This document shows positions 1-64,000 of a stretch of DNA of 64,000 bases, piece after piece (the first letter of the stretch is position 1; each line of letters starts with the position of its first letter). The DNA comes from Pseudidiomarina homiensis. Its GTDB lineage: Bacteria > Pseudomonadota > Gammaproteobacteria > Enterobacterales > Alteromonadaceae. A model generated the notes under the pieces. It made no database searches. It was given only the letters and a program-made list of their open reading frames with translations, and was not told where the DNA came from. The stretch is taken from positions 806,001-870,000 of the forward strand of contig NZ_PIPX01000001.1 of the NCBI RefSeq assembly GCF_003987225.1, given 5' to 3'. Position numbers and translations under genes: made by a program.

Positions 1-16
1 TTCAGACGCAAGTCTA

Positions 17-655
17 ATGAAACAACGTTTTCGCGGCTATTTGCCGGTAGTCATCGACGTTGAGACCGCCGGCTTTAACGCGAAAACCGATGCGTTATTA
101 GAAATCGCCGCCGTAACCTTAAGGTTTGACGATGAAGGCTGGTTGCATCCCGACCAGACCTTCCACTATCACGTTGATCCGTTTGAGGGGGCGAACATTG
201 AACAAGCCGCGCTTGATTTCAATGGCATTGACCCTGATTCGCCGCTGCGCGGTGCGGTGCCCGAAGAAGAAGCCTTAAAAGAAATCTTCAAGCCGATCCG
301 CAAAGCGCAAAAAGACGCAGGTTGTCAGCGCTCGGTGCTCGTTGGCCATAACGCCACTTTTGATCATGGCTTTGTGATGGCTGCTGCCGAGCGAGCTAAT
401 TTAAAGCGTAATCCGTTTCACCCGTTTGTGACTTTCGATACCGCGGCCCTCGCTGCGTTAACACTCGGCCAAACGGTGCTGATCAAGGCCTGCCAAGCTG
501 CTGGCATAGCCTTTGATAGCAAAGAAGCGCACTCAGCGGTGTACGATACCGAACGCACCGCCGAACTCTTTTGTTGGATGGTCAACCGCTACAAAAACCT
601 TGGTGGCTGGCCGCTTTCTTCTTCATCTATTGAATCACCATTAAAGGAAGACTAA
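17..655 (+). CDS. rnt: Ribonuclease T
   Basis: A 212-residue DEDD-family 3'-5' exoribonuclease, which in the family trims tRNA and other stable RNA 3' ends in the cytoplasm. Visible catalytic residues are D14 and E16 (ExoI, VIDVET), D116 in GHNATFDH (ExoII), and H172/D177 in HSAVYDTER (ExoIII, DEDDh type). Length matches E. coli RNase T (about 215 aa). An AAGGAAG Shine-Dalgarno inside its 3' end serves the next gene, whose start follows the stop by one base, so the two are probably cotranscribed. Family assignment is secure; the upstream context lies outside the window. Confidence 0.95.
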
Positions 656-656
656 G

Positions 657-1355
657 TTGAAATACCCAGTAAGCCTTGCTGCCGCGATGGCAGCCGTTGT
701 TGGTTTTGCGCCTAGCGCACAAGCAGAAATCCTATGGCAAGACGTCAGCCTGACCTACTTGAATGGCAGCAACTACGAAGTCGGCGATAGCGACCGCCAA
801 GTGCTGACCTTCGAGCACGCCGCGGGCCATAGTTGGGGCGACTCGTTCCTGTTTGTCGACCGCTTAGACTCTGATGACGGTTTCACCGAAACCTACGCCG
901 AATTATCACCGCGTTTCAGCGTGATGAACTTTAGCGATGATAGCTTCTTTAGCGGCGTCTACCTTGCCACCACTTGGGAAATCGGCGATGGTTTTGACAA
1001 TTACCTAGTTGGTCTAGGCACCGACTTGCGTTTACCAGGCTTCGATTACTTTCAATTGAACGGTTACCGTCGCAGCAATGACTTTTACGAAAGCAATTAC
1101 CAGCTTACCGCAGTCTGGGGCTTGCCGTTAGGTGGCGAATTCTACTATGACGGCTTTATGGATTGGTCATCGGCCAGCACCGGTCACGCTGCCGAAATGA
1201 ACTTCACCTCGCAATTGAAGTACAACCTCGGCCCAATGCTGGGTTACAACAATCGTTTCTATGTGGGTGTTGAGTACGCGCATTGGAACAATAAATTTGG
1301 CATTGACGGCATCGATGAACGTAACTTAAATTTGTTGTTGAAGCTTCATTTCTAA
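657..1355 (+). CDS. Tsx-like nucleoside channel, outer membrane protein
   Basis: A 232-residue protein with a signal peptide (about residues 1-23, cleavage after AQA) and alternating aromatic beta-strands ending in a C-terminal phenylalanine, typical of an outer-membrane barrel. The pattern resembles the Tsx/OmpK nucleoside-specific channel family (PF03502). The start is TTG, one base after the rnt stop and behind AAGGAAG; later ATG codons would cut into the signal peptide. The specific substrate cannot be read from the sequence. Family assignment is fairly confident, nucleoside specificity is inference. Confidence 0.8.
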   Translation: MKYPVSLAAAMAAVVGFAPSAQAEILWQDVSLTYLNGSNYEVGDSDRQVLTFEHAAGHSWGDSFLFVDRLDSDDGFTETYAELSPRFSVMNFSDDSFFSGVYLATTWEIGDGFDNYLVGLGTDLRLPGFDYFQLNGYRRSNDFYESNYQLTAVWGLPLGGEFYYDGFMDWSSASTGHAAEMNFTSQLKYNLGPMLGYNNRFYVGVEYAHWNNKFGIDGIDERNLNLLLKLHF

Positions 1356-1387
1356 CGTTCATTACACAAAAACAATAAGGACACCCC

Positions 1388-2005
1388 ATGGACGCAACGG
1401 CACCGAATTATTCAGGTTGGCAAGCACGTGTACCGCACTTTCTCGCCATTGTTATCGTTGCCACCATGGTGTGGTCCTACATCAATCCGGCAGATGTGAC
1501 CGTGTGGTGGGCGGAAATGATCCCCATCATGGCCATTTTTGCCGGTTTGTTAGCCACCTATCGGGTCTTTCGCTTCAGTAACACCGCTTATGTGCTTATG
1601 AGCGTATTGTTGGTTATGCACACCATCGGCGCGCATTATACTTTTGCCAATGTGCCCTTTGACTGGGTTACCAACACCTTCGATTTCGAACGCAATCACT
1701 ACGACCGCATCGCTCATTTTAGTGTTGGTTTTTATGCCTACGGTGCCGCCGAATTACTGGTACGCAAACAATGGGCGCGCCCTGTCACGGCAATGTTTTT
1801 CGGCCTGTTTTTCATTATGTCGGTCGCTGCAGCCTACGAGATGATCGAATGGCAATTCGCCGTCATTGAAGGTGGTAACGCAGGCATTGAATTTTTAGGT
1901 TCACAAGGCGACATCTGGGACGCGCAAAAAGACATGCTCGCCGACACCCTCGGCGCTATCGTCGCCTTGGTGCTGTTCGCCTTCTCTCGCTGGAACCGAG
2001 GTTAG
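1388..2005 (+). CDS. DUF2238 (YjdF-like) inner-membrane protein
   Basis: A 205-residue polytopic membrane protein with about five or six hydrophobic segments. It carries the family's polar motifs: a YDRIAHF segment near residue 108, a YEMIEW segment near 150, and GSQGDIWDAQKDM near 170-184, which match the DUF2238/YjdF family (PF09997). The function of this family is unknown. It follows the Tsx-like gene by 32 bases behind an AAGGA ribosome site and may be the last gene of the rnt transcript; the next gene is on the opposite strand. Confidence 0.8.
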   Translation: MDATAPNYSGWQARVPHFLAIVIVATMVWSYINPADVTVWWAEMIPIMAIFAGLLATYRVFRFSNTAYVLMSVLLVMHTIGAHYTFANVPFDWVTNTFDFERNHYDRIAHFSVGFYAYGAAELLVRKQWARPVTAMFFGLFFIMSVAAAYEMIEWQFAVIEGGNAGIEFLGSQGDIWDAQKDMLADTLGAIVALVLFAFSRWNRG

Positions 2006-2022
2006 TCGTTCAAGGCCGTTGT

Positions 2023-2199
2023 TTACTTCTCAGCGGCCTCAATTTCCTGAATCTTCTTCCACAGCTCGTCCGCTTCTTGACTGATGTGCGAACTGCCGCG
2101 GATGTCACCGTTGCGCTGCATTTCCATCGCTTTCTTTTGTAATTGCTCTAACTCTTTACGCATCTTCTTGGTCGGACTCGACTTAAATAATCCAAACAT
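2023..2199 (-). CDS. Small charged coiled-coil protein, DUF6435-like
   Basis: A 58-residue, highly charged helical protein beginning MFGLFKSSPTKKMRKE. It resembles small proteins named DUF6435, of unknown function. A GTG three codons upstream (2208) would add three residues, but the family normally begins at the MFGLFK methionine. It is convergent with the DUF2238 gene, 17 bases apart, with no clear terminator between them. No membrane segment or signal peptide is seen. The family name is recalled from sequence pattern only. Confidence 0.75.
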   Translation of the reverse strand: MFGLFKSSPTKKMRKELEQLQKKAMEMQRNGDIRGSSHISQEADELWKKIQEIEAAEK

Positions 2200-2361
2200 C
2201 TGGGTCACTCAATTTTGGGGTTTGAGTGTGGTACGTGTAAGACACTAAAACGGTTTCAAATCGAGTAGATTGCTAACTAAGCTTGATAGTCAGCCCTGTT
2301 GTAAACCTTTGCGTACCGAAATGCGTCAAAGTCTCAAACTAACAAGAAAATAGGCACCACG

Positions 2362-3804
2362 ATGAAGCTACGTTTCGCACTCATAGCACTCCCCTTGCTT
2401 GCTCCGGTATACGCAGCGAACGCAGTACAGGTAAACAGCTCAAGCGATGAGCATCAACTTAAAGCCGATACCATCGAAAAGGGACTTACCCCAATTTATT
2501 CGATAAAAGGCGAAACGCCAAAGCACAGCATCCAAGACTTCATGGCGCGGGATAACATTCCGGGCGTAAGTATTACGTTTATTGATAGCGGTCGCATTGC
2601 GTGGTCGCGCACGTATGGCTACGCCGATATTGCAGCGCAGGTGCCGGTGACAACGGACACAGTTTTTACCGCAGCGTCTGTCAGTAAGCCTGTTTCCGCT
2701 ACAGCAGCTCTTGCGTTGGTTGATCAGGGCGTCATGGATATAGATACCGATGTGAATAGTTATTTAGAAGGCTGGCAGGTGCCTGAAAATGAGTATACGC
2801 AAGACGAAAAAGTTACTTTGCGGCGCTTATTGAGCCACACGGCTGGCTTTGACCGCTATTTCCATTCGCGTTATGCGCCAGGTGTGCAGCGCCCCACCGT
2901 CGAGCAGATGCTCCGCGGCGAAGCACCGTCGAAAGACCGTGGCGCCAAGATGATCTATGAACCTGGTTCGGGCTACAAATATTCGAATCCAGGTTACTTG
3001 GTAGTTGAGGAACTCATTACCGATGTTACCGACCAACCATTTGAAAAAGTCTTAGATGAACGAGTGTTGCAACCCGCGGGCATGCAAAGTAGCTCGTTCG
3101 CTCAGCCTATCACCGGTGACTTAGCAGAGCGCAAAGCGACTGGCTATTCCGCCAATGGCAATCCCTACCCCTATGCTGCGTATGCCTTCAAAGCACTCGG
3201 CGGCCTGTGGACCACGCCAAATGACCTTGGCCGCTGGCTCATTACCTTACTCAATGACCATCATACTGGCGACGCCACCCTGCTTTCACAAAAGCTCACC
3301 CAGCAAGTCTTTAACGAACAAGGCGATCGTCTTATTTTCTCTCTATGGGCGTGGAAAGACGACATCGTATTCCGCCACACTGGGCATAACCCTGGCTTCA
3401 CCTCGTTTGTTTTTGGTTCGGTCGATAAGCAACAAGCTCTCATCGTGATGACCAACAGTGATAATACTCAGGACCTTTTCGATCACTTGCAACGCGCCGT
3501 CGCCGACACCTACCAGTGGGATTACTTCCGCTCTGAAGTGTTCGACGTTTATAAAGGCGAAACCATTGATCGCCGCAAAGCCTCGCTGCAGTACGATTGG
3601 AACGGCCAGTACGTGAATTTCAGTGAAGAAAAGACCGGCTTTTACATGCAGATCAACAATGAGCGTTTCTTATTAACGCCCATCGCTGCCAATGAATTCT
3701 TAGCGCAAGAGAAATCTATCAAGGTTATCTTTAATGAAGAAAACCTTGATCAAGTCACTATTTGGAAAGCCAATGGTGACAGAGACACCGCGCAACGCAT
3801 GTAG
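2362..3804 (+). CDS. Serine hydrolase, class C beta-lactamase fold
   Basis: A 480-residue secreted protein with a signal peptide (about residues 1-21) and a beta-lactamase/penicillin-binding-protein fold. Active-site motifs visible are SVSK at 106-109 (nucleophile and general base), YSN near 204 (YxN), and HTG near 337 (KTG equivalent). A C-terminal region of about 110 residues after the catalytic domain resembles the extra beta-barrel domain of many periplasmic serine hydrolases. Substrate is unknown: peptidase, esterase or PBP-like activities all occur in this family. Monocistronic by context. It is not a recognisable resistance enzyme. Confidence 0.85.
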   Translation: MKLRFALIALPLLAPVYAANAVQVNSSSDEHQLKADTIEKGLTPIYSIKGETPKHSIQDFMARDNIPGVSITFIDSGRIAWSRTYGYADIAAQVPVTTDTVFTAASVSKPVSATAALALVDQGVMDIDTDVNSYLEGWQVPENEYTQDEKVTLRRLLSHTAGFDRYFHSRYAPGVQRPTVEQMLRGEAPSKDRGAKMIYEPGSGYKYSNPGYLVVEELITDVTDQPFEKVLDERVLQPAGMQSSSFAQPITGDLAERKATGYSANGNPYPYAAYAFKALGGLWTTPNDLGRWLITLLNDHHTGDATLLSQKLTQQVFNEQGDRLIFSLWAWKDDIVFRHTGHNPGFTSFVFGSVDKQQALIVMTNSDNTQDLFDHLQRAVADTYQWDYFRSEVFDVYKGETIDRRKASLQYDWNGQYVNFSEEKTGFYMQINNERFLLTPIAANEFLAQEKSIKVIFNEENLDQVTIWKANGDRDTAQRM

Positions 3805-3846
3805 TCAGACACTTACCGTGTCGTTGCAGTGAGTCTCTTCACCAAA

Positions 3847-3882
3847 CGATGAACCTCGGCGACAACCCGATCAGGTTCATCG
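3847..3882. repeat. Perfect 10-bp inverted repeat, 16-nt spacer
   Basis: CGATGAACCT at 3847-3856 is the exact reverse complement of AGGTTCATCG at 3873-3882. It lies between the serine hydrolase stop and the DUF1330 gene. There is no T-run after it, so it is not a standard terminator; it could be a hairpin in the leader or a protein-binding site. The rest of 3805-3958 shows nothing else I can assign. Confidence 0.5.
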
Positions 3883-3958
3883 CGCTTGTGAACTGCGTGG
3901 GTTACGTGTAGCTTCATGAGAACGGATTCACCGCAACAAACCCACAGAGGACGTTGAA

Positions 3959-4276
3959 ATGCCCGTCTATGCGCTCAACCTTTTCGACATCGCCGACAAA
4001 GACGAATACCTTGCTTACGCGGGTCGCTCGGTGAAAGAAGTCACCGCCCACGGCGGCAAAGTCATCTCACTTGGCAAATTCAAAGAAGCGGCACAGGGCG
4101 ACATCACGCCGCGCACCGTGCTCATTTTGGTGGAATGGGAATCCAAAGCCGCCTTCGACAGCTACTGCAACGACCCTGCCCTTGCCGATTTGCATCCACA
4201 TCGCGAGAACGGCACCAGCAACTACATCTGGCACCTGTTTGATAAATTGGATGACTTGCGGCCGCTGTTGAAGTGA
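3959..4276 (+). CDS. DUF1330-like dimeric alpha/beta-barrel protein
   Basis: A 105-residue cytoplasmic protein. The pattern (N-terminal strand MPVYALNLF, a Y..Y..R helix, HGGKV, an EG-like turn, then VLILVEWESKAAFDSYCNDP) matches DUF1330 (PF07045), a ferredoxin-like dimeric barrel of unknown function. A GAGG ribosome site precedes the ATG. It stands alone between a serine hydrolase and a convergent MFS gene. No catalytic role can be inferred. Confidence 0.75.
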   Translation: MPVYALNLFDIADKDEYLAYAGRSVKEVTAHGGKVISLGKFKEAAQGDITPRTVLILVEWESKAAFDSYCNDPALADLHPHRENGTSNYIWHLFDKLDDLRPLLK

Positions 4277-4287
4277 TGCTTCGCGTT

Positions 4288-5553
4288 CTACTCGACTTGT
4301 TCTGGCTGGTTCGTCTGCAGGGGCTCGCCCTCATCGTTCTGTAACTGATAGTCATACGCAGCTTGCAGGCCGGTTTCATCTTCAGGTATCGCGGTGTCGT
4401 CATCAGTGCGCCCAGGATAAAATGGTGATAGCAGAGAAACAAGAACCCCTGCCGCGGCGAACATCGAAAAGCTATCCGCATAACCAAACTTCCCGACGAG
4501 CAAACCGATAATGGGCGAGCCTACGGCTTGACCTAAGGCGCAAGCCACGAAGGCTAATACAGGTCCCATTGATAGGCGCCCCGGCAATAAGCGAATGCCG
4601 GTCATCAAGTAGAGTCCCGTCAAACTCATGTAGGCTAGGCCGAAAACCAAAGCTGAAAATACAGCGAGATAAATCTGACCCGGGCTCGCGGCCAACAACG
4701 TTAAGCTGGTTGTCAGCATCATCAACATCAATGCGTGCGTGATAGCGGGGTTATTTCGATCGGCCAAGTCACTAATAATCGCCCCACCCAGTCCGGCAAT
4801 ACCTAAAGCTAACCAGAGCCAACCACTCTGCTGCGAAGAGAGTGAACCCAAGTTGATGGCTAAGTCTGGCCCAAACGTCCAGTACGCAGAGGCAATAAAG
4901 CCCATGGCAAAGGCAAACAGAAACAGACTTAACAAGCGCCGACATTGTCTCGTCGTAATCTTGGGCGGCGGCGCAGCATCTGTAGGTCTAAAACGCGAAA
5001 CCGAGGGAATCAGATACCAAGCCAGAAAAACACCCATAATGGCAAATAAGGTGAACGATACATAGGCGTAGCGCCAGGCACCAACGAGCAATAGCACAGC
5101 AGGAACCGAGAGCGCGATACCGATGCTGGTCCCGGCGTTCATAACTGAACTGACACGTCCGTGGATGGAGCGGTCGACCAATGCCTGCATGGCGGCTGTG
5201 AGCGCCGGCATCATTAAGCCCGTGCAGATACCACAGGCGACGATTCCGACGCCGAGGAGAATTGGCCCTCGGGCTTGGCTCATCAGCGCCAACCCTACAA
5301 CAGCAAATGCTGCAGATAAAACGGTGGTATTACGCGCACCAAAATATTTAGTAACGAGAGGCGCAACTAAACTGACAAGGACAAAGCTGATTAGGGGAAG
5401 CGCCGCGATGGTACCAATTGTGTTCGCACTCAGTTCAAGATCAGCTCGAATTTGCGGTACAAACAAACCAAAGGTAAACCGCGCCAAGCCAAAGCTTATC
5501 GCAATTAGCATGGCACCAGTCAGCGCAAAACGCATTCCTGAGACGTGCTGCAT
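4288..5553 (-). CDS. MFS transporter (YbfB/YjiJ-like)
   Basis: A 421-residue inner-membrane protein with about 12 hydrophobic segments and a major-facilitator layout: a duplicated six-helix unit and a charged central loop near residues 190-205. The N-terminal FGLARFTFGLFVPQIR segment resembles the MFS_4 group (YbfB/YjiJ). I place the start at the ATG at 5553, preceded by GGGAG at 8 bases; a TTG at 5571 would add six residues without a ribosome site. Substrate is unknown. It is convergent with the DUF1330 gene, 11 bases apart. Confidence 0.85.
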   Translation of the reverse strand: MQHVSGMRFALTGAMLIAISFGLARFTFGLFVPQIRADLELSANTIGTIAALPLISFVLVSLVAPLVTKYFGARNTTVLSAAFAVVGLALMSQARGPILLGVGIVACGICTGLMMPALTAAMQALVDRSIHGRVSSVMNAGTSIGIALSVPAVLLLVGAWRYAYVSFTLFAIMGVFLAWYLIPSVSRFRPTDAAPPPKITTRQCRRLLSLFLFAFAMGFIASAYWTFGPDLAINLGSLSSQQSGWLWLALGIAGLGGAIISDLADRNNPAITHALMLMMLTTSLTLLAASPGQIYLAVFSALVFGLAYMSLTGLYLMTGIRLLPGRLSMGPVLAFVACALGQAVGSPIIGLLVGKFGYADSFSMFAAAGVLVSLLSPFYPGRTDDDTAIPEDETGLQAAYDYQLQNDEGEPLQTNQPEQVE

Positions 5554-5663
5554 CGTTTCGTCTCCCGTCAATGGGCGGCGGATTTAAACTCGTTTCATCG
5601 TCTCGAGTCGTACTTGCAAGTCTAGGAGGCATTCTCGGATTTCGAAAGAAAAGCGTCTGTTCG

Positions 5664-6071
5664 CTAACTGCGGTCCGCAGGGTGATTCACGCCATCATAG
5701 GTCGGAACACCGTCAATTTTTAACGGATTAATGCCTTCCAAACAGGCCACATTAAAGCCATATTGGCTCGGATTGGAGCGACGCTGATGATGCGTGTAAA
5801 TGCCGCATTTAGAGCAAAAGTAATGCTTTGCGGTCCGAGTGTTGAATTGATACAACGTCAGCAATTCCGCGCCTTTAACTATGTTGATACCTGAAAGTGG
5901 CACTGACGCAGCTATGGCGCCTCTTCGACGGCACATCGAGCAATCGCAACGCCGCACGTCGACAAGACCGTCGGGTAAGCTCAGCTCAATCTCTACCGCG
6001 CCGCAGTGACACGTGGCTTTGTGCTTGGCTTGAATGGGGACGCCATCTACTTGTTTTAGGTTTATCGTCAT
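5664..6071 (-). CDS. GFA/CENP-V family zinc protein
   Basis: A 135-residue protein of the GFA (glutathione-dependent formaldehyde-activating enzyme-like, PF04828) fold. Zinc-binding cysteines are visible as CHC at 21-23, CDCSMC at 42-47 and FCSKC near 91-94. True formaldehyde-activating function is not established for most members, so no reaction is assigned. The open frame continues upstream to 6194 and into the antitoxin gene, but the family begins at this ATG or four codons earlier (6083). It is downstream of the toxin-antitoxin pair on the same strand and may be read through from it. Confidence 0.8.
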   Translation of the reverse strand: MTINLKQVDGVPIQAKHKATCHCGAVEIELSLPDGLVDVRRCDCSMCRRRGAIAASVPLSGINIVKGAELLTLYQFNTRTAKHYFCSKCGIYTHHQRRSNPSQYGFNVACLEGINPLKIDGVPTYDGVNHPADRS

Positions 6072-6175
6072 ATTTGGTCGCATGCTCCGTTTTTGCTGTG
6101 GGGGTATCAAACCGTGCTTCCGCTTTGTGCCAAGTGCGGGCGTTAGCCCTAGCGCAATTAATTCTTGAATTAATG

Positions 6176-6616
6176 CTAACCAGCGAGTTCCCACTGCCGA
6201 TCAATTTCCTCAAGTAAAATTTCTTGTGCTGCCTGCTCGGCCTCGTGGTTGGCAAGTAAATCTAAGAAATAACTGACCGAATTATTTTGCTTGATACTTT
6301 CCATGTATAAAGACCGTAGTGCAGCATCTGTCGTACGTGGAATATCTGACTGGCCTTTCTCATAACGAGCAATTGTTTGCTCAGAAACACCAAACCGTTT
6401 GCCCAAAATACGTTGTGAAAGGTTTAGTTCAATTCGTAAAAATTTAAATTCGAAGTTGGTTAGCGGCATTGCTTTACTCGCTATTGTTTTAGCCAGAACG
6501 CGATGGAGTCCCTCCAGATCATCGATACTGGTATATTCTTCATCATCTATCACATCTATCGAATAGCCATTTTTCAGGTACACATTAGGCAAACCGCTTT
6601 CAATGTATTGGTACAT
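6176..6616 (-). CDS. XRE-type antitoxin of a DUF4258 module
   Basis: A 146-residue protein with an N-terminal region starting MYQYIESGLPNVYLKNGY and a C-terminal helix-turn-helix (NLSQRILGKRFGVSEQTIARYEKG, about residues 67-92). It is organised like MqsA-type antitoxins, but no CxxC zinc pairs are present. I choose the ATG at 6616 because AGGAG lies six bases upstream; the ATG at 6622 directly abuts the ribosome site. It begins nine bases after the toxin stop, so the two are translationally close. Expected role is to neutralise the DUF4258 partner and repress the shared promoter through the palindrome at 6973-6991. Confidence 0.75.
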   Translation of the reverse strand: MYQYIESGLPNVYLKNGYSIDVIDDEEYTSIDDLEGLHRVLAKTIASKAMPLTNFEFKFLRIELNLSQRILGKRFGVSEQTIARYEKGQSDIPRTTDAALRSLYMESIKQNNSVSYFLDLLANHEAEQAAQEILLEEIDRQWELAG

Positions 6617-6625
6617 GGTCATCTC

Positions 6626-6967
6626 CTAATCTACCCAAACTGTAACAAGCACCGAACTCGGCGAGTCTTGGTGATTTTTTAGTACTACCGCCAACTCGAT
6701 TATTTTTCCCGCGGCAAGTCCTTTAAGGTTAAATTTCCAATCGCCATTCAGCTCTTGGTAAGGTCCCTCTCTAAACACTGAATGCTTACTTTTTAACAGT
6801 GTGAGAATTTGGCGCGAGGTAACTCCCCGCTCAAGCATTCGTTGTTTCACATGCCGACTCCAGCGTATTCGAGAAGTAAAATTCTCCGCAAGATCATTAA
6901 CGATGTAACGCGCCGTCATCTCAGTTAAAGGGAATTCAACTATTCCCTTTGGAGTGTTCTCGTCCAT
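6626..6967 (-). CDS. DUF4258 putative toxin
   Basis: A 113-residue protein with the DUF4258 (PF14076) pattern: RHVKQRMLERGV near residues 37-48, a short helix (ILTLL), a LNGDWKFNLKG strand pair, and a C-terminal VLVTVW strand. Such proteins sit beside antitoxins and share the size and MqsR/RelE-like fold expectations of RNA-targeting toxins; RNase activity is inference. A longer frame from TTG at 7021 is unlikely because that TTG is part of a TTGACA -35 element and the operator palindrome lies between. The ATG at 6967 has an AGGTGG site. Confidence 0.7.
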   Translation of the reverse strand: MDENTPKGIVEFPLTEMTARYIVNDLAENFTSRIRWSRHVKQRMLERGVTSRQILTLLKSKHSVFREGPYQELNGDWKFNLKGLAAGKIIELAVVLKNHQDSPSSVLVTVWVD

Positions 6968-6972
6968 GAGCC

Positions 6973-7021
6973 ACCTATCATTTTGATAGGTTATTTTGAG
7001 TTGGAACTTAGAAAATGTCAA
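6973..7021 (-). promoter_or_regulatory. Promoter and operator of the DUF4258 module
   Basis: On the minus strand a consensus TTGACA -35 (7021-7016) is followed about 17-18 bases later by an A-rich -10-like CAAAAT. Just downstream, ACCTATCATTTTGATAGGT (6991-6973) is a palindrome with perfect 8-bp arms and a 3-base centre, ending five bases before the toxin ATG. The ACCT...AGGT ends recall the MqsA operator. Autoregulation by the XRE antitoxin is the natural reading. Confidence 0.65.
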
Positions 7022-7115
7022 GAGAGTGTTGGCTGACCTTTTGGTGCGATAATATGCAATGCATTAGGCAGGTTTTTTTATTTCCGCTCTTCGCTCTTAG
7101 CAGACTTCAACACCC

Positions 7116-7922
7116 TTAATTCCCCAGCTTCTCCATCAACAACAAAAGCTCGCTAACCACAAGTTCAGGCTCATCAAATTGCACGAAGTGACCGCTGTTC
7201 TCAGTTAAAACCGATCTGCCTTGCGGGAACGCGGCTGTCCACTCTTGCCAAAGTTCGCCCCACATTTTTCGTCCTCGGTCGGTGAAGAACAAGTTCGGCG
7301 GGTTCTCCATTTTCTTTATCGAAGTGATGACGGTTACAGGTATATCTTTAATTTGTGGGTAATCGGGTAACGGCCGCTTACTCCAAAAGTCTAGGTATTG
7401 GTTAGACATGCCGTTTTTCATGTCATCGAGTTTGATTTGCGCAATTTCTTCGTTGCCCTTTTCTAAGTCTATTGCGCGCAAAATATCAACGTCATGCTCG
7501 GACGAGGGATCTAACATCAACAGCGCTTTTAGTTGTTCGGGATAACCTGCTGCAAAATCTCGCGCAACGCTTCCGCCGTAGGAGTGAGCGATCAAGATAA
7601 CGGGTTGTTGAATGCCTAATTCAATGAGCAAAGTACTCGCTTGGTCAGCGTAATCTCGCGACGTGAAATGCTGCTGAATCGCAGTAGAGTTACCGTTTCC
7701 CACGCGAGAATAACGAATGACTTTTGCGTGCTCTGAGAGGCGTTGAAAAACCGGGTCCCAATCAGACATGCCAGCGCCCCCGCCAGCCTCTAAAAGAATA
7801 ATTTCACTGCCACTTCCGGCAATCTCGTATTCAAGATCATAGCCCTTAACTTTCACAAAGTCGGGATTCGCGAAAGCGACCACAGGAAACAACAGAACGA
7901 ATAACAAGCAACGAGACTTCAT
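7116..7922 (-). CDS. Secreted alpha/beta hydrolase
   Basis: A 268-residue alpha/beta-hydrolase fold protein with a signal peptide (about 1-18, AFA-N). The nucleophile elbow AHSYGGS places the catalytic serine near residue 115, a DPSSE loop near 139 may hold the acid, and the histidine is in SGHFVQFDEPE near 246. The substrate (ester, lactone or amide) cannot be told. It is isolated: about 150 bases without assignable features separate it from the LysR gene upstream (7923-8070), and 94 bases from the toxin promoter downstream. Confidence 0.8.
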   Translation of the reverse strand: MKSRCLLFVLLFPVVAFANPDFVKVKGYDLEYEIAGSGSEIILLEAGGGAGMSDWDPVFQRLSEHAKVIRYSRVGNGNSTAIQQHFTSRDYADQASTLLIELGIQQPVILIAHSYGGSVARDFAAGYPEQLKALLMLDPSSEHDVDILRAIDLEKGNEEIAQIKLDDMKNGMSNQYLDFWSKRPLPDYPQIKDIPVTVITSIKKMENPPNLFFTDRGRKMWGELWQEWTAAFPQGRSVLTENSGHFVQFDEPELVVSELLLLMEKLGN

Positions 7923-8070
7923 TATTTTTCCTTAGAATTTTTATTCGTCATCATCTGCGATGATAGATGGGTGCTCACAGCGAGCTGGTCTACTTGCAGA
8001 TTGCAGAAGCGGCAGCTTCACGTCAACTAAAGGTGGCAAAGCCCACTACGAAATCACTACCTAGAAACAG

Positions 8071-8985
8071 CTAGAGCGCCCACTCCTCGCGTTTGGCGAC
8101 AAAGAAATCAAGAAAGGCCCGCACCTTTGCCTGCACCGGGCGTGAGGGGTGGTAGTAAGCGTAGACCTCCGCGCCCTCCCACCAATGCTCTTGGAGAACT
8201 GGGCACAGCTTGCCTTGCTTGATTAAGTCTTGGATAGCGGTGGTATTTGCCGGCGCGTTAGTCAGTCCAAGGCCTGCCACTGCGAGTTCAACGTGCCCTG
8301 CCACGGTTTTAATTTGGCACTCTGGCGTCACGTAGTGTGCTTGGCTGTCGTCACCCTTGGCAACCAGCACATTACTGGGTTGGTTGTGCAAGTAGCCTAT
8401 AACCTTATGGAGTTCGAGATCTGCAAGTGTTTTGGGCGTGCCCTTTGCAGCCAAATACTCGGGCGAGGCAAATATGCCATAGGCCGATGACCACAGCGTT
8501 TTGCGCTTTAAGCCCGGAAACCGTTGGCCAAGGTAAGGTCCGACAGCCCAAAATACGTCAAAATCGTCGTCAAGAACGTCAATAATCGATTCTTTGACGT
8601 CAATCGAGATGCCCAACTCAGGATAATGCTCAGTAAACTCTGCAAGCCACGGCACGAGCGTTTCATCGACGATGTCATTGGACTGACAAACCACGCGCAG
8701 TTCACCGGTAACCGTGGTTTCGTTCGTTTCGCCAAACTGCACAAGTTCTTGGTAATGTTCCAAAAAAGCTTCGGATTTCTTCTTAAACTTCGCGCCAAAT
8801 TCGGTGAGTACTAATTGGCGTCGTGTGCGAATGAATAACGCTTGGTTGAGTTCTGTTTCAAGGCGCTGAATTTGCTTGCTGATCGCCATCACCGTCTTCG
8901 ACTCAGCTTCAGCAACGCGCGACATATTGCCGGTCTCGGCAACCTTACAAAATGCCCTTAGATCTCGGGGATGAATCACTTGCAA
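8071..8985 (-). CDS. LysR-family transcriptional regulator
   Basis: A 304-residue LysR regulator: winged helix-turn-helix at residues 1-60 (RDLRAFCKVAETGNMSRVA, then LETELNQALFIRTRR) and a two-subdomain effector-binding region. It is divergent from the CPBP protease gene with 99 bases between start codons, the usual arrangement for a LysR regulator acting on its neighbour and itself. The HTH has MSRVAEAESKTVMAISKQI, a somewhat unusual recognition helix. Effector unknown. Confidence 0.88.
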   Translation of the reverse strand: MQVIHPRDLRAFCKVAETGNMSRVAEAESKTVMAISKQIQRLETELNQALFIRTRRQLVLTEFGAKFKKKSEAFLEHYQELVQFGETNETTVTGELRVVCQSNDIVDETLVPWLAEFTEHYPELGISIDVKESIIDVLDDDFDVFWAVGPYLGQRFPGLKRKTLWSSAYGIFASPEYLAAKGTPKTLADLELHKVIGYLHNQPSNVLVAKGDDSQAHYVTPECQIKTVAGHVELAVAGLGLTNAPANTTAIQDLIKQGKLCPVLQEHWWEGAEVYAYYHPSRPVQAKVRAFLDFFVAKREEWAL

Positions 8986-9084
8986 ACCTTTAATTTAGTT
9001 TTTCTATACTATTAATACATTTATTTACACACCACAAGTCATTAATCTTTACGTATTCGCAAAAGTACAGAAGACGGAATACCA

Positions 9085-9783
9085 ATGACGATTCAACCTA
9101 CCGAATGGCTCATGCTGTTTATCATTGTTTTAATGCCAGTGTATAGCTTGTGGGAAGCCGATAAAGTCAAAATCGCCATTCTTGCGGGGAGGAAAACCAA
9201 GATCCGCGCTTACCAAGACGCCATGCTCTTCATGTGGTTGCCGACCCTAGTGTTGCTCGCTCTCATGGCTTATGGCGCATTTGCGCCTAGCGATTTTAGC
9301 TTGCTGTGGCTGGGTAACCTTGGCAACTGGATAGGTACGGTATTCGTTGTCGCTATTGCGGGTTACTTCGCCTACTCCGCTTATACGCTGATGCACAATG
9401 CTTCGGCGCGCCAAAAGTTTCGTGACGTTTCGCAAAATCATGATTGGATGATGCCGGTCAACAAAAGCGAACTACGCTGGTTCACCCTAGGTTTATCGGT
9501 GTCCGCCGGCGTTTGCGAGGAGCTTCTATTCCGAGGCTTTATCATCGGCGCCTTAGGCGACAGTCTAGGTGTTGTTGTCAGCTTAATTCTGAGCAGCCTT
9601 TTATTTGGTTTGTGCCATGTCTATCAGGGCTGGATGAACGTCCTGCGCACCGGCATCATCGGCTTGGTCCTCGGTGTCATTTTTATTCTCACGGAATCGC
9701 TTTGGGTGGTCATTGCCCTGCACGCACTCGTAGACATCTACGGTGGGATTGTCGGTTATCTTTTTCAGCAACCTGAAAAGTAA
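9085..9783 (+). CDS. CPBP-family intramembrane metalloprotease
   Basis: A 232-residue membrane protein with six or seven hydrophobic segments and the CPBP/Abi (PF02517) motifs: EELLFR at 145-150, FGLCH with H178, and HALVD with H213 and D217. Members are Rce1-like glutamate-type proteases; bacterial roles include bacteriocin self-immunity, but no bacteriocin gene is nearby. The target is unknown. It is divergent from the LysR gene and may be controlled by it. Confidence 0.85.
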   Translation: MTIQPTEWLMLFIIVLMPVYSLWEADKVKIAILAGRKTKIRAYQDAMLFMWLPTLVLLALMAYGAFAPSDFSLLWLGNLGNWIGTVFVVAIAGYFAYSAYTLMHNASARQKFRDVSQNHDWMMPVNKSELRWFTLGLSVSAGVCEELLFRGFIIGALGDSLGVVVSLILSSLLFGLCHVYQGWMNVLRTGIIGLVLGVIFILTESLWVVIALHALVDIYGGIVGYLFQQPEK

Positions 9784-9803
9784 ATTGCGTATTAAAACTA
9801 AAC

Positions 9804-9831
9804 TTGCAAAATGTATCTTTTGGGATACACT
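9804..9831 (+). promoter_or_regulatory. higBA promoter with overlapping palindrome
   Basis: TTGCAA (9804-9809) and TACACT (9826-9831) form a 16-base-spaced sigma70-like promoter. The inverted repeat TGTATC-N6-GATACA (9812-9829) covers the -10 element and lies just upstream of the toxin ATG at 9838. This is a likely binding site for the HigA-type antitoxin, giving autorepression. Assignment rests on position and symmetry only. Confidence 0.5.
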
Positions 9832-9837
9832 TGAGGC

Positions 9838-10146
9838 ATGAAAAGGATTCAGACGACCATCCAGTTCACGCAGTGGCTGGATCGCTTAAAGGACTTAAGT
9901 GGAAGAGCTCGGGTGCAAACCCGAATTCAGCGTCTAGCTATGGGCAATCCCGGCACACATAGAAATTTGAAACACGGGGTGTCAGAGTTAAAAGTTAACG
10001 TTGGACCAGGTTATAGAGTCTATTACACGGAGCGCGATAACCTTCTGATTGTCCTGCTTTGCGGCGGCGATAAAAACAGCCAACAAGATGATATCAAGCG
10101 AGCCTACAATTTAGTAAAAGGCTTGGAGTCTTCAAATGACAACTAA
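9838..10146 (+). CDS. higB: HigB-like RelE/ParE-family toxin
   Basis: A 102-residue toxin of the 'addiction module killer protein' subgroup of RelE/ParE. It has the typical LxRLxxGNPGTHRNLKHGVSELKVNVGPGYRVYYT block near residues 32-65 and the LLCGGDKNSQQDDIKRA tail. In the family it is a ribosome-dependent mRNA endonuclease. It overlaps the antitoxin gene by 11 bases, so the pair is translationally coupled, with toxin first as in higBA. A compact module between the CPBP and HAD genes, probably horizontally mobile. Confidence 0.88.
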   Translation: MKRIQTTIQFTQWLDRLKDLSGRARVQTRIQRLAMGNPGTHRNLKHGVSELKVNVGPGYRVYYTERDNLLIVLLCGGDKNSQQDDIKRAYNLVKGLESSNDN

Positions 10147-10429
10147 AACTTATGACTATGATGTAGCTGACCATCTGCGTACACGCGAAGAAATGGCGGC
10201 TTACCTCGAAGCAGCTATTGAAGAAAGCGACGGCGATGCCGCATTTATCGCAAGTGCGCTTGGTGATATAGCACGCGCACAAGGCATGTCTGAATTGTCA
10301 CAAAAAACTGGGCTTGGTCGTGAAAGCCTTTATAAAGCGCTTTCAAAAAATGGCAACCCTAAATTCAGTACGGTACTTAAAGTAGCGAAAGCGCTTGGCA
10401 TGCGCTTTGAGATTAAGCCCGCAGCTTAG
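10136..10429 (+). CDS. higA: HigA-like antitoxin
   Basis: A 97-residue antitoxin with the 'addiction module antidote' pattern: N-terminal YDYDVADHLRTREEMAAYLEAA, then a helix-turn-helix region (GMSELSQKTGLGRESLYKALS, about 49-69) and the PKFSTVLKVAKALG helix. It should bind and neutralise the upstream HigB-like toxin and repress the promoter at 9804-9831. Its 3' end overlaps the convergent HAD gene by 17 bases, suggesting a tight insertion of the module. Confidence 0.88.
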   Translation: MTTKTYDYDVADHLRTREEMAAYLEAAIEESDGDAAFIASALGDIARAQGMSELSQKTGLGRESLYKALSKNGNPKFSTVLKVAKALGMRFEIKPAA

Positions 10430-11018
10430 TCAGTTCGCGTCCGCGATAAAACTTTCGGTCCGCCAAGTCAAGTAACGCGTGGTCTTCAGCGGTGTCGCCG
10501 TAGGCGAAAACTGTGCCGTAGTCATTGAGGTCGAGATAGCTTTTCACGCGCTCAGCTTTCGCTAAACCTGTGCAATCACCGTCGACATAATTACCAGTTA
10601 GGCGCCCGTCGACAGTCTCCAGTTGAACGCCAATGAGCTCAACGCCCACGGCTTCGCACCAAGGTTTCAAATACACCTCGAGGGACGCCGAAACGACAAC
10701 AATTCGGTCGCCGCGCTGCTTGTGCCACTGAATGCGCTCGGCCGCTTCAGCGCGCAACACTGTCGGAAGGTAGTTCTCAGCATGGTCTCGTCCAAGCGCC
10801 TCAAGCCTCGCGCTCGTTACGTTTTTGAAAGCAAACTTAATGAGGCGCTGGCGAATCGTTGTGGCCTTTACTAGGCCCATTCGGTAACCCATGACCGATG
10901 GAGCTAATACAAAACGCCCCCAACTTTGCCGACGTGCAGAAACGGCACCTTTAACGAAAGCTGTGAAGGTGTCGGAATGAGTAATGGTGCCGTCAAAGTC
11001 GAACAAAGCTAAATTCAT
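10413..11018 (-). CDS. HAD-IB family phosphatase
   Basis: A 201-residue HAD hydrolase of subfamily IB. Motif I is FDFDGTITHSD (nucleophile D6), motif II is VVVSASLE near 96-103, and motif III/IV is FAYGDTAEDHALL near 169-181. It resembles PgpC/SerB-like phosphatases; the substrate (phosphatidylglycerophosphate or a small phosphomonoester) is not determined. I start at the ATG of MNLALFDFDG; upstream in-frame codons to 11075 lack family similarity and overlap the divergent leader. Confidence 0.8.
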   Translation of the reverse strand: MNLALFDFDGTITHSDTFTAFVKGAVSARRQSWGRFVLAPSVMGYRMGLVKATTIRQRLIKFAFKNVTSARLEALGRDHAENYLPTVLRAEAAERIQWHKQRGDRIVVVSASLEVYLKPWCEAVGVELIGVQLETVDGRLTGNYVDGDCTGLAKAERVKSYLDLNDYGTVFAYGDTAEDHALLDLADRKFYRGRELTKLRA

Positions 11019-11146
11019 TGGCAAAATGTAAACAACCCGGCATTGATTTACAACTTTTCGTTTACAACTTTTCATTTACAACTGAGAGACCTGTGCGTAA
11101 TCTCAAACAACTTATGGAAAGCCATACAAATCAACGAGGATGCACC

Positions 11147-11755
11147 ATGTTTGCCGCCGCACTTTCATTCAAGCGCCTATTCGCTGTAGCCCTAACTTTA
11201 GTCGTCGCGGGTTGCGCAAGTGCACCTGAAGCACCAGCACCCAAAGCAGAATCTTTCACGCTTAAACACGCCCGCTTCGGTCACACCGCAGTGGCAGATG
11301 ACGAAGCGATTTATGTGTTCGGTGGCACCAACGAACGTGGTTTTATTGGTAACATCGAGCGCATTGACCCGGTCACCAAAACTTCGACTGTGCTGCCTGT
11401 ACGCATAATGCCGCGTCGCTATGCGTCCGCTGTTTGGGATGGCGGCGAGTTAATTTATATCTTTGGTGGCGACGGTTTTCAGCAAGGCAATTACCATGTC
11501 GAGCCAACGATTGAGATTTTTAATACCCGCACACGCAAAGTAAGCCGTACCAAGATGCACCTGCCGCGCCGTCTGAACAGCGCCGCACGGTTAGGTGAAC
11601 AGATTTATGTCGTCGGTGGCTCAACCTTCGATGCCGACAGTGGCTTCCGCACAAGCCCGCTCGTGACCGCTTATAACTTCAACAATGAACAGTTAAACCG
11701 CTTGGCCGACTTGCCAGACGCGCGCGACACCCAGGTCTTTGCTGTGGGTGAATAG
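11147..11755 (+). CDS. Kelch-repeat lipoprotein
   Basis: A 202-residue exported protein. The N-terminus has a hydrophobic signal ending in a VVAGC lipobox (lipidated Cys near residue 24). Three or four Kelch blades follow, each with a YVFGG/YIFGG/YVVGG strand. Four blades at most would make an incomplete propeller on its own, so oligomerisation is possible. The start at 11147 has GAGGA six bases upstream; longer frames to 11018 are spurious. Function unknown. Confidence 0.75.
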   Translation: MFAAALSFKRLFAVALTLVVAGCASAPEAPAPKAESFTLKHARFGHTAVADDEAIYVFGGTNERGFIGNIERIDPVTKTSTVLPVRIMPRRYASAVWDGGELIYIFGGDGFQQGNYHVEPTIEIFNTRTRKVSRTKMHLPRRLNSAARLGEQIYVVGGSTFDADSGFRTSPLVTAYNFNNEQLNRLADLPDARDTQVFAVGE

Positions 11756-11857
11756 CCCATTCAACCACCCATTTCGACCATTCACACAGAAAGTCAGTGA
11801 CAGTTACGGTTGTCCTTTCAATAATGGCACTATTGATTCGGACAACCGCGAAGCTTT

Positions 11858-12853
11858 ATGCAACAACTGACTCGAAAAGACTATTTTATTGCCCTTGGTG
11901 GTCTCGCTTTTCTTAGCGCCAGCATCACCTTTGTCGACTGGTGGCAGCGCGGTCAAGGCGGCGTAAGCGAAGCGCTGCTAGCCGGCGGCATAGCTATTTT
12001 GTTGCTATTTTGGCTGCCCTTATCAGTCGCCCTCTACTCACTAAAAAAACTTAAATTGCATAAAACCGTGCAGGCGCTACCAGTGTGGTTGCTTTGTTTT
12101 TATTTCGGGTTCCGTTGCTGGGGCTTTGCCCTGTCGCTGATCTATCCATCCATGCAACTGGGCTGGCTCGATACCTTTTTCATGTCGCTACCTTGGGCCG
12201 TTGGAACCTACGTCATTTATCGTGCTTACATCACCTATAAGACGCTGCAAGCGGAACGCTTATTACGCAAGCAAGCGGAGCTTAATCAGTTAAAGCAAAC
12301 CTTGCACCCGCACTTCTTGTTCAACAGCCTAAACACGCTCTCGGCCTTTATTGTGGCTGATCCACAGAAAGCTGAGCAACTGACCCAAGATCTTGCCAGT
12401 GTGCTGCGGCATAGTTTGGATACCGACAACCAAGCAACCATCCGCTTGAAGCGTGAACTTTTGGTGCTGCAAAAATGGCTTAACATTGAGCAGGCCCGCT
12501 TGGGGGATGATCTCCGCATTGAGCTCAATGTTGATGACGACGCATTGAATTGGCAGTTGCCGCCGTTTTTACTGCAACCACTTATTGAAAACTCGATTAA
12601 GCATGCCCAGCAACTCCCTATCACCATAGGTATCAACTGTACGACAAGTGAAGATAAGCTTTACCTACGCGTGAGCGATAATGGACCGGGTTTTCCCGAC
12701 CAGCTGCTTCGCACTCAGGAGCACCCATCTGGCATAGGTGTCGGTTTAACCACAACGCTGCAACGTTTACGTTTGCTCGGCAATGCAGAGTACCAGCTAA
12801 CGAATAACCACGGGGCAGTGATTTCTATTGTGCTGGAGGCCGACCATGACTAA
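11858..12853 (+). CDS. LytS/YehU-type sensor histidine kinase
   Basis: A 331-residue inner-membrane kinase. About four transmembrane helices occupy residues 10-125, followed by a His_kinase domain (PF06580) with the phosphoacceptor in LHPHFLFNSLNTL (H152). The ATP-binding region has QPLIENSIKHA (N box) and DNGPGFP (G1). No extracytoplasmic sensor domain is seen, so the signal is likely sensed in or at the membrane. It overlaps the response-regulator gene by eight bases, a coupled two-component pair. Confidence 0.9.
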   Translation: MQQLTRKDYFIALGGLAFLSASITFVDWWQRGQGGVSEALLAGGIAILLLFWLPLSVALYSLKKLKLHKTVQALPVWLLCFYFGFRCWGFALSLIYPSMQLGWLDTFFMSLPWAVGTYVIYRAYITYKTLQAERLLRKQAELNQLKQTLHPHFLFNSLNTLSAFIVADPQKAEQLTQDLASVLRHSLDTDNQATIRLKRELLVLQKWLNIEQARLGDDLRIELNVDDDALNWQLPPFLLQPLIENSIKHAQQLPITIGINCTTSEDKLYLRVSDNGPGFPDQLLRTQEHPSGIGVGLTTTLQRLRLLGNAEYQLTNNHGAVISIVLEADHD

Positions 12854-13559
12854 GCGCATTGTGATTGTCGACGATGAAGAAGCGGCTCGCCTGAAACTGC
12901 GACAGTTACTTGCCAGCCTCTCGGAATGGCAGATCGTCGCCGAGTTAAATTCGGGGCGAGCACTCCTAGAAACCCTAAACACGTCTGCCATCGACGTCGT
13001 TCTGCTCGACATCAATATGCCAGGCATGAACGGTATCGAGGTGCTCACGACGCTGAACGCACAAGGTTTTAATGGCGAGGTCATTTTTACCACTGCACAC
13101 AGCCGTTATGCGGTCGATGCCTTTACTGGAGCCGCCGCCGATTATGTGCTGAAACCCCTCGACGCAAGTCGTTTGCAGTTAGCCCTCGATCGCGCCGCAC
13201 AAAAGCTACATGTAAAACAACTACAGCAGGCGCAGCAAGAACTCATCAGTCACGTAGGCCAACGTGCGCGGCCGCTTAAAGTCGAATCTATTGATGCCAT
13301 TGTCACCCAAGACGGCATACAACTTGCGCATAGCGGTTCGCAGGTCTACCCGCTCGAGCACACACTCAAAGAGTTAGAGAGCCAACTTCCGCCCCATTTC
13401 TTGCGCGTCCATCGAGGAGCCATCGTCAATCGTTATCGGCTAAGCGAAGTCGAACGCTGGCTCAATGGCCGTTTGCTACTGCGCTTTTTACATTCGAACT
13501 TAGAGGTGCTCACCAGTCGTAACGGCGCCCGCGAACTCAAACGGCACTTAAAGATGTAG
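12846..13559 (+). CDS. LytTR-family response regulator
   Basis: A 237-residue regulator with a receiver domain (acidic pocket VDDEE at 8-12, phosphoacceptor D55 in LLDINMPG, K near 105) and a C-terminal LytTR DNA-binding domain (about 140-237, with HFLRVHRGAIVN). The start is the ATG inside the kinase stop region. It should be phosphorylated by the upstream LytS-like kinase. The following gene, a BAAT-like lipoprotein, is 38 bases downstream and is a candidate target or operon member. Confidence 0.9.
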   Translation: MTKRIVIVDDEEAARLKLRQLLASLSEWQIVAELNSGRALLETLNTSAIDVVLLDINMPGMNGIEVLTTLNAQGFNGEVIFTTAHSRYAVDAFTGAAADYVLKPLDASRLQLALDRAAQKLHVKQLQQAQQELISHVGQRARPLKVESIDAIVTQDGIQLAHSGSQVYPLEHTLKELESQLPPHFLRVHRGAIVNRYRLSEVERWLNGRLLLRFLHSNLEVLTSRNGARELKRHLKM

Positions 13560-13597
13560 TGCATCCCCCGAAAAACTCAAAAAACTGAGGAACAACC

Positions 13598-14446
13598 ATG
13601 AAAAAGTTAATTACACCAACCCTATTGGTGGGGCTTCTTACGGCCTGTAGTCAGGCGCCATCTCCCGATTTACACAAGCTCTATATCAACGATGAGCAAG
13701 CGCACCCGTTGGTGGTGCTGCTTGGTGGCAGCGACGGTGGAAATTATTTTGCTGCACCACAAATGAAGCCCTTGCTCGAGCGTTATCATGATTACGGCTT
13801 TTCGGTCGCTTCACTTGGCTATTTCGGCACAGAAAATACGCCCGATAAACCGCGAGAGCTTTCGTTAGAGGCGATTAATGAGAGGATTGCCCTACTGGCA
13901 GCTGACCCGGCAGTTAAAGATGAATGCGTTGTTCTTCTCGGCTTTTCCAAAGGCGCCGAGCTGGCGTTACTGCTAGGTAGTCACTTTGATACCGCCAATC
14001 ATATCGTCGCAGCCTTCCCTAGCCACGTTGCTTGGAATGCGGTGAAAAGCCCGTCCAGCCAATCAGGGTGGCGTTTAAACGGTGAGCCCTTAGCCTATAT
14101 CGACGCGCCGTTAGTCTCCTTTGACATGCTTTCGGGCATGATCACCGGCGAGTACGTCGACGCCTTCAACGATGCCCTGGCTGAAGCTTCACCCGCCGAC
14201 ATCGACGCAGCCCGGATTCCGGTTGAGCAGATTCAAGGATCGGTCACGTTGGTTTCAAGTAAGCAAGACCAGATATGGCCTTCGTACGACATGGCTTTGC
14301 AAATCGAAGAACACCTCAAGCAACACGATTATTCCCAGCCGACCTTACACATTGCCCTTGAAGGTGACCATTACAGTTATGATCGCGACACCATGCATAA
14401 GGTGTTATCGCAGCTAAAAGAGGTGATGAATCCTGACTGCGGATAG
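13598..14446 (+). CDS. BAAT_C-domain alpha/beta hydrolase lipoprotein
   Basis: A 282-residue lipoprotein (lipobox LLTAC, Cys17) with an alpha/beta-hydrolase domain of the BAAT C-terminal type (PF08840). The nucleophile is in LLGFSKGAELAL (S117) with AAFPSHVAWNAV following; the acid near SKQDQIWPS and histidine near GDHYSY complete a likely triad. Family enzymes are acyl-CoA thioesterases or acyltransferases, but an exported lipoprotein form probably acts on another substrate. It follows the two-component pair in the same direction. Confidence 0.8.
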   Translation: MKKLITPTLLVGLLTACSQAPSPDLHKLYINDEQAHPLVVLLGGSDGGNYFAAPQMKPLLERYHDYGFSVASLGYFGTENTPDKPRELSLEAINERIALLAADPAVKDECVVLLGFSKGAELALLLGSHFDTANHIVAAFPSHVAWNAVKSPSSQSGWRLNGEPLAYIDAPLVSFDMLSGMITGEYVDAFNDALAEASPADIDAARIPVEQIQGSVTLVSSKQDQIWPSYDMALQIEEHLKQHDYSQPTLHIALEGDHYSYDRDTMHKVLSQLKEVMNPDCG

Positions 14447-14488
14447 TTTCACTGGCTCGCCTTGATGACATGCTACGCGGAACGTTAA

Positions 14489-14561
14489 TTGTCGACAATT
14501 ATAACGGACATAAGGCTTTTTAATTAAATTTTTAATTGGTTAAACTGTATATTGTCGACAA
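14489..14561. promoter_or_regulatory. Two identical 10-bp palindromes flanking a promoter
   Basis: TTGTCGACAA occurs at 14489-14498 (within the longer AATTGTCGACAATT) and again at 14552-14561. Their centres are 63 bases apart, close to six helical turns. The second copy overlaps a TATATT -10-like element (14548-14553) upstream of the PQ-loop gene. Paired operators that allow looping or cooperative repression would explain this; the regulator is not identified. Confidence 0.5.
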
Positions 14562-14581
14562 ACAAACAACGGACAACCCGT

Positions 14582-15274
14582 ATGAACCTCTACACTCTTA
14601 CCGGCTTACTCAATTCCATCCTTATCGTCGTTAGCCTTATTGGCGTATATGCTCAGCTGAAAACGATCTGGGTTCGAAAACAGCAAAACACCTCCACCGG
14701 CGAGGCGACTTCGCTATTATCGCTAAATCAGTTTTCCGTTAGTTTCCTCGCCTATCTCTCATTTTTTGTTTACGGCTACTCGATTTATCCATTTAACCAT
14801 TACATTGTATGGCCCCGCTTAACGGCCGCCTTGCTCGTGGGCATGATTCTTTTTGAAATATGGCGAGATCGCAAGACTAAGGCGTCGTTTGTAACCTTTA
14901 CAGTAGCTTTAGCGTTAGTGTGTCTGGCGACCATAGGCTTACTGCTTGGTAAAACGATTGCAGATCAGGGGCGTTACATTTCAACCACGCTTATTATTGT
15001 TATTTCGGTGATGATCGCCCAAGGTTACTACCACCAAATCAAATTGATTTATAACTCTGGCAACACCGGCGCAGTTAACATTCGAATGAGCCAATTCATT
15101 TTATTGATGGATGTATCGACGATCGCATTTGCGCTAACAATGGGTTTTGCAGATGGTTGGCCGCTACTCGTTTTAGCTATCACCAGTGCTATAACTAAAT
15201 TGGTGATCATGTATTTATTCCGTTGGGTGAGAAAAAGCCCGTTAGCCAAACAACGGCGCAGTCTATCGACTTAA
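14582..15274 (+). CDS. PQ-loop/SWEET-like membrane protein
   Basis: A 230-residue protein with about seven hydrophobic helices and a duplicated three-helix layout. The first repeat contains YAQLKTIWVRKQQNTSTGEATSLLS-like sequence, with a second YYHQIKLIYNSGNTGAVNIRM segment, resembling PQ-loop/SemiSWEET transporters. Substrate unknown. A TTG at 14552 in frame lies inside the palindrome, so I use the ATG at 14582. It is preceded by the paired palindromes and reads toward the convergent ynfA gene. Confidence 0.65.
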   Translation: MNLYTLTGLLNSILIVVSLIGVYAQLKTIWVRKQQNTSTGEATSLLSLNQFSVSFLAYLSFFVYGYSIYPFNHYIVWPRLTAALLVGMILFEIWRDRKTKASFVTFTVALALVCLATIGLLLGKTIADQGRYISTTLIIVISVMIAQGYYHQIKLIYNSGNTGAVNIRMSQFILLMDVSTIAFALTMGFADGWPLLVLAITSAITKLVIMYLFRWVRKSPLAKQRRSLST

Positions 15275-15286
15275 ACCATATAAAAC

Positions 15287-15619
15287 TCACGCCCTAAAAC
15301 TACCCAACACAATAATCGCCATGCCAGCCAGCGCAACGCTGCCGCCGAGCCAGTCATAAAACGTCAAGGTTTGCTTGTCGACGGCGTAGAGCCAGACTAA
15401 TGCAGTGGCGACATAGACTCCGCCGTAAGCCGCATATACACGGCCGCTTGCTGTAGGGTGAAGGCTGAGTAACCAAACAAATAAAGCTAGGCTAAAGGCT
15501 GCGGGGATCAACAACCATGCCGAGTACCCTTTCTTCAACCAAAGGTACGGCAAATAACAGCCGACAATTTCGGCCAGTGCGGTAATGATAAATAACAAAC
15601 CCGTTTTCAGTAGAAGCAC
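15287..15619 (-). CDS. ynfA: YnfA family (UPF0060) membrane protein
   Basis: A 110-residue inner-membrane protein with four transmembrane helices, matching the YnfA/UPF0060 family in length and sequence ([37 protein letters not shown]). Family members are SMR-like small efflux transporters. It sits 16 bases downstream of the cytosine deaminase and may be cotranscribed with it. Confidence 0.9.
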
Positions 15620-15635
15620 TTAGGTTCTCCGTGGC

Positions 15636-16073
15636 TTATTCGCCGATATCTTCAAACCAAAGTTCGGGCTTCTCTGCAATAAAGGTCGTCATCAGCTCAA
15701 TACAGGTTGGATCTTGAAGCACGTCAACCTTAACACCGGCCATGCGCAGTCGCTCTTCCGCGCCCATGAAGGTTTGGTTCTCACCCACTATAACGTGCGG
15801 AATTCCGTACAGCTCAATCGCGCCCGAGCACATGCAACACGGTGATAACGTCGTATAAATCACACATTCTTTGTAAACCGATGCAGGCTGACGTCCGGCA
15901 TCAGCAAAAGCATCCATTTCGCCATGCAAGATAGGGCTACCACTTTGCACGCGGCGATTATGGCCGCGGCCAATGATCTTACCGTTATGCACTAACACCG
16001 AACCAATCGGTACCCCGCCCTCTGCGAGTCCTTTCTGCGCTTCTTCAATCGCCGCTTGCATGAATTTGTCCAT
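15636..16073 (-). CDS. Yeast-type cytosine deaminase
   Basis: A 145-residue zinc deaminase of the CDA fold. Zinc and catalytic residues are H50 and E52 (ILHGEMD) and C79/C82 (LSPCCMC). The sequence follows fungal Fcy1 closely, including GGVPIG, GRGHN, YTTLSPC, YGIP and the C-terminal WFEDIGE, so conversion of cytosine to uracil is a better guess than tRNA-adenosine or guanine deamination. E. coli CodA is an unrelated amidohydrolase. I start at the second ATG (16073), six bases after AAGGA. Gene transfer is possible. Confidence 0.8.
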   Translation of the reverse strand: MDKFMQAAIEEAQKGLAEGGVPIGSVLVHNGKIIGRGHNRRVQSGSPILHGEMDAFADAGRQPASVYKECVIYTTLSPCCMCSGAIELYGIPHVIVGENQTFMGAEERLRMAGVKVDVLQDPTCIELMTTFIAEKPELWFEDIGE

Positions 16074-16106
16074 AGTCATTCCTTTTATAGTTTCAAATAA
16101 AGCGTA

Positions 16107-16724
16107 TCAATTATTACCTAAGCCAAGCTTTCGCTTTTTCATATAAGCCGCCAGTGCTCGATCATCGGCATGGTCACTACTACAAAGCGCAGCATAAACA
16201 CCCTGTTGATCCTCTTTTTTACGGTGTTGTCCGAGCTTTTCTTTGGCATGAATGTCATCGATCTCGATTTTAAAGCCAACGACAGCTTTACGTAGCCTCG
16301 CTTGGTAGTCTTCTGGCATAACATCGTTGGCTTCCAAGAGCTCAGGCTCATACTTGCGCACAAGCTGCTGCATTGCTTGTGCATTTTCGCTCTCATTTAA
16401 CAGAGTCAGCACGCCATAACAATGCACCGCCGCATAGTTCCACGTCGGGACCGCAGGTCGTGAGCTGTACCATGTCGGCGAAATGTAGGAATGAGGTCCG
16501 TTGAATAGCACCATCACCCGCTTTCCCTCGGCAACTTCCCAGTGTGGATTTGCGCGCGCAAAGTGCCCGTACAAACAGCCAAACGCGCCCTCGTCGGGCG
16601 CCAAAATAAAGGGAAGATGCGTGGCGTTTAAGTTATCGGATACAAGCGCGCCAAAACCAAATTTTGAAATAAATTCAGCGATGGCTTGTGCGTCCGTCAT
16701 TGCCATTTTTGTCGGAATATACAT
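16107..16724 (-). CDS. PaiB-like FMN-binding protein
   Basis: A 205-residue protein of the PaiB family (PF04299), a split-barrel flavin-binding fold often labelled 'FMN-binding negative transcriptional regulator'. Family motifs visible are MYIPTKMAM at the N-terminus, the ATHLPF segment, GHFARANPHW near 73-82, and PTWNYAAVHCYG near 112-123. Regulatory function is poorly supported outside Bacillus. The start at 16724 has AGGTAG upstream. It precedes the deaminase on the same strand with a 33-base gap. Confidence 0.88.
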   Translation of the reverse strand: MYIPTKMAMTDAQAIAEFISKFGFGALVSDNLNATHLPFILAPDEGAFGCLYGHFARANPHWEVAEGKRVMVLFNGPHSYISPTWYSSRPAVPTWNYAAVHCYGVLTLLNESENAQAMQQLVRKYEPELLEANDVMPEDYQARLRKAVVGFKIEIDDIHAKEKLGQHRKKEDQQGVYAALCSSDHADDRALAAYMKKRKLGLGNN

Positions 16725-16789
16725 AGCTACCTTTTTTAATTTGACTCGACGAAACTTTAAATGAATTAACAGCATTATGAGTGGTGCTC

Positions 16790-16828
16790 TGCTATACTAG
16801 CACGCTATTTTTTGCGCATTGTGCGCAA
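16790..16828 (+). promoter_or_regulatory. dbpA extended -10 promoter and leader palindrome
   Basis: TGCTATACT (16790-16798) is an extended -10 element without a good -35. Thirteen bases downstream, TTGCGCATTGTGCGCAA (16812-16828) is a perfect 7-bp inverted repeat in the dbpA 5' leader. It may be a hairpin in the mRNA or an operator. It lacks a T-run and is not a terminator. Confidence 0.4.
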
Positions 16829-16871
16829 TTTGCGCCTGACGATGCGCCCGCCGAAGAAGTGAACTAACACC

Positions 16872-18287
16872 ATGTCTGAAACAACACCTCCAAACACGCC
16901 AGAAACGGCGCCAAGCGTACGCGAGTTCGCAGAATTAAAGCTTAGCGACGCTCTACTGAGCAGCTTGAACGAAGCGAAGTTTACTGAAATGACGCAGGTG
17001 CAAGCCTACAGTTTGCCGAAAATTTTGCGTGGTGAAGACGTAGTGGTTCAGGCCGAAACCGGTTCAGGCAAAACGGTGGCCTTTGCTTTGGGGTTATTGA
17101 GCAAACTCGATACCGAATCTTTTGCACCGCAAGCGTTGGTGCTCTGCCCGACCCGCGAGCTGGCCGAGCAAGTCGCCGAGGCGATTCGCAAGCTGGCCAA
17201 GGTTATGGGCAACGTCAAAGTGTTGACCTTGTGCGGCGGTGCGCCGTCGAAAGTGCAAGCGGCGTCGCTCGAACATGGTGCGCACGTATTGGTGGGTACG
17301 CCTGGCCGCGTGCTTGATCACTTGCAAGCGCAGCGTTTAGATCTGGCGCGGTTGCAAACCTTGGTCCTCGATGAAGCCGATCGTATGCTTGAAATGGGCT
17401 TTCAGGACGAACTTGCGGGCATTATTGCGAAAACGCCAAGCATTCGCCAAACCTTGTTGTTTAGCGCAACCTACCCGCAAGGCATTCGTCAATTGACGAA
17501 ACAAGTTTGCAATGATGCTGAGATCATTAAAGTTGCGGCTAGCCAAACGCAAATTTCAATTCAGCAACGCTTTTATCAGCTCGATGACGTGGTGCCTGCG
17601 CAAGCCGTGCGGGCTCTATTGCTCGAGCTGCAACCCGGCAACTGTATGGTGTTCTGCAACACCAAGGTCGAGACCCAGAACATTGCTGATGCGTTAAAAA
17701 GCAAAGGCTTCAGCATCCTTACGTTGCACGGCGATATGGAACAAAAAGACCGCGACCAAACCATGGTGCAATTCGCCAACGGCAGTGGTCGTGTATTAGT
17801 TGCCACCGACGTGGCCGCGCGTGGTTTAGATATTGCTGAGCTCGACCTCGTCATCAACGTTGGTATGGCGCACGACATCGCCACGCATACCCACCGTATC
17901 GGTCGTACCGGGCGAGCTGGAGCTGAAGGTCTGGCGGTGACGCTGATTGGTGGTAAAGACGACTTCAAGATGCGCTTACTTGAAGATACGCTGTCAGCGC
18001 CGATCAAATTACGCGAACTGCCTGCGCTAAACACCAGTACAGCGCCATTAACCGCAGAGTTTGTGACCTTGCAACTGAATGGCGGCAAAAAGCACAAGCT
18101 TCGCCCAGGCGATATCGTCGGTGCGTTAACCCGTGATAAGAAACTGAGCGTTGATGACATTGGTAAAATCAAGGTGCAAGCGCAGTGGGCTTACGTGGCG
18201 GTCAAGTCGGCCAAGGTGAATCATGCCCTGGCCTTAATCAACAATGACAAGATTAAAGCGAAGCGTTTTCGGGCATGGGCGTTGTAA
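16872..18287 (+). CDS. dbpA: ATP-dependent RNA helicase DbpA
   Basis: A 471-residue DEAD-box helicase. Motifs in order: Q motif (TEMTQVQAYSLP), I (AETGSGKT), Ia (PTRELA), II (DEAD), III (SAT), V (VATDVAARGLDI) and VI (HRIGRTGRAG). The C-terminal 70 residues form the DbpA RNA-binding domain (KLRPGDIVGALTRD...KRFRAWAL), which in E. coli targets hairpin 92 of 23S rRNA. Role: late 50S ribosome assembly. Convergent with rluF, another 23S rRNA-acting gene, 13 bases apart. Confidence 0.95.
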   Translation: MSETTPPNTPETAPSVREFAELKLSDALLSSLNEAKFTEMTQVQAYSLPKILRGEDVVVQAETGSGKTVAFALGLLSKLDTESFAPQALVLCPTRELAEQVAEAIRKLAKVMGNVKVLTLCGGAPSKVQAASLEHGAHVLVGTPGRVLDHLQAQRLDLARLQTLVLDEADRMLEMGFQDELAGIIAKTPSIRQTLLFSATYPQGIRQLTKQVCNDAEIIKVAASQTQISIQQRFYQLDDVVPAQAVRALLLELQPGNCMVFCNTKVETQNIADALKSKGFSILTLHGDMEQKDRDQTMVQFANGSGRVLVATDVAARGLDIAELDLVINVGMAHDIATHTHRIGRTGRAGAEGLAVTLIGGKDDFKMRLLEDTLSAPIKLRELPALNTSTAPLTAEFVTLQLNGGKKHKLRPGDIVGALTRDKKLSVDDIGKIKVQAQWAYVAVKSAKVNHALALINNDKIKAKRFRAWAL

Positions 18288-18300
18288 CACGCCCGTCACT

Positions 18301-19233
18301 TTAATCTTCGGCGGGCTTGTTCAGCTTTAGCTTACGACGGCTTGCGCCAGCTTCTTGAGGCTTTTTAGCGTGTCGAGATTGTGCCCAAGGCGACTCTGCT
18401 TTGGTTTCAGCTCGCTTACCACGCGGCGCAGGCTTGAGGCCATCTTTACCCACATTTTTTTGTTTAACTTTCTGCGGAGGCTTACGGCGACGATGGCCTT
18501 CTGGCGCTTCCGAAGATGAGTGCTCTATCGACTTCATCAGCTCGCTCATTTCGCTGTCAGTTAGGTTACGCCACTGGCCCGGCTGCAAGCGCCCAAGACT
18601 GACATTCATAATCCGCACGCGCTCAAGCTTACGGACTTCGTAGCCAAAGTATTCGCACATGCGGCGGATCTGGCGGTTCATACCTTCGATCAAAATCATG
18701 CGGAAGGTGAACTGTGACTCTTGGCGTACCTTACACCTTTTCGTTTTAGTCCCAAGAATTGGCACGCCACCAGCCATACCTTTGATAAAGTCAGGCGTAA
18801 TCGGCCTATCGACCGTCACCACGTACTCTTTTTCGTGTCGATTCCCGGCACGCAATATTTTGTTGACCAAATCGCCGTTACTGGTTAGAAAAATCAGCCC
18901 CGATGAGTCTTTATCTAACCGCCCAATCGGAAAAATACGGCTCTTATGCCCGACAAAATCGACCATATTTTTCGGCTCGGAAGAGTCGGTGGTACTAACA
19001 ATGCCAACGGGTTTGTTGAGCGCAATAAAGACAAACTTTTCTTTATCGGTCGGCTTAATATTGCGACCGTTCACCAGAACTTCATCGCCAGGCATCACTT
19101 GATCACCTAGCACCGCAGGTTTGCCGTTGATTTTGACCACACCTTGCTCGATAAAGCGATCCGCTTCACGCCGCGAACAAAAACCGCTTTCGCTGATAAA
19201 TTTGTTTAACCGCTTTCCTGCCGACTCAGGCAT
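18301..19233 (-). CDS. rluF: 23S rRNA pseudouridine synthase RluF
   Basis: A 310-residue RsuA-family pseudouridine synthase. An N-terminal S4 domain ([20 protein letters not shown]) precedes the catalytic domain with [10 protein letters not shown] (catalytic Asp near 107) and the [22 protein letters not shown] block. It follows E. coli RluF, which modifies U2604 of 23S rRNA. The last 75 or so residues are a Lys/Arg/Pro-rich, low-complexity basic tail, probably disordered and RNA-binding. Confidence 0.93.
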
Positions 19234-19314
19234 AAAACCTCTGTTTGTGCTGCTAAGAATAAGAAACCATGGCTATACTCAACTTCTAAATACACGCAAG
19301 AAGGAATAAAACCG

Positions 19315-19662
19315 ATGGCTAGTGTATCAATTAATTACGTAGAGCTACCAGCAACAAACATCGCAGCCACGAAAAAGTTCTTCAGTGAAGCTTTTGATTG
19401 GCGTTTTGTCGATTATGGCCCTGACTATGCATCGTTTCTGGGCGCCGGTCTCGATGGGGGCTTCTACACCTCAGAACTTAGTGCCACCACCGCCCAAGGC
19501 AGCGTGCTCGTCGTGCTCTACAGCCCGAAGCTAGAACAAGCGCAGCAATCAGTTGAAGAAGCTGGCGGCACCGTGATTAAGCCGATTTTTGAGTTCCCTG
19601 GTGGCCGCCGCTTTCACTTCACTTGCCCCAGCGGCAACGAATACGCCGTCTGGTCAGAATAA
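19315..19662 (+). CDS. VOC-family (glyoxalase/bleomycin-resistance fold) protein
   Basis: A 115-residue single-domain VOC protein. It begins SINYVELPATNIAATKKFFSEAFDWRFVDYG and ends with GGRRFHFTCPSGNEYAVWSE, the usual second half of the fold. Many such proteins bind a metal or small ligand without known chemistry, so no reaction is assigned. An AGGAA site precedes the ATG. It is convergent with the 32-codon ORF at 19672-19770, ten bases apart. Confidence 0.85.
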   Translation: MASVSINYVELPATNIAATKKFFSEAFDWRFVDYGPDYASFLGAGLDGGFYTSELSATTAQGSVLVVLYSPKLEQAQQSVEEAGGTVIKPIFEFPGGRRFHFTCPSGNEYAVWSE

Positions 19663-19671
19663 GCACCACAA

Positions 19672-19770
19672 TTACTTGTGCGCCATCAGCGCATTAAAGT
19701 AACGGTAAAACGCCGCTTTCTTTTTCATATCGGGTTGCGTTTCTTGCTGAGTTGAATGCAGTTTTTTCAT
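19672..19770 (-). CDS. Putative SoxR-controlled 32-residue microprotein
   Basis: A 32-codon ORF starting MKKLHSTQQETQPDMKKK and ending YFNALMAHK. It has a strong Shine-Dalgarno (AAAAGGAG, seven bases before ATG) and lies about 58 bases downstream of a SoxR-type promoter on the same strand (19828-19858). It is Lys-rich with a short aromatic C-terminal segment, no signal peptide and no cysteine. No other gene on this strand follows until rluF at 19233, beyond a gene on the opposite strand. I do not recognise the family. That it is translated is inference from the ribosome site and promoter. Confidence 0.6.
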   Translation of the reverse strand: MKKLHSTQQETQPDMKKKAAFYRYFNALMAHK

Positions 19771-19827
19771 GGCATGTCTCCTTTTGATAGATGATTTGCT
19801 TAACATCTTTGATTAATAACAAGGAGC

Positions 19828-19858
19828 ATGCTAAAACCTAAACCAAGGTTTAGGTAAA
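19828..19858 (-). promoter_or_regulatory. SoxR-type promoter with 19-bp spacer and SoxR box
   Basis: On the minus strand, -35 TTTACC (19858-19853) and -10 TAGCAT (19833-19828) are 19 bases apart, the overlong spacer typical of MerR-family promoters such as E. coli soxS. The spacer and -35 edge contain CCTAAACCAAGGTTTAGG (19837-19854), an 18-bp dyad with 8-bp arms and the same layout as the E. coli SoxR box. It lies directly beside soxR and fires toward the microprotein. Confidence 0.8.
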
Positions 19859-19867
19859 GAGTTTTTT

Positions 19868-20299
19868 ATGGATTTATCAGTAGGTCAGATTGCCGAGCGT
19901 TGCGGGGTCAATGTCTCAGCGATTCACTTTTACGAGCGCAAGGGGCTTATTCATAGCTCGCGCAGCACTGGTAATCAGCGGCGCTTTGGCCGCGAGGCTA
20001 TTCGCCGAGTATCTATTATTAAAGTCGCGCAGCAGCTTGGGATCAGTTTGGAAGAGGTCGCAGAAGTCTTCGAGCCATTACCGAAATTTGGCGCACCGAG
20101 CAAAGCAGATTGGCAAAGCGTTGCTGAGCAATGGCAGCAACGCTTACAACAACGCATCGCAAAACTTCAGCGGCTCAAAGATTCGCTCACGGGCTGTATT
20201 GGTTGTGGCTGCCTCTCCATGACTGCGTGCCCGCTTTATAACGCGGACGACAAGCTCGCCCAGCAAGGCCCCGGCCCAGTTATTTTGGAGCGCTCGTAA
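19868..20299 (+). CDS. soxR: Redox-sensing transcriptional activator SoxR
   Basis: A 143-residue MerR-family regulator. N-terminal winged HTH (VGQIAERCGVNVSAIHFYERKGLI), dimerisation helix near 83-107, and the [2Fe-2S] cluster motif with C110, C113, C115 and C121 (CIGCGCLSMTAC). These are the defining SoxR cysteines. Oxidised SoxR untwists the 19-bp-spaced promoter at 19828-19858, here divergent. No soxS gene is adjacent. Its 3' end overlaps the convergent serine hydrolase by 20 bases. Confidence 0.95.
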   Translation: MDLSVGQIAERCGVNVSAIHFYERKGLIHSSRSTGNQRRFGREAIRRVSIIKVAQQLGISLEEVAEVFEPLPKFGAPSKADWQSVAEQWQQRLQQRIAKLQRLKDSLTGCIGCGCLSMTACPLYNADDKLAQQGPGPVILERS

Positions 20300-21398
20300 A
20301 AATCGCGCTGGCTTTTTGGAACACAACCGATTCCTCGATGGCGGGTCGATCGAGCGGATTGCCCCACCACAAGCCTTCGTTGTTCGCTAAAACAACAACG
20401 GTGATGCCGCGCTCAGGGAACTTAATGTAGGCTGCGGTGAAGCCGATTTCTTCGTCCCAGCCTGAGTGCCAAATGATTTTTTCACCATCAACCCACTGAA
20501 TATATCGACCATAGGCGTAAGGGATCTTTTTACCTTCGGCGGTGATGTATTCGGTGGTGGTGTGCGCCATAAACTCAGGCGACAAGATTTTGCCCGAATC
20601 TAAAGCAATATCAAAACGTGCAATATCACCTGCGGTCGAGCTGACGCCAGCACCACCGGCCATATGGCGTTCTGGGCTCCGACGGTAAACGTAGTGGTTG
20701 TCTTCAATACCGTAGCCGCGCGAACGACGGAAAAATACGTCCATGCGCTGCTCGTCCCATAAACCTGCCATGGAGTCCTTCATGCCTGCTGGCTCAAATA
20801 TCTCTGTGTTGATGGCCTGCGCGAGCTCGTTATGGCGACCTTCCGCCATGGAGATAGGATTACCCCGCTTCGCTTCAAGAAACCGCGATAAACGCGAGTA
20901 GAAAATCGAATTGTAGAAAAAGTTACTGTCGACTTGGCCGTTCACTACGTGGTTCAAAGCATGTTTGAGTTTAAAGGTTTGGTCACACTGAAGGTTTTTG
21001 CCAAACACAATACCTGAGCCTGCCAACCACGTGCAGTAGTCCTCGAAGCCCGGCGTTGAGTTCAAGGTATCATCAAAACTAAGCTCGCCATTTTCGATCA
21101 GCTTCAAAAACGTTGCGCCGACAAAAAACTTACTCACCGATGCAATCCAAAACGGCGTTTCGGTCGTCACCGGCACCTGTCCCTCTAAATGCGAAATGCC
21201 GTGCGCTTCTTCGTAGACGATTTCACCGTCTTTCACGACCGCAACGGAAAGCCCGGGAATATGTTTCTCTTTTTTCAATTCAAGTAAAAAGCTTTCGAAC
21301 GCCTGCGTCTGTTCCTCAATAGTGTTCGACGCAGGTTCAGAAGCAAATAAAACTGGGCTCAGCAGTATGGCTAAGCTCAAAAATGTGGTTTTTAGCAT
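20280..21398 (-). CDS. Serine hydrolase, class C beta-lactamase fold (second copy)
   Basis: A 372-residue exported protein with a signal peptide (about 1-19, LFA-S). Active-site SVSK is at 87-90 and HSG (in IIWHSGWDEE) is the third motif. The YxN position appears as FYNSIFYS rather than YSN, so the second motif may differ. It is not closely similar to the serine hydrolase at 2362-3804. I start at the ATG at 21398 with the signal peptide; upstream frame to 21464 is not supported. Substrate unknown. Confidence 0.82.
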   Translation of the reverse strand: MLKTTFLSLAILLSPVLFASEPASNTIEEQTQAFESFLLELKKEKHIPGLSVAVVKDGEIVYEEAHGISHLEGQVPVTTETPFWIASVSKFFVGATFLKLIENGELSFDDTLNSTPGFEDYCTWLAGSGIVFGKNLQCDQTFKLKHALNHVVNGQVDSNFFYNSIFYSRLSRFLEAKRGNPISMAEGRHNELAQAINTEIFEPAGMKDSMAGLWDEQRMDVFFRRSRGYGIEDNHYVYRRSPERHMAGGAGVSSTAGDIARFDIALDSGKILSPEFMAHTTTEYITAEGKKIPYAYGRYIQWVDGEKIIWHSGWDEEIGFTAAYIKFPERGITVVVLANNEGLWWGNPLDRPAIEESVVFQKASAIFTSAPK

Positions 21399-21460
21399 GT
21401 GTTCTTCTCTTTTCGTCACTCCATTCGTACCCTTAAAGTCGAGCGACGAACGAAAAAAGT

Positions 21461-21943
21461 TCATTCACCAGCGTGAGTTAATTTTTCCATGAGGTAATTA
21501 GTTAGCGTTTCGCCGCGAACGATAACCTGCTGCTCGCGAACAAGACGAAAACCAAAGTGCTCAAAAAAAGGTCGAGCGGTAATGCTTACGTTGGCGTAAA
21601 AGCGCGGATAGTTATGTGCAAGGAGTTTGCTCATTAAAGCTCGGCCCACGCCTTGGCCCTGGCTTGAGGCACTGCAGAAGAAATGGTCGATATAACCGTC
21701 GGCTTGCACATCCGCAAAGCCAACGATGCTGCCGTCTATCTCGGCGATATAAGGCTGATTCCGCTGCAAGCGTTCGAGCCATGCTTCGCGATCATAGCCA
21801 TCAGGCGCCCATGCCGCGATCTGTGCCGCAGTGTAGTCACGCTTATTCACGTGCCGCACGGTCTCGTTGAACAGTTCGCGAAGGGCCTCAGCATCGGTCG
21901 TCTGAAAGCGGCGCAATTTCACCTTGATAGCCTTGGTGTTCAC
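21461..21943 (-). CDS. GNAT N-acetyltransferase
   Basis: A 160-residue GNAT-fold acetyltransferase. The acetyl-CoA loop is SSQGQGVGRALMSKLL near 106-121 and is preceded by an HFFCS strand; the C-terminal FFEHFGF motif is typical of PF13673 members. The likely start is the GTG at 21943, whose bases overlap the upstream stop (GTGA). This arrangement couples it to the second acetyltransferase gene. Substrate unknown. Confidence 0.75.
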   Translation of the reverse strand: MNTKAIKVKLRRFQTTDAEALRELFNETVRHVNKRDYTAAQIAAWAPDGYDREAWLERLQRNQPYIAEIDGSIVGFADVQADGYIDHFFCSASSQGQGVGRALMSKLLAHNYPRFYANVSITARPFFEHFGFRLVREQQVIVRGETLTNYLMEKLTHAGE

Positions 21944-22458
21944 TGTTGCGTCAACCACTCAGAGCGCAACAGACTTAGCGTGAACCAGCCGAAATAGGCA
22001 CCATCTTTTTTAATCGTATCGCGCGCCAAGCCTTCCACCTGAAAAGCGAACGCGTTCTGGTAGAACTTCAGCGCGCGTTGATTAAACTCAAACACGTTCA
22101 GATCAATGCGATGAAAGTTTAGTTGGTCAAACCCAAGCTTCAACAACGCCGCAAACATTGCTCGGCCATGCCCCGCTGAGCGCGCCTGCGGGTTCACCAT
22201 GGCCACACCGATATGGCCAAAATCATTCTGCCGATCAATACGCGTAAAGTGCACCATGCCAACGGCTTTCCCGTCAACACAGTACTTGAAACACAGGCGC
22301 ACGTCCGGGTCGCCCGAACTCTCAACAAAAAAGAGTTCAAACACCTCACGTTTCAGCGGGTAGCTAAAAGCATTTCCACAGACTTTGAAATGATCTTCCG
22401 GATCAGCAAGCCAACCTGACACTAATTCAAAGTCATCTTTCTGCAATGGAACTAACAA
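21940..22458 (-). CDS. GNAT N-acetyltransferase, RimJ/RimL-like
   Basis: A 172-residue acetyltransferase. Acetyl-CoA-binding NPQARSAGHGRAMFAALLKLGF and LNVFEFNQRALKFYQNAFAFQVEG fit the RimJ/RimL-like group acting on protein N-termini or small amines. The start is TTG at 22458, behind AGGAG; there is no better ATG. The first of two acetyltransferases in a probable two-gene operon. Substrate unknown. Confidence 0.75.
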   Translation of the reverse strand: MLVPLQKDDFELVSGWLADPEDHFKVCGNAFSYPLKREVFELFFVESSGDPDVRLCFKYCVDGKAVGMVHFTRIDRQNDFGHIGVAMVNPQARSAGHGRAMFAALLKLGFDQLNFHRIDLNVFEFNQRALKFYQNAFAFQVEGLARDTIKKDGAYFGWFTLSLLRSEWLTQQ

Positions 22459-22547
22459 TGCACTCTCCTACTTTCTTTCGTGATTGCAATCGCGCCGCAC
22501 GCGCCCTAAGCTCAAGCAATGTAACCAGAACAAGGTGTTTGAGCAAG

Positions 22548-23237
22548 ATGAAAACAATCGGTTTAATCGGCGGCATGAGCTGGGAATCTACGCAAACCTA
22601 CTATCGCTTGCTCAATGAGCAGGTGCGGCAGCGCTTGGGTGGCTTGCATTCTGCGAAGGTTATTCTCAACAGCGTCGATTTTGCTGAAATCGAGCCTTTA
22701 CAGCATCAAGGCGATTGGCAAGGCACCGCCGATATACTGGTGAAAGCCGCTCAATCACTCGAAGCGGCGGGCGCTGACTTTTTCCTGATTGGCACCAATA
22801 CCATGCACAAAGTCGCGCCAGAAGTGCAAAAAGCCGTAAAAATCCCTTTGTTACACATTGTCGATGCCACGGCAGAAGCACTAAAAGCCGACGGTATCAC
22901 CACCGTTGGTTTACTCGGCACCAAATTCACCATGGAACAAGCGTTCTATCGTGAACGCCTAGAGGCCCAAGGCCTAAAAGTTATCATTCCTAACGAAACT
23001 CAACGTAACTCGGTTCACGAAGTGATTTTCAAAGAATTGTGTTTAGGCGTCACCACGTCAGCGTCAAAGCTGGCTTATCTCGACATCGTAAGCGACTTAC
23101 ATCAGCAAGGTGCACAAGCGGTTATTCTCGGCTGCACCGAAATCGGCATGCTCATCAAACCTGCAGACACAACGGTGCCCCTCTACGACACCACCGAACT
23201 GCACGCCAACGCCGCCGTCACTTACGCCCTCAAATAA
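22548..23237 (+). CDS. Aspartate/glutamate racemase (YgeA-like)
   Basis: A 229-residue PLP-independent racemase. The two catalytic positions are T83 (GTNTMH) and C196 (LGCTEIG). The Thr/Cys pair, rather than Cys/Cys, is what was described for E. coli L-aspartate/glutamate-specific racemase YgeA, so substrate preference for L-Asp/L-Glu is plausible. I start at 22548 (MKTIGLIGGMSWEST); the frame upstream lacks similarity. Followed by a strong hairpin terminator. Confidence 0.85.
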   Translation: MKTIGLIGGMSWESTQTYYRLLNEQVRQRLGGLHSAKVILNSVDFAEIEPLQHQGDWQGTADILVKAAQSLEAAGADFFLIGTNTMHKVAPEVQKAVKIPLLHIVDATAEALKADGITTVGLLGTKFTMEQAFYRERLEAQGLKVIIPNETQRNSVHEVIFKELCLGVTTSASKLAYLDIVSDLHQQGAQAVILGCTEIGMLIKPADTTVPLYDTTELHANAAVTYALK

Positions 23238-23263
23238 AAAAGGCCGCCCAACCGGGCGGCCTT
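23237..23263. terminator. Bidirectional rho-independent terminator
   Basis: AAGGCCGCCC (23240-23249), loop AACC, GGGCGGCCTT (23254-23263). The A-run before the stem gives a T-run on the minus strand, so it ends the peroxiredoxin transcript well; on the plus strand only a short T-tract follows, ending the racemase transcript less strongly. Confidence 0.8.
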
Positions 23264-23315
23264 CTATGCTTTAGACAAACAGCGAATAGCAAATAGCTAA
23301 CAACGCTTTTCGTCT

Positions 23316-23921
23316 TTACAGCTTACCTGCGTTTTTAGAAAGGTAGTCAGCTACGCCTTTCGCGTCAGCTTTCATACCTTCGTCGCCTTCTTTCCAGCCA
23401 GCTGGGCATACGTCGCCGTGCTTCTGGTGGAAGTTCAACGCGTCAACCAAACGAATCATTTCGTCAATGTTACGGCCTAATGGCAGGTCGTTAACGATTT
23501 GGTGACGTACAACGCCGTCTTCGTCGATCAAGAATGACGCACGGAAAGCTACGCCCGCTTCTGGATGCTCAACGTCGTAAGACTTACAAATAGTGTGCTT
23601 CACGTCAGCAACCAGTGGGTATTTAACTTCACCGATACCGCCGTCTGCTTCAGCAGTGTTACGCCATGCGTTGTGCGTGAATTGTGAATCGATAGAAACA
23701 CCGATAACTTCTACGCCACGCTTTTTAAACTCTTCCAAACGGTGATCGAATGCGATCAACTCAGATGGGCACACGAAAGTGAAATCAAGTGGGTAGAAGA
23801 AAACAACCGCTTTCTTACCTTTGATTTGCTCGTGCAAGTTGAAATCTTCAACAATTTCACCAGTTCCCAAAACTGCAGCTGCAGTGAAATTAGGAGCTTT
23901 ACGGCCTACTAATACACCCAT
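23316..23921 (-). CDS. 2-Cys peroxiredoxin (AhpC/Tsa)
   Basis: A 201-residue typical 2-Cys peroxiredoxin that reduces H2O2 and organic peroxides in the cytoplasm. Peroxidatic C51 lies in FTFVCPSE and resolving C172 in VCPAGW. It carries a GGIG segment and a C-terminal helix ending YLSKN, similar to but not identical with the GGLG/YF features of oxidation-sensitive enzymes. No ahpF is adjacent. It precedes the terminator at 23237 and is downstream of grxD on the same strand, separated by 52 bases. Confidence 0.93.
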   Translation of the reverse strand: MGVLVGRKAPNFTAAAVLGTGEIVEDFNLHEQIKGKKAVVFFYPLDFTFVCPSELIAFDHRLEEFKKRGVEVIGVSIDSQFTHNAWRNTAEADGGIGEVKYPLVADVKHTICKSYDVEHPEAGVAFRASFLIDEDGVVRHQIVNDLPLGRNIDEMIRLVDALNFHQKHGDVCPAGWKEGDEGMKADAKGVADYLSKNAGKL

Positions 23922-23973
23922 GTTAACTCTCCATTTTTGTTGCTTTAACTAAAAGAATCTAACGTCAAAACTA

Positions 23974-24312
23974 TTAATCTTCAGAAGGCGCAGGATGACG
24001 CTCTGCAACTTCATTAATCAGTTCTTGCAGTTCACCCTTCTGGAACATTTCCAGAATAATATCACAACCACCAATAAGCTCACCCTCTACCCACAATTGT
24101 GGGAAAGTTGGCCAATCAGCGTAATTTGGCAATTCTGCACGAATGTCCGGATTCTGTAGAATGTCGACGTAGGCAAAAGCCTGGCCACAACTCATCAAAG
24201 CTTGCGAAGCTTGTGATGAAAACCCACAGCTTGGCAATTTAGGTGAGCCTTTCATATACAACAGAATCGGGTTTTCAGCGATCTGCTGCTTAATTTTCTC
24301 TACAGTTTCCAT
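23974..24312 (-). CDS. grxD: Monothiol glutaredoxin Grx4
   Basis: A 112-residue CGFS-type monothiol glutaredoxin: LYMKGSPKLPSCGFSSQ with active C29, then the WPTFPQLWVEGELIGGCDI block. Family role is Fe-S cluster carrier and iron homeostasis with BolA. AGGATG precedes the ATG. It is divergent from sodB across 264 bases and upstream of the peroxiredoxin, a clear antioxidant group. Confidence 0.95.
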   Translation of the reverse strand: METVEKIKQQIAENPILLYMKGSPKLPSCGFSSQASQALMSCGQAFAYVDILQNPDIRAELPNYADWPTFPQLWVEGELIGGCDIILEMFQKGELQELINEVAERHPAPSED

Positions 24313-24576
24313 GCTTTCATCCTCACTTCAATAGGCATTCTCGGCAATGCGAGTTATGAATTTCAAGACAGCAAGTTTAACATAGCCAGCAACGCAAATG
24401 CAGTACATCACGCCGCCAATCGGCTGGTGTAATGACAATTAAATAATTGCCTACTACCCTTGAAATAATCTTTTCTGCCTCAATCTGAGTATATTGAGTC
24501 TGCAAGATTCGTTTTCAATGGTAAAATGAGAACGAATTCAACAAATTCACAAGAACAACGAATGGAGAGTCGAGAC
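24313..24576. other. grxD-sodB intergenic region
   Basis: 264 bases between divergent grxD and sodB. It contains the short inverted repeat CTCAAT-N8-ATTGAG (24479-24498) and a TAAAAT -10-like element at 24522-24527 for sodB, with no convincing -35. I see no ORF with a ribosome site. Confidence 0.4.
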
Positions 24577-25158
24577 ATGGCATTCGAATTACCAGCATTA
24601 CCTTACGAAAAAAATGCATTAGAACCGCACATTTCTGCAGAGACGCTTGAATACCATTACGGTAAGCACCATAACGCTTACGTTACCAAGCTTAACGATG
24701 CTGTGAAAGGCACCGACATGGAAAGCAAGTCGCTAGAAGAGATCATCAAATCTTCTTCAGGTGGCGTCTTCAACAACGCTGCGCAAGTTTGGAACCACAC
24801 GTTCTACTGGCACTGCCTGAGCCCAAATGGCGGCGGCGAGCCAACTGGCGCATTAGCTGACGCAATCAACGCTGCGTTCGGTTCATTCGACAAATTCAAA
24901 GAAGAGTTCAACGCACAAGCAGCCGGCAACTTCGGCTCAGGTTGGACTTGGTTGGTGAAAAAGTCTGACGGATCTGTTGCCATCGTCAACACCAGCAACG
25001 CCGAAACTCCGCTTACTGACGAGTCAGTGACGCCAATCATGACGGTAGATGTATGGGAACACGCTTACTACATCGATTACCGCAATGCGCGTCCAAACTA
25101 CTTGAACGCATTCTGGAACTTGGTGAACTGGGATTTCGTAGCGAAAAACTTCGCTTAA
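24577..25158 (+). CDS. sodB: Iron superoxide dismutase
   Basis: A 193-residue Fe/Mn-family superoxide dismutase, the exact length of E. coli SodB. Metal ligands: H27 (YHYGKHH), H74 (WNHTFYW), and the Asp and His of [11 protein letters not shown]. The N-terminal [15 protein letters not shown] matches iron-type enzymes. Start at 24577 behind GGAG; an in-frame ATG at 24526 is part of the leader. Cytoplasmic; removes superoxide, in line with adjacent SoxR, GrxD and peroxiredoxin genes. Ends at a strong terminator. Confidence 0.95.
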
Positions 25159-25174
25159 TTCCGATACCTTAGAA

Positions 25175-25207
25175 TAAAAAAGCCTCGCTTATGCGAGGCT
25201 TTTTTTG
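25175..25207. terminator. Bidirectional terminator between sodB and fadR
   Basis: AGCCTCGC (25181-25188), loop TTAT, GCGAGGCT (25193-25200), followed by seven Ts and preceded by six As. It can end both sodB (plus) and fadR (minus). Confidence 0.9.
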
Positions 25208-25222
25208 TTCAGGCTTTACGCT

Positions 25223-25933
25223 TTATTCGATAAGGTTCGCTGGAATATCACCGCGCATACTGTGCCAAATACGGCCGGAGGCATAACCATAGTCACGCAC
25301 GAGCATGGCAGCTTCATCCCGCTTCTCTTCGGTCGCAACAGCTTTTAAATCCGCGTAATACTTACGCGCCAGCTTGCGTGCTTCGGGATTTGAGAAATAG
25401 AAATTACCAATCCGCGAGTACAAGCCTTTAAAGCCATTGAGTACCAGCACGTAAATTGGATTGCCCGATGCCATGGCGAGATCGTGGTTAAGTTGGTAAT
25501 CATATTCGGCGAAAGCGTCCGCAGTATCTTCTAAACCTTCAGCCTGTTCAAGAAGCTCGGCCACCCGATCCGGTGCGTTACGTACTGCTCCACGAATATA
25601 AATTGCACTGATATTGGTGCGCGCTGATAACAGCTGGTCTACCAACTGTGGCATACCGTCTTCATCAAGGCGTGCAAGGGTTTCCAGAATATTTAGACCA
25701 GACGTTTCCCAAAAGTTATTCACCCGCGTTGGCTTGCCATGCTGGATGGTCAGCCACCCGTCGCGTGCCAAACGTTGCAAGACTTCTCGCAAGGTCGTTC
25801 GGGTAACGCCGATAAGCTCTGATAATTCACGTTCAGCGGGCAAAATCGTGCCTGGAGCGAAATGCCCATTCCAGATCGATTTGACGATATACTCTTCTGC
25901 GAACCCCGCAGGGCTCTGTGCCTTGATGATCAT
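25223..25933 (-). CDS. fadR: Fatty-acid-responsive regulator FadR
   Basis: A 236-residue GntR-family regulator. The N-terminal wHTH is nearly identical to E. coli FadR ([30 protein letters not shown]), then the linker [19 protein letters not shown] and the acyl-CoA-binding helical domain ([20 protein letters not shown]). It represses fatty-acid degradation and releases DNA on binding long-chain acyl-CoA. Start at 25933 ([15 protein letters not shown]). A FadR-type box lies upstream of it and another upstream of fadD in this window. E. coli has nhaB between fadR and dsbB; it is absent here. Confidence 0.96.
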
Positions 25934-25981
25934 TAACTCGCCTATTTGCTTGATAATAGCGCCTGATTTTATCAGGCTTTC

Positions 25982-25998
25982 CAATGGTCGGACAAGTT
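25982..25998. promoter_or_regulatory. Candidate FadR box upstream of fadR
   Basis: CAATGGTCGGACAAGTT keeps the core TGGTC-GAC--GTT of the E. coli FadR operator. It sits 49 bases before the fadR start, and also between fadR and dsbB. FadR autoregulation is the simplest reading. Confidence 0.6.
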
Positions 25999-26099
25999 TT
26001 GTCGCAACAGGTTTACAGAAATCTATCGACTTCTGTGTGCAGCTTAGCTATTTTGACGCAACCAATTGTTTAACGCATAAAATACAAACGAGATAAACC

Positions 26100-26618
26100 A
26101 TGCGCTTTCTAGCAAAACTTCCTGAACAACGCATCGCTTGGGCGTTGCTTGCCGCTACCGCTTTTGGCCTCTTTGGTACTGCGCTCTACATGCAGTATGG
26201 CATGGGTCTTGAGCCATGTGTGAAATGTATTTACCAACGCTTCGCAATTCTTATGATTGGCGTTGCGGCATTATTACCACTAATTGCGCCAAAGCTAGGG
26301 CTGGTGCGTCTCGTCGGCTTCGCCGGTTGGTTGACCGCAGCCATTTGGGGCTTTTTGATTGCCAACGAACATGTGATGACGCAACAGTCGGCAAATGCCT
26401 TTTTCGCGGTCTGCGATACCTTCCCCAACTTCCCTAAGTGGTTCGCTCTGCATCGCTGGTTCCCGGAAGTCTTTAGTGCGACAGGTTTATGTGGCGACAT
26501 TAATTGGCAGTTTGCTGGCTTGAGTATGCCGGAGTGGATGCGAATTATTTTCGCTAGCTATGCTGGCGTCGGTATCGTGGTCCTATTCAGCCGCTTACTG
26601 AAATTCCGCTCTATTTAA
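26100..26618 (+). CDS. dsbB: Disulfide bond formation protein DsbB
   Basis: A 172-residue four-helix inner-membrane protein that reoxidises DsbA and passes electrons to quinone. The two redox pairs are C40/C43 (CVKC, first periplasmic loop) and C105/C131 (second loop). Length and helix pattern match the family. It is divergent from fadR. Its 3' end overlaps the convergent ycgN stop by four bases. Confidence 0.96.
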   Translation: MRFLAKLPEQRIAWALLAATAFGLFGTALYMQYGMGLEPCVKCIYQRFAILMIGVAALLPLIAPKLGLVRLVGFAGWLTAAIWGFLIANEHVMTQQSANAFFAVCDTFPNFPKWFALHRWFPEVFSATGLCGDINWQFAGLSMPEWMRIIFASYAGVGIVVLFSRLLKFRSI

Positions 26619-27082
26619 TCGCGGTCGTTTAACGGCCAAGTAACAATGCGCAACTCGAGGTCCTCATGGACCTCGTCTTCGTTTTGCACACACTGCGCTG
26701 CGCTAATACCAGCCGCAACCATCGCCGCCTGTGAGCCATCGTTCAACAACGGGTGCCAACTTGCTAAGCCACGCCCCTCGGCCAAGCGTCGATACGCACA
26801 CGACGGCGGCATATAATCAAGGTCATGCACATTTTCCGGAGTGATCACCACGCAATCAGGTACATGCTTAGTGCGCTCGGCATAATTAGTGCAGCGTGCT
26901 GTTTCGGTATCGAGTAAGACACAGCTTACATCGGTGTAGTGCACGGTTTCATCGGCATCGTCGGCATCAATCAGCTTGTGTAAGCAGCATTTGCCGCAAC
27001 CGTCACAGAGTGACTCCCACTCATCGTGGCTCATTTCCTCAAAGCTTTTTCGCTCCCAAAACGGTGCTTCAGTCATTGCCAA
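26615..27082 (-). CDS. ycgN: YcgN-family cysteine cluster protein (UPF0260)
   Basis: A 155-residue cytoplasmic protein with a CGKCC cluster (DGCGKCCLHKL, about 28-38) and further cysteines in VSCVLLDTETARCTNY and PPSCAYR, consistent with a zinc or Fe-S-binding fold. Matches UPF0260/YcgN in length and motifs. Function is unknown. Overlaps the upstream ycgM-like gene by 14 bases, as in the E. coli ycgLMN neighbourhood. Confidence 0.9.
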   Translation of the reverse strand: MAMTEAPFWERKSFEEMSHDEWESLCDGCGKCCLHKLIDADDADETVHYTDVSCVLLDTETARCTNYAERTKHVPDCVVITPENVHDLDYMPPSCAYRRLAEGRGLASWHPLLNDGSQAAMVAAGISAAQCVQNEDEVHEDLELRIVTWPLNDRD

Positions 27083-27722
27083 TGACCTGTCCTGACCAGC
27101 GCAAGGATTGCTCCCCCAGTTGCCAACTTAACGCGAGCTCGTCATCTGGCTGCAAGGGTCCCACCCCTGCCGGGGTGCCAGTGAGCACCACATCGCCAGC
27201 TTCAAGAGTAAATACATGACTTATATGCGCAACTAATTCGGCAATGGGCATCAGCATTTGCTGCGCATCACCTTGTTGCTGCATAACACCATTCCGAGTC
27301 AGCTCAAAACTGCTTTCCTGCACGTGTTTAAGGTTTACACCGGCGTTGGTTAACTCAATCCAAGGCGCCACTACGCAAGCGCCGTCGAAAGCTTTGGCGC
27401 GTTCCCACGGATGCCCTTGCTGTTTGAGCCTATCCTGCACATCGCGCAGGGTGAGGTCGAGCGCTAAGGTTGTTGCGTCAATTGCAGCACTCGCCTCGGC
27501 AACACTCACCCGATGCAGTGGCTTGGCAATGCGCACGGCTATTTCAAGTTCGTGATGACAGGCACCTTGTTGGGTTGGGATCCGCACCGTCGGGAGCTCA
27601 GCCCAACTACTCGGTGGCTTGATAAATAATAACGGTTCGTTAGGGATAGGATTATTCAGTTCTGCTGCGTGAGCCGCATAATTGCGGCCCACACAGACGA
27701 TTTTCGAGGGGCGTGATGCCAT
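27069..27722 (-). CDS. ycgM: Fumarylacetoacetate hydrolase-family protein YcgM
   Basis: A 217-residue FAH-fold hydrolase/isomerase. Motifs: IVCVGRNYAAHAAEL near 7-21, the HHELEIAVRI metal ligand strand, and TGTPAGVGPLQPDD near 180-193. Metal-dependent C-C hydrolase or decarboxylase chemistry is expected; the E. coli YcgM is reported to act on acylpyruvates, which I infer here only by homology. Located between mltB and ycgN. Confidence 0.88.
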   Translation of the reverse strand: MASRPSKIVCVGRNYAAHAAELNNPIPNEPLLFIKPPSSWAELPTVRIPTQQGACHHELEIAVRIAKPLHRVSVAEASAAIDATTLALDLTLRDVQDRLKQQGHPWERAKAFDGACVVAPWIELTNAGVNLKHVQESSFELTRNGVMQQQGDAQQMLMPIAELVAHISHVFTLEAGDVVLTGTPAGVGPLQPDDELALSWQLGEQSLRWSGQVIGND

Positions 27723-27733
27723 AAAAGGTAAGG

Positions 27734-28717
27734 TTAACGCGGAAAACGAATACGGTCAGATAAATAACCGACCGCAGCGACGAAGTAATGTGACCGATTC
27801 CAACGCATCAACGCATCATAATTTGCGTAAGCTAGGTACACACGGCCTTCTTTGTCGTCAGGAATAACTACCGCAGCTTCAATGTCCGCCCGCGTTGGCA
27901 AATCAGTACCATCGAGTTTACGCACGCCTAGGGCTTGCCACTCGGCGAGCGTCTTTTTGTTCTTGAGTTCTGCCATCGACACATCAAAATCTTCCGGCAA
28001 TTGCACCTGGCGACCCCAAGTGACGTCAACGCGCCAGCCGGCATTCTTCAGGTAATTCGCCGCCGAGGCAAAAACATCACCCATCGAATTCCAAATGTCT
28101 TTGCGCCCGTCGCCGTCGTAATCAACGGCATACGCCATGAAAGAGCTTGGCATAAACTGAGTTTGGCCCATCGCACCGGCCCATGAGCCTTGCATCTGTT
28201 CAACATCGATATGGCCTTCTTCGATAATGGTCAAAGCTTGCCATAATTGGTTTTTGAAAAACTCCTCGCGACGGCCTTCATAAGCCATCGTGGTTAACGC
28301 CGACACAACATCGAAACCACCAGTGTAACCACCGAAGTTTGTCTCGATCCCCCACAGTGCAACGATAAAGCGCGGCTGAACACCGTATTTAGCGCCAACT
28401 TCTTCAAGTAGCTCTTTGTGTTCATTGTATTTCTCTACCGCTTGTTCAGCCTTCCACTCCGGTACTGCACGCGGTAAGTAGGTGTCGAGCGTAAGCTTAA
28501 ACTCTGGCTGGTTTTTATCTGCACTTACTGAACGCTCGTAGAATTTCGCATTAGCAAAAGCTTTCTCGAGCGTTGCTTCGCTATAGCCCTTTTCAATCGC
28601 TTCAGCTTTGATCTTTTGTACGTAGTCAGCAAAACCGGCTTCATCGGCCGCCAATACAGCTTTAGGCGCGACCACAAAGGCCGTAACAAGGACCACTAAA
28701 CTGATGAGCTTCTTCAT
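27734..28717 (-). CDS. mltB: Lytic murein transglycosylase B
   Basis: A 327-residue GH103/SLT_2 lytic transglycosylase. Catalytic Glu is in ALWGIETNFGGYTG near residue 124; AGAMGQTQFMPSSFMAYAVDYDGDG follows. The signal peptide ends ALA-A and has no lipobox, so unlike E. coli MltB this protein appears to be periplasmic and soluble. Cleaves peptidoglycan with anhydro-MurNAc formation. Overlaps ycgL by four bases. Confidence 0.92.
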   Translation of the reverse strand: MKKLISLVVLVTAFVVAPKAVLAADEAGFADYVQKIKAEAIEKGYSEATLEKAFANAKFYERSVSADKNQPEFKLTLDTYLPRAVPEWKAEQAVEKYNEHKELLEEVGAKYGVQPRFIVALWGIETNFGGYTGGFDVVSALTTMAYEGRREEFFKNQLWQALTIIEEGHIDVEQMQGSWAGAMGQTQFMPSSFMAYAVDYDGDGRKDIWNSMGDVFASAANYLKNAGWRVDVTWGRQVQLPEDFDVSMAELKNKKTLAEWQALGVRKLDGTDLPTRADIEAAVVIPDDKEGRVYLAYANYDALMRWNRSHYFVAAVGYLSDRIRFPR

Positions 28718-28977
28718 TTTGCCAACTCCTTTTTTAGTAAATTTTCTGGCGGGGGTGGAATCTGTAGGTAAAAGCCTGGATCATCGAGGTGTTGCTTCAA
28801 CTCATCAACGCTCAGTCGGGCAAGCTTACGATCAGCTTTAAGCGCAATCGTCATCACATGCTGTGGCTCGCCAAAACTTTTTGCCAGCGTGTCGGGCAAC
28901 AACGAAAAATCGGCCGGATGCGCCAAATACAAATAGGTGTCCGCACGTTTCGGACTGCGATAGACGGCACACAACAT
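28714..28977 (-). CDS. ycgL: YcgL domain protein (UPF0745)
   Basis: An 87-residue protein with the full YcgL pattern: MLCAVYRSPKRADTYLYL, then LPDTLAKSFGEPQHVMTIAL, and FYLQIPPPPENLL. Function is unknown. It is the first gene of a ycgL-mltB-ycgM-ycgN string and follows rnd by three bases. In E. coli the minC gene lies near ycgL; no min genes are seen here. Confidence 0.93.
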   Translation of the reverse strand: MLCAVYRSPKRADTYLYLAHPADFSLLPDTLAKSFGEPQHVMTIALKADRKLARLSVDELKQHLDDPGFYLQIPPPPENLLKKELAK

Positions 28978-28980
28978 GTG

Positions 28981-30138
28981 TTAATCGCTCTCTTTAATCA
29001 GGGCTTCAATCGATGCTCTAAGCTTAGCTCCACGCCAGCTTGCAAACAAGTCAGGTAGCGGTAATTCGTGTTGTGCATGCGATGGAATATGTACACACCA
29101 ATGCAGCACATCATTGATCTGCCGACGTGAGGCGACCAGTGCTGCTGGGATAGCAAGCTCTTGCGCGACATCTTGCGCCAGCGCTTTGATTTTGTTGAAC
29201 AGCACTTTGTAACCACGAATGTCGTTGATACGCTGCAGTTTGAGTTGTAACGGGCCATTTTCTTGGCCTTGACGAATGGCTTCTAGCATTTGGTCGCCGG
29301 CATAACGTATGGTCACTGACGACAACTCTTTAATGCTGTGCAACTGCCCTTTACTGCTTGGCATGCGCCGCGCGATGTCTAATAAAACATGATCTTTGGC
29401 GATAAAACCCAAAGGTAAATCAGCACTGCGAGCGCGTTGAATGCGCCAAGCAACAAGTTCACGTAAGACACTCAGTTGTTCAGGGGTGCATTGCCAGGCA
29501 TTACCAAAATACAAAAACAGCCAGGTGTCAGGGATCTGTTGCGCGCGTTTCTCGGCCTGCCAAGCACTTTCCTGCAGAATCAATTCAAGTTTCTTCTGCT
29601 GCTCAGCTTGCGCCAATAATTGTGGATAAACCTCTGACAAATACAATACATCGGCCGCGGCATAATCGAGTTGCTCTTGCGCCAACGGTCGTTGCATCCA
29701 ATCCGTGCGCGACTGTGATTTGTCCAGCTCAACACCCAAGCGTTGTTCAATCATTGCGGCATAGCCGAGCGCATCACCTTCACCCAGCATTGCTGAGGCG
29801 ATTTGCGTGTCAAAAATGGCGTTGGGTAAGCTCCCCATGTGCAAATTGAGGATCTCGTAATCTTCGCCACCGGCGTGAATAACAAGGGTTTTCTGCGGGT
29901 CTGCGAAGAGTTGCCACAACGGCGCTAAACCATCCTCGCTGCTATCAGCATGCAATTCTACAGGGTCAATCAGCGCAATGTGATGGTCCGCTTGCACTTG
30001 CACGAGACCAAGTTTGGCATAATAGGTACGGGTGCGGACAAATTCCGTATCAACAGCAAGGAAGTCAGCCCGCTGCGCTTGCTGACAAAAGGTCAGCAAG
30101 TCATCAGGCTTAGTAATTAACTGGTACGACTGACTCAC
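28981..30138 (-). CDS. rnd: Ribonuclease D
   Basis: A 385-residue exoribonuclease for tRNA 3' maturation. DEDD exonuclease domain: Exo[15 protein letters not shown], ExoII near [11 protein letters not shown], Exo[16 protein letters not shown] (DEDDy type). HRDC domains follow ([24 protein letters not shown]). Overlaps fadD by four bases, so both are on one transcript, as in E. coli. Confidence 0.94.
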
Positions 30139-31829
30139 GCGTCTTTGCTCGCTCCAGCTTTGGCTTCCTCTTCGTCACGTAGTTCACGACGCAAGATTTT
30201 ACCAACATTCGTTTTCGGTAGTTCGTCACGGAATTCGACAAACTTAGGGACTTTGTAACCGGTCATATTCTCGCGCGCAAAATCAATGAGCTCACGCTCG
30301 GTCAACGAATCATCTTTGCGCACAATGAAAACTTTTACGGCTTCACCCGACGAGTCATGTGGCACGCCCACCGCTGCAGCTTCCAGCACTTTCGGGTGAT
30401 CCACCATAACGTCTTCAATTTCATTCGGGTACACGTTAAAGCCAGAAACCAAAATCATGTCTTTCTTACGATCGACGATTTTGAAAAAGCCATCTTCGTC
30501 CATTTTGCCGATATCGCCAGTCATAAACCAGCCGTCTTTCATGACTTTATCGGTTTCATCAGGGCGGTTTAAATAGCCCACCATCACTTGTGGACCTTGG
30601 ACCTGTAGCTCACCGACTTCACCTTGCGCTACTTCTTCACCGGTGTCGGCATCGACCACACGCACTAATGTTGACGGTAACGGCACGCCAATGGTGCCAT
30701 TATAATGCTCGATATCCGTTGGGTTGACGGTAACCACCGGCGAACACTCGGTTAATCCGTAACCTTCCAACAAGCGCGATTTGGTCACACGCTCCCAATG
30801 TTCTGCAACCGAACGTTGCACCGCCATACCGCCACCAAGTGCGATCTTCAGGTGCGAGAAATCAAGATCTTTAAAACCAGGGGTGTTCAGTAAGCCATTA
30901 AACAATGTGTTCACGCCGGAAATCATTGAAAACGGGTGCTTACCGAGTTCTTTTACAAAGCCAGCCATATCGCGCGGGTTAGTGATCAGAATGTTCTTAC
31001 CACCGTGCTTCATAAAGGTGAGACAGTTCGCCGTTAAGGCAAAGATATGATACAGCGGCAACGCAGTGATGATGGTTTCTTCACCGTCATTCACCAAAGG
31101 TGCAACAACTGCTGAAACCTGCTCAAGGTTAGCCACCATATTACGGTGAGACAGCATAGCACCTTTGGCCAACCCCGTAGTACCACCGGTGTATTGCAAG
31201 AACGCTAAGTCGTCGCCAGACATGGTCGGGCGTTCATACTTCACTTTACTGCCTTTACTCAGTGCGTCGTTAAACTGCACCGTGCCGGTTAATGAATAAC
31301 TCGGCACCATGCGCTTGACATACTTCACCACGAAGTTGACCAACCAGCGCTTCGGCGCTGGCAGTAAATCGCCAATGCTGGTGAGAATAATATGTTTCAG
31401 ATCGCTTAAGTCATCGGCCACTTTCTCAAGTGTATGAGCAAAGTTATCTAAGATAACGATACCTTTAACCTTGGCATCGCTGAGCTGGTGCTTCAGCTCA
31501 CGGGGGGTGTACAGAGGGTTAACATTCACCACCACCATACCAGCGCGTAAAATGCCAAATAATGCCACTGGGTACTGCAATAAGTTCGGCATCATCACAG
31601 CAACGGCGTCGCCTTTTTGTAAACCTTTCGCCTGTAGGTACGCAGCAAACTTTTTTGACTGTTCATCCAACTCGTGAAAGGACATTTCATGGTCCATGTT
31701 CACGTAAGCAGTACGATCACCGTAGGCGTTGACACTTTGCTCGAAAATGTCGACCAACGAATTAAAATGATTCGGGTCAATCTCTTCAGGGACCCCTGCC
31801 GGATAGCGTTTTAACCAAATTTTTTCCAC
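30135..31829 (-). CDS. fadD: Long-chain fatty acid-CoA ligase FadD
   Basis: A 564-residue acyl-CoA synthetase that activates imported long-chain fatty acids at the inner membrane. ATP/AMP signature [16 protein letters not shown], the GYGLTE motif, and [26 protein letters not shown] (FACS motif region) are all visible. I choose GTG at 31829 ([10 protein letters not shown]), matching the E. coli N-terminus, with AGGAG nine bases upstream; the ATG at 31850 and TTG at 31865 lack a ribosome site. A FadR-type box lies at 31870-31886, so repression by FadR is expected. Confidence 0.94.
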
Positions 31830-31869
31830 GCGCTTGTGCTCCTGACTCATTCTATTTTTTGCCAATCAT

Positions 31870-31886
31870 CGCATATCCGACCAGTT
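31870..31886 (-). promoter_or_regulatory. Candidate FadR box upstream of fadD
   Basis: Read on the minus strand this is AACTGGTCGGATATGCG, matching the first half and centre of the E. coli FadR operator (AACTGGTC-GA). It shares TGGTCGGA with the site upstream of fadR and lies 41 bases before the fadD start. Confidence 0.65.
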
Positions 31887-31890
31887 TAGA

Positions 31891-32796
31891 CTAGCCGTTT
31901 TGGCCTGCCAATAACGTAGTAAAACAGCGCCACACCGCTTTCGGCTGCTCCATGTGTACATGATGCCCGCCTGGAACTTCAAGCACATTGAGTTGCGGTA
32001 CCGCTTGACGCCACTCAGCCAACGCGATGTGTAAACGGTCCTTATGCCCATGCTCACCCAGTATCAAACTAAACGGGCAGCTTATCTCACTCAGTATCGT
32101 ACGAATTTGCAGCGGCGTCAGGCGCATCACCGATTTGGTCCGCAACTGCCCATCAGCCCGAAACCGTAAGTCGTCGGCGGCAAGTTGTTCGATACCACGC
32201 TCGACTAACACCTCGGCAAGCTCCAAAGAAAAGTCGCCCGCCTGCGCTCGCGCCGCTACAGCCGAAGCCATGTCAGGGTAATGCGGGCGGCGTTTACCTT
32301 GCTGCTTTAGGCGACTGCGAAAACCTTGCCGTATATCATCAAGAATAGCGCTTTCTGGGCTACTTAGCAGACCGAAGGCTTCGATGCTTACTAAATGTGT
32401 AATGCGCTCTGGCTCTATCCCAGCCCACAAATTACCGACAAAAGCGCCCATCGAATGGGCCAGCACCGCGACCTGATGCCACTGCTGTTGTTCACAAATT
32501 TGGACGGCATCAAAGACATAATCCAGAAAAGGATAATAATTACCGGCGGGCCGATGATCCGAATGACCGTGGCCAGGCCAATCCAATGCCACCAGTTGGT
32601 AATCATTGACGAACTCGCTCGCAAGAAACGTTTCAGCGATGGGCAAAAAGCTATGGGCATTATCAAGCCAACCATGCAAAGCTAGAATAACTTTACCATC
32701 GCTGGCACCCCATCGCAGACCTTTAACCTGCCCCCAGCCCAGCTGAAATGAAACAGGCTCGGCAGAGTGCCGAGCCTGTGAAAAAAGTGCTGTCAT
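31891..32796 (-). CDS. Alpha/beta hydrolase
   Basis: A 301-residue cytoplasmic alpha/beta hydrolase. Oxyanion strand LALHGWLDNAHSF, nucleophile AHSMGAF (Ser near 116), acid loop LILGEHGHKD and histidine VPGGHHVHMEQP. It lies between slp and fadD on the same strand, with the fadD FadR box just downstream, so a lipid-ester or thioester substrate is possible but not shown. Confidence 0.85.
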   Translation of the reverse strand: MTALFSQARHSAEPVSFQLGWGQVKGLRWGASDGKVILALHGWLDNAHSFLPIAETFLASEFVNDYQLVALDWPGHGHSDHRPAGNYYPFLDYVFDAVQICEQQQWHQVAVLAHSMGAFVGNLWAGIEPERITHLVSIEAFGLLSSPESAILDDIRQGFRSRLKQQGKRRPHYPDMASAVAARAQAGDFSLELAEVLVERGIEQLAADDLRFRADGQLRTKSVMRLTPLQIRTILSEISCPFSLILGEHGHKDRLHIALAEWRQAVPQLNVLEVPGGHHVHMEQPKAVWRCFTTLLAGQNG

Positions 32797-32798
32797 CC

Positions 32799-33365
32799 TT
32801 AATTACTTCCGTCGTTATCCGATTTCTGCTGCGAGCGCACTGGTACTGGGTAGTACACTCGGTACGGCGGAGAGTACCAATAATGCCGATACCAAAGCGA
32901 GCTATAGTCGACTTCAGCGGTGTTCTTATCAATCTCTTTCCACAAATACTTGCCACTCACATTTAATGTAGGAAACAAGTAAGGATATTCATCAATCTTA
33001 TCTTCAACTGGTGCGCCGATGGTGCCCGTAAAGGTTACACTGCGGCCTTTTTCATACACCATAGGGTCAATAAAACCGTCAATAAACGCTCGAAATCGTC
33101 CATCACTGCTATCCTCGGCAATCGGACGCCCGTAGGAATTAAGCGCATAATTAACAACTTCGATAATCGTGCCTTGGTTGTTGTTGCGAACTTCGGCAAT
33201 GACTCCACCCCAACGCGCTGTTTGACCTTGCGTTGCTTCAGGGTTGTCCAAGGCTGTACTGTACTTCACCAAATTGGTATTTTCAGCGACCGCTAACTCA
33301 TCGGGCACTGCCGAACATGCACTCAGGGTTAACGCTGTAAGTGCTGCCAGCCAATACTTCAACAT
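32799..33365 (-). CDS. Slp-family outer-membrane lipoprotein
   Basis: A 188-residue lipoprotein: lipobox LTLSAC (Cys near 17), then the Slp domain (PF03843) with WGGVIAEVRNNNQGTIIEVVNYALNSYGRP and the strand-rich GRSVTFTGTI region. In E. coli the YeaY paralogue sits at the same place beside fadD and tsaB. Outer-membrane location inferred; function unclear (starvation- or stationary-phase-induced in E. coli). A Tyr/Trp/Pro-rich tail follows the domain. Confidence 0.88.
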   Translation of the reverse strand: MLKYWLAALTALTLSACSAVPDELAVAENTNLVKYSTALDNPEATQGQTARWGGVIAEVRNNNQGTIIEVVNYALNSYGRPIAEDSSDGRFRAFIDGFIDPMVYEKGRSVTFTGTIGAPVEDKIDEYPYLFPTLNVSGKYLWKEIDKNTAEVDYSSLWYRHYWYSPPYRVYYPVPVRSQQKSDNDGSN

Positions 33366-33379
33366 TGTTCGTACTCCTT

Positions 33380-34102
33380 TTAGCTACGCCCCGGTAGCTT
33401 TTGCCAAGTAACTTCGTTACGCACATACAAAGGCTCGAGTTGCTCTGCTGATACTGCGTGAGTTTGCTCCGCCAACACCAACATGTCTTCGGCTAAGGGC
33501 AACGTCACATCATCTAGTACGTGAATTTCATTCGTCGGATTCAACGCATCGCCATAAGCTTGCCAACCGGTACCCGCTCCTACTACTTGGATACTGTGCT
33601 GTGCGCTAAGTTCACTGCCAGCCACCACCGTTGGCCACCAAGCTTGCTCAGTCACCGCGCTTAACGCAGCCATCTGCGGTGGCACTTGCTCCTGCACTAA
33701 GCCAGCTGTTACTGAGTAAGCTGCCAAGTAGACTTCGTTCATTCGTGCATCAATCGCACAAAGCACTCGTTCAGCATTATGCTTGCGTACTGCTTGCTGT
33801 GCTAAAGCTGCTAATGTAGAGACGGGATAGACTGGTAAAGTGTGACTGAAAGCTAAGCCTTGGCATATCGCAACACCAATGCGAACCCCCGTAAAACTGC
33901 CTGGCCCATAACCACAAACAATACCGTCAACTTCGGCTAAGGTAATGCCAGCTTCTGCCATGACTTCTTCAACAAAACCGAGCACACGTTGCGAGTGCTC
34001 ACGAGGGGTGATCGCGGCGCGTTGATAAACCTGATCATCTACTTTTAAAGCCACCGAACATTGTTCAGTAGCGGTATCAATGGCCAGCAAGACAGCACTC
34101 AT
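33380..34102 (-). CDS. tsaB: tRNA t6A modification protein TsaB
   Basis: A 240-residue ASKHA-fold protein that partners TsaD, TsaC and TsaE in making t6A37 on ANN-decoding tRNAs. N-terminal LAIDTATEQCSVAL and the CGYGPGSFTGVRIG motif are clear. It overlaps yoaA by four bases, keeping the E. coli slp-tsaB-yoaA order. Confidence 0.94.
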   Translation of the reverse strand: MSAVLLAIDTATEQCSVALKVDDQVYQRAAITPREHSQRVLGFVEEVMAEAGITLAEVDGIVCGYGPGSFTGVRIGVAICQGLAFSHTLPVYPVSTLAALAQQAVRKHNAERVLCAIDARMNEVYLAAYSVTAGLVQEQVPPQMAALSAVTEQAWWPTVVAGSELSAQHSIQVVGAGTGWQAYGDALNPTNEIHVLDDVTLPLAEDMLVLAEQTHAVSAEQLEPLYVRNEVTWQKLPGRS

Positions 34103-36033
34103 GCAGAAGTTTCTCCGTTAATTTCTTTCAAAAAATCCAGTGCTTGCGCTAAGTCACGGGTGCGACGCAACGGTGGAAGACTCGCCACAAACAGTTGTCC
34201 ATAGGGTTTCGTCACCAACCGTTGATCACAAACGATCAGCACACCTCGATCACCGCTGTCGCGAATCAGACGCCCTGCGCCTTGCTTCAACGCAATCACA
34301 GCTGGAGGTAATTGTACCTGAGTAAAAGGCTCTGCTCCACGCATGCGGCAATCTTCGATCCGTGCTTGCAATAAGGGATCATCAGGCGCGCCAAACGGTA
34401 ATTTATCGATGATCACACAGGTAAGCGCTGAGCCACGGACATCAACCCCTTCCCAAAAGGACGAGGTGCCCAGCAGCACACCATTGCCAGCCGTAATGAA
34501 GTCCGCCAGCAATTCTCGTTTATTGGTCGTGCCCTGCACAAATAGCGGTCGCTCGGTCAAATTCTCGAGTTGCCGCGCAACCAATTGCAACATGCGATGA
34601 CTGGTAAATAACACAAAGGTACCGCCGCGCGGATTGGCATCGAGTACCTGTGTCGTGATTTGCACTAATGCATCCAGCATTTCACGTTGCTGCGGCTGTG
34701 GTAAGAATCGCGGTACGCACAACATACCTTGTTCGCTAAATGCGAATGGACTTGGTAAACATAAAGTATCGGCGCTTTCTAATCCCAATAAACGGGTAAA
34801 ATGGCCGAAGTCATCGCCAATCGCTAACGTCGCCGAGGTAAAAATCCATGCGGCTTCGGACTCACGGACATAGCTACCAAACTTATCGGCAACTTGCAGC
34901 GGCGTTTGATGTAAAACCACGTGCCTTGGCGTTGTTTCAAACCAAAAGCTATACCCAGTACGCTGGGTGTTTTGCAATAACTGCCAAATATGGATGAACT
35001 GCACACAACGTTCATACAACGTATCGAGATCCTGACTGCGACCTAAAGCGCCTTTGACCACCTCGCGAAAGAATTCAAGATTCTCAGTGAGTTGCGCTGC
35101 CGCGGCTTGGATTTTTTCATCTTGCGATTGTTGCCGCCAGTTGCCACGCTGCGGATCGATTGGGAATGCCAAACGCCAATCACGTAAACTCCCCAGCAAC
35201 TTGTCCGCCGCTTTATCTAACTGGCGTAAATCCTTTAATTCGGTCAGATAGATGGTCTTCGCGTCTTGCGCCATTTCACTTAATTGGCGACTGCCGAGAG
35301 CTTCACCGAAGTACTGGCTCGCGATATCGGGAAGTTGATGTGCTTCATCAAACACCAGTGCATCAGCATGAGGAATAAGTTCACCAAAGCCGACATCTTT
35401 AAGCGCCATGTCGGCAAAAAATAAGTGGTGATTAACCACCACAATATCAGCTTCGAGAGCACGCTTACGCGCTTTCACAAGATAACAGTCATCGTAGCTA
35501 GGACAATCGCGTCCTAAACAATTATCAACAGTGCTCGTAACCTGCGGCAATACTTCGGCGTCTTCGGGCAAGCTACTCAAACCACCGATATCGCCATCTT
35601 CGGTGCGTAACGCCCAGCGCTTAACTTCAATCACCTGTTTTTGCACTGCCAACGATAAATCATTGCCCTGTGCTTGGGCCTGCTCAAGACGATGAATACA
35701 AAGGTAGTTGCTGCGCCCTTTCAATAGGCTAACTTGTTTATCCGGCGCAATAGCGTCACGTAACGCTGGCAAATCGCGGTGGAACAATTGTTCTTGCAAA
35801 GCTTTCGTACCGGTCGAAATCATCGCGCGGCCCGAACTCTTTAAAATCGGCACTAAGTAAGCGTAAGTTTTACCAGTACCGGTTTCTGCTTCGACGACCA
35901 ACTGCCCTTTCTTTCGCAACGTCGCAGCGATTGCTGCCGCCATCTCTGTCTGCGCAGGACGCGGCGCAAAACCAGGTAAGGCTTTCGCCAAGGCGCTATC
36001 GGGCTGAAAATAGGAGGTTACTTGCTGGGTCAT
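34099..36033 (-). CDS. yoaA: ATP-dependent helicase YoaA (DinG/XPD-like)
   Basis: A 644-residue superfamily 2 helicase of the XPD/DinG type. Walker A EAETGTGKTYAYL, DEAH box (FDEAHQLPDI), and the Fe-S cluster cysteines in NCLGRDCPSYDDCYLV near 168-183. Motif VI region GAGRLIRDSGDRG. YoaA in E. coli interacts with the clamp-loader subunit HolC and aids replication-fork repair. First gene of the yoaA-tsaB-slp string. Confidence 0.92.
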   Translation of the reverse strand: MTQQVTSYFQPDSALAKALPGFAPRPAQTEMAAAIAATLRKKGQLVVEAETGTGKTYAYLVPILKSSGRAMISTGTKALQEQLFHRDLPALRDAIAPDKQVSLLKGRSNYLCIHRLEQAQAQGNDLSLAVQKQVIEVKRWALRTEDGDIGGLSSLPEDAEVLPQVTSTVDNCLGRDCPSYDDCYLVKARKRALEADIVVVNHHLFFADMALKDVGFGELIPHADALVFDEAHQLPDIASQYFGEALGSRQLSEMAQDAKTIYLTELKDLRQLDKAADKLLGSLRDWRLAFPIDPQRGNWRQQSQDEKIQAAAAQLTENLEFFREVVKGALGRSQDLDTLYERCVQFIHIWQLLQNTQRTGYSFWFETTPRHVVLHQTPLQVADKFGSYVRESEAAWIFTSATLAIGDDFGHFTRLLGLESADTLCLPSPFAFSEQGMLCVPRFLPQPQQREMLDALVQITTQVLDANPRGGTFVLFTSHRMLQLVARQLENLTERPLFVQGTTNKRELLADFITAGNGVLLGTSSFWEGVDVRGSALTCVIIDKLPFGAPDDPLLQARIEDCRMRGAEPFTQVQLPPAVIALKQGAGRLIRDSGDRGVLIVCDQRLVTKPYGQLFVASLPPLRRTRDLAQALDFLKEINGETSA

Positions 36034-36130
36034 GAAGGTGTGTCTACGGCACTGGTGAACTTTAGCCGCTAGGTTAGCGTAATCATGTCAAAATGGCTAT
36101 GCAGCGATGGTTAAAAATGGTGGTAGCAAA

Positions 36131-36270
36131 GTTATACAACTTGCCATACAAGAAATCACAAAAACCAGCAAAACCAAGGTTGAAAGGCTTTTTATAAAAC
36201 TATACAATCCTTATCAACATTGAGTCATGTAGACGAAGTAGGAACATTTTATGCGTTATACAACTTGGCA
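36131..36270. repeat. Direct repeat, 15 of 16 bases, around the his promoter
   Basis: GTTATACAACTTGCCA (36131-36146) and GTTATACAACTTGGCA (36255-36270) differ at one base and are 124 bases apart. The second copy lies in the hisL coding region, the first upstream of the promoter at 36180-36208. Chance, a duplication trace or a regulatory site are all possible. Confidence 0.35.
36180..36208 (+). promoter_or_regulatory. his operon sigma70 promoter
   Basis: TTGAAA (36180-36185), 17-base spacer, TACAAT (36203-36208). Ten of twelve consensus bases. About 42 bases upstream of the hisL ATG. The rest of 36034-36179 holds no gene I can support. Confidence 0.75.
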
Positions 36271-36298
36271 CCACCATCATTTCGGACATTTGAGTTAG
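36251..36298 (+). CDS. hisL: his operon leader peptide
   Basis: A 15-residue peptide, MRYTTWHHHHFGHLS, containing four consecutive histidines and a fifth two residues later. It starts seven bases after AGGA and ends at a TAG. Ribosome stalling on the His codons when charged tRNA-His is scarce would favour an antiterminator in the following RNA. Family, position and attenuator are all consistent. Confidence 0.95.
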   Translation: MRYTTWHHHHFGHLS

Positions 36299-36383
36299 CC
36301 TCGTTGTAAACGCGGAAGGCTAACACGTTGGTGGTTGCCTTCATCACATTGAAACCCCGAAAGGCAACCTTTCGGGGTTTTTT
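36294..36383 (+). promoter_or_regulatory. his operon transcription attenuator
   Basis: Terminator: stem 36352-36364 with 36368-36380, 13 bp, loop CAA, then a T-run. Competing pairings visible: GTTAGCC (36294-36300, spanning the hisL stop) with GGCTAAC (36318-36324); GAAGGC (36315-36320) with GCCTTC (36337-36342); and GGTTGCCTT (36333-36341) with AAGGCAACC (36361-36369), a 9-bp antiterminator that destroys the terminator stem. The set is mutually exclusive, as expected of classical attenuation. Confidence 0.9.
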
Positions 36384-36398
36384 ATAGGAGATTTATTC

Positions 36399-37307
36399 AT
36401 GGTTGTAGATACCAACTCAAAACGCTTAACCATTGCGATTCAAAAGTCAGGCCGACTAAGCAAAGAGTCGATTAAGTTACTCGAAGCCTGTGGCGTAAAA
36501 TTCACACTACACGAGTCGCGTTTGCTTGCGCACAGCAACAACCAACCCATTGACCTGCTTCGTGTGCGCGATGATGACATTCCGGGCTTGGTCATGGATG
36601 GCGTGGTTGACTTGGGTCTGGTTGGCGAAAATGTTTTGGAAGAAGTTCGCCTTGAGCGCGTTGCTACCGAGCTGCCTGCCGAAGTTACCCGTTTGCGCTC
36701 CCTTGAGTTCGGCCAGTGCCGCCTGTCACTAGCGGTGCCAAAAGAAGACGCCTACCAAGGTGTGCAAGACCTTGCGGGTAAACGTATCGCCACGACCTAC
36801 CCTTACCTGTTGCAAGACTATCTGAAAAAGCAAGGCGTCAATGCCTCCACCGCTATACTTACGGGTAGCGTAGAAGTCGCACCGCGTGTAGGGCTTGCCG
36901 ACGCCATTTGTGATCTGGTTTCAACCGGAGCGACCCTTGAAGCCAACGGCTTAGTCGAAAAAGATGTCATCTTTACCAGTCAAGCACAGTTGATTCAACG
37001 ACCGGAGCCTTTGAACGCCGACAAGCAAGCCATGGTGGATCAGTTGTTGCCGCGCTTAGATGGTGTACAAAAAGCTCGCGAGAGCAAGTACATCATGCTA
37101 CACGCGCCGCGCAAAGCGCTTGAGCAAGTCTCAGCGTTATTACCCGGTGCCGAAGACCCAACAATTTTGCCACTCAGCCACACCGATGAGCTGGTGGCCG
37201 TACACGTGGTCAGTACTGAAACGCTATTCTGGGAAACTATGGAAGAACTGAAAGCGATTGGGTGTAGCTCAATCCTTGTGTTGCCAATCGAAAAAATGAT
37301 GGGGTAA
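36399..37307 (+). CDS. hisG: ATP phosphoribosyltransferase
   Basis: A 302-residue long-form HisG, the first and feedback-inhibited step of histidine synthesis (ATP + PRPP). The N-terminal catalytic part begins [14 protein letters not shown]; the C-terminal domain (about 225-302) carries the allosteric ACT-like fold, so no HisZ is needed. Starts 18 bases after the attenuator T-run, behind AGGAG. Its stop overlaps the hisD start by one base. Confidence 0.95.
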
Positions 37308-38641
37308 TGAGCATGTCTGCCACCGAGCTTTGTTTAACCCAACGGTGCTTTAATTGGGCCGCGCTCGACGCGAATGAACGCGAAGCCTTGTTGCAGCGCC
37401 CTACGCAGAGCGTTTCGAGCGAGCTGAAGGCCACCGTCGATGCCATCATTGCGGCAGTGCGCAGTGAAGGAGACACGGCTGTCGTGCGTTACACCCAACA
37501 ATTTGATTGTGCCGACTTAACCACATTGCGTTATCCAAGTGAACGTATTGCTGCCCAACTTGCCAAGCTCGATGCGCGGACCAAAGCAGCTATCGACACC
37601 GCCTACGGCACCATCCGTAAATTTCACGCTGCCCAGCAGCCGCAGAACATTCGTTTAGAAACGGCTCCGGGTATCGAGTGCGAATTGCGCTACACACCTA
37701 TGAATGCAGTTGGTTTGTACATCCCAGGTGGCACTGCTGTGTTGCCTTCTACCGCGCTAATGCTTGGCGTTCCTGCGCAGCTGGCGGGTTGCCCGCGCGT
37801 GGTTTTAGTCAGTCCGCCAAACCAACAAGGCGAGCTTGCCCCAGCTCTGCTTTATGCCGCGCAAAAGTGTGGCATTACCGAGATTTATCGCTGTGGCGGC
37901 GCGCAAGCCATCGCTGCACTGGCTTATGGCACTGAAAGTATCGCCAAGGTGAACAAGATCTTTGGTCCCGGCAATAGCTTTGTCACGGCAGCCAAGCAAG
38001 CAGTATCACAAGACCCTGCCGGTGCCGCCATTGATATGCCTGCCGGACCATCAGAATTGATGGTGATTGCTGACAGCGGCGCTAACCCCGCTTATGTCGC
38101 TGCTGACTTACTTTCACAAGCTGAGCACGGTGCCGATTCTCAAGTACTTCTGCTGACCGATTCAGACACCCAGTTAGCCGCTGTACAGCAGCAATTGGCA
38201 CAGCAACTCGCACAACTTTCACGCGCTTCGACTGCCGCGCAAGCACTTGCCAACAGTGCGCTGATCCAAGTGCGCGACCTTGCTGAAGCGGTGAGCATTA
38301 GCCAAAGCTATGCGCCTGAACACTTATCAGTGCAGACGGCGAATGCCGAACAGCTTGCCGAGCAGCTTACCAACGTCGGCTCATTGTTTATTGGCGCCTT
38401 TACCCCTGAGTCAGGCGGCGACTACGCCACAGGTACCAATCACGTGTTACCCACGTACGGTTTTGCTGACACCGTCAGCAGTCTCGGCTTGCTCGACTTC
38501 TACCGTCGCTACACTAGTCAGAAAGCCACGCGTGAGGGCCTAGCAGGCCTTGCCGATGCGATTGTTGCCCTAGCTGAGGCCGAGGGCTTAGATGCGCACG
38601 CCCGTGCGGTCACCGTGCGTTTGCAGGAGTCGGACTCATGA
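37307..38641 (+). CDS. hisD: Histidinol dehydrogenase
   Basis: A 444-residue enzyme catalysing the last two oxidation steps to histidine with NAD and zinc. Visible landmarks: GLYIPGGTAVLPST near 138-151, GPGNSFVTAAKQAV near 220-233, DMPAGPSELMVIAD near 244-257, EHLSVQ near 338. The start can be the ATG at 37307 or two codons later. Overlaps hisC by four bases. Confidence 0.95.
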   Translation: MSMSATELCLTQRCFNWAALDANEREALLQRPTQSVSSELKATVDAIIAAVRSEGDTAVVRYTQQFDCADLTTLRYPSERIAAQLAKLDARTKAAIDTAYGTIRKFHAAQQPQNIRLETAPGIECELRYTPMNAVGLYIPGGTAVLPSTALMLGVPAQLAGCPRVVLVSPPNQQGELAPALLYAAQKCGITEIYRCGGAQAIAALAYGTESIAKVNKIFGPGNSFVTAAKQAVSQDPAGAAIDMPAGPSELMVIADSGANPAYVAADLLSQAEHGADSQVLLLTDSDTQLAAVQQQLAQQLAQLSRASTAAQALANSALIQVRDLAEAVSISQSYAPEHLSVQTANAEQLAEQLTNVGSLFIGAFTPESGGDYATGTNHVLPTYGFADTVSSLGLLDFYRRYTSQKATREGLAGLADAIVALAEAEGLDAHARAVTVRLQESDS

Positions 38642-39738
38642 GCAACACGAGCTTTATTACCCAATTACAGCGTCCACACTTAGCCGCGATCACGCCTTAT
38701 CAATCGGCGCGGCGCAGCATGAGCGGTGGTTCAGTATGGTTGAACGCGAACGAAGCACCACAGACGCCGGCTTTTCCTGAGCAACAAAGCTGGAATCGTT
38801 ATCCGAGCTTTCAAAGTACAGCATTGAACCAGGCCTATGCCGATTATGCCGGGGTCGCTTTAGAGCAAGTATTAAGCTGCCGTGGTAGTGACGAGGCGAT
38901 TGAGCTACTGATTCGCAGCTTCTGCGAACCCCGTGAAGATGCAGTGATGATTACGACGCCCACTTATGGCATGTATGCCATTAGTGCGGCAACGCACGGT
39001 GCTGATGTGGTCGACTGCCCGTTGCAAAAAGCTGATGACGGCAGTCTGCAACTCGATGTCGAGACCATGGTCGCCCGCGTGCGGGACACTAGCACCAGTC
39101 GAGTTAAGCTCATTTTTGTCTGCAGCCCATCAAACCCGCTTGGCAATGAAGTTGACGCTGCACGTATTGAGCAGCTCCTGCAACAGGTCGGTGAAGACGC
39201 TCTAGTGGTGCTCGACCAAGCCTATATTGAGTTCGTTGCCGAAGATTCTGCGCAACGCCAAGTTGCCGACTTGCTTGCCAAGTATCCGCAACTGGTCGTT
39301 TTGCGTACCCTGTCAAAAGCGTTCGGGTTGGCGGCGCTGCGTTGTGGTTTTGCGCTGGCACAACCGGAACTTATCGACATTTTACGTAAAGTCATTGCGC
39401 CCTACCCGCTACCTGAACCCACGATTGCGGGCGCAACCACAGCCTTGAGCGCATCTGCAATTGCGCAAATGAACGCTCAGTTGGAGCAAACCCTTGCGCA
39501 ACGAGAACGACTGCTGGCTGAGTTGCAAGAGCGCAGCTGGGCCAACTCCATTTGGCCCAGCGTGACGAACTTCGTCTTGGTTAATGTGCCCGATGCTGCA
39601 GCTTTGGTCACACAGTGTCAGCAAGCTGGCGTGTTGATCCGCAATCAATCGAGTCAACGTGGCCTTGGCCAATGTATTCGTATTAGTATCGGTAACGCTG
39701 CCGAAATGGACCGCTTATTGGAGGTACTCCCCGCATGA
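38638..39738 (+). CDS. hisC: Histidinol-phosphate aminotransferase
   Basis: A 366-residue PLP-dependent transaminase. [10 protein letters not shown] at the N-terminus, [16 protein letters not shown], substrate segment DQAYIEF, PLP Lys in [19 protein letters not shown] near residue 224. Converts imidazole acetol phosphate to histidinol phosphate. ATGA overlaps on both sides suggest tight translational coupling. Confidence 0.95.
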
Positions 39739-40811
39739 GTGCACAACGTATTTTATTTATCGACCGTGATGGCACCCTTGTCGAAGAGCCACCGGTAGAC
39801 AAACAGCTCGACAGTGTTAGCAAGCTGGTGTTTGAGCCGCAAGTCATCCCTGCGCTGTTAGCGTTGCAAGGCGCTGGCTATCGCTTAGTGATGGTGTCCA
39901 ACCAAGATGGCTTGGGCACCGACAGCTTTCCGCAGGCCGACTTTGACGCCCCGCATGAACTCATGATGGCGGTTTTCAGCTCACAAGGTATTCAATTCGA
40001 CGATGTGCTGATTTGCCCGCACTTTCCAGAAGACAACTGCAGTTGCCGCAAGCCTAATTTAGGCCTCGTCAAAGACTACTTGCAGCAAGGCAAAATCGAC
40101 TTCACCGATTCCTACGTCATTGGCGATCGTGACACCGATATTCAACTGGCCGAAAATATGGGCATACGTGGCTTGCGCTACGATCGAGAGCAGTTGAACT
40201 GGCAAGCGATTCAACACCAATTGCTCGATCAACCACGTACTGCTAGCGTCAACCGTACCACCAAAGAAACGGCGATTCAGATCGACGTCGATCTTGATGC
40301 CCAAGGCCCCATCGCAATCAGTACAGGCGTTGGCTTCTTTGATCACATGCTGGAACAAATCGCAACGCACGCGGGCATCGCCATGCAAATTCAAGTGCAA
40401 GGTGACTTGCACATCGACGAGCACCACACGGTAGAAGACACCGCCCTCGCCCTCGGCCAAGCGTTGCGCCAAGCCTTAGGCGACAAGCGCGGTATCGGCC
40501 GCTTTGGTTTTGCGCTGCCGATGGACGAGTGTCGCGCAGAATGTTTGATCGACCTGTCAGGGCGTCCTTACTTGCAATTTTCGGCTGATTTTAGTCGCCC
40601 GCAGGTGGGTGAGCTATCGACCGAAATGGTCGAACACTTTTTCCGCTCGATTGCCGATGCCATGGCAGTATCGCTCCACGTCAGTACCACTGAGGGAAAT
40701 AGCCATCACCAAGTTGAAAGCTTATTTAAGGTGTTTGGCCGAGCCTTACGTCAGGCCGTCGCCCGCACAGGGGATGGAGCCCTACCATCGAGCAAGGGGA
40801 TGCTGGCATGA
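39735..40811 (+). CDS. hisB: Bifunctional HisB: histidinol phosphatase and IGP dehydratase
   Basis: A 358-residue fusion. N-terminal HAD phosphatase: nucleophile in [12 protein letters not shown] (D10, D12), zinc loop [14 protein letters not shown] near 96-109, [12 protein letters not shown]-terminal imidazoleglycerol-phosphate dehydratase: [15 protein letters not shown] near 199-213 and [16 protein letters not shown], Mn-binding His motifs HHTVED and the SHHQVES tail. The fused form is normal for gammaproteobacteria. Confidence 0.95.
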
Positions 40812-41416
40812 GTCTGGTGATTGTCGATACCTCGTGCGCCAATCTGTCATCCGTTAAGTTTGCCTTTGAGCGCTTGGGGGTGAAACCGCTTATTAGTGCT
40901 GACCCAGAGCGCATTCGCAGCGCGGAACGTGTCGTTTTACCCGGCGTTGGTACCGCCAAAGCGGCGATGCGCAATTTGCAGGCATTAGATTTGGTCAACA
41001 CGTTGCGTGAATTAGAACAACCGGTTCTTGGTATATGTTTAGGTATGCAACTGATGACGCAATGGTCTGCCGAAGGTAATGTTGATTGTTTAGGCTTAAT
41101 CCCAGCACGTACAGTGGCCCTTGAAAACAGCGGACAACCGTTGCCGCACATGGGCTGGAATACCGTCAACGCAGTGGGCACCAACCCGTTGTTAAAAAAC
41201 ATCTCGGCACCTGCCTACTGCTACTTCGTGCATAGCTACGCGGTAGCGATTGATGAGAACACGATTGCGAGTACCGATTACGGCCAACAATTCGCCTCGA
41301 TGATTCAGGCCGGCAACTATTTTGGTGCGCAATTCCACCCTGAACGCTCAGGTGCAATAGGTGCGCAAATCTTGAAAAATTTTATGGAGTTAAGTGATGC
41401 TGATACCCGCACTTGA
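40808..41416 (+). CDS. hisH: Imidazole glycerol phosphate synthase subunit HisH
   Basis: A 202-residue class I glutaminase amidotransferase that provides ammonia to HisF. Catalytic Cys in [13 protein letters not shown] near 76-88 and His/Glu in [10 protein letters not shown] near 178-187. Its 3' end overlaps hisA by 20 bases. Confidence 0.94.
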
Positions 41417-42134
41417 TCTCATCAAAGGCGAAGTTGTGCGTTTGCAGCAAGGTGACTTTGCCCGCCAAACGACCTTTGCTAGCGATCCTTTGCCCATCGC
41501 CCAGGACTACGCCAAGGCCGGCGCTGAATGGTTGCACGTGGTGGACTTGGACGGTGCTCGTGATCCGGCGCAACGTCAAGTCAGCACTTTGCAACGGCTA
41601 GCCGCAAAACTGCCGATGAAGCTACAAGTCGGTGGCGGTATTCGCCAGCGCGAAGACCTTGAGCAACTGTTTGCCTGTGGCATTCAACGCGTGGTCATCG
41701 GCTCGTTAGCAGTGAAACAACCGGAATTAGTTGCCGCATGGCTCGAAGAATTCGGTAGCGATGCCATCGTGTTGTCACTTGATGTGAGCATTGCTGAAGA
41801 TGGCAACGCTTACGTAGCCACTCACGGTTGGCAAGAAACCTCAGAGCTCACTTTAGAACAAGCCATCGAACGCTTTTTACCCTATGGATTGCGTCACGTT
41901 TTGTGCACTGACATCGCCAAAGACGGCATGCTGGGTGGTTACAACCTTGAACTCTATCAAGGCTTGAAAAAGAACTACCCACAACTGGTCATTCAGGCTT
42001 CGGGCGGCGCTGCCCAGCTTGAAGACCTGCGCCAATTACGTGCTTTCGGCTGTGACAGTGCGATTTTGGGTAAAGCATTGCTGACCGGTAAGTTCACCCT
42101 AGAGGAGGCTTTCGCATGCTGGCCAAACGCATAA
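41397..42134 (+). CDS. hisA: ProFAR isomerase HisA
   Basis: A 245-residue (beta/alpha)8 isomerase. N-terminal [21 protein letters not shown] with catalytic Asp8, VGGGIR near 79-84, and [12 protein letters not shown] near 170-181 carrying the second catalytic Asp. A GTG three bases upstream is a possible start, but the ATG matches the family. Overlaps hisF by 19 bases. Confidence 0.95.
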
Positions 42135-42889
42135 TCCCCTGCCTTGATGTTCGTGATGGGCTAGTCGTCAAAGGCGTGCAATTTCGTAACCATGAGATTA
42201 TCGGCGACATTGAACCGCTCGCCGAGCGGTATGCCCAAGCGGGAGCCGATGAGTTGGTCTTCTACGATATTACCGCCTCGTCTGATGCCCGTGTGGTGGA
42301 TAAGTCATGGGTCGAGCGTATTGCCCGGCGCATTGATATTCCCTTCACCGTTGCCGGTGGTATCAGTTCGATTGACCAAGCCCGCGAATTGTTAGCGATG
42401 GGCGCCGATAAAATATCGGTAAACTCGCCAGCGCTGCGAGATCCAGAGCTGATCAATCGCCTTGTTGACGAGTTTGGTCAACAGTGTATTGTCATCGGTA
42501 TCGATAGCTTTTTCGACGCTGAAAGCGGCCGTTATTTGGTCTATCAATTCACCGGCGACGAGAGCAAAAGTCAACGGACCCGCTGGCAAACGGCCGAATG
42601 GCTTAAAGAAGTTGTCGCTCGCGGCGCCGGCGAAATTGTCCTGAATTGTATGAACCAAGATGGTGTTCGCAAAGGCTATGACATTGCCCAATTGCAAACC
42701 ATGCGGGCGATCTGCCCAGTACCTCTGATTGCTTCAGGTGGCGCCGGTAACGCTGATCACTTTCAGCACGTGTTTGAACAAGCGAACGTTGATGGCGCCT
42801 TGGCAGCCTCAGTATTCCACAAAAACACGGTGGTCATTGCCGATTTGAAACAGCAATTGCAAGCGGCCGGCATTCCGATGCGGTACTAA
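42116..42889 (+). CDS. hisF: Imidazole glycerol phosphate synthase subunit HisF
   Basis: A 257-residue (beta/alpha)8 cyclase. [18 protein letters not shown] with catalytic Asp11, then [18 protein letters not shown] and [12 protein letters not shown] with the second catalytic Asp near 131. Works with HisH to make IGP and AICAR. Strong paralogy with HisA is evident. Confidence 0.95.
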
Positions 42890-42903
42890 CGAGGAATTTA
42901 TTC

Positions 42904-43521
42904 ATGAAAGTGACTTCAGACAACCTGCAACAGCTCGATTTTGCCAAGCAAGATGATTTGCTGCCCGCCATCGTACAGCATGCACACACCGGCACCGTGC
43001 TCATGCAGGGATATATGAATCCAGCAGCACTTGAGCAAACGTTAACCACAGGGTTAGTGACCTTTTACAGTCGCAGCAAGCAACGCTTGTGGTGCAAAGG
43101 TGAGTCATCAGGTAACACGCTAAAATTGGTTAATGTGCACAGTGATTGTGACGCCGATAGCTTATTGATCCGTGCTCTGCCCGCTGGACCAACCTGCCAT
43201 TTGGGAACTGAGAGTTGTTTTAGCAGTGACGGCTTCAGCGAACAGCCCACCTTAGCGCAATTGATGCGTGTGGTGCAGCAACGCGTTGCCAATGCCGAAA
43301 GTAAGAGTTACACCGAACAATTGCTCGCCGCAGGCACCAAGCGGGCAGCACAAAAAGTTGGTGAAGAAGGCGTTGAAGTCGCTCTTGCTGCCGCGACTCA
43401 CGATCGTGACGAGTTATTAAACGAGAGCGCCGATCTGCTTTACCACTTGTTGGTGGTTCTGCACAGTGAAGAACTTGAACTCAGCGATGTACTTGAGGTT
43501 TTAGCTCAGCGCCGCCGTTAA
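42904..43521 (+). CDS. hisI: Bifunctional HisI: PRA-CH and PRA-PH
   Basis: A 205-residue fusion. N-terminal phosphoribosyl-AMP cyclohydrolase: GYMNPAALEQTL, FYSRSKQRLWCKGESSGN, and zinc-site DCDADSL near 80-86. C-terminal phosphoribosyl-ATP pyrophosphatase: EEGVEVALAAATHDRDELLNESADLLYHLLV. Last gene of the his operon. Ends overlapping the convergent MATE gene by four bases with no terminator visible. Confidence 0.94.
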   Translation: MKVTSDNLQQLDFAKQDDLLPAIVQHAHTGTVLMQGYMNPAALEQTLTTGLVTFYSRSKQRLWCKGESSGNTLKLVNVHSDCDADSLLIRALPAGPTCHLGTESCFSSDGFSEQPTLAQLMRVVQQRVANAESKSYTEQLLAAGTKRAAQKVGEEGVEVALAAATHDRDELLNESADLLYHLLVVLHSEELELSDVLEVLAQRRR

Positions 43522-44930
43522 TCGGCAGCGCTTTCCTGCTTTATACCTGCGAGTAAATTGCGATCGTAGCGCTGGCTAACCTTACGTAATCGCCAGGTTA
43601 GCAGCACGGCAGCAATCGACAAGCCGATGATAAACCCGATCCACATCCCGGCGGCGCCCATCGCTGGCACAATGAGATCGGTGCGCGACAGCAAAATACC
43701 AATCGTTAAGCCGAAAGGCCAATAAGACACAAAGGTGATCAACATGACTGCTTTGGTGTCTTTGTAGCCGCGCAGGGTCCCCATCGCTACCGCTTGGAAG
43801 GTATCAGAGAGGGTGAATATTGCTGCTAAGCCCATGAGCGTCGCGGCAAGATTGATCACGGCATTATCTGGCGTATACAAACTGGCTAACCAGCCGCCGG
43901 CAAGCCACATAATTAAACCGTTGACTGCCGCGAATGTCATGCCATAGATGGTCGCAAGTTTATGACTCAACATCGCATTCGCTGGATTTCCCGCACCCAG
44001 AGCAAAACCAACGCGTAAGGTCACCGCCATCGATAAACTTAACGGCACCATATACACCAAGGAAGAAATATTCAGCGCGATTTGATGGCTGGCAACCATA
44101 GTTGCCCCTAACGGCGCGATGACCAATGCTGCAGCGGCAAACAGGCTTACTTCAAAAAACATCGCTGTGGCAATAGGAAAACCTAAACGCACTATGTACC
44201 AGATATCATCCCAATCTGGCTTAAACCATTGGCTGAACACCCCAATTGCTTTGAAGCGCTTCGCCCACAAGACATAAAGCAATAAACCTAATGCCATCAC
44301 CCACAGCACAATAGCCGTTGCCAAGCCACAGCCCGCACCACCCAGTGCTGGCATGCCTAACTTGCCGTAAATCAAGATATAATTGACCGGAATGTTCACC
44401 AACAAGCCGATGACACCAATCACCAACGACGGCACCGTATGTGACAAACCCTCGCAAAAGTTGCGCAACACCATATAGAGTACCAGCGCTGGCACAGCCC
44501 AAATTAAGTAACCTAAATAATCGAGCGTGATCGTACGAAAGTTGTCTTCAACCGCCATAGCATTGAGGATCAGCGGCGCCGAAAGAATCACGGCCACGCA
44601 CAGTAAGCTGCCAATCAACGAAGCATAAAAACCTTGCTGCACCATATTGGCGACTTTATGGCGCTTATTCGCACCATCAAAGTGCGAAATAATCGGTGCC
44701 AACGCTAAACCTAAACCAAACACCAGTAGCGTCGAAGGAAACCAAATACTCCCGCCTACTGACACTGCGGCAAGGTCTGTCGCACTCACCCGCCCCGCCA
44801 TCACGGTATCAACCACACCCATCAGCATTTGCGTAAGTTGCGCAACCAAAATCGGCCCGGTTAAACGGGCAAGTTTTTTCGATTCTCGCCACCAGTGGTC
44901 GGGGCGAGGCAACTGCGCTGTACGGCTCAT
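43518..44930 (-). CDS. MATE-family efflux pump (NorM-like)
   Basis: A 470-residue protein with about 12 membrane helices in two halves. The start PILVAQLTQMLMGVVDTVMAGRVSATDLAAVSVGGSIW is a typical NorM-type beginning. Likely a sodium- or proton-coupled exporter of cationic drugs; substrates not inferred. Convergent with hisI. 23 bases separate it from the upstream desulfurase. Confidence 0.92.
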   Translation of the reverse strand: MSRTAQLPRPDHWWRESKKLARLTGPILVAQLTQMLMGVVDTVMAGRVSATDLAAVSVGGSIWFPSTLLVFGLGLALAPIISHFDGANKRHKVANMVQQGFYASLIGSLLCVAVILSAPLILNAMAVEDNFRTITLDYLGYLIWAVPALVLYMVLRNFCEGLSHTVPSLVIGVIGLLVNIPVNYILIYGKLGMPALGGAGCGLATAIVLWVMALGLLLYVLWAKRFKAIGVFSQWFKPDWDDIWYIVRLGFPIATAMFFEVSLFAAAALVIAPLGATMVASHQIALNISSLVYMVPLSLSMAVTLRVGFALGAGNPANAMLSHKLATIYGMTFAAVNGLIMWLAGGWLASLYTPDNAVINLAATLMGLAAIFTLSDTFQAVAMGTLRGYKDTKAVMLITFVSYWPFGLTIGILLSRTDLIVPAMGAAGMWIGFIIGLSIAAVLLTWRLRKVSQRYDRNLLAGIKQESAAD

Positions 44931-44953
44931 GGCAATCTTCTCTTTGGTAGGGT

Positions 44954-46189
44954 TTAATTTGCGTCAGTAAACAACTGATAGGCTTCATCTAATGCGGCGC
45001 ATAGGCGCTCACAATCAGCGGCCGTATTATAGGCTGCCAGCGACACTCTGACCACCGCGGACTGCTGCCAAAAGTTCATTAATGGCTGGGCACAGTGGCT
45101 TCCCGCCCGCACCGCGATATTTTGCTCGGCCAAATAACTCGCGAGGTCAAATGCGTGTACATCAGCACTGAAAAAACTTAGCAGCGGTAAGCCTTCGTCA
45201 CTTGGCTGCGGCGGCAACAGTTGTAGCCACTGTCGTTGCTGTAATTGCCTACGTAGTTGCTTGGTTAAATCCAGCAAGTAATCGCTCAACCCTGCCGCTC
45301 GCTCTGCCGTCAGCCACCGCGCCGCCGCCGCGCAGGCAATGATGGCAGCGGTATTGGGTGTGCCTGCCTCAAACTGTTGCACGCCACTCATCCACTGCGA
45401 CTGTGCTTCGGTTACCTCGGTGACCATACCACCGCCCAACAACCAAGGTTCGAGCTTTTCTTGCAACGCACTGGCAAGGTACAGTACCCCGCAGCCCGTC
45501 ACGCCATACATCTTGTGCGCCGAAAACGTAAGGGCATCACAGCCAAGCTGACGTACATCAAGGCTAACACTACCCACCGCTTGTGCAGCATCAACGACGG
45601 TTACAGCACCTTGTTTGCGCGCTTGCTCCGCAATTGCGGCCACCGGTAAACATTGACCGGTGACATTACTGGCCAACGTGACCGCCACCAACTTACAACG
45701 CTCGGTAATCGCAGCACGCCAATTTTCTTCCAGAGCTCCGGTGCGAGGATCAAGATCAAGCCATCGTAGTTGAAGCCGATGCTGTTGTACTAACCGTTGC
45801 CAAGGTAGAAAATTCGAGTGATGCTCGGCCCGCGACAGAACGATTTCGTCACCCGCTTGCCAGTCGAGTTGCAGGCCTTGCGCAAGCAAATTCAAACTAT
45901 GGGTTGCACCAGCAGTAAAGGCCAAGTGCTCAGGACTAGCACCGATCCAAGCTGCCAATTCCTGACGTGCCCCCTCAAGTTGCGCCGTCGCGTGGCGAGC
46001 TAAAGGATAACTACCACGATGGGCATTAGCGTGCCCTTGCTGGTAATAGGTCAAATACGCTTGCAACACCGTGTCCGGTACTTGGCAACTGGCGGCACTA
46101 TCAAGATAAACCAGCGGTGGCTGCTCAGCGCTCGCTGGCTCGCGAAACAGAGCAAATTGCTCTCGCGCCGCTACATACGCTTTAGTCAC
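44954..46189 (-). CDS. SufS/CsdA-like cysteine desulfurase
   Basis: A 411-residue class V aminotransferase. PLP Lys in FSAHKMYGVTGCGVLYL near 217-233, and active-site Cys in RAGSHCAQPL near 356-365, typical of group II desulfurases. N-terminal YLDSAASCQVP replaces the usual YLDNAATTQKP. No csdE or suf genes are adjacent, so role (sulfur transfer or selenocysteine lyase) is open. Start GTG at 46189 lies behind GGAG and overlaps the upstream hydrolase by eight bases. Confidence 0.82.
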   Translation of the reverse strand: MTKAYVAAREQFALFREPASAEQPPLVYLDSAASCQVPDTVLQAYLTYYQQGHANAHRGSYPLARHATAQLEGARQELAAWIGASPEHLAFTAGATHSLNLLAQGLQLDWQAGDEIVLSRAEHHSNFLPWQRLVQQHRLQLRWLDLDPRTGALEENWRAAITERCKLVAVTLASNVTGQCLPVAAIAEQARKQGAVTVVDAAQAVGSVSLDVRQLGCDALTFSAHKMYGVTGCGVLYLASALQEKLEPWLLGGGMVTEVTEAQSQWMSGVQQFEAGTPNTAAIIACAAAARWLTAERAAGLSDYLLDLTKQLRRQLQQRQWLQLLPPQPSDEGLPLLSFFSADVHAFDLASYLAEQNIAVRAGSHCAQPLMNFWQQSAVVRVSLAAYNTAADCERLCAALDEAYQLFTDAN

Positions 46190-47009
46190 GAACGAACTCC
46201 GCTTTCTGTGCCCCCGCATGCTCAGCAATAAACCTTTGCAATTCAGGATTCACCAACTGGGGATGCGTTAATGGCCCCATATGGCCACAGGCTAATTGTT
46301 TTACTTGTACATCAGGTAATACCTGCTGCAGTTGCTCAGCGACCCGCTTGGCACTTTGCTGAGTCTGGCTGCCAGTTAACAGTAATACTGGCTGAGCAAT
46401 GCGGCGGTAGTCCACTAGCTTGTGCGGTTCGCCCATTAATGCAGCAAAGTCCATCGCAACCTTCGCTGCTTGGCTCGCCATAAGCTGTTGCACTTTTGCT
46501 GGCAGCGCAGCAAAAAAGCCCGGCTGATTCCAGTAATCAACAAAAGTAGTAGTGCTTTGTACCGGATCATTGGCATCCATCTGCGTCGCAATTGCTTCTA
46601 TTTCTTGGCGTGCGGCTTCATTGGCTTCAAGCACATGAAAGGCGACTGGCTCAAAAACTGCCAGCGCCTGCACATTTAAGAGCTTCTCGAGCGCTAATTT
46701 CAGTGCTAAGGCACCGCCATAAGAGTGTCCTATCAAGCAGAGCGGCTCAGCTCCTACTAGTCCCTGAACCCCTTCAACAATACGCGGCACTTCATCACTG
46801 AAACGAAAGGCCTCAACCTGCTCAACATCAGCCTTAGGGGCCTTACCGTAGCCCAATAAGTCCACGCCAATAATGTCGTACTCAGCCTGTAATTGCTGGA
46901 TCAACGCACGCCATTGACTGGTGTTACTTTGCGAGCTATGCAGCAACACCAAGCTCGGCCCGTTGGGGTTGCCAAAGCGCTGAAAGCCTTGCGGCAACGC
47001 CTCACTCAT
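46182..47009 (-). CDS. Alpha/beta hydrolase
   Basis: A 275-residue alpha/beta hydrolase without signal peptide. LVLLHSSQSNTSQW oxyanion loop, nucleophile GHSYGGAL (Ser near 97), acid near LLLTGSQT, histidine ACGHMGPLTHP. I use the ATG at 47009, overlapping the MAPEG stop as ATGA; the longer frame to 47138 runs over that gene. Substrate unknown. Confidence 0.82.
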   Translation of the reverse strand: MSEALPQGFQRFGNPNGPSLVLLHSSQSNTSQWRALIQQLQAEYDIIGVDLLGYGKAPKADVEQVEAFRFSDEVPRIVEGVQGLVGAEPLCLIGHSYGGALALKLALEKLLNVQALAVFEPVAFHVLEANEAARQEIEAIATQMDANDPVQSTTTFVDYWNQPGFFAALPAKVQQLMASQAAKVAMDFAALMGEPHKLVDYRRIAQPVLLLTGSQTQQSAKRVAEQLQQVLPDVQVKQLACGHMGPLTHPQLVNPELQRFIAEHAGAQKAEFVRD

Positions 47010-47410
47010 ACCGCCATCCCGAACGCGTAGCCCAGCATGTAGCCAGCTTGAACGAGTAACACAATGAAAGTACCTAATACGCCAACGGTACGCGCCCAAG
47101 ATGGGCCAATGCTCATGCGCAAGCCTAAGGCATGACAAATACGGGCAACGAACAATAAACCACCCATTGCATGTAACAACATGGTCGGTGCACCACTGAG
47201 TTCCATCAACACTAGTAGTAGCAACATTAAGGGCACATATTCCGCGAAATTGGCATGTATCCGAGTGGCTACTTCCAAGTCTTTCGAGTCGCCGGTACCA
47301 ATGCCCACACGGTCACGCCAACGCAGACGTATTACTGCGACCGAAAGTGCAAAATAAAGTAAGGTCAGAAGACCTGCATAAATCATACTAATTTGTAATT
47401 CGACAGCCAT
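47006..47410 (-). CDS. MAPEG-family membrane protein
   Basis: A 134-residue protein with four membrane helices. The ATRIHANFAEYVPLMLLLLVLMELSG segment near 48-73 is the MAPEG hallmark (PF01124). Family members include glutathione-dependent enzymes, but many bacterial ones are uncharacterised. AAGGAG precedes the start by eight bases. First gene of MAPEG-hydrolase-desulfurase-MATE on this strand. Confidence 0.85.
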   Translation of the reverse strand: MAVELQISMIYAGLLTLLYFALSVAVIRLRWRDRVGIGTGDSKDLEVATRIHANFAEYVPLMLLLLVLMELSGAPTMLLHAMGGLLFVARICHALGLRMSIGPSWARTVGVLGTFIVLLVQAGYMLGYAFGMAV

Positions 47411-47433
47411 TTTTCTTCTCCTTATGGTCGACT

Positions 47434-47460
47434 ACAAAAAAGCCCACACAAGGTGGGCTT
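47434..47460 (-). terminator. adk rho-independent terminator
   Basis: On the minus strand AAGCCCAC (plus 47460-47453 complement), loop of five, GTGGGCTT, then a run of six Ts. Follows the adk stop by about 26 bases. Confidence 0.85.
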
Positions 47461-47486
47461 CGAAACTTACTTGGTGACGGGGCTGC

Positions 47487-48131
<645 letters not shown>

Positions 48132-48249
48132 TTACAACCCTCTTTCCTAGTTTTGTTGGTGTGCGTTGGATTAAGGTCGAACTTTACCGCCTAGCGGCGT
48201 GCAATACAAGTCCGAGCATTGCCGACTTTCGTCGACAATGCCCGATGTT

Positions 48250-50151
48250 CTAGCTTAATTTGCCAGCACTCAATTCCATCATCAGACGGTTTAAACGCGT
48301 GACAAATTGCGCTGGATCTTTCAAGCTACCGCGCTCCGCAAGGGTTGCTTGATCCAAGAGCAGATTTGCCCACTCGGCAAACTTGTCATCACTTTCCAAG
48401 GCGACGACTTGCTGTACCAAATTGTGCTCCGGGTTAAGCTCGAAAATATACTTGGTTTCCGGCACTTTTTGCCCTGCAGCTTCCATGAGCTTGGCCATTT
48501 GCGTGCTCATGTCATTATCGTCTGTCACGATGCAAGCAGGTGATTGCGTTAAGCGATGGGTCACACGTACTGACTTCACTTTGTCGCCAAGCGCTTTTTC
48601 AAAACGCTCAACTTGTTCTTTGAATGACGCTTCTAGTTCCTCTTGCTGCTTTTTATCTTCAGCATCATCAAGGTCACCGAGATCAAGATCGCCGCGAGTT
48701 ACACTTTGGAATTGCTTCTCTTTGTACTCACTCAGATGGCTCATCAACCACTCGTCAATACGTTCTGACAACAGCAGAACTTCGATGCCCTTCTTGCGGA
48801 AGATTTCCAACGCTGGATTATCGCGCGCCGCTTCGTAGCTGTCCGCAACGATGTAGTAAATCTTATCCTGCTTGTCGGCCATGCGCTCTAGATAGGCGTC
48901 CAAGCTTACCGTCGCTTCTGACTTGTCTTCATGCGTTGAAGCAAAGCGTAATAAGCTGGCAATTTTCTCTTGGTTCGCGTGATCTTCAGCTGGCCCTTCT
49001 TTCAACACCGTACCAAACGTATTCCAGAACTCTTGATACTGTTCTGGCTGGTCTTTGGCGAGCTTGCTAAGCATGCCCAATACTTTCTTGGTGCTACCAC
49101 TACGCATGGCTCGGGTGATTTTGTTGTCTTGCAAGATTTCACGCGAGACATTAAGCGGGAGATCGTTTGAGTCCATCAAACCACGGACAAACCGTAAGTA
49201 CGTCGGCATGAGTTGCTCTGCGTCGTCCATAATAAAGACACGCTTCACGTAGAGTTTAATACCGTGTTGCTGCTCACGATTCCACAAGTCCCAAGGTGCG
49301 CGCTTCGGAATGTACAGCAAGCTGGTGTATTCCTGCGTACCTTCAACTTTGTTGTGACTCCACAACAGAGGATCTTCAAAGTCATGCGCGATGGTTTTAT
49401 AAAATTCTTTGTACTCGTCGTCGTTGATCTCAGACTTTTCGCGGGTCCACAAAGCTTGGCCTGAATTGACTGCTTGCCATTCTTTGAGTTTGCCGTCGTC
49501 ATCACGGTCTGGCATTTCAACTGGAATACTCAGATGATCAGAATACTTGGTGATGATGCCGCGCAAGCGGCCTTCATCGATAAACTCGTTAGCGTCTTCG
49601 CGCACATGCAAAATAATATCGGTGCCGCGTTGTGCTTTTTCGATCACTCGAATATCGAATTCCCCCTCACCTTTCGAAGACCACTCAATGGCTTCGTCGG
49701 CAGCTGCGCCTGCGGCACGGGTGCGCACCGTAACACTGTCGGCGACGATAAACGCAGAGTAGAAACCTACACCAAACTGGCCAATCAAACGGCTGTCTTT
49801 GGCTTGGTCACCAGAAAGCTGGCTAAAGAAGTCTGCAGTGCCTGATTTGGCGATAGTACCGAGGTTACTCATCACCTCGTCGCGGGTCATACCAATACCG
49901 TTATCGCTAATGGTAATGGTACCGGCATCTTTATCAGCACTCACACGAACGCGTAGTTCAGCGTCGTCAGCTAGCAAATTGCTGTCACTGAGCGCTTTGA
50001 AACGCAGTTTATCCGCAGCATCTGAGGCATTAGATACCAACTCGCGTAAGAAGATTTCCTTGTTCGAATAAAGCGAATGAATCATCAAATGAAGCAGTTG
50101 CTTCACTTCGGTCTGAAAGCCATGGGTTTCGGCTTGACGGGTCTCCGCCAT
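48250..50151 (-). CDS. htpG: Molecular chaperone HtpG (Hsp90)
   Basis: A 633-residue Hsp90. N-terminal GHKL ATPase: [14 protein letters not shown] (E/N of motif I), [18 protein letters not shown]. Middle domain and C-terminal dimerisation domain complete the family length. Cytoplasmic. Upstream lies a close match to a sigma32 promoter, consistent with heat-shock induction. GGAGAG precedes the ATG. Confidence 0.96.
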
Positions 50152-50191
50152 AGTGATCTCTCCTGCACTATTGTTGCTAACACTTAGGCAG

Positions 50192-50219
50192 AGATGGGGG
50201 CACCTGGCGGGTTTTCAAG
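50192..50219 (-). promoter_or_regulatory. Sigma32 heat-shock promoter of htpG
   Basis: On the minus strand CTTGAAA (50219-50213), 13-base spacer, CCCCATCT (50199-50192). This matches the sigma32 consensus CTTGAAA and CCCCATNT closely. It lies between the recR stop (50227) and the htpG start (50151), giving htpG its own heat-shock promoter within the dnaX-recR string. Confidence 0.85.
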
Positions 50220-50226
50220 GGAAAAA

Positions 50227-50835
50227 TTAATCGAATTCGACACGTTTACGTCCGCTGAAGGCATGCCCAAGAGTGGCTTGATCGACGTATTCCAATTCGC
50301 CACCCACTGGAACTCCGTGGGCAATCCGTGAAGTGGACACATCATGTTGACGCGCAAGCTCAGCAATATAATGAGCGGTAGCTTCGCCTTCAATCGTTGG
50401 ATTGGTGGCCAGAATGATTTCACTGATGGGCTCACGCGCCAAGCGTGCGGCAAAACGATCAAGGCCAATATCTTCTGGGCCAATGCCGTCGAGAGGCGAA
50501 AGATGCCCCATAAGCACGAAATAGCAGCCTTGATACTGACCTGTTTGCTCGATCGCTAACACATCCGCAGGGGTTTCCACGATGCATAATAACCCGCTAT
50601 TACGGCGCGCTTCATCACTGCATAATTCGCACGTCGGCGCTTCTGTGAGCGTTCTGCACACGTCACAATGGCCAACACGTTCAATCGCTTGAGCCAACGC
50701 CTGTGAGAGTTGTAAACCGCCATCGCGCTGGCGTTCCAATATTTGAAAGGCCATTCGTTGGGCCGATTTAGGCCCAACACCAGGCAACATTCGCAACGCT
50801 CGGATCAGCTCATTGATCGCAGGACTCAGTCGCAT
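50227..50835 (-). CDS. recR: Recombination mediator RecR
   Basis: A 202-residue RecR. HhH region [20 protein letters not shown] near 12-31, zinc finger CDVC...CELC near 57-72, Toprim domain near 80-170 with VVETPADV-like [10 protein letters not shown]. Works with RecF and RecO in loading RecA on gapped DNA. Follows ybaB by 11 bases in the conserved dnaX-ybaB-recR operon. Confidence 0.95.
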
Positions 50836-50846
50836 TCCATTAACCT

Positions 50847-51176
50847 TTAGAAAGGTAACTTCATACCTGGTGGCAAGTTCATGCCGCCAGTGACTTCCGC
50901 CATGCGTTCTTTGGTCGTTTGCTCGACCCGACGAACAGCGTCATTAATTGCCGCAGCAATCAAATCTTCCAGCATTTCTTGGTCTTCGTCTTCCATCAAA
51001 CTTGGGTCAATGTGCACGCGACGAACGTTGTGATTACCTAACATGGTAACTTTAACCATACCTGCACCAGCTTCACCGGTGACTTCAAGGTTAGCAATTT
51101 CTTCTTGGGCTTTCTGCATGCGCTCTTGCATTTGCTGCGCCTGCTTCATCATGTTTCCCATTCCACCTTTAAACAT
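50847..51176 (-). CDS. ybaB: YbaB/EbfC nucleoid-associated protein
   Basis: A 109-residue DNA-binding dimer protein: [20 protein letters not shown] helix, then [25 protein letters not shown] and the C-terminal helix. Start at 51176, 19 bases after the dnaX stop; the frame upstream of this ATG is not family-like. Confidence 0.94.
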
Positions 51177-51195
51177 ATCTACCTCGTCTCGTTTC

Positions 51196-53121
51196 TTAAA
51201 GCGGTTGTACCGAGTCGTCAATCAACTCGGCACCAAAATGTTGTTGCAGCGCTTGCGCTAGCGGGTCTTCCGCCAATATTTGCTTAGCAGTTGCCAGTCG
51301 TTTCGCATCAATCGCTTGCTGAATCTCAAAAGGTGTGGGCTGCGCAGTGTTTTTCAAGGCGACTTCGGTTAATTGCAGGTCTAAATTGTCCTGCAATGCT
51401 TGCGTAATCGTTTGTGCGACCGACTCGTTCAATAGGTGCTGCCACGCTTCTCGAACCCACAAAATGTAACCGCTGTTTTGCTTCTCAAGCACGCTGTTAC
51501 GTGCCAATTGCCGAGCTAACCCATTCAAATCTAGATTATCAATCAACGCCGACCAGCGATCAATTTCAGCAGCGCTGCGTGTATCGTCGGGAATTTCTAG
51601 CGTTTCATGCGCCTGCGGCGGCACTGTGGCTTGCGTAACTTCACTGTTACTCACATTCGAGACACTGCTATTGCTCGTCGAACTCGATGGCTCAGGTTGC
51701 GGTTCTGGCTCCGGCTTTGGTTCTGGCTTTGGCGCTGGTTCGGACTGCGCTAGCTTTTCAGAATTTTTTTTTTGCTGCAACATCGCCCGAGTTTCCAGCA
51801 ACGAAGCCAAACTATCTTGCGAGCTTGCTGTTGAATGCTGCGGCGCTTCCTGACGCTCCGGCTGTGATGCTCGCTCTAACTGAGGTTCCGGTTCTGGCTC
51901 TGGTTTAGTTTCAGGTTCTAGCTCCGGCGGCGCCTCAGGTTGCTGCTCCGATTGCGCCACAGGCTTTGATACCGGCGCTGGCGCTGATCGCATCGTCACC
52001 TCAGTGCTATCGGCTGGGGTGCGCTCAATAAGCTCCACACGCTCGGGACGGAATGCCAGCATGCGCAGTAAGGTCATCTCAACACCACTACGAACATCAG
52101 CGGCAAAATTCAAATCTCGCCGACCTTGAATCAATATATCGTAATAGACTTGGAGCAACTCGGCGGGTAACTGTTGCGCCAAGTGCTGATCTTCAACTGT
52201 CAGTCCCAAGGTTTCAGCAACTTCTGGTACCGCCTGATAAAGTGCCAATTGGTGCACGTAGTTTTGTAGCTCGCCTAACAAGTTACTTAAATCTGGTACC
52301 TGTCCAGCAATGCGCGCTAATGTCGTCAATAGCTCAGCACCTTGACCGGTGAGAACTTGTTCCAACAACGTCGCTAATTCGAAGCTAGGTACCGCACCCA
52401 GCATCTGTTGCACGCCAGCCATAGTCACCTGTTGCTCGCCCTGTGCAATCGCCTGATCGGTCAGACTCAACGCATCGCGCATACTCCCCCGTGCGGCACG
52501 AGCAATGGCAGTCAGCGCCGCGTCATCATAAGTTATGCCCTCTTGCTTGAGCACATAGCCTAAGTGACCAGCGATCTCTTGGCGATCTAAGGCTTTCAAA
52601 TTAAATTGCAGACAACGCGATAAGACGGTGATCGGCAACTTTTGTGGATCCGTTGTCGCCAATAAAAACTTCACGTGCTCAGGCGGTTCCTCTAAGGTTT
52701 TCAACAAAGCATTAAAACTATGCCGCGACAGCATATGCACTTCGTCAATCAAGTAGACCTTATAACGGCCCTGCGTGGGCTTATATTGCACGTTATCGAG
52801 TAGCTCGCGGGTATCTTCGACTTTGGTACGTGACGCTGCGTCAATTTCTAACAGGTCGACAAAACGACCTTCATCAATGGCTGTACAGGCGCCACATTGG
52901 CCACACGGTTCGGCGGTGATGCCCTGTTCGCAATTTAGGCTTTTGGCGAGAATGCGGGCTATGGTGGTTTTACCCACGCCGCGGGTTCCAGTGAGCAACC
53001 AAGCGTGATGCAAGCGACCTGACGCAAGTGCGTTCATAACAGGTTTGAGAACGTGCTGTTGGCCGACGACTTCTTTAAAAGTATGCGGACGCCATTTTCT
53101 GGCGAGCACTTGATAACTCAT
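51196..53121 (-). CDS. dnaX: DNA polymerase III subunit tau/gamma
   Basis: A 641-residue tau subunit of the clamp loader. Walker [10 protein letters not shown] near 45-53, zinc-finger CEQG...CGQC-GAC near 64-79, DEVH Walker B, and the SRC motif. A Pro/Glu-rich linker spans residues 380-500, then the tau C-terminal domain that binds the polymerase and DnaB. A run of ten As at codons 450-453 is a probable slippage site producing a 454-residue gamma-like form. Operon head of dnaX-ybaB-recR. Confidence 0.95.
51764..51773 (-). promoter_or_regulatory. Ten-A slippage site in dnaX
   Basis: Coding-strand A10 spans codons Q450-K451-K452-N453. A -1 shift reads AAA TTC TGA and stops after 454 residues; a +1-type shift reads ATT CTG AAA AGC TAG and stops four codons later. 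Tau and gamma-like lengths of 641 and 454 compare with 643 and 431 in E. coli. The run resembles both the E. coli A-AAA-AAG site and the A9 run used by Thermus dnaX. Confidence 0.75.
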
Positions 53122-53179
53122 GCTTGGATTCCTTGTCGAACTCGGGTAATCGATGACATTAAGATGCCCTTACGTTACC

Positions 53180-53704
53180 TCAAAATTCACACAGGGTATA
53201 GTACGGAATGCTGGCTTGTTGTAGTCGCTTGGCACCTGGTAAAGCGTTCAGTGCGATAATAAACGCACACTCTTCTACCGTTACGTCCGCATGTTTCATC
53301 AGCTCCACAGCCGCCAAAACCGTGCCACCTGTTGCCAAAAGATCATCGATGATCAGCACGTGGTCAGTCGCGTCAAGAGCATCGGTATGCATCTCTAGCG
53401 CATCCTCACCGTACTCCAACGCGTAACGTTGCTGAATAGTCTTGCCAGGCAACTTACCGGGTTTACGTAAAGGTACAAAGCCGATGCCTAAGGCATAAGC
53501 AAGCGCCGTACCAAAAATAAAGCCACGAGCTTCGATGCCAACAATCTTCGTCAACCCTTTACTTTGGTAACGCTGCACTAAAGCTTCGATGGTTGCTTTA
53601 AACGCTTCACCATTGGCAAGTAAAGGAGTGATGTCACGAAACACGATCCCCGGTTTGGGATAGTCATGGATGGCTCGGATTGAGTTCTTGATGATATCGG
53701 TCAT
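53180..53704 (-). CDS. apt: Adenine phosphoribosyltransferase
   Basis: A 174-residue purine-salvage enzyme (adenine + PRPP to AMP). PRPP motif VLIIDDLLATGGT near 117-129, family start IKNSIRAIHDYPKPGIVFRDITPLL, and GIEARGFIFGTALAYALG. Start at 53704 overlaps the receiver gene stop as ATGA. In E. coli apt precedes dnaX; here a receiver gene is coupled upstream. Confidence 0.95.
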   Translation of the reverse strand: MTDIIKNSIRAIHDYPKPGIVFRDITPLLANGEAFKATIEALVQRYQSKGLTKIVGIEARGFIFGTALAYALGIGFVPLRKPGKLPGKTIQQRYALEYGEDALEMHTDALDATDHVLIIDDLLATGGTVLAAVELMKHADVTVEECAFIIALNALPGAKRLQQASIPYYTLCEF

Positions 53705-54111
53705 GATGCAGAGGAGCGCTTGTCGGGATGCGCTTGCGGATGCATGGTTTGCCACAAATCGGCAAGCAACTCGAGTAAACGCTGTTTATCTATAGGTTTT
53801 GCCAAACAGAGATCGGCACCGCTACGACGGGCGCTATCTTCGATGTGTTTGACGTCTTGGGTCGACATCAACAACATCGGGGTTTGCTTGTAGGCATCTA
53901 AGCTACGCAAGTTACGCAGTAAATTCATACCGTCCAACAGCGGCATCTTGTGATCCGCCAAGACCACGTCGAAGGTATCAGCTTTGGCACGGTTGAGCCC
54001 GTCTAAGCCATCTTCTGCGCAGGTCACAACAAATGGCGTTTCCGCGAGGATGTCGAGAAGTTGTGCACGAGTTGCTGGTTTGTCTTCGACCAACAAGAGT
54101 TTGCGAGACAT
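53701..54111 (-). CDS. Single-domain response regulator
   Basis: A 136-residue stand-alone receiver: acidic pocket LVEDKP near 7-12, phosphoacceptor Asp in VVLADHKMPLLDG near residue 53, and Lys in LAKPIDK near 104. There is no output domain, only a short Ser/His-rich tail. No histidine kinase is adjacent. It is coupled to apt by a 4-base overlap and lies 24 bases after the 47-residue membrane peptide, so it may belong to the hvf transcript. Confidence 0.85.
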   Translation of the reverse strand: MSRKLLLVEDKPATRAQLLDILAETPFVVTCAEDGLDGLNRAKADTFDVVLADHKMPLLDGMNLLRNLRSLDAYKQTPMLLMSTQDVKHIEDSARRSGADLCLAKPIDKQRLLELLADLWQTMHPQAHPDKRSSAS

Positions 54112-54135
54112 AAGTTGCCTTATCGTGATGAATGT

Positions 54136-54279
54136 TTACGCAGTTAGGTGTTTAAACCACTGCAAAACTGCTGGTAAGCACGGTACGCCAACAACGACCA
54201 GTACTGCTAACCAGCCGATCCATGGCTTACATGATGGATCGCGGAAGCTCTTATGGTGAGCCATTTCATTATTAGCCAT
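54136..54279 (-). CDS. Small 47-residue membrane peptide next to hvfABC
   Basis: A 47-residue ORF behind GAGGA, 52 bases after hvfC. The first 20 residues are polar with several His (MANNEMAHHKSFRDPSCK), then one membrane helix (WIGWLAVLVVVGVPCLPAVL) and a short WFKH tail. It has two cysteines, one just before and one inside the helix, with two adjacent His. I do not recognise the family. Position on the same strand between hvfC and the receiver suggests cotranscription; a role in the Hvf pathway (export, anchoring or metal sensing) is speculation. Confidence 0.6.
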   Translation of the reverse strand: MANNEMAHHKSFRDPSCKPWIGWLAVLVVVGVPCLPAVLQWFKHLTA

Positions 54280-54331
54280 ATGGGGAATCCTCATAACTGC
54301 AGCTAAATTTTGCGGGGCGGATCATACTCGA

Positions 54332-55102
54332 TTACGGCTTCGTGAACAACACAAAGCGTTCGCAAAAATCTTGAATGAGTGCCAAAAGGCCTTGCGCCAG
54401 TTGCTCTGGAGCATAGTTAGGGAATTGGACCTGTAAACCTTCAAACAGTTGCGTAAAGGTTTGTGGTTGGTTGCGTAATTGCTCCAAGGCATAGGCTGTC
54501 AGAGTGTTGATTTGCATAAAACTCACCACCTCCGCCTCCGGCTGGCGGTACACTAAGGCGCAATACGGTTCAGCTAGCTGAGTGTCAGGTTGCTGAGTGC
54601 GACTTATCTGCGCGACTGGATAGTAATAAATCGCAACAACTGCCGTGGGATTAAGATAGAGGACGGTGTCATCTGAAAGCTCACCTACCACTCTTAAATT
54701 CTCATCGAAATCTGCGTGTAACACATCCACTTCAAGCCGCTCATAATGCGCAAGTTCAAATAACCAGGGAGGAAGCTCATTAGCGTCACACTGCGCGACA
54801 TCTAATGTCGCAAGAAATTGCACAAACTCAGCCCCAATTTCGGAAAATAACGGTGAGTTCGCATGGTGCTGCGCGATAAAGCTATCGACAAGTGCCTGCC
54901 ACTGGTCCTTTGCGAGTACTTCTTTTAATACCGGGAAGCCCGCATCCAGAAACTGCCGAATGTTGTTGTGAATCAGCCTTCGATAGATTGCCAAACGCCG
55001 CGGTTCAATAGCGTTCAATGCTTCATCTGGCTGCCGCTCGGAGCGCAGCCAAGCGGCCAATTCATGCTGTATTTGTTTGAAGTCTTGGGTCACGTGCGCC
55101 AA
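54332..55102 (-). CDS. hvfC: HvfC-type RiPP maturation partner (DUF2063)
   Basis: A 256-residue protein with an N-terminal DUF2063 (PF09836) helical domain (AIYRRLIHNNIRQFLDAGFPVLKEVL) and a C-terminal wing. In HvfABC and related systems this subunit binds the precursor peptide and the MNIO enzyme, delivering the peptide for modification. It overlaps hvfB by 41 bases. Assignment follows family organisation. Confidence 0.88.
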   Translation of the reverse strand: MAHVTQDFKQIQHELAAWLRSERQPDEALNAIEPRRLAIYRRLIHNNIRQFLDAGFPVLKEVLAKDQWQALVDSFIAQHHANSPLFSEIGAEFVQFLATLDVAQCDANELPPWLFELAHYERLEVDVLHADFDENLRVVGELSDDTVLYLNPTAVVAIYYYPVAQISRTQQPDTQLAEPYCALVYRQPEAEVVSFMQINTLTAYALEQLRNQPQTFTQLFEGLQVQFPNYAPEQLAQGLLALIQDFCERFVLFTKP

Positions 55103-55904
55103 CAGTTTGTTGTTGATGGGTGGTAATTTTATTCATTTCAGTCAGCAATTGTGACAAAGGTGGGATGTTAAAGTCTCGCTCTAAAACCGTCGGGAAAATA
55201 CCATGTTTTGCATAGGCAAAATCGAGCAAATCCCATACTTCTTGCTTCACATCTGCACCGTGAGTATCGACGAACAAATCATCGTACTCTTCAGTATGCC
55301 CCGCGATATGCCCATAAACGATACGCTCGCTTGGCAGCCCAGCAATAAAGTCATACGGATCATAGCGATGATTGACGCTATTGACGAAAACATTATTCAC
55401 GTCCAACAGTAACTTACAATCGGCTTGCGCAAGCACGGCATTGATAAACTCAAGTTCTGTCAATTCATTACCGAAACTGGCGTAATAGGAAACGTTTTCA
55501 AGTACCAACGGGCGCTCGATAATGTCTTGTACTTGTTTTACGCGCTGCACAACATGGTTGACGGCATCTTGCGTAAAAGGGATGGGTAACAGGTCATAAA
55601 GTTGACCCGCAGCAGAGCAATAACTCAGATGCTCGCTATAAATTCTGATATCAAAGCGATCGAGAAACGTCTTTACCTGCTTAATAAAATCGACATCGAG
55701 TGGGTCAGGACTGCCGATGGATAATGATAAGCCGTGGCTTGTTAAAGGCGCCTGCTCACGAATACGATCTAAAGTTCGGTAGGCTTGGTTTCCCCGCGGA
55801 AACCAATTCTCTGGCGCAAGCTCCCAAAAACCTACGTTGGGAGCTTGCGTTAAGACGTCATCCAGAAACTCACGGCGTAAACCAAGTCCTACGGTCTTCA
55901 GCAT
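55062..55904 (-). CDS. hvfB: HvfB-type MNIO peptide maturase (DUF692)
   Basis: A 280-residue TIM-barrel iron oxidase of the DUF692/MNIO family (PF05114). Metal-ligand regions: SHGLSLSIG with H57, SEHLSY with E91/H92, LENVS, LLLDVNN, GHIAGH and ERDFNIP. In HvfB-type systems, the enzyme with HvfC converts precursor cysteines to oxazolone-thioamide groups that bind copper. The stop and the hvfA start context show the order A-B-C, and the gap to hvfA is three bases. Confidence 0.92.
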   Translation of the reverse strand: MLKTVGLGLRREFLDDVLTQAPNVGFWELAPENWFPRGNQAYRTLDRIREQAPLTSHGLSLSIGSPDPLDVDFIKQVKTFLDRFDIRIYSEHLSYCSAAGQLYDLLPIPFTQDAVNHVVQRVKQVQDIIERPLVLENVSYYASFGNELTELEFINAVLAQADCKLLLDVNNVFVNSVNHRYDPYDFIAGLPSERIVYGHIAGHTEEYDDLFVDTHGADVKQEVWDLLDFAYAKHGIFPTVLERDFNIPPLSQLLTEMNKITTHQQQTVGARDPRLQTNTA

Positions 55905-55907
55905 TAC

Positions 55908-56282
55908 TTATGCGCCGCCACACTTGCCTTCGCCGCATTTACCTTCGCCACATTTGCCTTCTTTGGCTTTTTCCTTGGCTTTTTCTTTGGCTTCATCATG
56001 TGCGTGCTCTTTCATGTCAGCTTTGCGGTCTTCACCACACTTGCCTTCGCCGCACTTACCTTCGCCACATTTGCCTTCTTTGGCTTTTTCTTTCATTTCT
56101 TCCTTTTTCATGTCGCCGCATTTGCCTTCACCACATTTGGCTTCACGCTCCTTGCTTTCTTCTTGCTGATAGCCAGAGCCCATATCAGAATAGCTAAAGG
56201 GATTTGCTGCGGCTTGCATAGAAAGACCACCTGCTAATAATGCACCTACGGTGACTGCCATTGATTTTTTCATGTTGCTCAT
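55908..56282 (-). CDS. hvfA: HvfA-type Cys-rich RiPP metallophore precursor
   Basis: A 124-residue exported peptide: signal peptide 1-26 (cleavage after AAA), a short spacer, then a Lys/Glu-rich region. All eight cysteines (50, 55, 72, 77, 82, 111, 116, 121) are in KCG context, seven of them in EGKCG units, arranged as clusters of two, three and three separated by charged helical linkers. HvfA precursors of Haemophilus carry fewer such units as I recall. Start at 56282 behind GAGGA. Probably an outer- or periplasmic copper-binding product. Confidence 0.9.
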   Translation of the reverse strand: MSNMKKSMAVTVGALLAGGLSMQAAANPFSYSDMGSGYQQEESKEREAKCGEGKCGDMKKEEMKEKAKEGKCGEGKCGEGKCGEDRKADMKEHAHDEAKEKAKEKAKEGKCGEGKCGEGKCGGA

Positions 56283-56337
56283 AGTTGTAGTCCTCTGTTG
56301 TGTTATGTCATACGACACTTGTTAACTATAGCTGTTC

Positions 56338-56374
56338 TACAAAAAAAAGCCCCGCTTGGCTAGCGGGGCTTTAC
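56338..56374 (-). terminator. Terminator of the TonB operon
   Basis: On the minus strand AAAGCCCCGC, loop of seven, GCGGGGCTTT, then a run of T. Stem 56346-56355 with 56363-56372. It lies between the TPR gene stop (56406) and hvfA and insulates the hvf operon from it. Confidence 0.9.
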
Positions 56375-56405
56375 AACTTTTTTGCGTCGTTAGGCACTAT
56401 TTCGC

Positions 56406-57710
56406 TTACAACGACACACCTAAGTTGCTTGCTTTGCTGCGAATATAAGATTCCCAACTACGTGCATTACGGCGTTGGTTTTCAAACTTCTGCGCTTCTT
56501 TAACATACTTCAGCGCTTCGCTGAATTTGTTTTGATAGAAATACGCTTCAGTCAGTGACATGTACACCGCACCTGGTTCGTCGTAGCCTTGATCTATCGC
56601 ATTTAGATAGGCTTGCGCTGCTTGCGGATATTCTTCCGCACGCAAATGCGCTGTACCTTTCTTACGATAGTAGTCAGCACGATCTTCACGCTCGTCAGCA
56701 ATCTCAGCTGCCAATGCGTACATTTCGGCTGCACGGCTGTACTCACGTGCCATTTCGAAGTTGTTCGCGGCACTTTGATAGTTCCGCGCAGTCTTCTCAA
56801 TGTCACCAGCATTCAAATGTTTCACCATCAAACGTGCTGAGTCATAAGGAATGCCATTGTTAGAGTAGAGCTGAACGAGAGCTTTAAACTGGTTTTCTTT
56901 CTCAAAGTAACCCGCCAGATATGCAATTTCTAATGTTTGCAGAGCTTTATCTAGTTGCTCTTCCAACATGTAGATCATACCTAACTGATTCCACCAGTTC
57001 TTTTCCCCTGGGAAAATCTCAAGACCAGACTCGAGAACATTGATTGCATCAGCGTACATTTTGCGTTCGTAATACGAAGCAACTTTCAGTACGTATGGGT
57101 TCTTGTTTGGCTCTTCATAACTTTGAATTGCCAAATCTGCTGGGCGAATTACCTTTTCGAATTGCTTTAACTCGTAGTAGGAGTTCGCAATACGCAAGAA
57201 TACATCACCGTTAGCTTCACCCGTAAACTGCAACCATTGGCCGTAGTACTTAAGTGCTGAGCGATAGTCTTCAAGTTGCAAGCTCAAGTCGGCAGCGAGT
57301 TTAATCGCTGAAGCCTGATCTGACCAACCTAAAACGTCTGCATCTGCCGCACGGGTGACGCGAGTAAAGGCGTCATTGATGCGATCATCAGCGGCGTAAA
57401 GGTTACCAAGAAAACGATCAACGTAAGCTTGGTCAAAAGCTTCGCGCGGTTCTACTGCTTCAAGTTCAGCAATAGCACCTTTGATGTCTTCTTGTTCGCT
57501 GTAGAGCTCAAAAGCAGCCATGATTCGACGTCCAACGCGTTCTGAAACCGTTAAGTTACGACGGTTATCTTTACGCTGTTGAATTTCTTCTGCTGTAGGC
57601 AAGTTGTAATTAATGTCTTGCGCGTTAGCGACAGGCGTACCCGCCGCTAAAACGCCACACAATACACTCGCGCTAAGAAGCATAGTGAGTTTTTTGTGCA
57701 TCATTATCAT
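56406..57710 (-). CDS. TPR protein of the TonB2-type system
   Basis: A 434-residue periplasmic protein: signal peptide (about 1-30, ANA-Q) and multiple tetratricopeptide repeats across residues 50-420. This is the last gene of the DUF3450-TtpC-ExbB-ExbD-TonB-TPR order common in Alteromonadales and Vibrio. Role likely structural within the energy-transducing complex. Start lies at 57710, or two codons later, right after the tonB stop. Confidence 0.88.
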   Translation of the reverse strand: MIMMHKKLTMLLSASVLCGVLAAGTPVANAQDINYNLPTAEEIQQRKDNRRNLTVSERVGRRIMAAFELYSEQEDIKGAIAELEAVEPREAFDQAYVDRFLGNLYAADDRINDAFTRVTRAADADVLGWSDQASAIKLAADLSLQLEDYRSALKYYGQWLQFTGEANGDVFLRIANSYYELKQFEKVIRPADLAIQSYEEPNKNPYVLKVASYYERKMYADAINVLESGLEIFPGEKNWWNQLGMIYMLEEQLDKALQTLEIAYLAGYFEKENQFKALVQLYSNNGIPYDSARLMVKHLNAGDIEKTARNYQSAANNFEMAREYSRAAEMYALAAEIADEREDRADYYRKKGTAHLRAEEYPQAAQAYLNAIDQGYDEPGAVYMSLTEAYFYQNKFSEALKYVKEAQKFENQRRNARSWESYIRSKASNLGVSL

Positions 57711-58321
57711 TACTCCTGATCCAGGCTGAAGTCGAGTTGGACTGTCTGGCCCGGCTGCTCTACTGGCTTACCATCAACCATCTTCGGATTGTACTTCCAA
57801 CGCAAGAGCGCACGACGTGCTTCTTGGTCAAATACCCGACGAGGATTTGAATCGATAACTTCGACGTCAGTAACACCGCCAGTCTTATCGATGGTAAAGC
57901 GCAACATCACCCAACCTTCAACACCATCACGTGCTGCCGCTGGTGGGTAGCGTGGGTTAATACGTACCACAGGTACTGCTTCCCCATCACGCATCATTCC
58001 ACCACTCGCATCAAAGCCAGTGTCGGTACCACCTACGTCAACATCAAACCCAAGGTCCAAGTTCATACCATCGGCATCTGAGTTATCAGGCTCGTTTGGT
58101 GGCGTCTCCGGCGGCTGAGCCGGTGGAGGCGGAGGTGGTGGTGGCGTACGGCGACGCTGATCCACTTCCGAATCCGGTGGCTGAGTCACAATCTCAATGA
58201 CTGATGACGGTGGAGGCGGTGCATTTCGCCCGTCGCCCCCGCTGATCAAGAACGCCATGAACGCGAACAGAAGGAACGTAGCTGCAGCACCTAATAGTAT
58301 TGATACTATAAAGCGCACCAT
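57710..58321 (-). CDS. tonB: TonB energy transducer
   Basis: A 203-residue TonB: N-terminal transmembrane anchor (about 5-27), a Pro-rich linker with RRRTPPPPPPPPAQPPETPP, an Asp/Gly-rich spacer, and the C-terminal TonB domain (VRINPRYPPAAARDGVEGWVMLRFTID). Transmits proton-motive force to outer-membrane receptors. Stop overlaps the TPR start. Confidence 0.92.
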   Translation of the reverse strand: MVRFIVSILLGAAATFLLFAFMAFLISGGDGRNAPPPPSSVIEIVTQPPDSEVDQRRRTPPPPPPPPAQPPETPPNEPDNSDADGMNLDLGFDVDVGGTDTGFDASGGMMRDGEAVPVVRINPRYPPAAARDGVEGWVMLRFTIDKTGGVTDVEVIDSNPRRVFDQEARRALLRWKYNPKMVDGKPVEQPGQTVQLDFSLDQE

Positions 58322-58322
58322 A

Positions 58323-58724
58323 TTAATCGTCCTCTGCGGCTATGGATATCTTGTCAATACCCGCTTCCTTAATTTGATCCATGACTTCAACGACAACACC
58401 ATGTTTGGCTTCTTTGTCCGCCTGAATCACTACGATATCAGTTGGCTGTTCTGCCAAGAGACGCTCGATGTTGGCGCCTACACGCTCAACATCAACCATA
58501 CGCTTGTCCATCCATACTTCGCCATTCGCGCGAATAGCGATAAAGATGTTGGCAGAAGGTTTCTTCTGCGCCTGACTAGCTTCTGGCTTGTTCACGTCAA
58601 TACCAGCTTCTTTAACGAAAGAGGTGGTTACGATGAAGAAGATCAACATGATGAATACGATGTCTAGCATCGGCGTCATGTCGATCGCTGCATCTTCCTC
58701 TTCACGAATACGTTTACGTGCCAT
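58323..58724 (-). CDS. exbD: ExbD/TolR-family biopolymer transport protein
   Basis: A 133-residue ExbD: one N-terminal membrane helix with the essential Asp (IDMTPMLDIVFIMLIFFIV) and a periplasmic domain. Follows exbB by 12 bases. Confidence 0.94.
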   Translation of the reverse strand: MARKRIREEEDAAIDMTPMLDIVFIMLIFFIVTTSFVKEAGIDVNKPEASQAQKKPSANIFIAIRANGEVWMDKRMVDVERVGANIERLLAEQPTDIVVIQADKEAKHGVVVEVMDQIKEAGIDKISIAAEDD

Positions 58725-58736
58725 AATTCTTCTCTC

Positions 58737-59261
58737 TTAATGATGTGGCAAACTGTCGACCAACTTGTCACGAGCACGTTTCACTTTTGACTCTAAACGA
58801 GTCGCAAAGAACATGCCTGACAGTGCTGCAACCATTCCGGCCATTGTCGGGATCGTCGCCATCGAGATACCGTCGGCCATCAAACGAGGGTTACCGGTAC
58901 CCTGCGTTGCCATAGTTTCGAATACGGTAATCATACCGGTTACCGTACCCAATAGTCCGATAAGCGGACACATGGCGATGGTTGTTTTGATCAACAACAT
59001 ACGTGCATTCAGTTTATCAGCTGCCTCGGAAATCCATGCTTCACGGATCCTGTGAGCGTACCAAGAGGTGGTGTCCTTCCGCGCGTCCCACTGTGCGATG
59101 ATATCTTTCTTCATCTTAGGGAACACTGCGGTAAGGAACCAGAAGCGCTCAATCATGAGTACCCACATGAGAAAGAGCGCTCCCATGACGAAATATAAAA
59201 CGTCGCCACCGGTGCTCAGAAAATCCCTGATAGTTTCCCAAAGGCCCATCAGGTAAAGCAT
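58737..59261 (-). CDS. exbB: ExbB-like (MotA/TolQ/ExbB) protein
   Basis: A 174-residue short ExbB: three membrane helices, with the conserved LLGTVTGMITVFETMATQGTGNPRLMADGIS block near 97-127. It is one of two ExbB-type proteins in the operon. It forms the proton channel with ExbD. Confidence 0.92.
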   Translation of the reverse strand: MLYLMGLWETIRDFLSTGGDVLYFVMGALFLMWVLMIERFWFLTAVFPKMKKDIIAQWDARKDTTSWYAHRIREAWISEAADKLNARMLLIKTTIAMCPLIGLLGTVTGMITVFETMATQGTGNPRLMADGISMATIPTMAGMVAALSGMFFATRLESKVKRARDKLVDSLPHH

Positions 59262-59265
59262 AGGA

Positions 59266-60636
59266 TTACTCCTTCTCCGCGTGCGCGGCTACAATACCGG
59301 CAGCTTGTTCGTCCAACGTGTGAACGATCTTCTTAGCACGACCCGCAACAACTGCGTGGATCAGAATTAATGGCAATGCAGCGATTAGACCCATAGCGGT
59401 GGTTACCAACGCCATTGAGATGTCGCCTGCCATGATTTTCGGGTCACCCGTACCGTACAAGGTAATCGATTGGAAGGTACCGATCATACCGATAACCGTA
59501 CCCAATAGACCGAGTAGTGGTGCGATTGCCGCGAAAATCTTGATGATGTTAACACCAGAATCGATACGTGGCGTTTCACGCATGATGGCTTCATCAAGTT
59601 TCAGTTCAAGGTTCTCAACGTCGTCAGACTTGTTGTCATGGTAGACTTTCAAGATACGACCAAGAGAGTTCTTCTCTGAAGGATTACCTGTGTTCTTAAG
59701 CTGAGCACGGATTTTCGCGCCTTCTGAACCCAAGGTAACGATTTTCCAGATAGCAATCAGGATACCAAGGATAAGAACTACAGTGATTACATAACCAACT
59801 GTGCCACCTTGATGATACTGTTCTTCAAGCGTCGCTTTTTGCGTTGCAAGATTCAAAATCTGGCCACGAGCAGGGTCAATATAAACGCCTTCGTAACCTG
59901 ATTCAGTGCTCAAGAACGAATCAGCTGCTGAAAGAATGTAGCCTTCTGGCTGCTTACCTAACGGCTGGATTTCTTCAGCTTGGTCGTTGTAGACGAAGTA
60001 TTCGCCGTCAGACAACAAGTTGAAAACACCGATACGCGTTACGTCACGTTGTTCAGTAGAACCGTCCAACAAAGTAACTTCAGCAGGGAAAGTCACAACT
60101 TTGCCCGACTCTTTCATTTCGGTTAACCATGCCAACCAAAGCTCTTCAAGCTCTTCAATGGTTGGAACTTCACGTGCTTCAGCAATACTTTCCAAGATGT
60201 CTTCACGACCTGGGTACTGTGAGCTCACGATTGAAGTCGCGATACGACCGATGGTTTCGCTGGCTGCACCACGTGCAACACCGACGATCTCACCCAAAGT
60301 ACCGAGTTGGTTTTGCAGTTCAGTTTCTTTGTTCGCTAAAGCGATTTCGTTCTCAGAAAACTCAGTCTGTAAACGCTCACCACGTGCGCGTTCATCAGCC
60401 AACTGCTTCTTCGCACGATTCAACAAGGCTTGCTTGTCGGCGCGGTCAGAAGTGAACTCAGCTTCACGTTCAGCATTAATACGCTGAGAAGCTGCGCGGT
60501 TTTCTTTTACCAACTCGAGCAATTGCTCAAGTGATTTTGCGTTGGATACTTCTTGCTCTTGTGCGTATGCAGAGCTCGCACCCATGGTTAGAGAGAATGC
60601 TGTAGCTACCAGCAAAGATTTCACTAGTTTGTTCAT
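59266..60636 (-). CDS. TtpC-like extended ExbB protein
   Basis: A 456-residue protein: signal peptide (about 1-25), a long periplasmic coiled-coil and a mixed domain (residues 26-280), then a C-terminal MotA/TolQ/ExbB domain with PLLGLLGTVIGMIGTFQ near 366-382. Matches the TtpC proteins that accompany TonB2 systems. Overlaps the DUF3450 gene by four bases. Confidence 0.9.
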   Translation of the reverse strand: MNKLVKSLLVATAFSLTMGASSAYAQEQEVSNAKSLEQLLELVKENRAASQRINAEREAEFTSDRADKQALLNRAKKQLADERARGERLQTEFSENEIALANKETELQNQLGTLGEIVGVARGAASETIGRIATSIVSSQYPGREDILESIAEAREVPTIEELEELWLAWLTEMKESGKVVTFPAEVTLLDGSTEQRDVTRIGVFNLLSDGEYFVYNDQAEEIQPLGKQPEGYILSAADSFLSTESGYEGVYIDPARGQILNLATQKATLEEQYHQGGTVGYVITVVLILGILIAIWKIVTLGSEGAKIRAQLKNTGNPSEKNSLGRILKVYHDNKSDDVENLELKLDEAIMRETPRIDSGVNIIKIFAAIAPLLGLLGTVIGMIGTFQSITLYGTGDPKIMAGDISMALVTTAMGLIAALPLILIHAVVAGRAKKIVHTLDEQAAGIVAAHAEKE

Positions 60637-61415
60637 TCTGCACGCTCCGCTGCATAGATTGGCAATTTAAGAAGATCTGGTGCGCTTTGCTTACGCGCCA
60701 TACGGATGGCTTTCGTTAAAGGAGCTAGGTAGGCGTCGTCAAGGACTTCCCACTGACCAGCTTCTTGGTTATAAATCCAACCGTTTTTCAGATCCAGCGA
60801 TTGCGCCATCAGCGCAGAACGACCAAGGTGGAAGAAGTCAACAGAGATTTCTTCGCCTTCAAAGTTCAATTTACCTTCATAGGCAATCAAACCAGAACCG
60901 TAGTCCATTTCAGCTTGATAAGCTTCAGTGATCTGACGGAATTGCTCAGACGTGGTTACGTTTGAGTTTTCCATCACGTCACGTAGACGCTCAACACGCT
61001 CTAAACGACGGTCGCGGTGGATAGGAATATCCAGCTTAACAAACTGCTCCAAAGCGTCGATCATCTTGTACATCAAAGGAACAACACCTTGTTTGGTGTC
61101 TTCGATGCCGTCGATCTGACGCTGTAGAGAAGCCAGTTGCGCGTTCTGGTCATCAACCAAACGTTGTACGTGATCGTTGTAGACTTTCAGCTGTTCATAC
61201 TGGTCTACAATGCCACGGTATTCGTACAGCAATTCATTTGACTGCTCGAACAACGAATTGATTTTTTCTTGTGAACGTACATCAGCTTGATGCGTTTTTG
61301 CGCCTTCGCTTTGCAGCGTAGGTACTGATTGTGCAGCAGCGGTAGCGCTGCCTGCCATTGCAAGCGCACCAACAAGGGCCGCTGCAACTTTGCTTTTATT
61401 GATTACTTTGGTCAT
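60633..61415 (-). CDS. DUF3450 periplasmic coiled-coil protein
   Basis: A 260-residue exported protein (signal peptide about 1-28, AAA-Q). Residues 50-110 form a coiled coil (EQYEQLKVYNDHVQRLVDDQNAQLASLQRQIDG), then a domain typical of DUF3450 (PF11932). First gene of the TonB2-type operon. Start at the ATG at 61415. Function unknown. Confidence 0.88.
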   Translation of the reverse strand: MTKVINKSKVAAALVGALAMAGSATAAAQSVPTLQSEGAKTHQADVRSQEKINSLFEQSNELLYEYRGIVDQYEQLKVYNDHVQRLVDDQNAQLASLQRQIDGIEDTKQGVVPLMYKMIDALEQFVKLDIPIHRDRRLERVERLRDVMENSNVTTSEQFRQITEAYQAEMDYGSGLIAYEGKLNFEGEEISVDFFHLGRSALMAQSLDLKNGWIYNQEAGQWEVLDDAYLAPLTKAIRMARKQSAPDLLKLPIYAAERAE

Positions 61416-61424
61416 AGTTCCCAA

Positions 61425-61842
61425 CCAATTTGATTTAACTTTCTGCTGACAACAATTAGAGCCGTCAACTTCCCAGTTATTTGAGTGACGAAAAGAGTTT
61501 AATCAACACTTGCAGCTATTGCTCACGATATTGAGAGCAATAATCTGCTCAATACTCCCACGATCTGACAAACCCTGTCAACCTGTGAAATGAGATTATT
61601 CCTAGCCTAAAGCTGCATAAAGATGCAATTACAGGTTCTTAACAAAACGTCAATTTTGCCCTTCTGAGTTTCCCTCTGAGTATAGCCATTTTTCTCTAAC
61701 TTTGACGGATTTTGACAAGGAAAGTTCAGCCCGCAACTGCGCCGGTAACAGGTGCATTTCTTAAAGAGTTATCTTGCCTTGCACTTGCCGTGCGAACGCA
61801 CGCTGGGGTACTCTGACAAACACACTCTGATAGGAATAGTTA
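61425..61842. other. Divergent intergenic region, 418 bases
   Basis: Between DUF3450 and priC-like genes. It contains TATTGCTC-N10-GAGCAATA (61517-61542), an 8-bp perfect inverted repeat, and on the plus strand a sigma70-like TTGCCG (61785-61790), 18-base spacer, TACTCT (61809-61814). I see no convincing Fur box and no supported ORF. Confidence 0.5.
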
Positions 61843-62145
61843 ATGCCAACTGAAAGCACGGTATATCAAAGACTCCAGCACCAGATCGCACACTTGCGTC
61901 AACAGATCTTGGCATTACGTGTTAGCGAGGAACAATTTCAAGATTGGTTCGATGCGCAGCTTTTTAAAACCACGCATAGCGCACCGGAACATTACTGTGA
62001 TGAGTTAGCGACGAACGTACGCCAACTGGAACGCAGTCAAAGTGCGGACCAACAGCAATGGTTGGCCCTGCGCGTTGAGCAACAAATGCTGGCCTTAAGC
62101 CGCGCCGTCGCCTTTTTCCAAAGCCGACAACGACGAAAACCCTAG
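61843..62145 (+). CDS. Short PriC-like protein
   Basis: A 100-residue protein resembling the N-terminal domain of PriC: RLQHQIAHLRQQILAL near 9-24, then FDAQLFKTTHSAP near 36-48 and WLALRVEQQMLALSRAVAFF. E. coli PriC is 175 residues, so the C-terminal SSB- and DNA-binding half is absent or unrecognisable. Replication restart role is inference. Convergent with the dioxygenase gene and overlapping it by 51 bases. Confidence 0.6.
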   Translation: MPTESTVYQRLQHQIAHLRQQILALRVSEEQFQDWFDAQLFKTTHSAPEHYCDELATNVRQLERSQSADQQQWLALRVEQQMLALSRAVAFFQSRQRRKP

Positions 62146-63210
62146 CGCTGCTTTTACCCGCTCTGGTAGTTCTGGCAACGCACTTTTCGGTAATAGATAG
62201 GTCGACATTGCAAAGAAATCTTTGAAAACTCGGTTTTGTTCTGTGGTACGGCGTAAATAGTCATGCCCTGAGCTACCGCCAGTACCTATCTTAGTACCCA
62301 GCATCCGCTGCACCATCATTGCGTGTTTGTAGCGCCATATGGTGAGCTTTTCATCCACTTCAGCGAGCGAGGTAATCACTTGCCACGCTAAATTAAATGC
62401 CGGCTCCTCGCGATACTGCGTAATAAACAGTGCGCTAAGCATAGCTCGTTGCGATAAACGCACTGCGTCGCTTTCTTGCAACACTTTATAACGTTCGTTA
62501 TCAAACAGCGCCGCAAAATTGTCTCGGTTCGCCTGAATTCCAGCCAGTTCAGTATGCAACTGTTCCTCATCAGCAGCATTTTCACGAATGATGGTTTCAT
62601 CATGATCAAGCGCATCGTTCACCGCCGCTTGATACATATCCCAAAATTTGAAGTCCTTAAATTCAAGAAAAGGCATGCGCGCCAACCAATCATCAACGCA
62701 ATCAAACAGCGTTGGCTGCTGTTCAAGTTCTTCTAGGTAGTTGCGATCCTGCTCATTCAAACGGTTGTAAAAGGATTGCTGATCAAAAGCAATACGCGTT
62801 TTTCGCGTCAGCCCTAAACGAATTTCAAGTTCCTTGAACTGAATACTCTGGAAACCGGATGCTGGAACTAAATAGTCGCGAAACTCTAAAAATTCCTGCG
62901 GCGTCATCGTTTCGATCACCGCAACCTGATCATTCATTAAATCTTGAATGGTCAGTACTCGGCGCAAACGATGTGCTACTAGATACAGTGCTTTATCGTC
63001 GAGCTGAGGCTTACTGAAGTCGGCGTGAATTGCACGTAATTCGTGCAGTACTTGTTTAAACCAAAGCTCATAGACTTGGTGCACAATAATAAATAGCATT
63101 TCGTCATGAGCTTCAGCGCCATATTTGGGGCTATGGGGTTGTTGTGCAGAAAGTAAGGTATCGAGTTTCAGGTAGTCGCTGTAATACACAGCATCTTTAT
63201 TCTTAGGCAT
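62095..63210 (-). CDS. kynA: Tryptophan 2,3-dioxygenase
   Basis: A 371-residue heme dioxygenase (L-Trp to N-formylkynurenine), the first step of the kynurenine pathway. YSDYLKLDTLLSAQ, HDEMLFIIVHQVYELWFKQ near 36-54 and LGTKIGTGGSSGHDYLRRTT near 310-329 are conserved active-site and substrate segments. It is longer than most bacterial enzymes (about 280). No kynB or kynU is adjacent. Confidence 0.92.
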   Translation of the reverse strand: MPKNKDAVYYSDYLKLDTLLSAQQPHSPKYGAEAHDEMLFIIVHQVYELWFKQVLHELRAIHADFSKPQLDDKALYLVAHRLRRVLTIQDLMNDQVAVIETMTPQEFLEFRDYLVPASGFQSIQFKELEIRLGLTRKTRIAFDQQSFYNRLNEQDRNYLEELEQQPTLFDCVDDWLARMPFLEFKDFKFWDMYQAAVNDALDHDETIIRENAADEEQLHTELAGIQANRDNFAALFDNERYKVLQESDAVRLSQRAMLSALFITQYREEPAFNLAWQVITSLAEVDEKLTIWRYKHAMMVQRMLGTKIGTGGSSGHDYLRRTTEQNRVFKDFFAMSTYLLPKSALPELPERVKAALGFSSLSALEKGDGAA

Positions 63211-63227
63211 GGTTCAGCTCTTCGTGA

Positions 63228-63376
63228 TTCGTCCGCTGCGCTGTTCGTTTTTCGTACGCTGCGCTATTCGAAAAAATAAAAATGATTAGACCGCAAAGCT
63301 GAAGCTGATGCAATGCCCCGAAAAGCGAAGCGGACGAACAACGAAGTGTACGAAGAGCGAAGCGGACGAATAACGC
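63228..63376. repeat. Inverted set of four 20-bp repeats
   Basis: Two plus-strand units of the form TTCGTCCGCTGCGCTGTTCG (63228-63247, and a variant at 63251-63270) are matched by two inverted units near 63322-63340 and 63352-63371 (AGCGAAGCGGACGAA). The arms can form a long imperfect hairpin just downstream of the 4.5S RNA gene. There is no coding frame with family similarity here. Confidence 0.6.
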
Positions 63377-63396
63377 TTTTGGAGTTTTGAAGGGAG

Positions 63397-63508
63397 GGTG
63401 GCGGCCCTGCCAGCCACACCCCGGCACCCACATCCCTGACTACGGCTGCTCCCTTCCGGGCCTGACCGGGTTCACCAGTTCGTGTTGCGGGGGGACCAAC
63501 AGGGCCAC
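63397..63508 (-). ncRNA. ffs: 4.5S RNA (bacterial small SRP RNA)
   Basis: On the minus strand about 112 bases beginning GGTGGCCCTGTTGG and ending GCCGCCACC. The apical GGTCAGGCCCGGAAGGGAGCAGCC contains the SRP domain IV loop (GGAA, with AGCAGCC) that binds Ffh. Both ends pair into the long stem expected of 4.5S RNA. Ends are approximate. Overlapping reading frames on both strands are spurious. Confidence 0.95.
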
Positions 63509-63521
63509 CATAACGGCGCGC

Positions 63522-63550
63522 ATTATCCATGATCCGTAAGCGCCCCGCAA
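63522..63550 (-). promoter_or_regulatory. 4.5S RNA promoter
   Basis: Minus strand TTGCGG (63550-63545), 17-base spacer, GATAAT (63527-63522), followed by a GC-rich discriminator GCGCGCC. Transcription probably starts near 63514, a few bases before the mature 5' end. The GC-rich discriminator is typical of growth-rate-controlled stable-RNA genes. Confidence 0.75.
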
Positions 63551-63594
63551 GTAAAGTGGGTGCGCTTGCTTAGAAAACAACCGTTTTACGGAAA

Positions 63595-64000
63595 TTATTT
63601 TTTCTTGTGTAGTCGTTGGGCAATAGCTTCGCGGGCAGCGTCCGAATGCAAGGCTTTAATAAACACCTGTGCTTCACGTGAAATTCGGTCGGCGACGGCT
63701 TCCGTCGGCTGTTTCATCAGGTTTTTGGTTGCTCGGAGGCCGCTTACGGGTTTACTCGCAAGCTGTCCAGCAAGCGCTTCCGTGGTCGCTGCTAATTCAT
63801 CTTTCGCGACGACTTTATTCAAAAGACCATAGGTCAGCGCAGTAGTGGCATCAATGGTATCGCCAAGTAGCAATAGTTCTGCAGCACGCAAATGTCCACA
63901 CAGTAACGGAAGTAACTGACTCGATGCCGCTTCCGGCACCAAACCAAGATGAATAAACGGTAACGCAAACTGCGCATCATCACTGGCTAGCACTAAATCA
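63595..64000 (-). CDS. Enoyl-CoA hydratase/isomerase (partial, 5' end outside window)
   Basis: The C-terminal 135 or so residues of a crotonase-fold protein. DLVLASDDAQFALPFIHLGLVPEAASSQLLP is the conserved core with the active-site region, followed by the AAELLLLGDTIDATTALTYGLLNKVV segment. The frame is open to the window edge and there is no true start inside it. Role in fatty-acid oxidation or related acyl-CoA isomerisation is likely; specific substrate unknown. Confidence 0.85.
   Translation of the reverse strand, partial: DLVLASDDAQFALPFIHLGLVPEAASSQLLPLLCGHLRAAELLLLGDTIDATTALTYGLLNKVVAKDELAATTEALAGQLASKPVSGLRATKNLMKQPTEAVADRISREAQVFIKALHSDAAREAIAQRLHKKK

Follow-up and report, generated by a model that had tools for sequence, protein, structure and literature searches.

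A selected 32-codon open reading frame behind a SoxR-type promoter in Pseudidiomarina homiensis and its family beside soxR

The window analyzed here is a stretch of 64,000 nucleotides of Pseudidiomarina homiensis contig NZ_PIPX01000001.1 (positions 806,001 to 870,000 of the forward strand). It contains a soxR gene, a divergent promoter with a SoxR-type operator in its spacer, a microprotein open reading frame (ORF), and a convergent gene of the VOC superfamily (Table 1). The soxR product scored 205.1 bits against TIGR01950, above the equivalog cut-off of 116.9, and its translation contains the four-cysteine motif CX2CXCX5C. A serine hydrolase gene of the beta-lactamase-related family PF00144 (20280-21464, minus strand) is convergent with soxR; it fell under the cut-off for each of the 25 NCBIfam models among the matches listed (of 45).

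Table 1. Features of the soxR locus, in coordinates of the window
Feature	Position	Strand	Details and basis
VOC-superfamily gene (PF00903)	19315..19662	+	Convergent; 9 bases from the microprotein stop
Microprotein ORF	19672..19770	-	32 codons, MKKLHSTQQETQPDMKKKAAFYRYFNALMAHK; C-terminal module AAFYRYFNALMAHK; translation, homologue, selection, family
Shine-Dalgarno sequence AAGGAG	19778..19783	-	7 bases ahead of ATG; kept in sister species G018
Predicted SoxR-type promoter	19828..19858	-	-35 TTTACC 19858-19853, 19-bp spacer, -10 TAGCAT 19833-19828
SoxR-type operator CCTAAACCAAGGTTTAGG	19837..19854	.	In the promoter spacer; sequence
soxR	19868..20299	+	[2Fe-2S] MerR-family redox sensor, 143 aa; TIGR01950 and Cys motif

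The soxR-divergent arrangement described in the earlier note, with TTTACC and TAGCAT 19 bp apart and spanning an 18-bp dyad, can be read directly in the sequence. The dyad consists of CCTAAACC-AA-GGTTTAGG, with perfect 8-bp arms and two unpaired central bases, and places the form CCTnAA(n6)TTnAGG inside the 19-bp spacer between -35 and -10; control by SoxR is predicted from this sequence. In the E. coli soxRS system, soxR is divergent to soxS, the SoxR dyad lies in a 19-bp spacer, and the target is an AraC-type activator. The window shares the divergent orientation and the position of the dyad, but its target is a 32-residue microprotein rather than an AraC-type activator, and no regulon cascade is implied.

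We scanned the 2.6-Mb genome with a full promoter pattern, TTTACCTNAANNNNNNTTNAGGNNTTA, built from the window and the E. coli site. Allowing up to three mismatches gave nine sites, of which the window site had none and the other eight had three, and a reversed-pattern control at the same limit gave seven sites. The bare dyad pattern had one other exact site in the genome, within a reading frame that stays open for 724 codons or more. Weaker SoxR sites could escape such a scan; read with that limit, it suggests that in this genome SoxR may have no direct output other than soxR and the microprotein.

The ribosome site of the ORF is good, with AAGGAG 7 bases before the ATG, and the earlier description of the product as Lys-rich is fair (6 of 32 residues). 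A longer in-frame start at ATG 19806 (44 aa) was rejected: it has no counterpart in the sister-species alignment, whereas the 32-codon start and its Shine-Dalgarno sequence do. The box lies 66 bases from the ATG, compared with a family mode of 38-42 bases (36 of 64 loci). Searches of Pfam and NCBIfam with the window peptide returned no match up to E 1, and the frame divergent from soxR is a 32-aa ORF that neither collection matches, not an AraC-type DNA-binding protein. The proposal that the promoter can feed only this ORF holds over some 430 bases beyond the stop codon: the next gene, VOC-like, is convergent, and a same-strand gene starting at 19233 could be reached by read-through only. The VOC gene is on the opposite strand and so is no cistron of this promoter, and no regulated gene adjoins the ORF on its transcript in the window unless read-through extends to 19233.

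The earlier note had proposed a search for like ORFs beside soxR in related genomes, which we carried out at 160 soxR loci: 91 plus 29 of the window's family (the 29 at lower identity) and 40, part of a longer list, from the order's other families, with about 19 further low-identity soxR places of the window's family lying outside this set. An ORF of this type stood behind a SoxR box at 59 of the 91, 2 of the 29, and 5 of the 40 loci, or 66 of 160. Membership was defined by at most 75 codons, a position behind a SoxR box, the C-terminal module, and a Lys followed by the stop; the window peptide, ending in FNALMAHK, belongs to the family on this definition. The module common to the 66 loci approximates [FW]xxx[FY]xx[LV]FNx[TA]MxxK-stop. 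Among 1626 other ATG ORFs of 20-70 aa at 131 of these loci, one ended in M..K and two fitted a wider motif. The 66 distinct family sequences of the two window-family sets are 21-63 aa long (median 36) and share only the C-terminal module. The constancy of K(-1) and M/L(-4) is by construction and is not evidence, because both are in the selection rule; independent of that rule are only the profile search and the other module positions, which held N(-7) in 49, T/A(-5) in 59, F/Y(-8) in 51, and L/V/I/Y(-9) in 61 of 66 sequences, counts that overstate independent events since the rows are mutually related. The occurrence of like ORFs with a common C-terminal module at 66 of 160 soxR loci, taken with this low background and with the selection and profile results below, shows that the window ORF is not a chance frame.

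Some assignments at the edge of the family were made individually. L102, within the motif rule but ending in LLKKC, was excluded as a false member, L091 (ending in YNATFRNKP) has the look of a diverged member and was left uncounted, and L124 was counted despite one residue after the Lys. L277 (G106:C1:459249-459814) was counted as lacking the ORF; it has a soxR frame with an internal TGA and a 17-codon module remnant, with no SoxR box found, and the two may be decaying together.

The SoxR box scored 10 of 10 at 56 and 9 of 10 at 8 of the 64 ORF-bearing loci of the two window-family sets. ORF-bearing loci whose box scored 10 of 10 have 54 distinct promoters; the -35 element was TTTACC in 52 of these and TTGACC in 2, and the -10 element had the form TA...T in all 54.

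Within the genus, only 2 of 26 members carry this soxR and ORF. One is the sister species G018, with a soxR that is 98% identical and an ORF that is 78% identical; the other 24 members gave no ORF match at E ≤ 10, and G005 among them has a different soxR (53%). Across 59 relatives, a single-sequence search turned up the sister species as its one convincing relative, with further matches at E 0.4-2 in five genomes including the sister, and the family was found only on reading upstream of soxR in other genera. A 17-position profile run through 246 family genomes with position ignored had 77 matches at E ≤ 0.1, and 47 of them reached E ≤ 0.005. Of these 47, 46 were soxR-divergent (positions compared by eye), including one in G106 beside a soxR with an internal stop, and the 47th (G088, L238) lies away from soxR behind its own SoxR box. 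The 37 profile rows from genomes among those searched match by construction, whereas the dearth of strong matches elsewhere does not follow from it; the window module, with E 3.8e-4 in its own genome, is itself one of the 37. We fetched 11 of the 27 matches away from soxR: in L238 and L239 a SoxR box is present and the stop codon immediately follows the Lys, whereas the other nine lack the box, and their Lys is not directly followed by a stop (one residue more in L243). A class-wide profile search of 369 genomes gave matches at E ≤ 0.02 in five, one of them the window's own genome, the other four without a SoxR box and without a stop after the module. When six relatives were compared with Pfam and NCBIfam, the two matches, to DUF3666 (E 0.008) and to a lantibiotic model (E 0.41), were weak and fell short of the cut-off, and a PDB profile search gave two non-significant matches, the best a competence peptide (E 0.4). 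Among the papers listed in searches of the open-licence literature, we found no description of a SoxR-linked microprotein.

Comparison of the window ORF with that of G018 revealed 12.5 synonymous changes over 18.7 sites and 9.5 non-synonymous changes over 77.3 sites (pS 0.67, pN 0.12, pN/pS 0.18; Fisher p 2e-5 on rounded counts). The earlier note had named a start evolving as freely as intergenic DNA as an observation that would speak against the gene; the pN/pS value, the retention of the start and ribosome site in the sister, and the occurrence at 66 of 160 loci contradict such free change. Over 17 close pairs, three of which have no more than two changes and some of which share species, pN/pS was 0.32 for the whole ORF and 0.13 in the last 17 codons. 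C-terminal changes had no synonymous bias in several pairs, in which non-synonymous changes were the more numerous (Sd/Nd 1.5/5.5 in L096/L100, 3/4 in L018/L021, and 4/6 in L075/L079). Thr(-5) is encoded by all four codons (ACC 18, ACA 12, ACT 11, and ACG 8). On this evidence, we consider it very probable that the window ORF is a real, selected, SoxR-linked protein gene.

A VOC gene follows the ORF in 48 of the 64 ORF-bearing loci checked (47 of the usual type and another type in L138); its absence from the other 16 was judged by sequence motif. A convergent gene is the nearest long one beyond the ORF in the window, G018, L016, L059, L065, L077, and L105. Two tandem ORF copies, with no same-strand ORF of at least 70 codons within about 500 bases, occur in L024, L026, L027, and L034. 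The rest of the VOC-less loci have a different VOC-like frame (L068), a frame-broken VOC gene (L093), other same-strand frames (L018 and L073), or no near long neighbor (L062). In the tandem loci, which belong to genus g38, both copies stand behind one SoxR box, and the second copy in L027 lacks a clear ribosome site. At L238 (G088:C234), away from soxR, the microprotein is followed by a frame starting MKILAF that appears by eye to be flavin-reductase-like, and at L271 (G148:C71), beside soxR, by an ORF that by the same kind of guess is sigma-factor-like.

We also examined 80 named VOC-gene loci, the best 80 of 404 relatives. A box match of at least 9 of 10 lay within 600 bases upstream at 59 of these best 80, some by chance, and the ORF preceded the VOC gene at 16: two Rheinheimera, three Thalassotalea, four unclassified records, and one each of Bowmanella, Lacimicrobium, Psychrosphaera, Colwellia, Aestuariibacter, Alteromonas halophila, and Pseudoalteromonas. 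In the same best 80 of 404, the VOC gene followed the box directly at all 12 Halomonas/Vreelandella loci and at five from Shewanella, the other Shewanella VOC loci having no clear box. These ORF-less divergons have the same promoter type as the window, with the VOC gene about 38-50 bases after the box; they differ in that VOC is the first product there, while no VOC gene lies behind the window promoter. In the Rheinheimera-type GTDB genus g42, three loci with the ORF and three without it align through the promoter and ribosome site, and the latter have the VOC gene in the ORF's place, 39 bases from the box. Because the ORF-less g42 and Halomonas/Vreelandella/Shewanella loci have the box and then VOC, a microprotein in cis is no requirement for VOC. 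VOC is the common soxR neighbor among the window's kin, with or without a microprotein in front of it, and the suggestion that the ORF stands instead of soxS found no support in that form: among the ORFs listed for these loci, only one, in L136 (family f18), was recognized, by eye, as a SoxS-like AraC protein.

In a 160-row SoxR tree (142 columns), the ORF label needed 26 changes, at least 12 of them forced by starred branches, compared with a mean of 51 after shuffling. All 66 carriers fell within one 134-row fork (support 81/89, not starred), which includes the window SoxR. This distribution fits one old origin of the ORF with many losses, and the ORF is dispensable, because 94 of 160 soxR loci lack it and the tree needs 26 changes.

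The last 17 residues of the family are amphipathic when modeled as a helix, with a hydrophobic moment z of 5.8 against composition-preserving shuffles (72 sequences). In the window peptide itself the moment is weak, at 0.15 for the last 17 residues and 0.29 for the last 13. AlphaFold2, given 17 rows, predicted a helix at residues 13-31 with mean pLDDT 72 (91 over residues 21-30) and pTM 0.32, a credible local helix and nothing more. On an ideal helical wheel, K(-1) lies 2 degrees off the center of the hydrophobic face, a position that is suggestive only, because the AlphaFold2 helix excludes the last residue. The mean net charge of the family is +4.1 (range -1 to 9), and there is no hydrophobic run of transmembrane length (median longest run 3).

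We consider that the ORF probably encodes a microprotein that is induced by SoxR and acts in trans through a docking helix, one of a family behind SoxR boxes in the gammaproteobacteria of this order. Oxidized SoxR bound in an overlong spacer is known to open promoters in the manner of MerR, and the anatomy of the site suggests that SoxR on the dyad in the 19-bp spacer would do so here. The pattern of selection suggests that a short mRNA would then be translated from the conserved ribosome site. The protein would have a variable, mostly polar or basic N-terminal tail and an amphipathic helix of 16-17 residues ending at the C-terminal Lys, and this helix would most likely dock on a protein partner, for which SoxR itself, the system that reduces it, or a membrane complex of efflux or respiration would be candidates. 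A more far-reaching version, in which one microprotein is SoxR's whole direct output here and docks onto some cellular machine to bring about the redox response, as part of an old SoxR-microprotein module of the order's gammaproteobacteria that often has VOC behind it, is put forward tentatively, as possible though doubtful.

An alternative is that the ORF is a cis-acting leader peptide whose C-terminal residues stall the ribosome and tune a downstream gene, often VOC, the window copy having lost its operon gene. Arrest and leader peptides such as TnaC, SpeFL, and ErmCL are short ORFs with a conserved C-terminus and typically a variable N-terminus, often first in an operon. The SoxR-linked ORFs resemble them in all these respects, with VOC following at 48 of 64 loci, where a leader would have just this appearance, and other genes at L068, L238, and L271. 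However, the ORF persists, in places as tandem copies, where no gene follows: loci without a downstream same-strand gene retain the module with synonymous bias (C-terminal Sd/Nd 8/2, 9/5, 3/1, and 7/1), and tandem second copies gave 3/3 and 8/4. The spacing is not fixed either, the gap from ORF stop to VOC start varying from -23 to 123 bases over 48 loci, and the VOC ribosome sites are no more sequestered than in single-base shuffles (0.50 vs 0.52 unpaired, p 0.51). In g42, moreover, three loci show a clean absence of the ORF, with VOC 39 bases from the box. Because selection persists where a convergent gene follows, in the window and several other lineages, we favor a trans-acting microprotein and regard the leader peptide as unlikely.

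The ORF could also encode a basic amphipathic helix that lies on the inner membrane and changes its permeability or charge under redox-cycler stress, with no specific protein partner. The net charge and amphipathicity given above are what such a helix should have, but there is no transmembrane run, and polar positions are conserved. Specific docking fits better than plain lying on the membrane, because N(-7) and T/A(-5) are conserved together with the hydrophobic positions and K(-1) lies at the center of the face, and we hold the membrane-surface role to be rather improbable. A dual-function or purely regulatory small RNA with an incidental ORF would agree with the short transcript expected, which in the window may run antisense into the 3' end of the convergent gene; the synonymous-biased change and the use of several codons at conserved residues make it very improbable. 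A chance ORF behind an ordinary SoxR promoter, to which the very short length and the lack of a Pfam or NCBIfam match would be suited, is scarcely credible against the family, selection, and profile-search evidence.

The SoxR outputs known to us are regulators, pumps, and enzymes. If the SoxR-induced microprotein is the correct reading, its conserved family placed immediately after SoxR promoters would add a new class of effector, one easily overlooked as tiny genes that vary outside about 17 residues. The predicted regulon of one transcript besides soxR in the window genome would be a very small system in which to study SoxR's purpose outside enterics, and the Rheinheimera-type loci with and without the ORF offer natural comparisons. 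The earlier note proposed a new type of redox response; a small protein under SoxS control, AcrZ (YbhT), is already known in E. coli (PMC4462101). It resembles the window product as a small protein of the redox and drug response under a regulator of the SoxR pathway; it differs in being controlled indirectly via SoxS and located in the inner membrane, the window ORF standing directly behind a SoxR promoter and having no run of transmembrane length. Pos19 of Rhodobacter sphaeroides is an oxidative-stress transcript described as a small coding RNA (PMC5036791), similar in kind to what is predicted for the window ORF, but it belongs to the RpoE regulon rather than to SoxR.

Two further observations concern the surroundings of these loci. 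Between the window (18301-20299) and G018 (L001/L014), pS formed a mosaic, with 0.03 in the VOC gene, 0.25 in soxR, 0.41 in a pseudouridine-synthase-like gene, and 0.67 in the microprotein, and beyond soxR the two align poorly (43% identity); the mosaic suggests recombination around the locus. In genus g69, a conserved protein of 136 aa (M[LP]E[HQ]AVY...) starts 39-40 bases after the SoxR box at L255, L259, L262, L265, and L270, which would make it, judged by this placement, another type of SoxR-divergent target.
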